A stretch of 38,283 nucleotides of DNA, taken from Planctomycetales bacterium. Its GTDB lineage: Bacteria > Planctomycetota > JAKEIC01. Numbering within the stretch: the stretch's first letter is position 1; the number at the start of each line of letters is the position of its first letter. Positions 1-38,283 of this stretch are shown here, piece by piece. Below the pieces are notes generated by a model. The model was not told the origin of the DNA. It searched no databases and worked only from the letters and a program-made list of their open reading frames with translations. The stretch is taken from NCBI GenBank assembly GCA_022614695.1, contig JAKEIC010000001.1, positions 1 to 38,283 of the forward strand, read 5' to 3'. Both the position numbers and the translations under genes were made by a program.

Positions 1-677
1 CGATCGAGGATTGGCGCTCCGGCGTTGGAGAACGTCCGACGCTGGCCTGGATGTGCGCGGCGTGCGCGACGCAGCGCGTCCAAGCCCCGTGCCCGGACAA
101 GGTGAGCGCGGCGAGGGTCGAGTACCGACTGCCAAGCGGTCGCGTGGCGGATGTAGTCCTGCTCTCCGGCGACACCCCCGTCTTCGCCCTCGAAGTTCGT
201 CACACGCACGCGGTCCCGGACGAGAAGCGTGCCGACATCGGCCTCCGGTGGATGGAAGTGGAGGCGCAGGCGATTCTCTGGAATCCGACGACCTGGAGCG
301 CGTTAGCAGGCGACGTGAAGGCGGCGCGGTGCGAGTCCTGCAAGCACCCCGACCCTGAGCCCGGGGACGTGACGCGGTACATCATCGATGGGGTGGACAC
401 CCGGCGTTACCTTGCGGGCGAGCACGACTGCTGGAAGTGTGGGAACCGGGTCACGGTGTACACATGGACGGGGCACCAAGAGGTTGGGACTGACCGTCCA
501 CCAGACCCGATCCCCCCGACGGTACGTCGGACCTATCACCGCGAGATGGGCGAGTACCTCTGGCTGAATCACTGCTCCACGTGCGACGCTGTTCAGGGGG
601 ACGGGTATCTCCACTCGGGCGTGGACGGCCCCTTCTTCGGTGTGGACCCGGAGACCCTGGAAGGGCAAGCCTCGTAG
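1..677 (+). CDS. Partial CDS (5' end off window; frame open from nt 3): CoiA-like / PD-(D/E)XK-type nuclease-like protein with Cys pairs
   Basis: In-frame reading IEDWRSGVGERPTLAWMCAAC continues upstream of the ATG at 51. The block 'RLPSGRVADVVLLSGDTPVFALEVRHTHAVPDEKRADIGLRWMEVEA' matches the CoiA-like nuclease pattern (D...EVR...E). CESC and CWKC pairs follow. Confidence 0.6.
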   Translation, partial: IEDWRSGVGERPTLAWMCAACATQRVQAPCPDKVSAARVEYRLPSGRVADVVLLSGDTPVFALEVRHTHAVPDEKRADIGLRWMEVEAQAILWNPTTWSALAGDVKAARCESCKHPDPEPGDVTRYIIDGVDTRRYLAGEHDCWKCGNRVTVYTWTGHQEVGTDRPPDPIPPTVRRTYHREMGEYLWLNHCSTCDAVQGDGYLHSGVDGPFFGVDPETLEGQAS

Positions 678-793
678 GCGTAACCGCCCCCGAACCGGGA
701 GCATCCACGCCAGGGGTTCCGAGGATCGCGCCGCACGCCTCCGGCGTGCAACCCTGTCGAACGCCGTCTCTCACTCGACGCTGGACGCCCAGG

Positions 794-1603
794 TCAGGAG
801 GCTTGCGGCGCCGGTCTCGGGGGCACCCCGCGGCCAGCGCCTTGTTCCGCCGCCGCGAGCATCCCCCTCGCCGTCACAAGGAGAGATTCGGTTTCCGTGG
901 GCGCGATCGTGCGAGCGCCCTCCAGGTACCGCGCAGCGCGGCGAGCCTCGTATAGGCGGTTGAACGCTTCACGATGCGCCGTCTCGATGTTCCCGATCTT
1001 CGACTGCCGGTTCACGCGAGCGTGGACTGCCTTGTGGTTCTGGATCTCGCCGGGGCCGTTGACGAGGGTCAGGAGCCGGGCCTTGGCGAGCAGTTCCATT
1101 GCGCTGAACAGAGTGTCAGCGAAGGCGTTCAACCACCCGCTCGCAGCCGCGTGCTCGGCCGAGCCGAGGAACTCGCGCGCGGCGTCGATGTGGCGTCGGG
1201 CGAGACCCTTGTAGTAGATGAAGTCGAACGCAAGGCTCCACCCGTTCGCCGTGCGGATCATGGTCGCGTGCCCGCAGTCGGCGAGACCCTCCTCAGTGAA
1301 CTCGACGCCACTGACCCCGAGGATGTCCTTCGGATAGACGGGCTGGCCGGGGCTCAGCGCCCCCGGCGCGACAGTCGCCTGGAACCGGGCCTGAACCTCA
1401 CGGTTGAGCCGGACGGCCGGTGCCCGCCCGTCGGGGAAGAAGATGATCTGCGCGGCCCCAAGATCGAAGTCCGGCGGGATCTCCCCACGCTCGCGGCGCC
1501 TCGCGATCTCCGGCGCCACGAACATGTCAAAGAGGTTCTGAACGACCGTACGCTCGAAGTCGGGGTTTTGGTCCCAGGTCTTGGTGGTGGCCTCCTCGCT
1601 CAC
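794..1603 (-). CDS. HEPN-like domain protein, second gene of a two-gene operon
   Basis: GTG start gives a 4-bp GTGA overlap with the upstream gene. The alpha-helical C-terminal part 'AAREFLGSAEHAAASGWLNAFADTLFSAMELLAKARLL...HREAFNRLYEARRAARYL' resembles HEPN proteins. Confidence 0.6.
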   Translation of the reverse strand: MSEEATTKTWDQNPDFERTVVQNLFDMFVAPEIARRRERGEIPPDFDLGAAQIIFFPDGRAPAVRLNREVQARFQATVAPGALSPGQPVYPKDILGVSGVEFTEEGLADCGHATMIRTANGWSLAFDFIYYKGLARRHIDAAREFLGSAEHAAASGWLNAFADTLFSAMELLAKARLLTLVNGPGEIQNHKAVHARVNRQSKIGNIETAHREAFNRLYEARRAARYLEGARTIAPTETESLLVTARGMLAAAEQGAGRGVPPRPAPQAS

Positions 1604-2298
1604 TCGCGCGGCCCCCTTTCTCTGGTGTCCTCGGCGAGACCTGCCCGGACGAGCAACCGACGGAAGGCGATGGCTGGCCGAACCGCGTCGCTCTCCATCT
1701 CGAACTCCCCGTCCCGCGCGAAGACCGTGTTCAAGATCGGCGGCCCCACGAGATCGAGGAACTCCACCGCGGCTTTCACCGTAGTGCCCAACTCGCCCCA
1801 TGTCGGCCGGATGGCGTCCGCCCCCGCGATGGGCTCGTTGTGCGCGATCAGGTGGTTCCGCTCAACCCGGACGGCTTCGAGGGTCTCCTTGCCCTCCGCG
1901 AATCGCTTGTCCAAGAGGCGCGCGATGCCCTGTCCGACGGCGATCAAGGGGTCGGCAGGCGCCGTCACACCCGCGGCGCGCAGATGGTCGAGCACGCGAG
2001 TGGGGCTCACGACCTTGAGGTCGGCGGCCCGTTCGCGGAGGAGCGATCGGGCACGGGCGAGCGAGCGCGGGGCGCGGCCGTCGGAGGGGTTCTCGTACAG
2101 CCGCGCGATGGCGAGGAAGACCTCACGCACGCACTGCTGCTGGACTGCCGCAGCGAAGGGCGTGTAGTTCCCGGAGTCGAGTGCAGCCGCGTGCAGGCCG
2201 ATCTCACGGTACAGGGCCTTGGCTTGCGCGTACAGCAACACGTCGAGACTGACGCCCCCGGCGATCTCCAGAAGTTCGTCTGCGAGCGAGGGCGACAC
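1600..2298 (-). CDS. AbiU2-like HEPN protein
   Basis: All-helical protein with 'VRVERNHLIAHNEP' (RNHLIAH, an Rx4-6H HEPN motif in an AbiU2-like context). Coupled to the downstream gene. Confidence 0.6.
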   Translation of the reverse strand: MSPSLADELLEIAGGVSLDVLLYAQAKALYREIGLHAAALDSGNYTPFAAAVQQQCVREVFLAIARLYENPSDGRAPRSLARARSLLRERAADLKVVSPTRVLDHLRAAGVTAPADPLIAVGQGIARLLDKRFAEGKETLEAVRVERNHLIAHNEPIAGADAIRPTWGELGTTVKAAVEFLDLVGPPILNTVFARDGEFEMESDAVRPAIAFRRLLVRAGLAEDTRERGPRE

Positions 2299-2949
2299 GG
2301 CCTACCTGCTTTAACCCTCACGTGCGGCGGCCGGTTCAGGGGGGCGTGGCGTCGCGTCCCGGATCGCGCGCCGCTGCGCTGATGGAGGCCGCCCGAGGGC
2401 GGTCGGCGGCGGATCGTTGGCGCGGCGTCCGCGCTCGCGACCGCCGCCCTCGGGAAACCTCGCACCGACTTGTCACGGATCCGGGACCAGGGCCGCGTCC
2501 GGCCGAGGCACCGTAGTTGGGATCGACTGTCCCTCCAGCCGGGCGGGTTGTCAAGGACTTGCAGGGATCGTAAGCCGCTGCGCCACAGCGTGTTGTGGAT
2601 TCTCCGGCCGCGTCGTGTGGAGAACAGGAACGCCAGCCCGTGGCGCAGATCCTCACGCCGGCCCTCGCCTCCACCGCGGGCGAGGTCAGGAGTGCCAGAC
2701 GCCGGTCCAGGCGCCTTGCCGGTGCCCCGAGCGGGAGCCCGCGGGCTCGGGCAGCCGCCGCGGCGGACACCCGCTGTCCCGCCGCTCCGACGCGGGTTCG
2801 GCCCCGCCGAACGGCCCACTTCTGCGGCCCGTCCGCCGCCCCGTCGGTCCACGATGCACGTCCTCGCGAGGCGGGGCCTGCGGGTATATAGGCGTAGGAG
2901 GGGGGCCGGCAGAGGCGCGCCGCGGGGCCTGATTGGGCTCTCCCGCCGA

Positions 2950-2983
2950 ACAGACGCGGGGGGCAGGATGCGCCTGATCCCGC
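2950..2983 (+). repeat. Direct repeat copy 1: ACAGACGCGGGGGGCAGGATGCGCCTGATCCCGC
   Basis: 34 bp, one mismatch to 3165-3198. Confidence 0.85.
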
Positions 2984-3164
2984 GACTGCCCGGGGGGCCA
3001 CACGGACGACCGCGGCTCCGTGTGCTCGGCGTACATGGGCGGTTCCCGCGGAGCCGTGCGGCCGAGACCGCTGCGTGCTGAAGCGCGCGATCTCGTGGCT
3101 ACATAGGCCGGGGAGGCCCGCCCCGGGAGCGGTGCCAAGCGGCATGAGGGGGTGCCCCACCGGG

Positions 3165-3198
3165 ACAGACGCGGGGGGCAGGATGCGCCTCATCCCGC
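3165..3198 (+). repeat. Direct repeat copy 2: ACAGACGCGGGGGGCAGGATGCGCCTCATCCCGC
   Basis: 34 bp, one mismatch to 2950-2983. Confidence 0.85.
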
Positions 3199-3223
3199 AG
3201 GGGCTCAGGGGCGCCGGCCGCCC

Positions 3224-3236
3224 TGACACACTGTCA
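3224..3236 (+). repeat. Palindromic motif TGACACACTGTCA (copy 1 of 4)
   Basis: Read directly; spans the stop codon of the 3234..3743 gene. Confidence 0.75.
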
Positions 3237-3743
3237 CAGCGACGTTCCCGGCACCGGGTGGTCGAGGTAGTCCCCCTCGCACCCCGCCGGCCCGCCGCAG
3301 TCGAGCGCCCGGCCCTCGATCCCGCTCTCGATTCCGCCGGGAACGGTCCGCACGCGGATCCACCAAACGCGCAGCCCCATCATTTCGGCCTCGGCCATGA
3401 CGGCGCGCGCGATCCCGTCACGCGCGAGAAGTCGGGTCGCGTACCACCATGGGCAGTGCCAGGGGAGTGGCTCGTGCGAGGCCAGCGCATCGACGACGTG
3501 ACCGACAAGCACGACGAGCCGGCGGTGGCGCCCGCGGCCGACGAGCGCGACCGGCTCGGTGGCGGGAAGCGAGCCCCCGCCGCACGCTCCCCACGCGACC
3601 TCGGCCGCCGCTCGGGTGCGACGCTTCTGGCGGAGCCAATCGGCGAAGGCCGCCGCGTTTTCGGGCGGGGGGACGAGGGGGCGACGCGGTGCGCAATGCC
3701 GACGGTGCCGGACGGATCTACGGTGGCAGGACGTGCCCCGCAC
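3234..3743 (-). CDS. Hypothetical protein, third gene of the Rep-like operon
   Basis: GTG start 2 nt after the upstream stop; coding-like composition. The longer ORF track (to 4016) overlaps the upstream gene out of frame. Confidence 0.55.
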   Translation of the reverse strand: MRGTSCHRRSVRHRRHCAPRRPLVPPPENAAAFADWLRQKRRTRAAAEVAWGACGGGSLPATEPVALVGRGRHRRLVVLVGHVVDALASHEPLPWHCPWWYATRLLARDGIARAVMAEAEMMGLRVWWIRVRTVPGGIESGIEGRALDCGGPAGCEGDYLDHPVPGTSL

Positions 3744-3745
3744 GC

Positions 3746-4402
3746 TCAACGCCGAGGCCCCTTGGCGCGCCGTAGCGCCCACGTGAACAGCGCCGCCGGA
3801 CGCCGCACAAGCAGGGCCTCCGAGGCGAGCCGATCCACCAACCCGCGCGAGTGATGAGCAGGGTCGTACTCCCGCCGGAGCGCGGGCACGAGCGTGTACC
3901 CTTTCATCTTCCGCTTTAGCAGGTCCACGAGGTCGACTGGCGGCCCGGCTGGACGCCCCTCGGCGAGGCGGCGACGCAGGAGTTGCGCCACGACCTCCGG
4001 CGGTCGGGGCTCCCACCCCTGAGACGAGAGATCATCCCCACTCCCGACCGGACGCTCCTCGGGCGGCTCTCCTCCGGTGGGCGAGTCCGTCGCGGGCTGT
4101 CGGTCTTTGGGTACGCTTGTGCGAGCGAAGCCACCCGGGGGAGTCCCCAACGGTTTCGGGTGACGGATCGGAAGCGTGGGTCCGGCACGATTCGTCCGCC
4201 GTCGAGCGTCGCTCGGCGAGGTCTGGTCCCTCGGATCTTGGTGCTCGTAGTTGGCTCGAGGAGCGTGATCGTGGGGCTCGCTCGCTGCGCTCGCGCGCCC
4301 TAGCCGCCTTGCGGCGGCTTCAGGAGTCCTCCCGGAGCCCCCGAGTTCTGGCCCGCCGGCCACCCGATGTAACAGTGTGTCACCGCCCTCCCGGCGTCTC
4401 AC
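3746..4402 (-). CDS. Hypothetical protein, second gene of the Rep-like operon
   Basis: ATGA overlap (4399-4402) with the upstream gene; ORF through 3746. Confidence 0.6.
   Translation of the reverse strand: MRRREGGDTLLHRVAGGPELGGSGRTPEAAARRLGRASAASEPHDHAPRANYEHQDPRDQTSPSDARRRTNRAGPTLPIRHPKPLGTPPGGFARTSVPKDRQPATDSPTGGEPPEERPVGSGDDLSSQGWEPRPPEVVAQLLRRRLAEGRPAGPPVDLVDLLKRKMKGYTLVPALRREYDPAHHSRGLVDRLASEALLVRRPAALFTWALRRAKGPRR
4370..4382 (-). repeat. Palindromic motif TGACACACTGTTA (copy 2 of 4, minus strand)
   Basis: Plus strand TAACAGTGTGTCA. Confidence 0.65.
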
Positions 4403-5595
4403 ACGCCCACGTACCTCGTCGGCCGCGAGACACGTTCGCGCTTCTCGGCACGCCGCCTCGCCTCCGCCGGTCGCCCCAAGCGCCGGAGCCCAACCTCACG
4501 CGCGCGGGCGAGATCGGTGAGATACGGCACGAGATGAAGGAACTCGAACGCCCGCGGGAACCAAGCACCCAAGAACCGCCGCCGAAGCCCGAAGCCCGGG
4601 TGAAGCCCGTACACGCCACGGAGGGCGCGGCTTTCGTAGCCTCCATCGAGCAGCCCATCACGGAAGATCCAGAGCCGCCGGACCCCAGGCTCGTACGTCA
4701 GAGCGTCGAGCGCGGCGAACGCGGCCCTCGCCGTCAGCGGGTGCCACCGCGCGCGGCGATCCCGCAGGTGAGCCCGCTCGTCCACATACGGTTTGGACCA
4801 GTACCGGATCCAGCCCGCGTTTACGGGGCCGCCGCCGTCGGGCCACGCGAAGAAGGGAGCCCCCAGGCGACCGAAGGCGAGGTCGGCAGCCCTCAGCGCG
4901 ACGTGCGGCTCGACCAACAGCAAGCCGTGGACGTGCACGAGCAGGGGCGGCGGGTCGTCGCCGTGGAACTGCGCGATCTCGACCTTGAGGCCGGAGCCCT
5001 CGATCAGGCGATGCTCGGCGAGGAAGGGGCGAAGATCCCCTGACACACTGTCAAGGCGGTCGCGGAGGTACGCGGCGCTGAAGTCCTCTACGGGGCAGGG
5101 CGGGAAGGCCCAGGTGGGGGCGAGACGGTCCAAGCCCGCCCACCGCTCCATGACCGCGATCACCTGCCGCACTACAGGCCCGAGGTCCACCCGGACGCAC
5201 TCGCCGCACCCAAGGTGGCGGCACCCAGGGACGATCCTGCCGTCCTCGTCGAGGCAGGACTCCCCCCGCAGCACACGGCGGTGGCGCTCGCAGAAGGGCA
5301 GGTCCGGGAAAGGGGTGGGGGAATAGACTAGGGGCTTGGGGCTCACGGTGGCGCTCCCGATCGGCCTGCCCGGCGGGGGACGGCCGGGAGCGCCAACTCC
5401 ACACCGCGCCCCCGCCGGGCTGACCTCGACGGACCGGGGAATGGTCGCATCGACTGGACGCCCCGTCAAGGGGCAGAACGCCCCATCCCATTGCCACCAC
5501 GTTACTTGAGTTGCTGTCGGGTGGCGCGGAACCTCGCCGGTCGGCCCCCGGATCACGGGCTCGCCTCGCGCCCCGAGTGAACCTATCCGTAGCAT
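4399..5595 (-). CDS. Putative HUH / rolling-circle-replication Rep-like protein
   Basis: N-terminal Cys/His cluster (FCERH...CRHLGCGEC), then a hydrophobic segment, an HUH-like 'PPLLVHVHGLLLVE', and 'AGWIRYWSKPYV' in the position of the Rep catalytic-Tyr motif. ATG at 5595 preferred over the track start at 5673. Confidence 0.5.
   Translation of the reverse strand: MLRIGSLGARGEPVIRGPTGEVPRHPTATQVTWWQWDGAFCPLTGRPVDATIPRSVEVSPAGARCGVGAPGRPPPGRPIGSATVSPKPLVYSPTPFPDLPFCERHRRVLRGESCLDEDGRIVPGCRHLGCGECVRVDLGPVVRQVIAVMERWAGLDRLAPTWAFPPCPVEDFSAAYLRDRLDSVSGDLRPFLAEHRLIEGSGLKVEIAQFHGDDPPPLLVHVHGLLLVEPHVALRAADLAFGRLGAPFFAWPDGGGPVNAGWIRYWSKPYVDERAHLRDRRARWHPLTARAAFAALDALTYEPGVRRLWIFRDGLLDGGYESRALRGVYGLHPGFGLRRRFLGAWFPRAFEFLHLVPYLTDLARAREVGLRRLGRPAEARRRAEKRERVSRPTRYVGV
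5041..5053 (+). repeat. Palindromic motif TGACACACTGTCA (copy 3 of 4), inside the Rep-like gene
   Basis: Read directly; encodes D-S-V-S on the minus strand. Confidence 0.75.
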
Positions 5596-5635
5596 GAGGG
5601 TTAAATCATCAGGCACGAAAGCCCGGGAGGCTGTC

Positions 5636-6016
5636 ATGGGGTGCGGGGCGCGGAAGTTCGAGCGGCCGTTCATCGGCGCATGGCCGTGGGACGGGCTGCC
5701 CGACGAGGCCGAGTTGTGGGTCGCCGGTGGGCCACGGACGCTCCGCCGAACATCCTGGGTGAGCGGCGGGCCGGGGGTCGTGGCCGAGTACCGGGAGGCT
5801 GTGGCCCGGAACTCGCTTCACTTGAAGGTCCGAGAGGACTGGACGTACCGCGCCGATCACGTGGACCGGGTGAACCCCGACGGCGACGCGGCGCTCGCGC
5901 CGGTCGCCCACTTCCTGCAGGACACCGACCTCGGCTGCGCCATCGCCGCGGGCGCGAAGGTCGCGGCGGGGATCCTGGTCTTGGCCGCGATCATCGGCGC
6001 GGTGTCGAAGGCGTAG
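5636..6016 (+). CDS. Small protein with C-terminal transmembrane segment, first gene of the SIR2 cassette
   Basis: ATG at 5636 preceded by GGGAGG; C-terminus 'AIAAGAKVAAGILVLAAIIGAVSKA'. Confidence 0.65.
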   Translation: MGCGARKFERPFIGAWPWDGLPDEAELWVAGGPRTLRRTSWVSGGPGVVAEYREAVARNSLHLKVREDWTYRADHVDRVNPDGDAALAPVAHFLQDTDLGCAIAAGAKVAAGILVLAAIIGAVSKA

Positions 6017-6045
6017 TTCCAGCCGGAACTGGAAGGGACAGGCGG

Positions 6046-6288
6046 ATGCCGCTCTCATCAAGCAAGAAGGACGAGATCCTGCAGCACCTTCGGTCCAAGG
6101 TGAACGGTCCATGCCCCATGTGCGGTCAGGGGAATCGGGGTCTCGACGAGAACCTCTCGTTCCTCGGGATCCTTGATCCCGAGTACAAGCAGCCGGTCGC
6201 CGGTGGCCTCTTTCCGGTGGTCGTGGTCACCTGCGCGAACTGCCATTACGTCTCACTGTTCGCAGCGATGCCTCTCCACGCGGTCTGA
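6046..6288 (+). CDS. Small zinc-ribbon protein
   Basis: MPLSSSKKDEILQHLRSKVNGPCPMCGQGN...VVVTCANCHYV (CPMC...CANC); TGATG overlap with the SIR2-like gene. Confidence 0.75.
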   Translation: MPLSSSKKDEILQHLRSKVNGPCPMCGQGNRGLDENLSFLGILDPEYKQPVAGGLFPVVVVTCANCHYVSLFAAMPLHAV

Positions 6289-7172
6289 TGCGCGTTGCAC
6301 TGTTCGGCGCCGGCGTCAGCGTGGACTGCGGGGCAGTCACTCCGCGGCCCCCGCCCCTGGGTCGAGACCTGTTCGACCCTCTCCATCGCCTCTACCCGGG
6401 CTGGCGGAGTGTGCCGGCGGACGAGGTGGCGCTGTTCCGCGACAACTTTGAGGACGGAATGAACGCTGTGCTCCAGAAGTTCGGGATGGCGGTGGCGCCC
6501 CTCATGCAGGAGATGGCGGTCTTCTTCTCGATCTTCGCCATCCCGGCGTCGGGCGAGAACCGCTACGTGACCTTGCTCGAACGAGCGCGTAAGCACCGAG
6601 TGCTTTGGAGCACCCTGAACTACGAGTGCCTCCTGGAGTGCGCTGCCGCCCGTCTTGGGAGGTCGGTCGCGTACTTCGCGGATCCAGCCGATGACTCGGT
6701 CCCCGTCTGGAAACTGCACGGCTCCTGCAACTTTCGGGTCACCGGGCTGGCAGCAGGCCGCGGCGTGTCGTTCGGCACCGGCGTGACAGTGGGTGGCGGA
6801 ATCGAGCCGATGGACCTGCCACAGGTCCGCGAGTGGTGCGCTGGCGACAACGCGCTGTACCCTGCCATGTCGCTCTACGCGGCGGGCAAGCCCATCGTGA
6901 TGTCCCCGGGTCCGGTGCAAGATGCGCAGTCCCGATGGGCGCGGCACGTGTTGGAGAGCGAGCGCGTCCTGCTCATCGGCATCAACCCGCACGGTCCAGA
7001 CGGACACGTATGGGGGCCGCTCGCGACCACACCCGCGGAGGTCGCCTGCATCGGGAACGAGGCGGCGTTCACCGCATGGGCGTCGGCAAACCGCGGAGGC
7101 CGTCCAACCAAGTTCTTCGGCAGCCGGTGGTCGCGCTCCGAGCGGGCCGCAGCGGACTTCCTGACAGCGTAG
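6288..7172 (+). CDS. SIR2-like domain protein
   Basis: 'LFGAGVSVDCGA' (GAGxS), 'STLNYECLLE' (TxNY-type), 'PVWKLHGSCNF' (KLHGS): the SIR2/NAD-binding signature series. Confidence 0.8.
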   Translation: MRVALFGAGVSVDCGAVTPRPPPLGRDLFDPLHRLYPGWRSVPADEVALFRDNFEDGMNAVLQKFGMAVAPLMQEMAVFFSIFAIPASGENRYVTLLERARKHRVLWSTLNYECLLECAAARLGRSVAYFADPADDSVPVWKLHGSCNFRVTGLAAGRGVSFGTGVTVGGGIEPMDLPQVREWCAGDNALYPAMSLYAAGKPIVMSPGPVQDAQSRWARHVLESERVLLIGINPHGPDGHVWGPLATTPAEVACIGNEAAFTAWASANRGGRPTKFFGSRWSRSERAAADFLTA

Positions 7173-7282
7173 TCAGCCAGCATTCTCGCTCCACGATACC
7201 GCGCTGGCCCACCAGGGCGTGTCGGGTGCGCCGGGCGCGCGTGCGCTTGCCTCGACGGAGCGCGCGCGGTTCGAGCGGCGCG

Positions 7283-8035
7283 TTACGCGGGAGGGCTCGC
7301 ACCGGGTGGCCCGGTGAAGTTGAAGGACGCCCAGGTGCCTGCGTCCCGTATCGGAGTCGGGAGCGCCTTCACTCTCGCCGTGACGAGAATGGCCTCGACA
7401 GCCGTGAGGCTCCCACCGATCCCGACCGTGACATGCTGCCAGCCGGCGCACCGAACCGGCGAGTCCTTGCAGAAGTCGAACGAGACCCCGTCGATGATAG
7501 CGACGTAGTCGTCCTCGGTGTGCAGCCCGTTCGCGTGAAACGAGTTTCGGATGAATGCCGGAACCAGAAGCCGGGTCTCCTGGGTGCTCGGGTCTACGGC
7601 CTGCGTCGCGACGACCACGGCCTTCGCGATCTTGCGGAAGCCCCAGGGCACTTTCTGACCGAGCGCCCGGAGCACGTTTGAGAGCAGGTTCTCGACCTGA
7701 AACTGATACCACGTGAGCGTCGAGAGCCGCGAGTGTATTTCCCATCCTTCGCACATCGCTTCGAGCGCCGGGGGAGGGATCTTGGTCGCCCCGATGAGGG
7801 CGGCGAACTGCTGCGCACTCATGCGCCGGCCTTGGAGTTGGCCGAGGACGCTCACCGTGATGATGGCGGACTCGACGCCCTGGCGGGCGTTGGCGAGTGC
7901 GATGCTCCTCGCATCCTCAACCGGGTACGCTGTGCCCGCCGTTGCGAGGCGCCGGTGCAGCGCGACGAGTCCGTCACGGAAGGCCGGCCAGTCTGGATCC
8001 GCGTCGTAGGTGAGGGGGCGGCGAGGTTCAGCCAT
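7283..8035 (-). CDS. HEPN-like / abortive-infection-like protein
   Basis: Helical N-terminal part; 'FIRNSFHANGLHTEDD' resembles RN..H-N-G motifs of HEPN-related families. Confidence 0.5.
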   Translation of the reverse strand: MAEPRRPLTYDADPDWPAFRDGLVALHRRLATAGTAYPVEDARSIALANARQGVESAIITVSVLGQLQGRRMSAQQFAALIGATKIPPPALEAMCEGWEIHSRLSTLTWYQFQVENLLSNVLRALGQKVPWGFRKIAKAVVVATQAVDPSTQETRLLVPAFIRNSFHANGLHTEDDYVAIIDGVSFDFCKDSPVRCAGWQHVTVGIGGSLTAVEAILVTARVKALPTPIRDAGTWASFNFTGPPGASPPA

Positions 8036-8141
8036 CCGGCTCCTCAATCCTGCCGGCGACGTTCGCGTCCCCGCCGAGGACCGTGGCGTCGCTGGGACCG
8101 ACCGTCACGCCGTCGGGCTCCAACCCCTCGGACTCGTCCAT
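8028..8141 (-). CDS. Possible 37-aa acidic small ORF overlapping the start of the HEPN-like gene
   Basis: MDESEGLEPDGVTVGPSDATVLGGDANVAGRIEEPDG; strong GC3 bias; 8-nt overlap with the next start. No clear Shine-Dalgarno. Confidence 0.3.
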   Translation of the reverse strand: MDESEGLEPDGVTVGPSDATVLGGDANVAGRIEEPDG

Positions 8142-8203
8142 GCCGGCGCCATCGTGCGCGGCGCGGAGGGTGCGCGCAACGGGGGGATGCGGGCAGCGCG
8201 GGG

Positions 8204-10324
8204 CTATCGGACGCCCGCCGCTGCACGGGCCTGGGAGAGTGCCTGCTCGACCGCCGCGCGGTGCGGCCAACCGGCTGGAGCGAACTCTAGCGCCTTCACG
8301 AAGTCGGCCGCGGCGCCGGCCGAATCGCCCTGCGCCCACCTGGTGTTGCCGCGGTTGCACCACGCTTTCGCGTACCGCGGGTCCAACTCCAGGGCGCGGT
8401 CGAAGTCGGCGATGGCCCCCCCGAAATCGCCATGCGCCTGCCGGGCGACGCCGCGGTTGTGCCACCCCTCCACGTACTGCGGGGCCAGATCCAGGGCGCG
8501 GCCATAGTCGGCGATGGCCCCTGCGATGTCGCCCTGTGCCTTCCGGGCAATGCCTCGATGGCCCCAGGCCGCCACGTCCCGCGGCCGGCCTCGCAGGGCC
8601 TCCCCGAACGCCGCCGCCGCCCGCCCTGCCTCGCCGGCATGGAGCAGCGCCGACCCCGCCCAGTACCACACGCGCGGGTCCGTGCGGCGTGCGCGGGCCA
8701 ACGCCTCTAGGACGTCTCCTGACGAGGCGAAGTCGCCCCGCGCGTACGCGAGAAGCCCCCGCGCGAACCCCGCCTCGTCCCCCGCCGCTTCCCCGATGGC
8801 CGCGAGGTCGGCCTCCGCCGTGCGCCGATCGTCCCGCAGTGGAGCCGTTCCCTCGCCTCGCGTCTTTCCGATCTCCCCTGCCACCATCCCGCGCGCGTAC
8901 GCCTCCAGTCGCAGCAGCGCCCGCTCAAGCCGCGCCGGGGCGAATCTCGGAGCCACCTCCACCGCCCGGGTGCACCAAGCGAGGGCCTCCGGCGCGTTTC
9001 CTACGTCCCGCCACGCCCGCGCCATTCCCAGGAGCGCCTCGGGCATCTCGGGGTAGGCGCGCAGGGCTTCCTGGAACGCCGTTCGGGCCTCGGCAGCGAG
9101 GGCGTCCCGGTCGGCCACCAGCCAGTCGTCCCGTGCGAGCAGCCGGTCCAGCCGTCCGAGCACCGCGGCGCCGCGGTCCACGTGCGGCTGCGCCGCGAGG
9201 CGCATCTCCGTCTCGCGTGCCCGAGCCTCAAGCGCCGCCCGCTCCCGGGTCTCGGCATCGGCTCGGGCGCGCGCGTCGCTCAGCCAGCGAGGCATGAGGA
9301 GTCCGCCGACGGCCGCGCCCGACGCGGCCAGAACGAGTACGGCCGTGGCTACAGCCGCCTGCCGCTGACGCGCCCAACGTCCCAGGCGCTCCAGCGCCCC
9401 GGGCGCTCGGGCGACGATCCCGTCGCCGCGCAGGAACCGCCCGAGATCGTCGCCGAGTGCCTCCGCGGTTGGGTATCGGCGCGCCGCGTCCTTCTCCAAG
9501 CACTTCGCGACGATGGTGTCCAGGTCTCGGGGGAGTCCCGCGACCATTCTCCCGAGTGGCCTCGGCTCTCGCGTCGCCACGGCGGCAAGCACCTGAATCG
9601 GGGTCTCGCCGTCGAAAGGCATCGCGCCGGAGAGGCACTCGTAGAGCACGACCCCGCACGCCCACACGTCGGTCCGGGCGTCCACCGGGCCCCCCGCGGC
9701 CTGCTCGGGGCTCATGTAATGCGGGGTTCCGAGCACTTGACCGGACTTCGAGAGCCGCGCCGAGCCCTCCACGTCCCGAGCAAGCCCGAAGTCCGCGAGA
9801 AGAGGCTCGCCGTCCTTGTCGAGCAGGATGTTCGCTGGCTTCACGTCGCGGTGGATTACGCCTTGGGCGTGCGCGTGGGTGAGCGCGCGAGCGACCTTCT
9901 CGACGAGCCGGGCGGCGCGGTCGGGGGGTAGCGACTCGCGGTCGAGGAGTGCGGAGAGGCTCTCGCCCTCGATGAGGTCTTGGGCGATCCACGCGACCCC
10001 GTCCGCCTCGCCCGCGGCGTGGACCGCCACGGCGTTCGGGTGCCGCAACCGCGCCGCGACCCGGCCCTCGCGCAAGAACCGCGCCCGGAGGTCCGCCGGG
10101 GCCTCAGCCGGGAGGATCTTGAGCGCGATGTCGCGGCCGAGGGAGGGATCGCGGGCGCGGAACACGACCCCCATCCCGCCTCGACCGAGTTCGCCCAGGA
10201 TGTCGTACGTGCCGAGGCGGGTGCCGGCAACGACGTGTTGACCGGAGCGAGACGGGCGGGCATCGCTCGGGGACGTGCCACCGGCCGCGGTCACGTCGCC
10301 CGGCTTCGGTTCGTCCGAGCCCAT
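8204..10324 (-). CDS. Hanks-type Ser/Thr protein kinase with TM and C-terminal TPR repeats
   Basis: GRGGMGVVF, IALKIL, HRDVKPANILL, DFGLA, GTPHYMSPEQ; TM 'AAVATAVLVLAASGAAVGGLL'; TPRs 'AWGHRGIARKAQGDIAGAIADYGRAL'. Confidence 0.92.
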   Translation of the reverse strand: MGSDEPKPGDVTAAGGTSPSDARPSRSGQHVVAGTRLGTYDILGELGRGGMGVVFRARDPSLGRDIALKILPAEAPADLRARFLREGRVAARLRHPNAVAVHAAGEADGVAWIAQDLIEGESLSALLDRESLPPDRAARLVEKVARALTHAHAQGVIHRDVKPANILLDKDGEPLLADFGLARDVEGSARLSKSGQVLGTPHYMSPEQAAGGPVDARTDVWACGVVLYECLSGAMPFDGETPIQVLAAVATREPRPLGRMVAGLPRDLDTIVAKCLEKDAARRYPTAEALGDDLGRFLRGDGIVARAPGALERLGRWARQRQAAVATAVLVLAASGAAVGGLLMPRWLSDARARADAETRERAALEARARETEMRLAAQPHVDRGAAVLGRLDRLLARDDWLVADRDALAAEARTAFQEALRAYPEMPEALLGMARAWRDVGNAPEALAWCTRAVEVAPRFAPARLERALLRLEAYARGMVAGEIGKTRGEGTAPLRDDRRTAEADLAAIGEAAGDEAGFARGLLAYARGDFASSGDVLEALARARRTDPRVWYWAGSALLHAGEAGRAAAAFGEALRGRPRDVAAWGHRGIARKAQGDIAGAIADYGRALDLAPQYVEGWHNRGVARQAHGDFGGAIADFDRALELDPRYAKAWCNRGNTRWAQGDSAGAAADFVKALEFAPAGWPHRAAVEQALSQARAAAGVR

Positions 10325-10464
10325 GCTCCCCTCGCCCGGACCGCCAGCGTAGGCTCGGCCAGGGGACGGCGCAAGGCGGACGGGTCGCGCTTCCCGTACC
10401 AAGTCCCGGGAGCCGGGACGGCCTCTCGTGCGTCTGTTCTGGTGGACCGATGAAGGAGGTCTCC

Positions 10465-10872
10465 ATGCGGACACGTGACGTGGTCGCGGGGGTCGCGCTC
10501 ATGCTGGCGGCGACCGCGGTCGGGTGTTCGAGCGGGGCCGACGCTCGCGTGGCCGCGCTAGAGGCCAAGGTGGCGGCGCTCGACGCCAAGGTCGCCGCCC
10601 AGGAGAAGGCGCTCGCGGAGCGAGAGCCGTCGGCTCCCTCGGGGTTGCCGCCGGTGTGGCTCCCCGGTGCCTGGACGCCCGGCGCGTGGACTCCCGGCCC
10701 GACGCCGGTGATCGCCACGCCGTACCCTCGGGGGTGGGGTGCCGGGCCGGTCGAGATCCCGTCCCCGAGGATCACCGCCCCCGAACCAGGGCTGACTCGC
10801 GAGCAGTTCGAGGAACTCGTGAAGCGGGTGATCGAGCAGACTCGGCGTGAGGCCGAGGAGCGCGAGAAGTAG
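10465..10872 (+). CDS. Putative lipoprotein with short coiled coil and Pro-rich region
   Basis: MRTRDVVAGVALMLAATAVGCSSG (lipobox-like), then VAALEAKVAALDAKVAAQEKAL. Confidence 0.7.
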   Translation: MRTRDVVAGVALMLAATAVGCSSGADARVAALEAKVAALDAKVAAQEKALAEREPSAPSGLPPVWLPGAWTPGAWTPGPTPVIATPYPRGWGAGPVEIPSPRITAPEPGLTREQFEELVKRVIEQTRREAEEREK

Positions 10873-10959
10873 TCCATCACGTCGCGTGGTCGGCAGCCCC
10901 GCGGGGCGGCTTCCCCGTCCGGCCGGCCCGGGCGGGGGAGCCCCGGCCCGGCTTGGGTT

Positions 10960-10972
10960 TGACACAGTGTCA
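10960..10972 (+). repeat. Palindromic motif TGACACAGTGTCA (copy 4 of 4; full palindrome TTTGACACAGTGTCAAA 10958-10974)
   Basis: Perfect 8-bp arms around one central base. Confidence 0.8.
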
Positions 10973-10990
10973 AAGCCGCCCGGCCACCCC

Positions 10991-11025
10991 CGCCTCCCCC
11001 GCCCGGATGGTCGCCATAACCCGTT
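10991..11025 (+). repeat. Direct repeat A: CGCCTCCCCCGCCCGGATGGTCGCCATAACCCGTT
   Basis: Matches 11199-11234 with a few mismatches and one indel. Confidence 0.75.
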
Positions 11026-11112
11026 ACCAGAGCGCATCTTGCTGCTCCGACCGATTCCTGGGTCCAGACCGGCCGCCAGGACGATCGACGAGGCCCCCTG
11101 AAGGCCCGTGGG

Positions 11113-11139
11113 GACGCGCGGCCGGCAAGCCGGTGCGTC
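11113..11139. terminator. Hairpin between convergent genes (GACGC..CCGGC-AA-GCCGG..GCGTC)
   Basis: Inverted repeat between convergent gene ends. Confidence 0.4.
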
Positions 11140-11198
11140 GGGCTCGGCTCCTCGGCTGGCGGGCGGCTGAGCGGCCGTGGCGCGATTCGGCGGGTTCG

Positions 11199-11234
11199 CG
11201 CCTCCGCCGGCCCGGATGGTCACCGATAACCCGT
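11199..11234 (+). repeat. Direct repeat B: CGCCTCCGCCGGCCCGGATGGTCACCGATAACCCGT
   Basis: Second copy of repeat A. Confidence 0.75.
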
Positions 11235-11743
11235 CAGGGTGTTGCGGCGGCCGGCGAGGCGTACGTCGCGACCAGGACAGGGATGGCGAACTCCTCGGCG
11301 AGCGGGGTGAAGTCGGCCGGCGCCGGCTTCGTCCGCGCGTCGAACACGCAGCACATCGCCGCGCGGATCCGACCCTCGGCGATCTGCGCCTTGAGTTTCT
11401 CCAAGTCCGCGCGAACCGCGGCGGCCGAGTAGTTCTTGTGGTTGCCGTCGAGCACCGACTTGAACTCGATCGCGAGGTCGAAGTGCTCGGGCTTGCACTC
11501 CGGCGTCCACGGGGTCCGCTCCCAACGCGCCGGGTCGGTCAGGAGCAGGTCGAGCCGCCGGTTCCTCCCCATGCTGGCCTCCAGGTGGACCCACCGCTCG
11601 CCGCCGTCACCGAGCGCGGCGGCGATCCGGCTGGCGACGAGGAACACCATGTCGTGCTCCGACCAAACCAGCGTCGGGTTGGCGCGGCGGTCCGCCGCGA
11701 AGCCGCGCCACGCCTTCGCCACCGTCGCCGCGAGGTCAGGCAA
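11234..11743 (-). CDS. PD-(D/E)XK nuclease-like small protein, third gene of the coupled operon
   Basis: TTG start gives an 8-bp overlap with the upstream gene. 'WVHLEASMGRNRRLDLLLTDP...FDLAIEFKSVLDGNHKNYSAAAVRADLEKLK' has the D...ExK pattern (RLDL / EFK). Confidence 0.65.
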   Translation of the reverse strand: MPDLAATVAKAWRGFAADRRANPTLVWSEHDMVFLVASRIAAALGDGGERWVHLEASMGRNRRLDLLLTDPARWERTPWTPECKPEHFDLAIEFKSVLDGNHKNYSAAAVRADLEKLKAQIAEGRIRAAMCCVFDARTKPAPADFTPLAEEFAIPVLVATYASPAAATP

Positions 11744-13067
11744 GCCCGCCCCCCTCGCTGGGCTCGCCCGACTCCGCTTGGCCGGGTCCCCCGGGCGAAG
11801 CAGGAGGCGGAGGCGGCGGAGGGGCCTCGCCGCCAGCAGCGGACGCCGCAGCCTTCCCCGGCGGCGCATCGGTGAACACGTAGAAGTCCGCCGCGGCGTC
11901 GTCGAACAGGATGCCGATCTTGCCGGTGTCGGTGCGGTAACCGAAGTGCTCCGTGCGCGCGAGGAGATCCACTTCTGGAGCGAGCCGATCGGTCATGCAC
12001 GCCTTCACGTAGTCGACGAACGCCTCGATGTCACGGAGTTCGGCCAGGGCCTGCTCCGGTTCGGCGTGTCTCGCGATGGACCGCACCACGCGGTGCAGGA
12101 AGGGACGCTCATCTGGGAAAAGCGGGATGGTGCCGTCGAACAGGATCCGCTCGACTTCGAGCCGCTTCGGATCGACGTTGCCGTGGAGCCAGTCGTTCCG
12201 CGAGTTCATCACCGTGTGGAACGCCTTGAACTGCGGGGCCGCGGGATCGACAGGCTGCTTGAGTCCCTGGCATGTGATGTGCAGTTCTCGAACTCGCACG
12301 TCGATCTGTCGGCGGACAACGTCTTGGTAGAGTCGCTCATCGGCCCGCACGTCCGGCCGCACGAGCAGGAAGATCACGAGGTTCACGAACGCCTCCGCCA
12401 GGACCGGACACAGCATCCTGATCGAAGTCGCGAGCACCGTTGCCCGTCGTTGCGCGTCCGTCCAACGCCGCATCTCTTTCATGTACGCAGCGTGGACTGC
12501 GGAGGTCGTGACGTGCGGAAGCGGGGTCGGCTCCGACAGATCCAAACTCCGAAGTTCCGTTGCGATGTCGGCAACCGTGCGTTGGACACGGTGGTACGGG
12601 TTGAGTACGAGTGTCCATGCCTCCAGAGTCGCGCGTGCCCCCTTCATCGCCGACCCGGTCCGCTGCAGATCCGATCGAATGGCCTCCATTACCTTGCTTG
12701 CGCCGTCTGCGGCGAGGGGCGCCTTGGTGAGAGCGTGAAACTGGATCCAACTGTTGGTCCCCACCACGTGCAGGACATCATCGCCCGCCGCGACCACGTA
12801 GTCCCACTGGAGCAGGTTGTCCGATCCCGGCCCGCGCACGGCCATGAACGGGCCGTTCGGGGCGCCGAAGCGCGCCTTCAGGTACACGTACAAGACCTGC
12901 GGGGAGAAGGTCCCGTCGTTCATCCAGGATTGGCGAGAGCGACTCGCCATCCCGCCCGGCAGTTCCATCGCGTCGATGGGATTCCCTCGCTGCCATCTAG
13001 CCGGATCGAGGAGTGGAGACACGTTCCCGGGCGTGGGCTCCGCTCCAGCGGGCGGCGAATCGCTCAT
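11736..13067 (-). CDS. Large HEPN-like protein with C-terminal Pro-rich tail, second gene of the coupled operon
   Basis: 'FHTVMNSRNDWLHGNVDPKRLEVERI' (RNDWLH = Rx4H HEPN motif); ATGA overlap with the upstream gene. Confidence 0.65.
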   Translation of the reverse strand: MSDSPPAGAEPTPGNVSPLLDPARWQRGNPIDAMELPGGMASRSRQSWMNDGTFSPQVLYVYLKARFGAPNGPFMAVRGPGSDNLLQWDYVVAAGDDVLHVVGTNSWIQFHALTKAPLAADGASKVMEAIRSDLQRTGSAMKGARATLEAWTLVLNPYHRVQRTVADIATELRSLDLSEPTPLPHVTTSAVHAAYMKEMRRWTDAQRRATVLATSIRMLCPVLAEAFVNLVIFLLVRPDVRADERLYQDVVRRQIDVRVRELHITCQGLKQPVDPAAPQFKAFHTVMNSRNDWLHGNVDPKRLEVERILFDGTIPLFPDERPFLHRVVRSIARHAEPEQALAELRDIEAFVDYVKACMTDRLAPEVDLLARTEHFGYRTDTGKIGILFDDAAADFYVFTDAPPGKAAASAAGGEAPPPPPPPASPGGPGQAESGEPSEGGGLA

Positions 13068-13933
13068 CGCCCGCCCCCCGGCTTCGCGTCGAGATCGTCG
13101 ATCACCTTCCGCAACTCGATGACCTCCAGCGGGCACTCGGGCCAGTCGTGGGTCCAGCACACGACGAGGTCGCAGCCGGAGACTGCGTGGCCGTGCTCCT
13201 GGAAGTTCCGACTACGGAACTCGAACTCGATGCGGACACGCTGCCAGCGGTCCTTCTTCCGATCCACGCACCGCTTGGCCTCGCAGTCGGGGAATGCCGC
13301 GTGGACGGCCTCGACGATGAAGCCCAGGTCGCGCGCCACCATCCCGAACAGGAAGACGACGCCCTGCTCGTTGATCGGCGCGTGGCGCAGGCCCCGGAAG
13401 TCGATCGGGCCGCCGTACTCTGGTCCCGCGCCGCGGGCGTACTCGTGGCCCGGGGGGTGCTGGATCTCGCCGGGCCTGTCGCGATCCGGGGCCTCGTCGG
13501 CCGCGGCGCTCGGCTTGGGTAACGTCTGAAGGATCGGCGATCCGGGTTCTCGGGCGGACAACCACTCGCGGTACTCGCGAAGGAGCGCGTCCTTGCCACC
13601 GAAGTGCTTCTTGAACGTGTCGTCGGAGAACTTGGATCGCGCCGCTAGCACCGGCCATGGCGGCACGCGGCCGACCTCGGCGACGACCCGGTGAAAGTCC
13701 GCGAGCAGTTCCTCGTTGTGCACGGGCTCGTTGTGCATCGGATGACGGCCGAGCCCCGCCGCCGTCCAGAGGGCCGTGTACCCGCCGTCCGGGAACACTC
13801 GGTAGACGTGATGGTCGGAGATCCCCGTGGCGCGGCGGAAGACCGTGCGTGAGAGCACGCCGCCGTTCTCCGCCGCGGCGCGCTTCGCCGCCTCGATCAG
13901 CGAATCCCGGGTCGGCGGTGCCTGCTCGGACAT
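13064..13933 (-). CDS. Homing-endonuclease-associated-repeat protein with PD-(D/E)XK-like C-terminus, first gene of the coupled operon
   Basis: Two repeat units ('GGVLSRTVFRRATGISDHHVYRVFPDGGYTALWTAAGL', 'RVPPWPVLAARSKFSDDTFKKHFGGKDALLREYREWL') and a C-terminal 'VRIEFEFRSRNFQEHGHAVSGCDLVVCWTHDWPECPLEVIELRKVI'. Confidence 0.7.
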   Translation of the reverse strand: MSEQAPPTRDSLIEAAKRAAAENGGVLSRTVFRRATGISDHHVYRVFPDGGYTALWTAAGLGRHPMHNEPVHNEELLADFHRVVAEVGRVPPWPVLAARSKFSDDTFKKHFGGKDALLREYREWLSAREPGSPILQTLPKPSAAADEAPDRDRPGEIQHPPGHEYARGAGPEYGGPIDFRGLRHAPINEQGVVFLFGMVARDLGFIVEAVHAAFPDCEAKRCVDRKKDRWQRVRIEFEFRSRNFQEHGHAVSGCDLVVCWTHDWPECPLEVIELRKVIDDLDAKPGGGR

Positions 13934-14104
13934 CTCGGTGGCCGATTCTACCCGGGTGGCGCGGGAGGGGCGCGGACGGAGTACGACCGTAGATGGGCGC
14001 GGAGGCCGCGAGCGCGACGATGGCTCGCCGAACGCGATCCGACGCCGGCTCCCGGGCGTCCACGTCTTGAACTGTTGCCCGCGATCGGAGTAGCGTGCGA
14101 GGCG

Positions 14105-14488
14105 ATGGCCGAAGACCTTCCGGCCCCCTCCGTAGGCTCACCGGAGCAAGCGCGGGAGCCCCGTTTCGACCGCGCGCTCCGATGCGTCGAGTGTTCCGCC
14201 GCGCTTGCGGCGACGGTTGGGGTCACCCTGGTCGGGCTGACCTGCTTTGCGGCCTTCTTCGTCCATCTCGTGTGCCCGTCGGCGGCTTGGCCCAAGGAGG
14301 TCGGTCGCGTGGTCTTTCACGCGACCGCCGAGGTCGGACGCGCGTGGCCGGTCCTGCTCGCGCTTGCCGGGCTGTTCCTGTTTCGACCGCTGCGGACATT
14401 CATCGAGGAGGCCGAGCACCTGCCGTTCTCGAAGCGGCGGCGTCAGCCGAATCCCAGACCCAAGGGGAAACGCGAGAAGCCGGGATGA
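14105..14488 (+). CDS. Small membrane protein with two TM segments
   Basis: 'LAATVGVTLVGLTCFAAFFVHLV' and 'WPVLLALAGLFLFRPL'; basic tail. Confidence 0.65.
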   Translation: MAEDLPAPSVGSPEQAREPRFDRALRCVECSAALAATVGVTLVGLTCFAAFFVHLVCPSAAWPKEVGRVVFHATAEVGRAWPVLLALAGLFLFRPLRTFIEEAEHLPFSKRRRQPNPRPKGKREKPG

Positions 14489-14781
14489 GCGACGAGCCCA
14501 TCCTCCTAGATTCGGGCGAGTACCAAGCGTTGGAGTTCGCGCTCGGCCGGCGTGCCATCGTGGAGTACGAGGTGCGGTCGTCCCAGCCGGTCTCTGTGCA
14601 TCTGGTAGACGACGATGACCTCGCGGACTACGAGAGCGGCGAGGGCTTCTCGTACTTCGTCGGAGCCCGGAACCGGAAGCGACACTTCGAGCGCCTTCGC
14701 CTGCCGGCGGGGCGGTACTTCGTCGTGATCGAGAACGAAGGCGTGGACCCCGCGGCCGCCGTCTGCGACCTTTACTACTGA
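14485..14781 (+). CDS. Small beta-sandwich (GOLD-like?) protein
   Basis: ATGA overlap with the upstream gene; 'YEVRSSQPVSVHLVDDDDLADYESGEGFSYFVGARNRKRHFERLRLPAGRYFVVIENEG'. Confidence 0.55.
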   Translation: MSDEPILLDSGEYQALEFALGRRAIVEYEVRSSQPVSVHLVDDDDLADYESGEGFSYFVGARNRKRHFERLRLPAGRYFVVIENEGVDPAAAVCDLYY

Positions 14782-14786
14782 TCGCC

Positions 14787-15263
14787 ATGTGCCGTGGTCA
14801 GCAGCCCTGCGCGGTGTCGCTTCAGTACGCGCGCACGCCCGAGTGGAGGGACGACCTCCTGAACGTGATGTTGGCCGAGGGCTGGGCGGCGTTCGACCTC
14901 GATGTATCCCCGGCTGACGAGCAGCGCATCCGAGCCTCCATCGCCGCCGGCCGGCCGCTCCCCCGGCGGAATCCACCCGACGAGACCTACGACATCCTCG
15001 TGAACGGCCAGTTCGCTGGCGACATCGGTTTCATGCGCTCGGCCCAGGACGAAATCAACATCATCGTGCTGCCCGGATTCCGCAGGTGCGGCGTCGCCTC
15101 CCGAGCACTGGCGGCGTTTCTGCAACAGGTCACGGTTCGTCCGCTCCAGGCCAAGGTCCGCCTCAAGAACCGCTTACGTGTCTTCGTGATCCAACTCGTG
15201 ACGCGCGCCGGATTTTGCCCTCGTTCCAGTGCGTCGCACAACGAGTGGTTCGACCTCCCTTGA
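14787..15263 (+). CDS. GNAT-like acetyltransferase-fold protein
   Basis: 'YDILVNGQFAGDIGFMRSAQDEINIIVLPGFRRCGVASRALAAFLQQV...LQAKVRLKNRLRVFVIQLVTRAGF'. Confidence 0.6.
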   Translation: MCRGQQPCAVSLQYARTPEWRDDLLNVMLAEGWAAFDLDVSPADEQRIRASIAAGRPLPRRNPPDETYDILVNGQFAGDIGFMRSAQDEINIIVLPGFRRCGVASRALAAFLQQVTVRPLQAKVRLKNRLRVFVIQLVTRAGFCPRSSASHNEWFDLP

Positions 15264-15272
15264 GTGGACGGC

Positions 15273-15521
15273 GCATCGCAACCAGCCTGACCACGCGCGC
15301 AACGCCGAAAGTTGGTGCCCGGCCGGCTTCCGTGCCACCTGCCGGAGTAGGTTCTCGGAGACGATCTCGCGGAACCGGGCGCCGTCAGTTTTCAGCCACG
15401 CCCACACGGCCCGCGCGATCCGGTCGAGGGCCAGCAGTTGCGTTATCCGCGCGCGGCTCACGCCCAAGAGTCGGGAGAGGTCCGCCCGCGAGCGCGCAAT
15501 CCCCTGATCGAGGAGCCGCCG
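15273..15521 (-). pseudogene. 3' fragment of HTH (ParB/KorB-like) gene, no start and no stop at the equivalent position
   Basis: 'RRLLDQGIARSRADLSRLLGVSRARITQLLALDRIARAVWAWLKTDGARFREIVSENLLRQVARKPAGHQLSALRAWSGWLRC' versus the full copy at 18666-19154. Confidence 0.8.
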
Positions 15522-15573
15522 CGCCGCAGGTAACGGACACGACGCGGACCGCCGGCAGGAGCGGATTGCGCCG

Positions 15574-16035
15574 TCAGCCGTGCTCCGCCCGCGCCCCGCG
15601 GCGACGGCGGACCAGCCAGGCGAGGAGCGCGCCGCCGACGAGCAGGATCGTGCCATGTTCGAGGACAAGGACTTCCCAGAACAGGCGATGGTCCTCGTAG
15701 GCCATCCCGTAACCCTTCGCGTGCGCTTGCCTGATTTGGGCGTCGCTTGGCAGAAGCCAGCACCACTCCCACTCGACGCTCGCATAACCATAGGTCGCGC
15801 GAGCGATGGGTGCGCCAGGCTGCTTCCAAGACTCCGGGATCTCAAAGCGGAGCGGCAGCAGCAGCGAGGTGAGGACCAGCGTGGCGACGACAAGGGCGAG
15901 CACCGCCGGGATCGCCAGGGGAGCGGCCCCGGTGCGCAGGCGGGCACCCAACGGCCGGATCGGGTTCCCGCACTTCGGGCACGACGTTGCGCGATCCGAA
16001 ACCGGCGCGGTGCACTCGGGGCAGTCGATCAGCAA
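15574..16035 (-). CDS. Zinc-ribbon membrane protein
   Basis: MLIDCPECTAPVSDRATSCPKCGNPIRP plus two TM segments. Confidence 0.8.
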   Translation of the reverse strand: MLIDCPECTAPVSDRATSCPKCGNPIRPLGARLRTGAAPLAIPAVLALVVATLVLTSLLLPLRFEIPESWKQPGAPIARATYGYASVEWEWCWLLPSDAQIRQAHAKGYGMAYEDHRLFWEVLVLEHGTILLVGGALLAWLVRRRRGARAEHG

Positions 16036-16070
16036 GGGTTATCCCGTGCCATCCTCGGCGCCCTCGGATG

Positions 16071-16451
16071 CTATGGCCGTCCTCGGCCCGCAGTCAACGC
16101 CGCCTCCGCCTCCGCCCTCCGCCGCCGCTCGCGGCGGATCACCCACGTCAGCACGATGCCGCCGAGAAGCAGGAGCACGACGTGCTCGGCCGCGATGAGG
16201 GGCCAGTTCAGCGCCTCCTCCATCATGGGAACCGGAGGGTACCGGGAGCCGTCCTCACGCCGTTCTCGCGCCCACGTCCAGCGGTACCGGACGGAAGGTG
16301 AGACAGGATCCTCGATGTAGTAGCCCCCGCCGGCGATCCCGCCGGCCGGTGTGTACCCGGCGCTGACCCGCCAGCGGACCGGCACGTACAGGAATGTCCC
16401 GGCCAACAGCAGCAGCCAGATCACGGCCAAGATGCCGACGCGGCCGCGCAC
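16071..16451 (-). CDS. Membrane protein paralogous to 15574..16035 but lacking the zinc ribbon
   Basis: VRGRVGILAVIWLLLLAGTFLYVPVRWRV...LNWPLIAAEHVVLLLLGGIVLTWVIRRERRRRA. Confidence 0.65.
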   Translation of the reverse strand: MRGRVGILAVIWLLLLAGTFLYVPVRWRVSAGYTPAGGIAGGGYYIEDPVSPSVRYRWTWARERREDGSRYPPVPMMEEALNWPLIAAEHVVLLLLGGIVLTWVIRRERRRRAEAEAALTAGRGRP

Positions 16452-16464
16452 GACGGGCAGAGTA

Positions 16465-16578
16465 TCAGGACTCCCGACCTCCGCGCACCCACCCGCACCA
16501 TGCCCGCAGCGCCGCGAGTTGGTGCGCGGGCGGTTTCCGCGCCACCTGCCGGAGTAGGTTCTCTGACACGATGCCGCG
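16465..16578 (-). pseudogene. Short 3' fragment of the HTH gene with intact stop
   Basis: 'GIVSENLLRQVARKPPAHQLAALRAWCGWVRGGRES*'; similarity to 18666 onward continues through the stop. Confidence 0.8.
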
Positions 16579-16613
16579 GAGAGGGGGCGCAAGGCAGCCG
16601 CGACCGCCGCGGA

Positions 16614-18653
16614 TCAGCGAGCGGCGCGCAGGACGACCTCCGTCGGGCCGCTCACCCGGCCTTCCCAGGTGAACAGTTGACCCCCTGACTCGGCGAGAGC
16701 GCGCCAGCGGCCGTGCGCCACGGCGCGGAACTCGAAGGTGCCGGACCGATCCGTCCATCCCTCGGGACCGGCATCCCCGGGAAGGCGGCGCAGCATGACC
16801 CGCATCGGAACGGGGGGGGCGCCTTCCACGCGCCCGCGAACCACGTCGGCGTCGAGCACGAGATCAAGGCCCGAGTTGGGTACCTCCACGTTGTCCACCT
16901 GCAACCCCCACGTTTCCATGGACTCTCCCATGACCTCGATTCGGTAGCGCCCAGTTTCCAGGCCCCGAAACTGGAATCGCCCGCGATGATCCGTCATCGC
17001 GTAAGTTCCGAACTGCGGGCCGTTCGCGAGCACGGGACGGTCCGCGACGGGCGATCCGTCACTCCGGTGGAGCCGCCCCTCGATCGACAACGCGAGGGGG
17101 AGCGAGAGCGTCACGGGAGGGACGGCGTGGCCGCTCACAGTCACACGCGCTGTTACCGCCTGCGTGCCCCGGACGGCTGTCCAAACTACATACGCGCCGT
17201 CCGGTACCCACGCGATGGTACGGCCCTTCTCGTCAGTCACCGTGGTGCAGGCGGTCGGCTGCGTGGTTGCGGGTTCCCTCATCATCACTGTCGCCCCAGG
17301 AACGGGCGCACCGAGTTGGTCCTGGCAAATCACGGGGACAGGCCGCAGAGCCGGGACTGCCCAGGAAACGGTTTCCGTGGTCGGGGAGACCACGAATCGG
17401 GCGTCCACAACGGACTCGCAGGTGTCGGCAAGCCCGAGGTGCCCCCCCTGCATTGCCAGCGTCACCCGGTAGGGCACGAGGCCCTGGTGCAGCCGCAACT
17501 CCACGCGGCCGGTTGGTGGCACGACAACGTGGATCCCGTAGCCGAACGGTTCGTCCTCGCGACTGAGTCGGAGGAGCCAACGGGTCTCGGACGGGCCGGG
17601 TACGCCCGCCCTGGACTCGACGACCGCCTGGAGGCGTCGGGTGCGGCGGAGCCGAATCTCGCAGTGAGAGTCCCTGGCGTCCGGCGAAAACTCCATCCAC
17701 GTCCTCTCGAACGCGGGGTGACGAGTTTCGAGGACCAAGGCATCCGTGGACGGCAACCAGATCGGCGGTGAACAGCCCGCTCGGTCTGTCGTGTACGTGT
17801 CGATCCTTGTGACCAGTTGCGCGCCGGAGACGGGGCTTCCGCCCTCGTCCACGACTCGTGCCGTGACCGGGTTCCCCGGGGGCAGGACCACGATCACACG
17901 CCTCTCGGGGCCGCTCGCGGACACGTAGAGCAGGTCTGTCGCGTGGCCAGGGGCGGACACCACGATCTCCAAGGTCTCGTCCGCGACGTTCTCGAACCTG
18001 AACTCCCCTGCGGCGTCCGCCGTCCCGGTGGCCATCGTCGCTGGTGGGAGCCACTGGTCGGGTGCGCCTCGAACGCTCACGCGCGCGTTTGGGATTGACC
18101 GACCTTCGAGATCCATGACTGCGCCAACCAGGACGCCGGCTGGTCGCAGCACAACGTGGATCGCATTGGACGGTGGGCTCTCGACCCAGATCGCTCGCGG
18201 TGCGTAGCCAACCCGTGTCACGCGAAGGCTGCGGCGACCCTCCAGAGTCGGCGGATCCTCCGGGCGTACCCCCAAGGAGAACCGGCCGTCAGGATCGGTG
18301 CTTCCAACGACGTCTGCCACCTCGACCCGCGCGTCTGCGATCGGTGTCTCGCTGGCGTCGGTCACGATGCCGGCCACGGTGATCGGCACGAGCCACCCCG
18401 CTCGCGCGTCTTGGCTGTCATCGGCCGGTGGTTGGCCCCGCGCGTGGTCTTCATGCGCTTCCAGGCTCGCGGGGGCACTCCGTTGCGCCGCGTGGGCCGC
18501 GTTGATGCTGGACTCGATTGGTCCGCTGCCGGGGGGAAGCAAGCCCACGCGCTCCGCCCCGCCGTCCGTAGTGACTCCGCCACGCTGCCACCAGAGCAGG
18601 CCCGCGCTGATGGCGACGAGGGCGAGGAGCACGACGACGCCCCTCCGGTTCAC
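16614..18653 (-). CDS. Membrane-anchored protein with carboxypeptidase-regulatory-like beta-sandwich repeats
   Basis: MNRRGVVVLLALVAISAGLLWW; repeated 'VAGIVTDASETPIADARVEV', 'TGTADAAGEFRFENV', 'DHRGRFQFRGLETGRYRIEV'. Confidence 0.8.
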   Translation of the reverse strand: MNRRGVVVLLALVAISAGLLWWQRGGVTTDGGAERVGLLPPGSGPIESSINAAHAAQRSAPASLEAHEDHARGQPPADDSQDARAGWLVPITVAGIVTDASETPIADARVEVADVVGSTDPDGRFSLGVRPEDPPTLEGRRSLRVTRVGYAPRAIWVESPPSNAIHVVLRPAGVLVGAVMDLEGRSIPNARVSVRGAPDQWLPPATMATGTADAAGEFRFENVADETLEIVVSAPGHATDLLYVSASGPERRVIVVLPPGNPVTARVVDEGGSPVSGAQLVTRIDTYTTDRAGCSPPIWLPSTDALVLETRHPAFERTWMEFSPDARDSHCEIRLRRTRRLQAVVESRAGVPGPSETRWLLRLSREDEPFGYGIHVVVPPTGRVELRLHQGLVPYRVTLAMQGGHLGLADTCESVVDARFVVSPTTETVSWAVPALRPVPVICQDQLGAPVPGATVMMREPATTQPTACTTVTDEKGRTIAWVPDGAYVVWTAVRGTQAVTARVTVSGHAVPPVTLSLPLALSIEGRLHRSDGSPVADRPVLANGPQFGTYAMTDHRGRFQFRGLETGRYRIEVMGESMETWGLQVDNVEVPNSGLDLVLDADVVRGRVEGAPPVPMRVMLRRLPGDAGPEGWTDRSGTFEFRAVAHGRWRALAESGGQLFTWEGRVSGPTEVVLRAAR

Positions 18654-18665
18654 GTAGTCAGGGTA

Positions 18666-19154
18666 TCAAGACTCCGGGCCGCCGCGCACCCACCGGCACC
18701 ACGCCCGCAGCGCCGGGAGTTGGTGCGCGGGCGGCTTCCGCGCCACCTGCCGTAGGAGGTTCTCCGAGACGATCTCGCGAAACGGCGCCCCGTCGCCCGT
18801 GAGCCACGCCCACACGTCCGGCGCGATGCGGTCGAGGGCCAGCAGTTGGGTCACGCGCGCGCGGGTGACCCCAAGGAACCGGGAGAGATCCGCCCGGGAG
18901 CGGGCGACACCTTGGTCGAGCAGCCGGCGGGCCTCCACCCACCGTGTGAGGGGTTCCACCCGGACGCGGCGAGCGATGGCAGGCTGACGGTCCAGGCGGG
19001 GTACGCCGTTGGCGTAGCGCGGCGCGCGCGGGATCTCCACCAGGAGCACGGTATCCTGCCCCAGGAGCCCGCTTGGCTTTGTGACCCGGGTCGGGGAGCC
19101 ATGAAGCAGAAGCGCGACGCTCCGCGCTCCGCGGGGGGTCACGGTTCGTTTCAT
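18666..19154 (-). CDS. HTH (ParB/KorB-like) DNA-binding protein, apparently full length
   Basis: 'LDQGVARSRADLSRFLGVTRARVTQLLALDRI' HTH core; conserved tail FREIVSENLLRQVARKPPAHQL. Confidence 0.7.
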   Translation of the reverse strand: MKRTVTPRGARSVALLLHGSPTRVTKPSGLLGQDTVLLVEIPRAPRYANGVPRLDRQPAIARRVRVEPLTRWVEARRLLDQGVARSRADLSRFLGVTRARVTQLLALDRIAPDVWAWLTGDGAPFREIVSENLLRQVARKPPAHQLPALRAWCRWVRGGPES

Positions 19155-19247
19155 GGTCCTGAACCGACTGCCGACCGCCGGGCGGGCATCGGCAGGCAAG
19201 CGTGGGGGAGCCGCCCTGTCGCTACCGCCCCCCGCGGCCCGAACGGG

Positions 19248-20864
19248 CTATCTCGGCTGCGGCGCGGTGCCTTCCCAGTGGGCGCGGTAGCGCGGCCAGA
19301 CGGCGACGGCGAGCTTGCGGCCCAGATCGAGGCCGTGGTCGTTGTCCGTCCGGATGTGGTAGCCGCCGAGCATCCGGGACTCCGCGGCCATCTCGGCCGT
19401 GGCGGAGAACGTCGGCAGCGGCAGGTCCACGTCGCGCACGCTGGAGATGCCCGTGGCGGGGGCGCCCTCGATCGCCTGCATCTCGTACGTGCTGCAGTCG
19501 GTCTCGGTCAGCTCGCCGGCCGAGCGCTTCGCCAGGAACTCGAACCGGTCGCTGCCGCTGAAGAGTTCGAGCATCTTCGAGCAAGCCCCGCTCACCGTCG
19601 CGTGGCCCGAGGGATAACCGGGGAAGGGCGGCGTGACGAACGTGTCCGGCGAGTAGGGATGCCACTCCTCCGCCGGGATCGCGCGGAATCCCTTGCAGGG
19701 CCCGGCGTAGCCGTTCACCTTGCGGCCCTTGTGGAACCACCGCACGTACCAGTACGGGCGCGAGGAGTCGAAGTGGTACTTCTCGTTCCAGCAGACGACG
19801 AAGGCGTCGTGCGCCATCGCGGCGATGCTGAAGAAGAGCTTGACGTCCTGGTCGAGGCCGTACCGGTCGCGGCGCGAGAGGTCCTGAGCGAAGCGGAGCC
19901 AGTGGCCGGACTGCCCCGTGGAGCGGGGGCCGTCGCGCATGAACTCGACGATCGCCTTCTGGCGGAGCGACAGGTTCGCGTTGGCCTCGATGCACTCGTC
20001 CACTTCCCTCCTCATCTGGTCGGAGTCCGCCTTGGGGGGGCCGGGCATCCGGAACGGGCCGGGGTCGTCCACGCCGATGCACTTCACCCGGCCCCAGTGG
20101 GGCGTGAGCCCGCGGGGCGTGAAGCGGCCGGGCTTGCCGTCCGGATTCGCGAACGAGATGGGCATCCACCGATCAGGGTCCTGCTCCTGGCCGGGCTCGC
20201 GGAAGGGCTTGTAGCCGCTCGTGTCGGAGTAGGGCTTCCCGTTGCCGCGCGGGTCGTCGCCGAGCTGGTTCGAACCGTCGTTGTGGCGGTACTCGATGAG
20301 CGCGGCGGCGACCGCGTTGCCGACGCCCTCGGGGGTCCCGGGTTCCGTGGACCCGTTCGCGGGGTCCACGCCACTCTGCTTCGCCGTCTCCCGGACCCAG
20401 GCGAGGTCCTCGGGGAAGAGATCCTCGAGGCAGCGCGTGACGGCGTAACCGATGGCCTTCTCCCTGTTCGCGTCGGTGCGCTCGGCCTCCGGGCGCCGGA
20501 GCGCCCCGCCGAGCCGAGTGCCGACGGCGCTGGCGTCGTAGCAGGCCCAGGCGTCGAACATCGCGGTGCAGGAGATCGCCATCTCCCGGGCGATGGTGGT
20601 CGGCCGCGCCCCGATGCGGTCGTTCCGGCGGGCGGAGGCTTCCAGGATAATCTCGAGCCACCGGTAAGCCGCGGAAGGGGCGGGATGTCTCTCGGCATGG
20701 AGCGGCCATCGGGAAGCGTCCGCGGTGACGTGGGGGCCCGAGTAACACTTGAAGTGGTGGGAGTCCGCGCTCGGCTGGCCGCCGCCAGCCCCTCCGGAAG
20801 AGCAGCCGGCGAGAAGCGACGCGGCGCAGACGAGCCCGGGGGTGACGAACGAGGTCTTGGGCAT
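19248..20864 (-). CDS. Vanadium-dependent haloperoxidase / PAP2-type lipoprotein
   Basis: Lipobox LLAGC; KX6RP 'KYHFDSSRP', 'YPSGHATVSGA', 'SRMLGGYHIRTDNDHG'. Confidence 0.85.
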   Translation of the reverse strand: MPKTSFVTPGLVCAASLLAGCSSGGAGGGQPSADSHHFKCYSGPHVTADASRWPLHAERHPAPSAAYRWLEIILEASARRNDRIGARPTTIAREMAISCTAMFDAWACYDASAVGTRLGGALRRPEAERTDANREKAIGYAVTRCLEDLFPEDLAWVRETAKQSGVDPANGSTEPGTPEGVGNAVAAALIEYRHNDGSNQLGDDPRGNGKPYSDTSGYKPFREPGQEQDPDRWMPISFANPDGKPGRFTPRGLTPHWGRVKCIGVDDPGPFRMPGPPKADSDQMRREVDECIEANANLSLRQKAIVEFMRDGPRSTGQSGHWLRFAQDLSRRDRYGLDQDVKLFFSIAAMAHDAFVVCWNEKYHFDSSRPYWYVRWFHKGRKVNGYAGPCKGFRAIPAEEWHPYSPDTFVTPPFPGYPSGHATVSGACSKMLELFSGSDRFEFLAKRSAGELTETDCSTYEMQAIEGAPATGISSVRDVDLPLPTFSATAEMAAESRMLGGYHIRTDNDHGLDLGRKLAVAVWPRYRAHWEGTAPQPR

Positions 20865-21027
20865 GCTCCCGCTCCTCTCTGCGATGTGCCCCGTGCCCGC
20901 CGGGAGGGCCTCGGGAAGCTCGGGCGGCCCCGGCGTGGCGTGGGCGGGGAGGATGAGACGGGCGCCGGGCCCTGTCAAGGAACGGACTCGATCCGTCCCC
21001 GACCATATGGGTCCGGGCCGCGGACCT

Positions 21028-23042
21028 TCACCTCGCCGCGCGGGCCCGGCGGAGGTCCGTCTCGACCGCCTGGCGCAGGGGCCACCCCGGCTCCGCGACC
21101 TCCAGGGCCTTCTCGAAGTCCGCCACGGCGCCGTCGGAGTCTCCCTGCGCTCCCCGCGCCAGCCCCCGGCTCGCGTACGCCTCGGGCAACCGCGGGTCGA
21201 GGCGGATCGCCTCGGTGTAGTCCGCGATCGCGCCCCCCAGTTCGCCCCGCGACCGCCGGAGGGCGCCGCGGTTGCTCCAGGCAGGCGCGTCCCGGGGCTC
21301 GAGACGGATCGCCTCGTCCAAGTCCGCGATCGCGCCGTCCGTGTCTCCGCGACCCCCTCGGAGGAGGGCCCGGCTGCGCCACGCCCTCGCCTGCGCGGAT
21401 CGAGCCGCAGCGTCTCGGACAAGTCCTCGAAGGCCCCGTCGAGGTCCCCCGTCTCGCGGCGCGCGGCGCCGCGGTTGAACCGGGGCGACGGGTCCCTGGG
21501 GGCCAGGCGGATGGCCTCCGTGAAGTCCTCGAGGGCCCGATCCCACTGGCGCGCGTCCCGGAAGGCGACGCCGCGCTGGTTCCAGGCCTCCGCATCCTCC
21601 GGCGCGACCCTGATCGCCTCACTCAAGTCGGTGACCGAGCCGAGCGGGTCGCCCGAGTCCCGCCTCGTCTTTCCGAGGTTCTTCCGCGCCGACGCGTCGC
21701 GTGGGTTCAGGCGCACCGCCTGCTCGAGGTCCCGGAGAGCGCCGGCGATGTCGCCCGTGTACGCGCGCGCGACGCCACGGTTGTTCCACGCGCTCGCCAG
21801 GGCGGGGTCGAGCTCAATCGCCCGCGAGGCGTCGGCGATGACCCGCGCGTGGTCTCCGATGGCGAGGTAGGCGAATGCGCGATTGTTCCAGGTGGCCGCC
21901 AGGCGCGGTTCGAGACGCAGGGCCTCGGTGAAGTCCGCGACGGCTCCAGGCAGCTCGCGAAGCTGGCGTCGCAAGACCCCACGGTTGCTGTAGGCCCACG
22001 CGAACGGCACGCCCGCCGAGAGCGCCGTCCCGTAATCCTGCACGGCCCGGGTCCGGTCACCGCTCGGGTCGAGGCTCTCCACCCAGGCCCGCAGGAGCCC
22101 GGCCTCCCATCCCGCCGCATCTCGGAGCGCCTCCCGCGCGCCCGCCCAATCGTCCGCGATGATCGCGAGGGCCGCGGATGCGAGACGCCCCTCGGAGCCC
22201 GGCGCGCCCCGGGCGCGCTCGAGGTCGGGTCGGGCCTCCGCGAACTCCCGACGGAACAACCTCTCGAGCCCCCCGTAGAGCCTCGCGGACGTCCCCTGGG
22301 GCGCGGTGGCCGGCACCTCGCCCCAGACGGAGCGGGCCTCGTCTCCGCGGCCGATGGCCCACAGCCGCATCCCCCGCTCGACCCGCCAGTCGTGACGGCG
22401 CGGGTCCTGATCGAGCGCGCGGGCGAGGAGATCCGCCGCCCGCGCGGGGTCCTCGACCGCCACGGCGCGAGCCTGCGCGGCGAGATCCTCCGCCGCGGAC
22501 CGGTCCGGCCCTCCCGCGACGCGGCCTTCGGGGTCCGGGCGCGAAGCCCACGCCAGGACCGCGATCCCCGCCGCGACCGCCGCCGCCGCCGCCCGGCTCC
22601 GCGTCGCGCCGGGGAGCCGGGCCCGGGGCCGTCGCCCGCCGAGGACGCGATCGAGATCCTCCCGGAGAGCGCCGGAGTCCCGGTATCTCTCGCGAGCCCG
22701 CTTGGGCAGGCACGCCCACGCCACCCGGTCCACGCCGCCGGGCACTCCGCGGCGCAGAGCGCCCATCCGGACCGGCTCGCGGAGGAGCACCTGTCCCACA
22801 ATCGCCGCGCCGGTCGCCCCCTCGAAGGCCGGCCGCCCGGTGATCATCTCGTAGAGGACGCAACCGAGGCCCCACACGTCGGTCGCGGGCGTGAGCGAGG
22901 AGACCTCGCCGCGGGCCTGCTCGGGGGACATGTACGCCGGGGTGCCGAGCGCCTCGCCCGTGCGGGTGAGCTTGGAGCCCGTCGCGATGGACTTCGCGAG
23001 GCCGAAGTCGGCGAGGTACGCGGCTACCGTCTCCTCGCGCAC
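21028..23042 (-). pseudogene. Hanks-type kinase C-lobe fragment plus TM plus TPR repeats; N-lobe missing and one internal frameshift (~21390-21410)
   Basis: Starts (GTG) at AYLADFGLAKS, just after an in-frame TAG. There is no G-loop, Lys or HRD. TPR frame shifts after 'SETLRLDP' into the 21028..21546 frame 'ARAWRSRALLRGG'. Confidence 0.75.
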
Positions 23043-23080
23043 GCTCCCATGCTACCGGGATCGCCGCGAGGAGGTGCGGA

Positions 23081-23869
23081 TTGACGCGGCCGTCCCCCGG
23101 TCGGAGACTCGCCCGCGTGGGGCTCGCCGACGAGCACAGGCGGCAGTTCGCCTGGCGCGCGTGGCCGGCGGCCCTCGACGCCCTCCCGCCGCTCCAGGGC
23201 CGGACCGTCCTCGACCTCGGCTGCGGCGTGGGGGACCTGGCCGCCGCGCTCGTCGCGCGGGGGGCGCGCGTGATCGGCGTGGACTCGAACGAGCAACTCC
23301 TCGCGGAGGCGAGGGCGAGGGGACTCCCGGGGGCCGAGTTCCGCGCCGGGGATCTGCGCGCGCTCCCGGACCTCGGCGTGGCGGCGGACGGGGTCTGGTG
23401 CAGCTTCGCGGCCGCCTACATCCCCGATCTTCCCCCGGTCCTCCGGGCGTGGGCGGGGCGCCTGCGGTCGGGGGGCTGGATCGCGCTCACCGAGATTGAC
23501 GGTCTGTTCGCCCACGAGCCCCTGGGCGAGCGGACGAAGTCGCTCCTCGACGCCTACGTCCGGGACTCGCTCGCGGCGGGCCGGTACGACTTCCGGATGG
23601 GGATTAGGCTGCGCGGCCACCTCGAGCGGGCGGGGTTCCGGGTTTCCCGGGAGATCGCTCTCCCGGACGCCGAGTTCTCGTTCGAAGGGCCTGCCGGACC
23701 CGACGTCGTCCACGCCTGGGAAGAGCGGCTCTCCCGCATGCGGCTCCTGCGCGACTCCTGCGGCGCGGAGTGGGACGCGGTCCGGGCGGACTTCCTGGCC
23801 TGCCTGCGTCGGCCGGACCACAACTCGGACTCGCGGGTCGTCTGCTGCATCGCCGAACGCCCGGCCTGA
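23081..23869 (+). CDS. SAM-dependent class I methyltransferase
   Basis: 'VLDLGCGVGDLAAALVARGARVIGVDSNEQLL'. Confidence 0.85.
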   Translation: MTRPSPGRRLARVGLADEHRRQFAWRAWPAALDALPPLQGRTVLDLGCGVGDLAAALVARGARVIGVDSNEQLLAEARARGLPGAEFRAGDLRALPDLGVAADGVWCSFAAAYIPDLPPVLRAWAGRLRSGGWIALTEIDGLFAHEPLGERTKSLLDAYVRDSLAAGRYDFRMGIRLRGHLERAGFRVSREIALPDAEFSFEGPAGPDVVHAWEERLSRMRLLRDSCGAEWDAVRADFLACLRRPDHNSDSRVVCCIAERPA

Positions 23870-23881
23870 GGGCCTCGGCTA

Positions 23882-24862
23882 CTAGTACCCCCGCGCGAGG
23901 TCCACCCGGTTGGGCATCGGCTCCCACCGGGCGGCGGCGTTCAGTAGCTCGGCGAGCGCCGCGCCGCGGAGCGCCTCGGTCCCGTCGGTGAGCCCGGCCC
24001 GGTGCGGGCTCAGGACGACGTTCGGCAGGTCCCGGAAAGGGTGGTCGCCGGGCGGAGTCCGCGTCCGGGTCTCCTCTCCGGTCGGGTAGCGCCACCAGAC
24101 GTCGAGGCCGGCGGAGAGCCGGCCCGCGCGGAGCGCCTGGAAGAGCGCCCCCTCGTCCACGACGCGGCCGCGGCCCACGTTCACGAGGACGGCGCCCGCC
24201 GGCAGGAGCGACAGCTCCGCCTCGCCCAGGAGGCCGTCGGTCTCCGGCGTGTCGGGGACCGCGACGACGACGGCGTGCGCGCGGGGCAGGAGCGAGCGGA
24301 GAGCCGACGCCGGGTGGACCTCCGCGTCCCCGACCCGCTCGGCCGCCGTCGCCGCGCGCCGCGTGGCGAGCACCCGCATCCCGAGCCCCGCGCAGGCCCG
24401 GGCCACGCGGCTCCCGACCGCGCCGTGCCCCAGGACGAGAACGGTCCTCCCTTCGAGCAGAAGCTCCGGGTGCTCACCGTAGCGCGGGGACCAGTCGCCC
24501 CGCCGGAGCGCCGCGTCGCCCGGGAGTACGCGCTTGGCGGCGGCGAGGAGGAGAGCCATCGCCATCTCGGCCGTGGGCGCCGCGTTGTGGTGGAGGTTGT
24601 GGACCGCCAGCCGGGGGAAGTCTCGGAGGACGAGGTCGCGCGTCTCTCGAGGGATGCCGGCGAACGGGATCACGAGGGCCTCCAGGGAGGGGCTCGCCTC
24701 GAGGTGCGCGAGGTCGGGGCGGCCCGCCACGAGCACCCGGTAGCGGGCGGGGGTCGGGACGTCCGGGCCCACCCGGAGATCCACGTCCGATCGGAGACTT
24801 TCGCGGAGGACCCGGCCGAACTCGGGCTCCGGAGCGCGGGGAAGGAAGACCTCGAGGGCCAC
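23882..24862 (-). CDS. D-2-hydroxyacid dehydrogenase family protein
   Basis: 'VLVLGHGAVGSRVARACAGLGMRVLATRR', 'LVNVGRGRVVDEGALFQAL'. Confidence 0.88.
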   Translation of the reverse strand: MALEVFLPRAPEPEFGRVLRESLRSDVDLRVGPDVPTPARYRVLVAGRPDLAHLEASPSLEALVIPFAGIPRETRDLVLRDFPRLAVHNLHHNAAPTAEMAMALLLAAAKRVLPGDAALRRGDWSPRYGEHPELLLEGRTVLVLGHGAVGSRVARACAGLGMRVLATRRAATAAERVGDAEVHPASALRSLLPRAHAVVVAVPDTPETDGLLGEAELSLLPAGAVLVNVGRGRVVDEGALFQALRAGRLSAGLDVWWRYPTGEETRTRTPPGDHPFRDLPNVVLSPHRAGLTDGTEALRGAALAELLNAAARWEPMPNRVDLARGY

Positions 24863-24898
24863 GACCCGCGGAGGCTACCACGGCGGCTATACTCCAGC

Positions 24899-25308
24899 GT
24901 GCTCCCGAAGGCCCTCGCACCGCACGCCGAACGCGCCTATGCGCTGCTCCGGATCGTCTCGGGTTCGCTCCTCGCCTTCCACGGCGCGCAGAAGATCCTC
25001 GGCGTCTTCTCAGACTTCCGGCCGGCCCGCTGCGCCAGCTCTGGTTCGGGGGCCTGATCGAGCTCTTCGGGGGGATCGCCATCGCGCTCGGGCTCTTCAC
25101 GTCCTGGGCCGCGTTCCTCTGCAGCGGGATGATGGCCGTCGCCTACATCCAGTTCCACTGGAAGTTCCAGCTCGGCCCCGAGTTCTTCCCGGCGGTGAAC
25201 AAGGGCGAGCCCGCGCTCGTCTACGCGTTCCTCTTCCTCTTCATCGCCTGCAAGGGAGCCGGCCTCTGGAGCGTGGACGGGAGGCGGGCCCGGTCCGATC
25301 ACGCCTGA
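24899..25308 (+). pseudogene. DoxX family membrane protein split by a frameshift (~25018-25045)
   Basis: 'YALLRIVSGSLLAFHGAQKILGVFSDF' in one frame, 'LWFGGLIELFGGIAIALGLFTSWAAFLCSGMMAVAYIQFHW' in the next. Confidence 0.75.
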
Positions 25309-25510
25309 GTGTGCGCCCGGGGCCGGGCGACCCCTCCCCGGTTCTCGCTCCATGCTCGTCTTCAGCTCGCAGCCTAGCGCGACGGGGCTCCCGAGCGGCG
25401 GTATGACGTTCGAGCGTTGACGGGGGCCCGGACGCTTCGGAGAATCCGGCTCTCCGCGTCCGCCCCAGGAGATGTCTCCACGGGAGCGGCCGGGAGGTGG
25501 GAGGCGCCTC

Positions 25511-27541
25511 ATGGGCCTGTTCCGGCTCGGCGAGATCCTCGGGCTCGGCCTCTCCGTGCTCGGGCTCGTCGTGGTCGGCTCGCCGGGCTGCATGCGACCG
25601 AGAGCGCGCGCCACCCCGGCCGCTCCGACGAGCCACTTGTCCGGATCGGCCGCGACGGGCGCGGGGGCTGTGGCGGCGGCCCCGGTGCCCGCGTCGCTCG
25701 ACTCGGAGCAGCCGTGCCGGCCGCTCGAGCCGGACGAGGAGGTCGTCCTCGGACCCGGCACCAGCTTCGTCATGCGAAAGCACTCCGTGTTCAAGGAGCT
25801 GGCCCACGAGTCCACGGTCTACCAGCGCTGGCGGATCCTCGAGTTCGAGGCCGCCACGGGGAAGGTCCGGATCCGGCTGGAGACCGCGGCCGAGGGCGGA
25901 CGGGCGACTCTCAGCGACCCGATGGAGCAGACGGCGATGTACGTGACGGCGGGCGACGAGCCGCTCGAGATCGTCGAGGTCCCGGCGGGGCGGATCCGGT
26001 GCAAGAGGACCCACACGGTCACGCAGGCCGGGCGCTTCATCATGGACTCGTGGCAGGCCCCGGTCCTCCCGAACTGGGTCCACGTCCGACAGGTGACGGA
26101 CTCGCCGCAGCTCCGCTCCGTCGAGGAGCTGCTGCGCGTCGAGAACGCGTCCGTCGCTCCGCCGGGGACTCGCGAGGCCAAGAGAAAGGCGGAGGCTGGG
26201 GCAGCGCTGGCGGAAGCCCGCAAGCTCCGGGCGGCGCGGTCGGGCCCTGCGGTGACCGTCGGCGCGGACGAGCGCCTCGAGCTGGCCGTCGGGACGCGGT
26301 TCACGAGCGAGACCGTGACCGAGATGAGGGTCGGCTTCCAGATGACCATGACCATGCTCGCCGAAGCCACGGTCATGGCGCTCGATGAGAGGAAGCTGAC
26401 CCTGAGGACGATCATGACCACGAAAACCGGAGGGACCGAGAACACGACCGAGACCTCGATGGAGCTGGAGCGCGCCGGGCTGAACCAGGCCCTGGAGGGC
26501 GCCGCGGAGGTCATCGAGGTGCCGGCCGGGAAGTTCCGGTGCCGAAAGAGCCGGTCCGAGTCGATGATGCAGGGCAAGCGCATGGTGATGGAGCACTGGA
26601 TGGCGCCGGGGATCCCGGTCCCCGTCCGCTCGGAGATCTCGGGGGACTTCCAGTCCAGCGTGACAGTCCTCGAACGCATCGAGAACGCGCGGACCGTCCC
26701 GGCGGGCGCCGCGCCGACGCCCCTCTCGAGCGCGCCGAAGCCCGGCCCGGCGGAGGTGTCGAAGGGCGTCCCGCAGCCGGCCGGCGCCCCGGGCGTCCCT
26801 CGGAACGCGTTCATCCTGGTCGTCGGGGTCGGGACCTTCGGCGACGGCAAGCTCCCGTCGCTCCGGTTCGCAGAGGCCGACGCGCGTTCGGTGTTCGCGT
26901 TCTGCTCAACCGAGCGGCGAAGCCCGGCCGATCCCGATCGCGTCCAGCTCCTGGTGGGGAAGGCGGCGACGAGGCAGAGGATCCTCGACGCGGTCCGCGA
27001 CCACCTCGTCAAGAAGGCGACGCACCCCGAGGATCTGGCCGTCCTCTACTTCTCCGGTCATGCCCTGATGGAGGGCGGGGAGACCTACCTCGCCTGCTCG
27101 GGCACGGAGCCCGGGGAACTCGCGATCACCGGGCTCCCGCTCCGGGAGCTCGGGGCCGCCTGGGCGTCGATCCGGGCCGGCCGCCGAGTCCTGATCGCCG
27201 ACGCGTGCCGGATCGGCGACGTCGGACGCGCCCGCGGGACCGGGCGGATCAACCTGTCAGCGGGCGACGGGGAGTCGGCGCCGGGATCCCTCCACCTGCT
27301 CGCCTCGGGTCCCGAGCAGCCGTCCACCGAGGATGAGCAGCTCGGGCAGGGAGTGTTCACGACGGCGCTCCTGAAGGGCCTCCGCGGCGAGGCGGAGAGT
27401 GATGCGGACGGCAGGGTGTCCTCCTCGGAGCTGGCGGAGTACCTCGAGGCCGAGGTGCCGAGGCTCGCCGCCGCGGCCGGGGGAGCCCAGACGCCGGTCG
27501 CGCGAGGCGCCGACCGCCCCGGGTTCTACCTCACGCGATAG
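25511..27541 (+). CDS. Secreted/lipoprotein caspase-like (peptidase C14) protein with two related N-terminal beta-rich domains
   Basis: Lipobox-like 'VVVGSPGC'; 'DLAVLYFSGHALMEGG' and 'VLIADACRIGD' (His/Cys dyad); two copies of a domain ending '..IVEVPAGRIRCKR'/'..VIEVPAGKFRCRK'. Confidence 0.8.
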   Translation: MGLFRLGEILGLGLSVLGLVVVGSPGCMRPRARATPAAPTSHLSGSAATGAGAVAAAPVPASLDSEQPCRPLEPDEEVVLGPGTSFVMRKHSVFKELAHESTVYQRWRILEFEAATGKVRIRLETAAEGGRATLSDPMEQTAMYVTAGDEPLEIVEVPAGRIRCKRTHTVTQAGRFIMDSWQAPVLPNWVHVRQVTDSPQLRSVEELLRVENASVAPPGTREAKRKAEAGAALAEARKLRAARSGPAVTVGADERLELAVGTRFTSETVTEMRVGFQMTMTMLAEATVMALDERKLTLRTIMTTKTGGTENTTETSMELERAGLNQALEGAAEVIEVPAGKFRCRKSRSESMMQGKRMVMEHWMAPGIPVPVRSEISGDFQSSVTVLERIENARTVPAGAAPTPLSSAPKPGPAEVSKGVPQPAGAPGVPRNAFILVVGVGTFGDGKLPSLRFAEADARSVFAFCSTERRSPADPDRVQLLVGKAATRQRILDAVRDHLVKKATHPEDLAVLYFSGHALMEGGETYLACSGTEPGELAITGLPLRELGAAWASIRAGRRVLIADACRIGDVGRARGTGRINLSAGDGESAPGSLHLLASGPEQPSTEDEQLGQGVFTTALLKGLRGEAESDADGRVSSSELAEYLEAEVPRLAAAAGGAQTPVARGADRPGFYLTR

Positions 27542-27566
27542 GCGCGGACGGGTCGGCCGCCGGGGG

Positions 27567-28733
27567 CTACCGGAGTCGCTCGCGCAGCGCCGCCGCGAGC
27601 CGGCGGTACTGGTCCACGGTGTTGTAGGCCTGCGCGGAGATCCGGATCAGGCGGCGCGGCCAGGCGGGCCAGCCCATCACGGGCACCTCGATCCGGTGGC
27701 GGGTCCAGAGGTCGTCCTGGAGCGACTCGGTCCCGAACGGCGAGGAGGGCGGGGGGCTCGTGGCGTCCCGGATCGGGACCGACGCCATCGAGCCGAGCAT
27801 CTCCGGGGGGGCCGGAGGAGGGACGCCCAGGGCGTCGCAGAGGATCGAGCGTCCCTCGATCGCGAGGTCGTGATTGCGGCGCTGGAGGGCGGGGATCCCG
27901 CCCGGGAACAGCGTTCCGAGGAACCGAATCGCCGCCGGGACGCACAGGGCCGGGGTCGGATCGTCGGTCCCGGTCCAGTCGAATTCCACGCGGAACCGAG
28001 GGCGGCCGCGCAGCTCCGCGTTCGCGCCGTGGCTGATGACGGCGGGCCGGACCCGGTCGCGGCGGTCGCGCCGGACGTGCAGGAAGGCGGCGCCCTTCGG
28101 CGCGCAGAGCCACTTGTGGCAGTTGCCGGTGTAGTAGGCGGCTCCGAGGCCGCCCAGGTCGAGCGGGATCATCCCGGGCGCGTGCGCCCCGTCCACGAGC
28201 GCGTCCACGCCCCGCGCCGAGAGGTCGCGCACCAGCCGCTCGAGCGGGAGGACGAGCGCCGTCGGGCTGGTCACGTGGTCAAGGAGCGCGAGCCGCGTCC
28301 GCTTCGTGACGCGCTCGAGGATCGGCCCGGCGAGGTCGTCGGGGGACGAGACGGGGAACGGCAGGGCCGCCGTCACGACGCGCGCGCCGGTCGAGTCGAG
28401 GGTGTTCCGGCAGGCGTTGTACGCCTGGTCGGTCGTGAGGATCTCGTCGTCGCCGCGCCAGGGGAGCGACCGGACGACCGCGTTCACCGCCGTCGTCGCG
28501 TTCCGGACGAAGGCGAGATCCTCGGGGTCGGCCCCGACGAACGCGGCGAGGGTCGCGCGGGCCTCCGCGAGGAGCCCTTCCATCTCGCGCATGAAGAACC
28601 GGACCGGCTGCGATTCGAGGCGCCGCCGGAGCCTCTCCTGTTCCTCGAGGACCGGGCGCGGGCAGGCGCCGAAGGAGCCGTGGTTCAGGAAGTCCACCCC
28701 CGGCTCGAGGGTCCAGTGCTCGGCGAGCGGCAC
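27567..28733 (-). CDS. Class V aminotransferase (isopenicillin-N-epimerase-like)
   Basis: 'GVDFLNHGSFGACPRPVLEEQERL', PLP-Lys region 'YYTGNCHKWLCAPKGAAFL'; GTG start. Confidence 0.85.
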   Translation of the reverse strand: MPLAEHWTLEPGVDFLNHGSFGACPRPVLEEQERLRRRLESQPVRFFMREMEGLLAEARATLAAFVGADPEDLAFVRNATTAVNAVVRSLPWRGDDEILTTDQAYNACRNTLDSTGARVVTAALPFPVSSPDDLAGPILERVTKRTRLALLDHVTSPTALVLPLERLVRDLSARGVDALVDGAHAPGMIPLDLGGLGAAYYTGNCHKWLCAPKGAAFLHVRRDRRDRVRPAVISHGANAELRGRPRFRVEFDWTGTDDPTPALCVPAAIRFLGTLFPGGIPALQRRNHDLAIEGRSILCDALGVPPPAPPEMLGSMASVPIRDATSPPPSSPFGTESLQDDLWTRHRIEVPVMGWPAWPRRLIRISAQAYNTVDQYRRLAAALRERLR

Positions 28734-28741
28734 GGGATTGC

Positions 28742-29572
28742 CTAGGGCGTCCCCTCGCGCCAGGCGACCTCGAAGAGTCGTGTGGGCTCCTCGAAGCCCT
28801 TGAGGAGTGTCTCCCCGCGGTCGAGGAACCGGAAGGTCTTGCCGAGGCAGAGGTCGCGCACCACGCTCGAGACCAGGATCGAGCCCGCCGGGCTGGCCGC
28901 GCAGATCCGCGCCGCGAGCTGGACCGCGGCCCCGAAGAGGTCCTCGTCCTCGGTCACCGGCTCCCCGCACGTGAGGCCGACCCGGACCCGGATCGGGACC
29001 GCCGTCGCCGAGCGGTTGTGCGCCTCCAGACCTCGCTGGACGGCGATCGCTCCCTCGACGGCGCGCGAGGCCGAGCCGAACGAGGCCATGATGCCGTCGC
29101 CCGTGTGCTTCACCTCGCGGCCCTCGTTGTCCGCGAGGGCCTTCCGGATCACCGAGTTGTGCGCGCGGAGCACCTGCATCGCGCGCGTGTCGCCGATCCT
29201 CTGGGTCAGGCTCGTCGAGCCTTCCATGTCGGTGAAGAGGATGGCCCGCAAGGCCGTCCCCGTCTCGGTCGTGGCGGGGTCCCGCGCCGCGGGGGTCTCC
29301 TCGATCCGCCCGAGGAAGTGCTCCACGACCTCGCGCTCGACCTGCACGATGGCGTTCGGCATCGCCCCGTGCGCCTCCCGGTGGACGCGCTCGGCCGCCT
29401 CCCGGCTGGGCGCGTCGGCGATGCAGAAGCCCTTCCCGGAGCCCACGTCGAACCAGTACGTGAGGTAGCGGACCCCGTACTTCTCCTGGACCTCGAGGTC
29501 CCGCAGGTGGGCCTGCGCGACGTCGCGCGCCGTCATCCCGGAGAGATCGTGCCGGTCCATGTAGAGGGGCAT
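28742..29572 (-). CDS. DUF4242/SCO4226-like domain fused to class III nucleotidyl cyclase
   Basis: MPLYMDRHDLSGMTARDVAQAHLRDLEVQEKYGVRYLTYWFD...; cyclase 'AILFTDMEGSTSLTQRIGD', 'VKHTGDGIMASF'. Confidence 0.82.
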   Translation of the reverse strand: MPLYMDRHDLSGMTARDVAQAHLRDLEVQEKYGVRYLTYWFDVGSGKGFCIADAPSREAAERVHREAHGAMPNAIVQVEREVVEHFLGRIEETPAARDPATTETGTALRAILFTDMEGSTSLTQRIGDTRAMQVLRAHNSVIRKALADNEGREVKHTGDGIMASFGSASRAVEGAIAVQRGLEAHNRSATAVPIRVRVGLTCGEPVTEDEDLFGAAVQLAARICAASPAGSILVSSVVRDLCLGKTFRFLDRGETLLKGFEEPTRLFEVAWREGTP

Positions 29573-29581
29573 GGCGGTATC

Positions 29582-30499
29582 CTAGCTCCGGTCCCCCGCA
29601 GGTCGGCCGCGCACCCCGACGCGGATCGTCACCCCGATTCCCACGTAGTTCTCGGCGAACCCATTGGGCTCCCGGAGCGACGCGGGGAGGTTCGGGTCGT
29701 CCGAGGAGTCGGGCTCCCCGACGAAGACGCTACCGAACGCCAAGTAGACGGCCATCGCGCCTCCCCCCTCGAGCTCCCAGGCCGCTCCGAGGCGCATGCC
29801 GGCCGCGAGGGCCCCCGTCCGCGTGCGGTCGAGGAGGACGACCGCCTGCGGGCCCGCCGCGCCGGCGGGGTCGTAGACCGCGTGGACCCGTCCGATCCAG
29901 GCCGTGCCGATCGCCAGGTGTGCGTCAAGGAAGAACCAGGACGTGCGCATCTCGAGGTGGCCGCCCGCGAGGAAGTGCCACAGGTAGAGGGGACCCGGCG
30001 CGAGGGAGTCCCCGTACGAGGCGAAGTCGGTCTTCGCCTCGTACTCGGCGTGCGAGAAGAAGACGGCCGGCCCCGCGAAGAGCTGGATCCCGCGCGGCGG
30101 CCGGAGCGGGGCGTGCAGGCGCCACTCCATCTCGAACGCCCCACCCCCCTCGTAGAGCTCGTCCCACTCCCGCTCGGGCGAGTCGAACGCCTCGCCCTGG
30201 AGCCCGCAGCCGAGCACGGCGACCGAGAGGGAGGTCCCGAGACGGGGAGGAGCCGCCTCGCCCGGGGCGCCCGCGGGTGCGCGTCGCCGCGGCTCGGGGG
30301 GACGCTCGGGAGGGGGGATCGGCTCGTCGGCGGGCTCCTCCTCCTGCGGGGGAGCCGGCGGGACGGGCGCGTCCCCGGCGGCGGGCTTCTCGGCCGGCGG
30401 GGCGGCGGGCGTTCCGTCCTGGGCCCGGGCGGATCCGGCGGCCGCCAGCAGCAGCAGCCCCGACCCGAGGACCTCGAGCCACGGAGCCGTTCCCCGCAT
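29582..30499 (-). CDS. Exported outer-membrane-like beta-rich protein with Pro-rich linker
   Basis: Signal peptide 'LGSGLLLLAAAGSARAQ', P/A/E-rich linker, alternating beta-like C-terminal part. Confidence 0.65.
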   Translation of the reverse strand: MRGTAPWLEVLGSGLLLLAAAGSARAQDGTPAAPPAEKPAAGDAPVPPAPPQEEEPADEPIPPPERPPEPRRRAPAGAPGEAAPPRLGTSLSVAVLGCGLQGEAFDSPEREWDELYEGGGAFEMEWRLHAPLRPPRGIQLFAGPAVFFSHAEYEAKTDFASYGDSLAPGPLYLWHFLAGGHLEMRTSWFFLDAHLAIGTAWIGRVHAVYDPAGAAGPQAVVLLDRTRTGALAAGMRLGAAWELEGGGAMAVYLAFGSVFVGEPDSSDDPNLPASLREPNGFAENYVGIGVTIRVGVRGRPAGDRS

Positions 30500-30536
30500 G
30501 GGCCCTCCCGCCGGCCGGGCCGGCCGCGCCATTCTG

Positions 30537-31445
30537 CTACTCGAGGAAGACGAGCGCCACGCCCCCGACCGCGACCGCGGTCCCGGCGACCGCGCGCGCG
30601 CTCACGCGCTCGCCCTGCACGACTCTCGCGAGGAGGAGCCCGAAGAGCGGGGACGTGCTCGTGAGCGTGTTCGAGAGCCCCACCTCGATCGCCTTCTGGC
30701 TGTACGTCATGAGGAAGAGGCCCACGACGGTGCCCATCACCGAGGCGGCGAGGCCCCGGCCGAGGGTGCCGGGCCGCCGCGCGAAGGGCGCGACCCACGC
30801 GGCGAGGCTGCCGGACAGGAGCCCCGCGACGACGAGGAAGAGCGCGGCGGCCCCGAGCCGCACCTGGACGACCTGGGGGAGTCCCGGCCCCTCGACGAGC
30901 ACCGACTTCGTGAGGAGCGACTGGATCGCTTGCCCGAGACAGCCGAGGAAGCCCGCTCCCGCCCCGATCCAGAGCCGCCGCGCCGGGATCGGGGCCCCCG
31001 CCGACTCCGGGGCGTGCTCGAGCTGGACGGCCGCGATCCCGGCCATCGTGAGCGCGATCCCCGCCCACCCGAGCGCGCCGATGGTCTCTCCCAGCGCCGG
31101 CACCGCGAGCACGGCCGTGAGGGGAGGGGCGAGGAGGAGGAGCAGGAGCGCGCGCCTCGGCCCGAGGCTCGCGAGGGCGACGAAGTAGCACGCGTCCCCG
31201 AGCGCGAGCCCGATCACGCCGCTCAGGGCGAGCACGGCCGGAGCGCGTGGCGAGAGCCCGGTCGGCCAGGGGCTCCCCGTGGTCGCGAGGACGATCCCGG
31301 TGAAGAGCGCGAAGCCCACGACGGCCTTGAAGGCGGTGATCGCCGCGGCGCTCGCGTCGCGGCCGACGGCGGCCCAGACGAACGACGTCGCCGCCCAGAG
31401 GAAGGCGCAGCCGAGCGCGGCGATCTCGCCCGAGTGGGGGAGCAC
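30537..31445 (-). CDS. EamA/DMT family transporter
   Basis: Ten-TM-like hydrophobicity; 'IAALGCAFLWAATSFVWA', 'LLAPPLTAVLAVPALGETIGALGWAGIALTMAGI'. Confidence 0.85.
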   Translation of the reverse strand: MLPHSGEIAALGCAFLWAATSFVWAAVGRDASAAAITAFKAVVGFALFTGIVLATTGSPWPTGLSPRAPAVLALSGVIGLALGDACYFVALASLGPRRALLLLLLAPPLTAVLAVPALGETIGALGWAGIALTMAGIAAVQLEHAPESAGAPIPARRLWIGAGAGFLGCLGQAIQSLLTKSVLVEGPGLPQVVQVRLGAAALFLVVAGLLSGSLAAWVAPFARRPGTLGRGLAASVMGTVVGLFLMTYSQKAIEVGLSNTLTSTSPLFGLLLARVVQGERVSARAVAGTAVAVGGVALVFLE

Positions 31446-31514
31446 GGGGGGCGCGGATAATAGCGCCGAGTCCCCTGTTTGACCCCCGGGCGACCCGCGG
31501 GGAGGATTCCCGTC

Positions 31515-32870
31515 GTGACGCGGAATCGGGCGATCCTCCTCGGCCTGGGCGTCGGAGTGGCGCTGGGGGCGGCGATCCACCCCGGGCTCGGGCTCCTCGC
31601 GCCGGGGACGGGGAAGGCGGCGGCCGACGCCAGCGGGAAGATCGGGGGCCTCTTCCTCGACCTCCTCTGGATGTGCATCGTCCCGCTCGTCACCGTCTCG
31701 GTGATCCTCGGGATGACCCAGCTCGGGGACCTGCGGAAGCTCGGGCGCGTGGGAGGGAAGATCCTCCTCTTCTACGTCGCCAGCGCGGCGCTCGCCTCGG
31801 CCCTCGCCGTCACGGCGGCGAACGTCGTCCGCCCGGGACACGCCATCTCGGCCGAGAGTCGGAAGAGGCTCGCGAAGGACTTCGCCGGGAAGGCCGAGGA
31901 GATCGTGGGGACCGGAGAGAAGAAGCTCGCGGAGAGGCTCGGGAAGAAGGACCCGTCCGTCCTCGAGACCCTGGGCCAGCTCCTCCTCAAGGCGGTCCCG
32001 CGGCAGCCCGTCAAGGCGATGGCCGAGGGCGAGATGATCCCGATCATCGTCTTCGCGCTGCTGCTCGGCGCGGCGTTCACCCTCGTGCCCGGCCCCAAGG
32101 CCGCCCCGGCCCTCGGAGCGCTCGAGGGGCTCCAGGAGGCGCTCATCCGGCTCGTCTCCATGATCCTCTGGACAGCGCCGGTCGGGGTGGCCGCCCTCAT
32201 GGCCAGCGTCGTGGGGACCGTCGGGCTCGACGTGCTCGCCGCGCTCGCGCTCTACTCGGGGACGGTGTCCGTGGTCCTCGTCGTCGAAGGCGTCCTCGTC
32301 TACGGGGCCGCCGTGCAGTTCCTCGGGGGCCTCTCGCCGCTCGCCTTCTTCCGCGCCTACCGCCCCGCGATGCTCGTGGCGTTCTCGTCCTCCTCGAGCG
32401 CCGCGTCGCTCCCGGTGAACATGCAGTGCGCCGAGAGCCTCGGGATCCCCCGTCCGATCGTCGCCTTCGCGACCTCCATCGGGACCACGGTCAACATGGA
32501 CGGGACGGCGATCTTCCAGGGTGTCGCCTCGATATTCATCGCGCAGGCCTTCGGCGTGGACCTGACCCTCGGCCAGCAGGTGACCGTGGTCGCCCTCGCG
32601 ACGATCGCTTCCATCGGCACGGCCCCGGTCCCGAGCGCCGGGATCGTGATGCTGGCCATGATCCTCCAGGGCGCAGGCCTCCCCGCGGAGGGGATCGCGC
32701 TCATCGTCGGAGTGGACCGGGTCCTCGACATGCTCCGGACCGTCGTGAACGTGCTCGGGGACGGAGTTGCGGCGACGGTCGTCGCGCGATGGGAGGGGAC
32801 GCCGGCGACGGGGGCGGCGCTCGCGCCGGCAGGCTCCGCGGCGCTGGACGGGGCGCACGGGGCCCGCTAG
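31515..32870 (+). CDS. Dicarboxylate/amino acid:cation symporter (SDF family)
   Basis: 'AFSSSSSAASLPVNMQCAE', 'TSIGTTVNMDGTAIFQGVASIFIAQAFG', 'GIALIVGVDRVLDMLRTVVNVLGD'. Confidence 0.92.
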   Translation: MTRNRAILLGLGVGVALGAAIHPGLGLLAPGTGKAAADASGKIGGLFLDLLWMCIVPLVTVSVILGMTQLGDLRKLGRVGGKILLFYVASAALASALAVTAANVVRPGHAISAESRKRLAKDFAGKAEEIVGTGEKKLAERLGKKDPSVLETLGQLLLKAVPRQPVKAMAEGEMIPIIVFALLLGAAFTLVPGPKAAPALGALEGLQEALIRLVSMILWTAPVGVAALMASVVGTVGLDVLAALALYSGTVSVVLVVEGVLVYGAAVQFLGGLSPLAFFRAYRPAMLVAFSSSSSAASLPVNMQCAESLGIPRPIVAFATSIGTTVNMDGTAIFQGVASIFIAQAFGVDLTLGQQVTVVALATIASIGTAPVPSAGIVMLAMILQGAGLPAEGIALIVGVDRVLDMLRTVVNVLGDGVAATVVARWEGTPATGAALAPAGSAALDGAHGAR

Positions 32871-32881
32871 GGTTCCCGGGC

Positions 32882-33673
32882 ATGCCGATCCGCCTGGCGG
32901 TGAGCGGGGCGCTCGGGCGGATGGGCCGCCGCGTCGCGGCGCTCGCGGCGGCCGACCCCGCGTTCTCGCTCGCCGACCTGATCGAGCATGACGGCCACCC
33001 GGATCTCGGGAAGGACCCGGGGCCCGCGCTCGGGCTCCCGCTCCTCGGGCGGCCGCTCCGGGCGGCCCTCGCCGATCCCGCCGACGTCCTCGTGGACTTC
33101 TCGGCGCCCGAGGGGACCCTCCGGCGGATCGCGGAGTGCCGGGCGCGGCGCGTCGCCCTCGTCGTCGGGACGACCGGGCTCGACGCGTCGGTCCGGGAGG
33201 CCCTCGCCGCGGCGGCCCGGGAGATCCCCTGTCTCGCCTCCCCCAACATGGCGCCCGGAGTGGCGGCGCTCCGGCGATTCCTGCCCGGGCTCGCGCGGGG
33301 CCTCGGCCCGGGGACGGAGCTCGAGGTCGTCGAGATCCACCACCACGGGAAGGCCGACGCCCCCAGCGGGACCGCCCTGGCTCTCGCCGAGGCGGCCGCC
33401 GCCGGCCTGGGCACGGACCTAGGCCGGGCGGTCCATGGCCGGAGCGGCCGTCCGGGCCCCCGTCCGCCCGGGGAGGTCGGCCTCCACTCGGTCCGCGGCG
33501 GGGACGTGATCGGCGAGCACCGGGTCCTGCTCTTCGGCGCGGGGGAAACCGTCGAGATCGTCCACCGGGTGGAGTCCCGGGACGTGTTCGCGCGCGGGGC
33601 CCTCCGGGCGGCGCGGTGGCTCGTCGGCCGATCCCCGGGCCTGTACGAGGTTTCGGACGTGGCCGGCCCTTGA
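32882..33673 (+). CDS. dapB: 4-hydroxy-tetrahydrodipicolinate reductase
   Basis: 'VSGALGRMGRRVA', 'VDFSAPEGTL', 'VVGTTGLD', 'EIHHHGKADAPSGTAL'. Confidence 0.92.
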   Translation: MPIRLAVSGALGRMGRRVAALAAADPAFSLADLIEHDGHPDLGKDPGPALGLPLLGRPLRAALADPADVLVDFSAPEGTLRRIAECRARRVALVVGTTGLDASVREALAAAAREIPCLASPNMAPGVAALRRFLPGLARGLGPGTELEVVEIHHHGKADAPSGTALALAEAAAAGLGTDLGRAVHGRSGRPGPRPPGEVGLHSVRGGDVIGEHRVLLFGAGETVEIVHRVESRDVFARGALRAARWLVGRSPGLYEVSDVAGP

Positions 33674-33751
33674 CGGGCCTCCCGAGGGAGGATTAGAGTC
33701 GCGGCGCCTCCGGGGGTGCTTGCCACGTCCCAGCGGGACGGGAGGGCGGAA

Positions 33752-34057
33752 GTGACGAAGAAGGAGATCGTCAAGCAACTCTCGGACAAATACCGCCTGT
33801 CCCAGGTGGACGCGAAGCAGGTGGTCCAAGGCACCTTCGACTCGATCATCGAGACCATCGTCCAGCACGGACGGATCGAGCTCCGGAACTTCGGCGTCTT
33901 CGAGGTGAAGCAGCGCGCGGCCCGGAAGGCCCGGAACCCCAGGACGGGCGCTCAGGTCCACGTTCCGCCGAAGAAGGTCGTCGTCTTCAAGCCGGGGCGC
34001 CTCATGGAGGAGCGCGTCGCGAACGCCCCCGTCCCGGCCGAGACGGGAAAGCCCTAG
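33752..34057 (+). CDS. HU/IHF family DNA-binding protein
   Basis: '[31 protein letters not shown]...[27 protein letters not shown]'. Confidence 0.92.
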
Positions 34058-34068
34058 CCCCCGCCCCC

Positions 34069-34890
34069 ATGCCCCGCGATTCCGCCCCGCAGTTCTTCTC
34101 GAGCGAGGAGTATGAGCGCCGGGGAGGCGAGCTGGCCGAGTCGGGCGACCTCGTCGGCGCGATCCAGGTCCTGCGGGAGGGGCTCGAGGTCTTCCCCTCG
34201 ACCACCGAGCTGCGGATCGGGCTCGGGCACGCCTACCTCCAGCTCGAGGAGTTCGCCCTGGCGGCCCGGGAGTTCCGCGAGGGGCTCCGGCTCGCGCCTG
34301 CGGACTCGGACCTCCTGCGCGGGCTCGCGGTGGTGCTCCTCCGGATGGGCCGGGGCGACGAGGCGTCGCCTCTCCTCGATCGTGCGGCTCCTGGGACCCA
34401 CGACGACGACCAGGCGTGCGTCCAGGTGGCCGAGGCCCTGCTCGCGGCCGAGAGGCCGGCCGAGGGGCTCGAGTACGCGACGCGCGCCGTCCTCGCGAAC
34501 CCCGAGTCGCCCGAGGCCGAGCTGGTGCGGGGGCTCTGCCTTCACGCGATCGGCGGCGCCCCCGACGATAAGTGCCGCGCGTTCCGGCGCGCGCTCGAGC
34601 TGGCGCCCGACAGGATGGACGTCGTCGAGTCGTGGGGCCACGTCCTCTACGAGGACGGCCGCGGGGACGAGGCCCTGGCGGTGCTCTCGCGTCTCCCCCT
34701 CGACGAGATCGAGAACGTCCTCACGCTGGAGCGGCTCGACGAGATGCTCCACCGCGCCGGCGCGCCCCGGGCCCAGAGGGCCGAGTGCCGGAAGCGGCTC
34801 CGCGAGTCCCAGCGCGGGCTCACGCTCGACGGGTTCGTCGAGGAGGCCGCCGCGGAGGCGGAGGCCGAGCGCGAGGAGCGGGAAGCTTAG
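34069..34890 (+). CDS. TPR-repeat protein
   Basis: '[53 protein letters not shown]'. Confidence 0.85.
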
Positions 34891-34907
34891 ACCTTAGAAT
34901 CCCGCGC

Positions 34908-37067
34908 GTGGCGAAGCGCGCGCGCCCTCCGGTCCCGGAGAAGGACGAGCGGAGACCGTCCGGGGGGCCCGCCGAAGGCTCGGGCCGGTTCCGGCTCGTC
35001 ACGGAGTACCGACCCGCCGGCGACCAGCCCGGCGCCATCCGCACTCTCATCGAGGGAGTGAAGGGCGGCGCCCGCCACCAGGTGCTCCTCGGGGTCACCG
35101 GGTCGGGGAAGACATTCACGATGGCGCAGGTGATCGAGGCGACCCAGCGCCCGACCCTCGTCATCGCCCCGAACAAGGTGCTCGCCGCGCAGCTCTTCAG
35201 CGAGTTCCGGCGGCTCTTCCCGGAGAACGCCGTCGAGTACTTCGTCTCCTACTACGACTACTACCAGCCCGAGGCGTACCTCCCGCGGACCGACACCTAC
35301 ATCGAGAAGGACGCCGACATCAACGAGAGGATAGATCGCCTCCGCCACGCCGCGACCCACGCCCTCGTCACGCGGCGCGACGCCATCATCGTGGCGAGCG
35401 TGTCGTGCATCTACGGGCTCGGGTCGCCGCTCACGTACGACGCGATGGGGGTGGCGCTCAAGCCGGGAGACCGGCTCGAGCGCGACGACCTGCTGCGGCG
35501 CCTCGCCCAGATCCAGTACGCGAGGAACGACCTCGACTTCCGGCGGGGGACCTACCGCGTGCGGGGGGACGTCCTCGACGTGATCCCCGCCTACGAGGAG
35601 ACCCGGGCCGTCCGGATCGAGTTCCTCGGGGACGAGATCGAGGCGATCCGCGAGGTGGATCCGCTCACCGGGGAGGTCTTCGGATCGCTCCCGCGCGTGA
35701 CGATCCACCCGAAGAGCCACTACGTGACTCCCGGGGAGGAGATGGGGCGGGCGCTGCGGACGATCGGGGAGGAGCTGGAGGAGAGGCTCGCGTGGCTCCG
35801 CGAGAGGCAGAAGCTCCTCGAGGCGCAGAGGCTCGAGCAGAGGACCCGCTACGACCTCGAGATGCTCCGCGAGGTGGGCGCGTGCCCCGGGATCGAGAAC
35901 TACTCGCGCCACCTGGACGGCCGGAAGGCGGGGGAGCCTCCCCACACGCTCCTCGACTACCTCCCGCCCGAGGCGCTTCTCGTCGTGGACGAGAGCCACG
36001 TGACCATCCCTCAGGTCGGGGGGATGTACAAGGGCGACCGGTCGCGGAAGGAGGTGCTGGTCGAGTACGGCTTCCGGCTCCCCTCCGCGCTCGACAACCG
36101 GCCGCTCAGGTTCGAGGAGTTCGAGGCGCGGGCGCCCGTGGCGATCTACGCGAGCGCCACCCCGGCCGACTACGAGCTGGAGAAGTCGGAGGGGCGCGTG
36201 GCCGAGCAGGTGATCCGCCCGACCGGCATCGTGGACCCGCCCATCGAGATCCGTCCGGCGCGCACCCAGGTCCAGGACCTCCTCGGCGAGATCCGGACTC
36301 GAGCGGCGCGGAAGGAGCGGGTCCTCGTCACGACCCTCACGAAGAGGATGGCCGAGGATCTCACCGAGTTCCTCGCCGACGCGGGGGTGCGCGTGAAGTA
36401 CCTCCACCACGACGTGGAGACCCTCGACCGCGCGACGATCCTGCGCGAGCTGCGGGAGGGGGTCTTCGACGTCCTCGTCGGGATCAACCTCCTGCGCGAG
36501 GGGCTGGACCTCCCCGAGGTGACCCTCGTCGCCATCCTCGACGCCGACAAGGAGGGGTTCCTCCGAAGCGAGCGCTCGCTCATCCAGACGGCGGGCCGCG
36601 CGGCGCGGAACGTGAGCGGCCGCGTGATCCTCTACGCCGAGCAGGAGACCGGCTCGATACGGACGGCGATCTCCGAGATGGAGCGCCGCCGCCAAAAGCA
36701 GATCGCGTGGAACCGCGAGAAGGGGATCACCCCCGAGACGATCCGGACCGCGATCCCGGACGGCTTGCGGGCCCTCTGCGAGGCCGACTACGTGGACCTC
36801 GAGGTGCGGGAGCCGCGGTCGGAGTACCGCGGGGGCGACGTGACGAAGCGGGTCGCGGAGCTGCGCGAGAAGATGCGCCGGGCGGCGAAGGAGCTGCGCT
36901 TCGAGGACGCGGCCAAGGCGCGGGACGAGATCAAGAGGCTCGAGGCGATGGAGCTGGGGCTGGAAGAGCCCGACGCGGCGACGCGGCGACGCCCTTCGAC
37001 GGGCTCAGGGCGCGGCGGCGACGAGGCGAGGGGAGCGGTCGGGAAACGCGCGCGTGGGCGCCCGTAG
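34908..37067 (+). CDS. uvrB: Excinuclease ABC subunit B
   Basis: '[15 protein letters not shown]', '[25 protein letters not shown]', '[21 protein letters not shown]', C-terminal UVR domain; GTG start. Confidence 0.96.
36992..37010 (+). repeat. REP-like motif CCCTTCGACGGGCTCAGGG in the uvrB 3' tail
   Basis: Matches from memory the widespread CCTTCGAC..GCTCAGG dispersed-repeat signature; translates as RPSTGSGRG. Confidence 0.55.
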
Positions 37068-37070
37068 CGG

Positions 37071-38283
37071 CTATCGCCCCCTGCCGGGAGCGGGCTCCGC
37101 GGCCCGCAGGACGCCCGCCTCCTCGTCGAACTCGAGGCCCTGCAACATGAGGCTCATCTGGACGGCGTACTTCAGCTCGACCCCCTCCAGGGCGAGGGTC
37201 ATCCGGCCCGTGTCCGCAGCCTCGAGCGCCTCGAGGGCTTCCCGGGCCTCGCGCGCGATCCGGATCCCGGCCGCCTCCTCGAGGCCACGGAGGAAGAAGA
37301 GCGTGGGGACATCGTCGCAGGAAATCGTGACCTTCGCGTCCCGCCTCTCCTCCCAACGGTAGGCGGGCTCCGGAGGGGTCCCGCCCATGTCGCCGGGGAG
37401 CAGGGCGTAGTCGCGACGGATCGGCTGCTCGGAGACGACGAGGGTCTCCCGCGCCGTCGCGAGGCCGTGGGCGAAGACGAGGATCCGGTGGCGACCCGCC
37501 GCGAGCACGGGGAACCGGAACTCCCCCGAGGCATCCGCGGCCACGCAGCGGATCGCGAGAGGGTTCGTCGCCTCGCTCGCGACGAAGATCATCGGGCGCG
37601 GGTCGGTGAGGGGCTGCCCGGCGCTGTCGGTCACCCGCCCGGAGAAGGGCGCGGTCGCCGCGGGCTGGAGGACCACCCGCTCCGGGTGGTCCCGCATCCC
37701 CGCGTCCGGGAGGATGACGCCCACCGTGCGGGGTTGGAAGTCCTCCGCGAGGATCTCGACGTCTCGGGCCCCGGAATCGCCGAAGACCAGGAGGAAGTCG
37801 GCGTCCCGGCCGCACTCGACTCTCCTCGCGGTGGCGTGGGGGATCGGCTGCAGCTTCGCGGCGTCCACGACTCGCATCCGGAGGCAAGGCCGTTCCTCGA
37901 CGAGGAAGTCAGCTGACGTGGCTCCGGCCTCGACCTCGAGGTGGTCGGATCCCACGGCCCGGTAGGGACAACCCCAGCCGACCATGAGGTGGACCTTCAC
38001 GCGACCGGCGGGAAGTCCCGAGAGCGCGAACCGGCCGTCCTCGTCCGTCCGTGTCTCGGGGACGCGCTCCCGGTCGCGGGCGGCCTCGAGGGAGTCGAGG
38101 GCGGCGAAGAGGTCCGCCGGTCCGGCCCGGACGGAGAGACCGGCCGCCGGGCGGCCGGCCCGGTCCGCGACGGAACCCGAGACGGGAAGGCCCCGGGGCC
38201 CGCCCGGAGGGAGGGCCTTCCCGGCTGCGGGAGGAACCGCCGCCCCGGGCGGCGGCGGCGGCGCATGTCGTGCGGGAGCGCCC
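37071..38283 (-). CDS. Partial CDS (5' end off window): carboxypeptidase-regulatory-like repeats with C-terminal STN-like domain
   Basis: Frame open to the right edge ('VSGSVADRAGRPAAGLSVRAG...TDEDGRFALSGLPAGRVKV'). The C-terminus 'VTISCDDVPTLFFLRGLEEAAGIRI...MTLALEGVELKYAVQMSLMLQGLEFDEEAGVLRAAEP' is STN-like. Confidence 0.65.
   Translation of the reverse strand, partial: GAPARHAPPPPPGAAVPPAAGKALPPGGPRGLPVSGSVADRAGRPAAGLSVRAGPADLFAALDSLEAARDRERVPETRTDEDGRFALSGLPAGRVKVHLMVGWGCPYRAVGSDHLEVEAGATSADFLVEERPCLRMRVVDAAKLQPIPHATARRVECGRDADFLLVFGDSGARDVEILAEDFQPRTVGVILPDAGMRDHPERVVLQPAATAPFSGRVTDSAGQPLTDPRPMIFVASEATNPLAIRCVAADASGEFRFPVLAAGRHRILVFAHGLATARETLVVSEQPIRRDYALLPGDMGGTPPEPAYRWEERRDAKVTISCDDVPTLFFLRGLEEAAGIRIAREAREALEALEAADTGRMTLALEGVELKYAVQMSLMLQGLEFDEEAGVLRAAEPAPGRGR

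Follow-up and report, generated by a model that had tools for sequence, protein, structure and literature searches.

SIR2 NADases recur among anti-phage effectors and usually contain, or are paired with, large sensor proteins; SIR2 domains are also able to catalyse other NAD-dependent reactions. In DSR2 (N133 and H171; PMC10981675) and, at equivalent positions, in FAM118B (N163 and H206; PMC12700824), cleavage of NAD requires an asparagine and a histidine. A different group, the SLATT-type two-helix pore effectors, was predicted by Burroughs, Aravind and colleagues (PMC7159879). In the open-access literature, we found no description of a zinc ribbon paired with SIR2 or with a two-helix membrane protein (2TM). 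Here we analyzed a compact cassette that combines a small zinc ribbon with a SIR2-like protein. It lies in a window of 38,283 nucleotides, the whole stretch of DNA analyzed, which corresponds to contig 34 among the 369 of a draft genome of 5.0 Mb.

The cassette comprises three genes on the forward strand. Gene 1 (P0001, positions 5636..6016) encodes a tail-anchored protein of 126 aa, gene 2 (P0002, 6046..6288) an 80-aa four-cysteine zinc ribbon, and gene 3 (P0003, 6288..7172) a single-domain SIR2-like protein of 294 aa, predicted to be an NADase. Genes 1 and 2 are separated by 29 nt, and the last base of the P0002 stop codon TGA (6286-6288) is the first base of the SIR2 ATG, forming a TGATG overlap at 6286..6290. 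This co-directional layout had been described in a first-pass annotation, and its coordinates, strand, gap and overlap were all verified, together with the motifs it listed (GAGVS, TLNYE and KLHGS in the SIR2-like protein, CPMC...CANC in P0002). Shine-Dalgarno-like sequences precede genes 1 and 2 (GGGAGG; GGAAGGGA) and are absent from the region upstream of P0003. Given this absence and the TGATG overlap, translation of the SIR2 gene is likely coupled to that of the zinc-ribbon gene. A scan for promoters and terminators found none.

At the GC content of the window (72%), chance open frames are common in Markov shuffles: frames of 126 aa arose in 137/300 shuffles, of 80 aa in 184/300 and of SIR2 length in 7/300. 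Since chance frames as long as genes 1 and 2 appear in about half of the shuffles, length is no proof of a gene, and homology was used instead. Leave-one-out profiles recovered gene 1 at E=4.6e-17 and P0002 at E=4e-16, against a best shuffle of about 2. The three genes are real; each belongs to a genuine but rare, unnamed family and is present in a single copy across the 5.0-Mb draft genome. Gene calls in the relatives were mechanical, and one phylum supplied most of the related sequences.

P0003 carries the motifs GAGVS at residue 7, TLNYE at 109 (N111), KLHGS at 142 (H144) and GINPHGPDGH at 231; its cysteines, at 14, 114, 118, 147, 184 and 254, form no CxxC. Its direct score against Pfam SIR2_2 is 16.3 bits, and that of P0004 20.1 bits, both under the curated cut-off of 24.5. 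Full-length relatives sharing 33-36% identity were found on a Halorubrum hochsteinianum plasmid (NZ_CP098416.1) and a Halomicroarcula rubra contig (NZ_RKLR01000016.1), and all three subfamily members keep the GAG motif, the LNY Asn (N111), H144 and KxHGSCNF. A subfamily profile built from P0003, P0004 and P0008 recovered the proteins L067 (E=2.6e-13) and L088 (2e-6), which both exceed the SIR2_2 cut-off, and in hhalign comparisons the subfamily reached 98.8% with L067 and L088 and 86% with a more distant set of five SIR2_2 proteins. Based on these intermediates, the profile-profile comparison and the kept motifs, we accepted P0003 as SIR2-like, tied to Pfam SIR2_2 only via intermediates. N111 and H144 correspond to the NAD-cleavage residues of DSR2 and FAM118B, and from these residues and the SIR2 precedent we infer an NADase activity for P0003. 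The proposal that gene 3 is a SIR2-like protein with NADase residues thus held. An AlphaFold model of P0003 from a two-row alignment reached a pLDDT of 41, too low for a reliable model or a judgement of the NAD pocket; its fold matches include SIR2/HerA and sirtuins at E 0.08 or worse, none significant. Searching PDB sequences with the SIR2 protein gave no match.

The P0003 subfamily is very sparse. Other members were absent from 392 genomes of the phylum, and the scan of the cassette's own class covered two genomes only; the 294 genomes from the class of Halomicroarcula held two full-length members and the distant L067 protein. Four queries against viral contigs (P0003, P0004, the alignment of the two and P0008) recovered no relatives, and P0003 relatives were absent from phage records. 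Both close haloarchaeal relatives stand alone, with neither the zinc ribbon nor gene 1 adjoining. A search of the whole of genome G392, made without a positive control there, found no zinc ribbon.

The zinc ribbon has a wider reach. With cysteines at 23, 26, 63 and 66, P0002 was placed by the leave-one-out profile in the P0006 family (motif CPxC...P....C..C), which is present in 22 of the 392 genomes of the phylum, as well as on 2.7-kb mobilizable plasmids of E. coli and Salmonella (14 of 5,426 E. coli genomes). Viral contigs searched with P0002 and P0006 contained no relatives, PDB sequences yielded chance-level matches only, and an AlphaFold model of the zinc ribbon alone was too weak for interpretation. 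We inspected up to 8 kb, shorter at contig ends, around 27 other chromosomal zinc-ribbon loci. The first-pass annotation had suggested that the zinc ribbon could be a sensor or regulator of SIR2, and had named a lack of conservation beside SIR2 as refuting. For a fixed pair of the two, this refutation applies: relatives of the P0003 SIR2 adjoin the zinc ribbon at 0/27 of these loci, and the zinc ribbon adjoins SIR2 at 0/25 SIR2-like loci. We therefore rejected P0002 as a conserved SIR2 partner; the exact trio and the pair of zinc ribbon and SIR2 are not conserved (n=1).

What does recur is a membrane protein. The zinc ribbon lies immediately 5' of a two-helix membrane protein at 5 of the 27 chromosomal loci and on the 2.7-kb E. 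coli/Salmonella plasmid, at spacings of -4 nt (E. coli plasmid, L052), -11 (L040, L053), +9 (L055) and +6 (L058), so that stop and start codons often overlap. Of the suggested association of zinc ribbon, membrane protein and SIR2, one part was upheld: the family recurs beside small membrane proteins, but the SIR2 subfamily occurs elsewhere without it. The two-helix partners measure ~134-170 aa and match no named effector family in Pfam; they are homologous among the plasmids, L052 and L055, and those of L040, L053 and L058 have no detectable sequence similarity to them. P0002 differs in its setting, with a SIR2 gene 3' and a one-helix membrane protein gene 5'. In one family (f23), the chromosomal surroundings of the zinc ribbon are conserved; a kinase gene mostly precedes it, and it has no membrane or SIR2 partner. 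At another locus (L057, 1837-2840), a HEPN protein gene, one small frame and the zinc ribbon follow one another closely. On plasmid NZ_CP028604.1 (1180-1853), the unnamed pair of zinc ribbon and 2TM overlaps by 4 nt and is nearly the sole annotated cargo of such 2.7-kb plasmids. A PIN domain suspected by eye two genes behind the zinc ribbon of L041 was not confirmed by Pfam on a 67-aa fragment.

The single hydrophobic stretch of gene 1 spans residues 102-120, with a mean hydropathy of 2.3, in agreement with the C-terminal segment reported earlier. Gene 1 belongs to a small unnamed family with the motif YR....NS.H....H.D..N.....P..H...D, and is unmatched in Pfam, PADLOC, NCBIfam and PHROGs. Its full-length relatives are two copies in one genome, G085 (L102 and L103; 41-42% identity), with more distant look-alikes at L106 and L108. 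Both G085 copies sit in defence islands. In one island (L109), an AAA_13 (PDC-S06) gene adjoins the relative, and a PLD-SNF2 helicase and a phage-type integrase are also present; the other (L110) combines a PLD-SNF2 helicase with an HD-domain gene and a restriction gene of type IIG/Eco57I. Near these relatives, the zinc ribbon and SIR2 of the P0002 and P0003 families are both absent.

The GC contents of the genes are unequal: 61% for the zinc-ribbon gene, 68% for the SIR2 gene and 73% for gene 1, against 72% for the window. The lower values of genes 2 and 3 relative to gene 1 suggest separate histories, in which genes 2 and 3 at least may have been acquired from outside. Chromosomal genes, uvrB among them, are also present on the contig. 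On the reverse strand, 3.3 kb upstream of the cassette, is a HEPN_AbiU2-like gene (1600-2298; E=1e-5, slightly under the Pfam cut-off). PADLOC reported nothing for the three cassette genes. Matches in PHROGs were limited to partial, weak ones. Several further features were seen in the window. A 424-aa protein on the reverse strand (4399-5673), with no Pfam match, contains LLVHVHGLLL, which resembles the HUH motif of rolling-circle replication and transposition proteins; near its gene, the palindrome TGACACACTGTCA is present at 3224 and again at 5041, and a partial copy at 4365 is inverted. A 254-aa protein (7283-8047, reverse strand), whose gene converges with that of SIR2, has no Pfam hit and includes RNSFHAN, resembling the HEPN RNase motif. 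A caspase-domain protein (Peptidase_C14; PADLOC caspase) is encoded at 25472-27541 on the forward strand.

We consider the most likely reading, held with somewhat less than even confidence, to be that P0003 is a SIR2 NADase effector and the zinc ribbon its cognate regulator. The cassette would have been acquired horizontally and would serve in conflict, probably against phages; once activated, P0003 would hydrolyse NAD+ and arrest the growth of the infected cell. The defence islands around the gene 1 relatives, the nearby HEPN_AbiU2-like gene and the lower GC of genes 2 and 3 favour this reading; the single occurrence of the trio, the empty PADLOC result and the f23 loci count against it. P0003 consists of a bare SIR2 domain with no obvious built-in sensor, and the zinc ribbon, whose coupled translation immediately precedes that of P0003, may bind P0003, hold it silent and relay or release its activation. 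The family elsewhere precedes two-helix proteins in the same coupled layout, which leads us to view it as a portable handler and SIR2 as a substituted effector. Tail-anchored gene 1 would be a loosely attached accessory that may place the complex at the membrane or report membrane damage; against its inclusion, its relatives occur without either partner and its GC content is unlike that of genes 2 and 3. Best supported is the translational tie of a SIR2 effector to a zinc ribbon that is elsewhere tied to membrane proteins. What survives is thus a modular picture, in which a zinc-ribbon gene is translationally coupled to a toxin-like effector and a probable NADase here replaces the membrane protein. 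The wider generalization, in which small conflict systems share a portable zinc-ribbon control module that swaps effectors, typically by coupling (two-helix proteins, possibly HEPN/PIN-like RNases and here a SIR2 NADase), strikes us as rather doubtful.

The strongest rival, which we judge a lesser but real possibility, has SIR2 acting alone, as its solitary haloarchaeal relatives suggest it may, with the zinc ribbon and gene 1 as independent neighbours in an accessory patch and the TGATG as incidental compaction. The zero counts at both the zinc-ribbon and the SIR2-like loci, and the occurrence of gene 1 relatives apart from both families, fit this explanation. However, a one-base overlap without a Shine-Dalgarno sequence points to a dependence of SIR2 translation on the zinc-ribbon gene, and the zinc ribbon shows the same coupled layout with other partners. 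That layout, with a small gene first and a larger effector second, would also suit a toxin-antitoxin-like pair, in which the zinc ribbon is a labile antitoxin of SIR2 (elsewhere, of the two-helix protein) and the pair maintains mobile DNA rather than sensing phages. The near-exclusive place of the 2TM pair among the annotated cargo of mobilizable plasmids and the zinc ribbon found behind a HEPN gene are in line with such a role, yet no DNA-binding domain for autoregulation was found and the cassette resides on a contig with chromosomal genes; we hold this explanation to be unlikely.

Both of these alternatives concern the partnership; another concerns the enzyme, and would make P0003 an ADP-ribosyltransferase, a deacylase or a regulatory NAD-binding sensor instead of an NADase effector. 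The broader NAD-dependent repertoire of SIR2 domains allows for this, but P0003 has no zinc module and its subfamily was found only in its own genome and haloarchaea, which argues against a conserved housekeeping deacylase. We consider this alternative very improbable.

Control of a bare SIR2 domain by an 80-aa zinc ribbon, if it occurs, would keep such a toxin in check with an unusually small protein. If the portable-module reading is true, these loci would represent an undescribed class of modular effector-handler systems, ranging from chromosomes to tiny enterobacterial plasmids. With a family member on a 2.7-kb E. coli plasmid, the function of these small proteins could be studied in a convenient laboratory system.

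Compared with the SIR2 anti-phage effectors ThsA, DSR1/DSR2, SIR2-HerA and SIR2-APAZ, P0003 has the catalytic Asn and His in common and likewise no zinc module; the four-cysteine module of canonical sirtuin deacylases is missing from it, as from DSR2 and NADase-type SIR2. Unlike those effectors, it is a single domain beside a zinc ribbon. It lacks the SLOG domain of Thoeris, and the scanned neighbours include no TIR or Thoeris match; the long C-terminal sensor extension of DSR1/DSR2 is absent from its 294 aa; and neither the HerA ATPase of SIR2-HerA nor the Argonaute of SIR2-APAZ/pAgo is found among the scanned adjacent genes. The stand-alone haloarchaeal genes are of the same subfamily, full length and share the N and H motifs, but come without the zinc ribbon or gene 1. 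SLATT-type effectors resemble the zinc ribbon's usual partners in size and in having two helices, and no such protein is encoded in this window. In the pairs of zinc ribbon and 2TM, no tail-anchored first gene was seen and a two-helix membrane partner takes the place of SIR2. These pairs, on the E. coli/Salmonella plasmid (pTA144-3) and at the five chromosomal loci, are nevertheless like the cassette in their zinc-ribbon family, in placing the zinc ribbon first and in having a partner gene that overlaps or nearly overlaps it.

Follow-up and report, generated by a model that had tools for sequence, protein, structure and literature searches.

Whether three overlapping genes that carry nuclease-like motifs form one multi-part defense system, or are independent conflict genes that share an operon, is the question raised by a locus in an uncultured planctomycete. 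The genes lie on the minus strand of a 38,283-nt stretch of Planctomycetales bacterium DNA, referred to here as the window (GenBank assembly GCA_022614695.1, contig JAKEIC010000001.1, positions 1 to 38,283), which is contig C34 of a draft genome of 4.99 Mb in 369 contigs (88% complete). An initial annotation had described them as a self-contained module that joins a DNA-recognition protein to two nucleases, and its coordinates for the three genes and for their overlaps of 4 and 8 bp proved right.

Gene 1 (13064-13933, minus strand; 289 aa, ATG start) was called as a modular nuclease from its ORF and coding statistics, a PF18780 repeat, and homologues of the same architecture. Gene 2 (11736-13067, minus strand; 443 aa, ATG start) encodes a HEPN protein of an unnamed family, identified from 67 relatives and a structural model. 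Gene 3 (11234-11743, minus strand; 169 aa, TTG start) was called from coding statistics and a motif recognized by eye, and would encode a small PD-(D/E)XK-type nuclease. The stop codon of gene 1 and the start codon of gene 2 share the 4 bp ATGA (13064-13067), and the stop of gene 2 and the start of gene 3 share the 8 bp TTGCCTGA (11736-11743). All three genes look coding, with GC3 values of 0.89, 0.80, and 0.94 and codon statistics of 0.317, 0.259, and 0.372 bits/codon for genes 1, 2, and 3, respectively (gene 3 in its TTG form). An in-frame ATG upstream of gene 3, at 11869, would yield a 211-aa protein; we rejected this long form and favor the TTG start with its 8-bp overlap, because the added stretch has non-coding codon statistics (-0.09 versus 0.372 bits/codon). 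A competing 697-aa plus-strand ORF (11436-13529) was likewise rejected as non-coding at 0.006 bits/codon. The overlaps suggest that the three genes are likely to be transcribed together, and promoter and terminator scans found neither element. Short gene overlaps are common in bacterial operons and by themselves do not prove a functional module.

Several other features of the window surround the operon. A gene for a serine/threonine protein kinase with TPR repeats (8204-10474, minus strand) adjoins it. An imperfect direct repeat of ~30 nt (GGGTTAT..GACCATCCGGGC) occurs at about 11205-11237, directly past the gene 3 stop, and again ~210 nt beyond, at about 10995-11025; this second copy is the sole match in the genome to the ungapped pattern. 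A 97-nt direct repeat with 82% identity (15277-15373 and 16484-16580, 1207 nt apart) lies outside the three genes.

Searches for relatives of gene 2, by tblastn and by back-translated patterns, uncovered 67 loci (53 on genome contigs, 5 on plasmids, and 9 on viral contigs), a number that the pattern search makes a lower bound because its candidates had to contain one of two short peptides. These relatives share 25-35% identity over ~350 residues and are distributed among proteobacteria, Nitrospira, Chlorobi, cyanobacteria, a planctomycete, and others. Matches in five genomes of the phylum (E ~1e-4), which covered short C- or N-terminal stretches, were left out of the count, and close relatives used as queries against E. 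coli genomes and phages gave no match. Gene 2 had no match above cut-off in Pfam, NCBIfam, PADLOC, or PHROGs, so that its family is unnamed in all four, and a sequence search of the PDB returned nothing meaningful; family members gave weak Pfam matches to three different HEPN families.

The RNDWLH sequence in which the initial annotation had seen a HEPN motif is well kept in this family. Across 53 aligned sequences, the motif RNDWLHGN (R290, N291, H295; 12177-12200, minus strand) retains R290-N291 in 52 and H295-G-N in 51, and E225, W88, S82-D-N84, E149, N156, and C266 are also nearly invariant. An AlphaFold model of gene 2 (41 sequences in the alignment, mean pLDDT 84.5) predicts two parts. 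An N-terminal alpha/beta domain (residues ~20-155; 12603-13010, minus strand), delimited by the secondary structure of the model and by conserved residues that include Y62, P70-N-G72, S82-D-N84, W88, and E149, is a candidate sensor or regulator. The helical domain that follows (residues 157-370; 11958-12599, minus strand), assigned from the model and from the weak HEPN matches of family members, is entirely helical and of HEPN type: the R290-H295 motif closes helix 278-295, and E225 is placed in the long helix 189-235, as the conserved acidic residue of helix 2. Published criteria for HEPN domains comprise an R-x4-6-H motif that ends helix 3, a polar residue (N, D, or H) after the R, and a conserved acidic residue in helix 2 (PMC3710099). 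By its sequence and its predicted structure, gene 2 agrees with all of these, R290-N-x3-H295 conforming to R-x4-6-H with the polar N291 directly after R290. Foldseek found no significant match to the gene 2 model, N-terminal domain included, in the PDB, where the nearest HEPN protein was the RnlA toxin (6y2p; E = 0.27, TM 0.13), nor among viral structures, where an RNaseLS-like protein gave a weak match (E = 0.54).

The genomic surroundings of gene 2 relatives support a role in conflict or defense for the parts of this locus, as the initial annotation had proposed. In Rhizobium and Agrobacterium plasmids, relatives adjoin the Qat defense system, accompanied in Rhizobium by an ABC-three-component gene. 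A qualitative listing of 128 neighboring proteins from other genomes includes five tyrosine integrases, three resolvases, three Drt4/retron-type RTs, R-M methylases, and Mad2-like and AbiU2 HEPN proteins; by eye, a Fic-type protein, a MutH/Sau3AI-like protein, and a helicase were seen as immediate neighbors. In four Mesorhizobium loci (L050, L053, L054, and L061), the relative lies closely behind or overlaps a conserved 371-aa gene, Fic-type by eye, which is the sole recurrent immediate upstream neighbor and is confined to that genus. Among the viral contigs, one relative (L082) adjoins an integrase with 41% identity to that of phiCTX, and the neighbor in another (L083) is near-identical by eye; a third (L086) adjoins a terminase large subunit gene, with a similar neighbor, again by eye, in L087. 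In L085, the adjoining gene encodes a P2-like portal protein that is 54% identical to portal proteins of Burkholderia phages. P2-like phages have a described anti-phage hotspot in the cos-proximal stretch from gpA to portal gpQ (PMC9122126); because its contig ends, L085 displays only the portal side.

Many HEPN proteins are toxins of toxin-antitoxin systems (PMC3710099, PMC7641770), and gene 2 could on this precedent be a HEPN toxin whose antitoxin is one of its overlapping neighbors, an idea in keeping with the weak resemblances to RnlA and the viral RNaseLS-like protein. Those fold matches are non-significant, however, with TM values <0.2; no recurrent partner gene, small ones included, was found next to gene 2 relatives; and genes 1 and 3 resemble nucleases rather than antitoxins. 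We consider such a pair quite unlikely and rejected it. Because no partner recurs, the gene 2 family behaves instead as one-gene cargo.

Gene 1 combines repeats with a C-terminal domain. The two homing-endonuclease-associated-type repeats reported for it earlier are both present. Repeat 2 (residues 72-126; 13556-13720, minus strand) is the HNH_repeat PF18780, a homing-endonuclease-associated repeat in Pfam, matched over residues 72-113 (E = 2.1e-8); this was the only above-cut-off match of the three proteins in Pfam, NCBIfam, PADLOC, and PHROGs. Repeat 1 (residues ~9-61; 13751-13909, minus strand) is HNH-associated-like: alone it falls below the Pfam threshold, and it was recognized by its alignment with the first repeats of the homologues L115, L117, L122, L124, and L131.

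The C-terminal domain (residues 177-286; 13076-13405, minus strand) was delimited from an AlphaFold model, with pLDDT >90 from residue ~190 to 280, and an alignment of 13 sequences. Its predicted order of elements is that of PD-(D/E)XK nucleases, helix-strand-strand-strand-helix-strand-strand-helix, in which the alpha-beta-beta-beta-alpha-beta core is present (DSSP: helix 189-199, strands 205-210, 217-224, and 229-240, helix 242-246, and strand 256-261). Invariant among the 13 aligned domains are E189, P215-D216, E236-x-E238, H249, D255, and C259-W260; in the window gene and in all 13 aligned sequences, E238 replaces the usual catalytic lysine. Thus, the earlier description of a C-terminal nuclease stands insofar as a PD-(D/E)XK-type fold is predicted, with the amendment that the active site reads E-x-E, not E-x-K. 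A divergent relative, L132 (8130-9002), retains a canonical E-x-K (VELKYK), which supports descent of the gene 1 domain from a PD-(D/E)XK enzyme. A PDB sequence search with gene 1 gave nothing meaningful, and Foldseek gave weak matches of its model to the nucleases Cap4 (0.89) and EndoMS (2.4). Because Foldseek returned no significant PDB match for gene 1 or gene 2, both fold assignments are based on motif and secondary-structure order.

The C-terminal domain of gene 1 was found in the window genome, in 18 other genomes of the phylum (19 of the 292 in total), and on 8 viral contigs. The arrangement of the window gene, repeats followed by the C-terminal domain, recurs in full-length solo form in L115, L120, L122, and L124 and in shorter or divergent form in L117 (shorter, solo), L131, and L132. 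In L126-L130 and L076, the domain is fused to an EVE-like one, whose profile matched PDB entries weakly, including 1zce (E = 0.17) and 2ar1 (E = 0.54), both of which we take to be EVE proteins; Pfam EVE gave a weak match (E = 0.043) to one of nine gene 1 relatives, taken to be L076. In further members, its companion is a zinc-finger, winged-helix, or DUF5655 part. The EVE-like fusions, with their potential for reading modified bases, are candidate modification-dependent nucleases. One further protein (L118, 7587-9266; 559 aa) has two tandem C-terminal domains that have diverged from the family.

Since PF18780 is associated with homing endonucleases, gene 1 might alternatively belong to a selfish homing element on which genes 2 and 3 are passengers. 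Against this, Pfam finds no HNH, GIY-YIG, or LAGLIDADG domain in gene 1, the locus showed no sign of an intron or intein, and in relatives EVE-like or zinc-finger parts take the place of the repeats, a pattern that fits restriction rather than homing. A homing element is very unlikely and was rejected. Because relatives of gene 1 replace the repeats beside the C-terminal domain with EVE-like, zinc-finger, winged-helix, or DUF5655 parts, gene 1 resembles a restriction-type nuclease whose readers can be interchanged.

Gene 3 has the RLDL...EFK sequence noted in the initial annotation, with E29, D65, and E93-F-K95 discernible by eye (EFK at 11459-11467, minus strand, read from the translation). 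Its assignment as a putative small PD-(D/E)XK-type nuclease is a call from this motif. No homologue was detected in plasmids, phages, viral contigs, the 292 genomes of the phylum, or 40 genomes that carry gene 2 relatives; Pfam, NCBIfam, PADLOC, and PHROGs yielded no match above cut-off, and a PDB sequence search nothing meaningful.

Do the three genes then act together? They could work as a single system confined to this lineage, with gene 1 recognizing invading DNA and genes 2 and 3 supplying an RNase and a DNase effector, respectively. The overlaps are tight and leave no gaps, the three catalytic motifs are all intact, and the coding statistics of the genes are alike. A neighborhood search for three-gene co-occurrence, which the initial annotation had named beforehand as a refuting test of its self-contained module, went against it for genes 1 and 2. 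When the 67 gene 2 loci were searched with genes 1 and 3, and the ~28 gene 1 loci with gene 3 and a profile of gene 2, in flanks of ≤8 kb that were often shortened by contig ends, no neighboring pair was found outside the window. Homologues of genes 1 and 2 never turned up near each other, and the overlaps are therefore not conserved. Moreover, an N-terminal domain of their own is conserved in gene 2 relatives, which is what a stand-alone sensor-effector should show. A single system is, on this evidence, unlikely, and we give equally little credence to its specific mechanism, in which engagement of gene 1 with a feature of invader DNA would license the gene 2 HEPN RNase and gene 3 would serve as an additional nuclease effector. 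If true, it would be a dual RNA- and DNA-degrading defense system, built when an operon took in a HEPN protein that otherwise stands alone.

Together, the results indicate that, as no relatives of two of the genes are adjacent, the locus probably brings self-sufficient conflict genes together locally and is not a new three-part defense system; the operon of genes 1 and 2 seen here is most likely lineage-specific. A lineage-specific operon is possible because the class of the window genome has two genomes in our collection, that is, just one other member, and a lineage-specific functional link because gene 3 has no comparable homologue.

The explanation that we favor, and hold to be reasonably probable, is that an uncultured bacterium has, side by side in a single short operon, three conflict genes that are either self-sufficient elsewhere or unique. 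Their activities, triggers, and role in defense we infer as follows. Gene 2 would be a single-protein HEPN ribonuclease of the abortive-infection type, whose N-terminal alpha/beta domain may sense an infection signal and free the R-x4-H RNase to cut cellular or phage RNA. Gene 1, judged by its architecture, would use its two helical repeats to bind DNA and its C-terminal PD-(D/E)X(E/K) domain to cleave it. Gene 3, judged by its motif, may be a PD-(D/E)XK nuclease that is small and acts alone. Co-expression at this locus would follow from the overlaps, which do not mark a conserved three-part system.

What the locus offers is two families without a name, one of HEPN proteins and one with a PD-(D/E)X(E/K) domain, rather than a novel type of system. 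Plasmids and prophages carry the HEPN family, at positions used for defense genes, and four profile libraries lack it; the gene 1 family pairs its nuclease-like domain with DNA-reading parts that can be exchanged (HNH-associated repeats, EVE-like, zinc finger, and winged helix). Both can be tested singly in laboratory E. coli, and the negative co-occurrence result saves effort on a three-gene system for which comparative data offer no support.

Among known enzymes, the restriction endonuclease BamHI typifies an active site of the form PD...E-x-E, in which an acidic residue stands in for the catalytic lysine. Gene 1 shares this acidic substitution, together with a glutamate in the first helix, an analogy unaccompanied by a sequence or fold match. 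Its relatives L126-L130 and L076 are EVE-like fusions, as are the EVE-PD(D/E)XK putative type IV restriction enzymes (PMC7641849), whereas the window gene, in which Pfam finds no EVE domain, differs from these by its HNH-associated repeats and by having E-x-E where they have E-x-K. With the HEPN RNases AbiJ, AbiU2, MAE_28990-type proteins, and RnlA/RNase LS (PMC3710099), gene 2 shares an R-x4-H motif at a helix end with a polar residue after the R, an acidic residue in the preceding long helix, and a defense or mobile-element context. Its family matched none of the named HEPN models above cut-off; like AbiJ or RnlA, gene 2 has an extra N-terminal domain, although this has no significant structural match. 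Likened by description, gene 2 resembles the solo HEPN defense proteins Tha (PMC11087260) and DS-11, which has a CBS domain (PMC13092281), since it too is apparently a single-gene HEPN effector. Tha, which is activated by phage tail proteins, is encoded by a prophage (PMC11087260), as are some relatives of gene 2.
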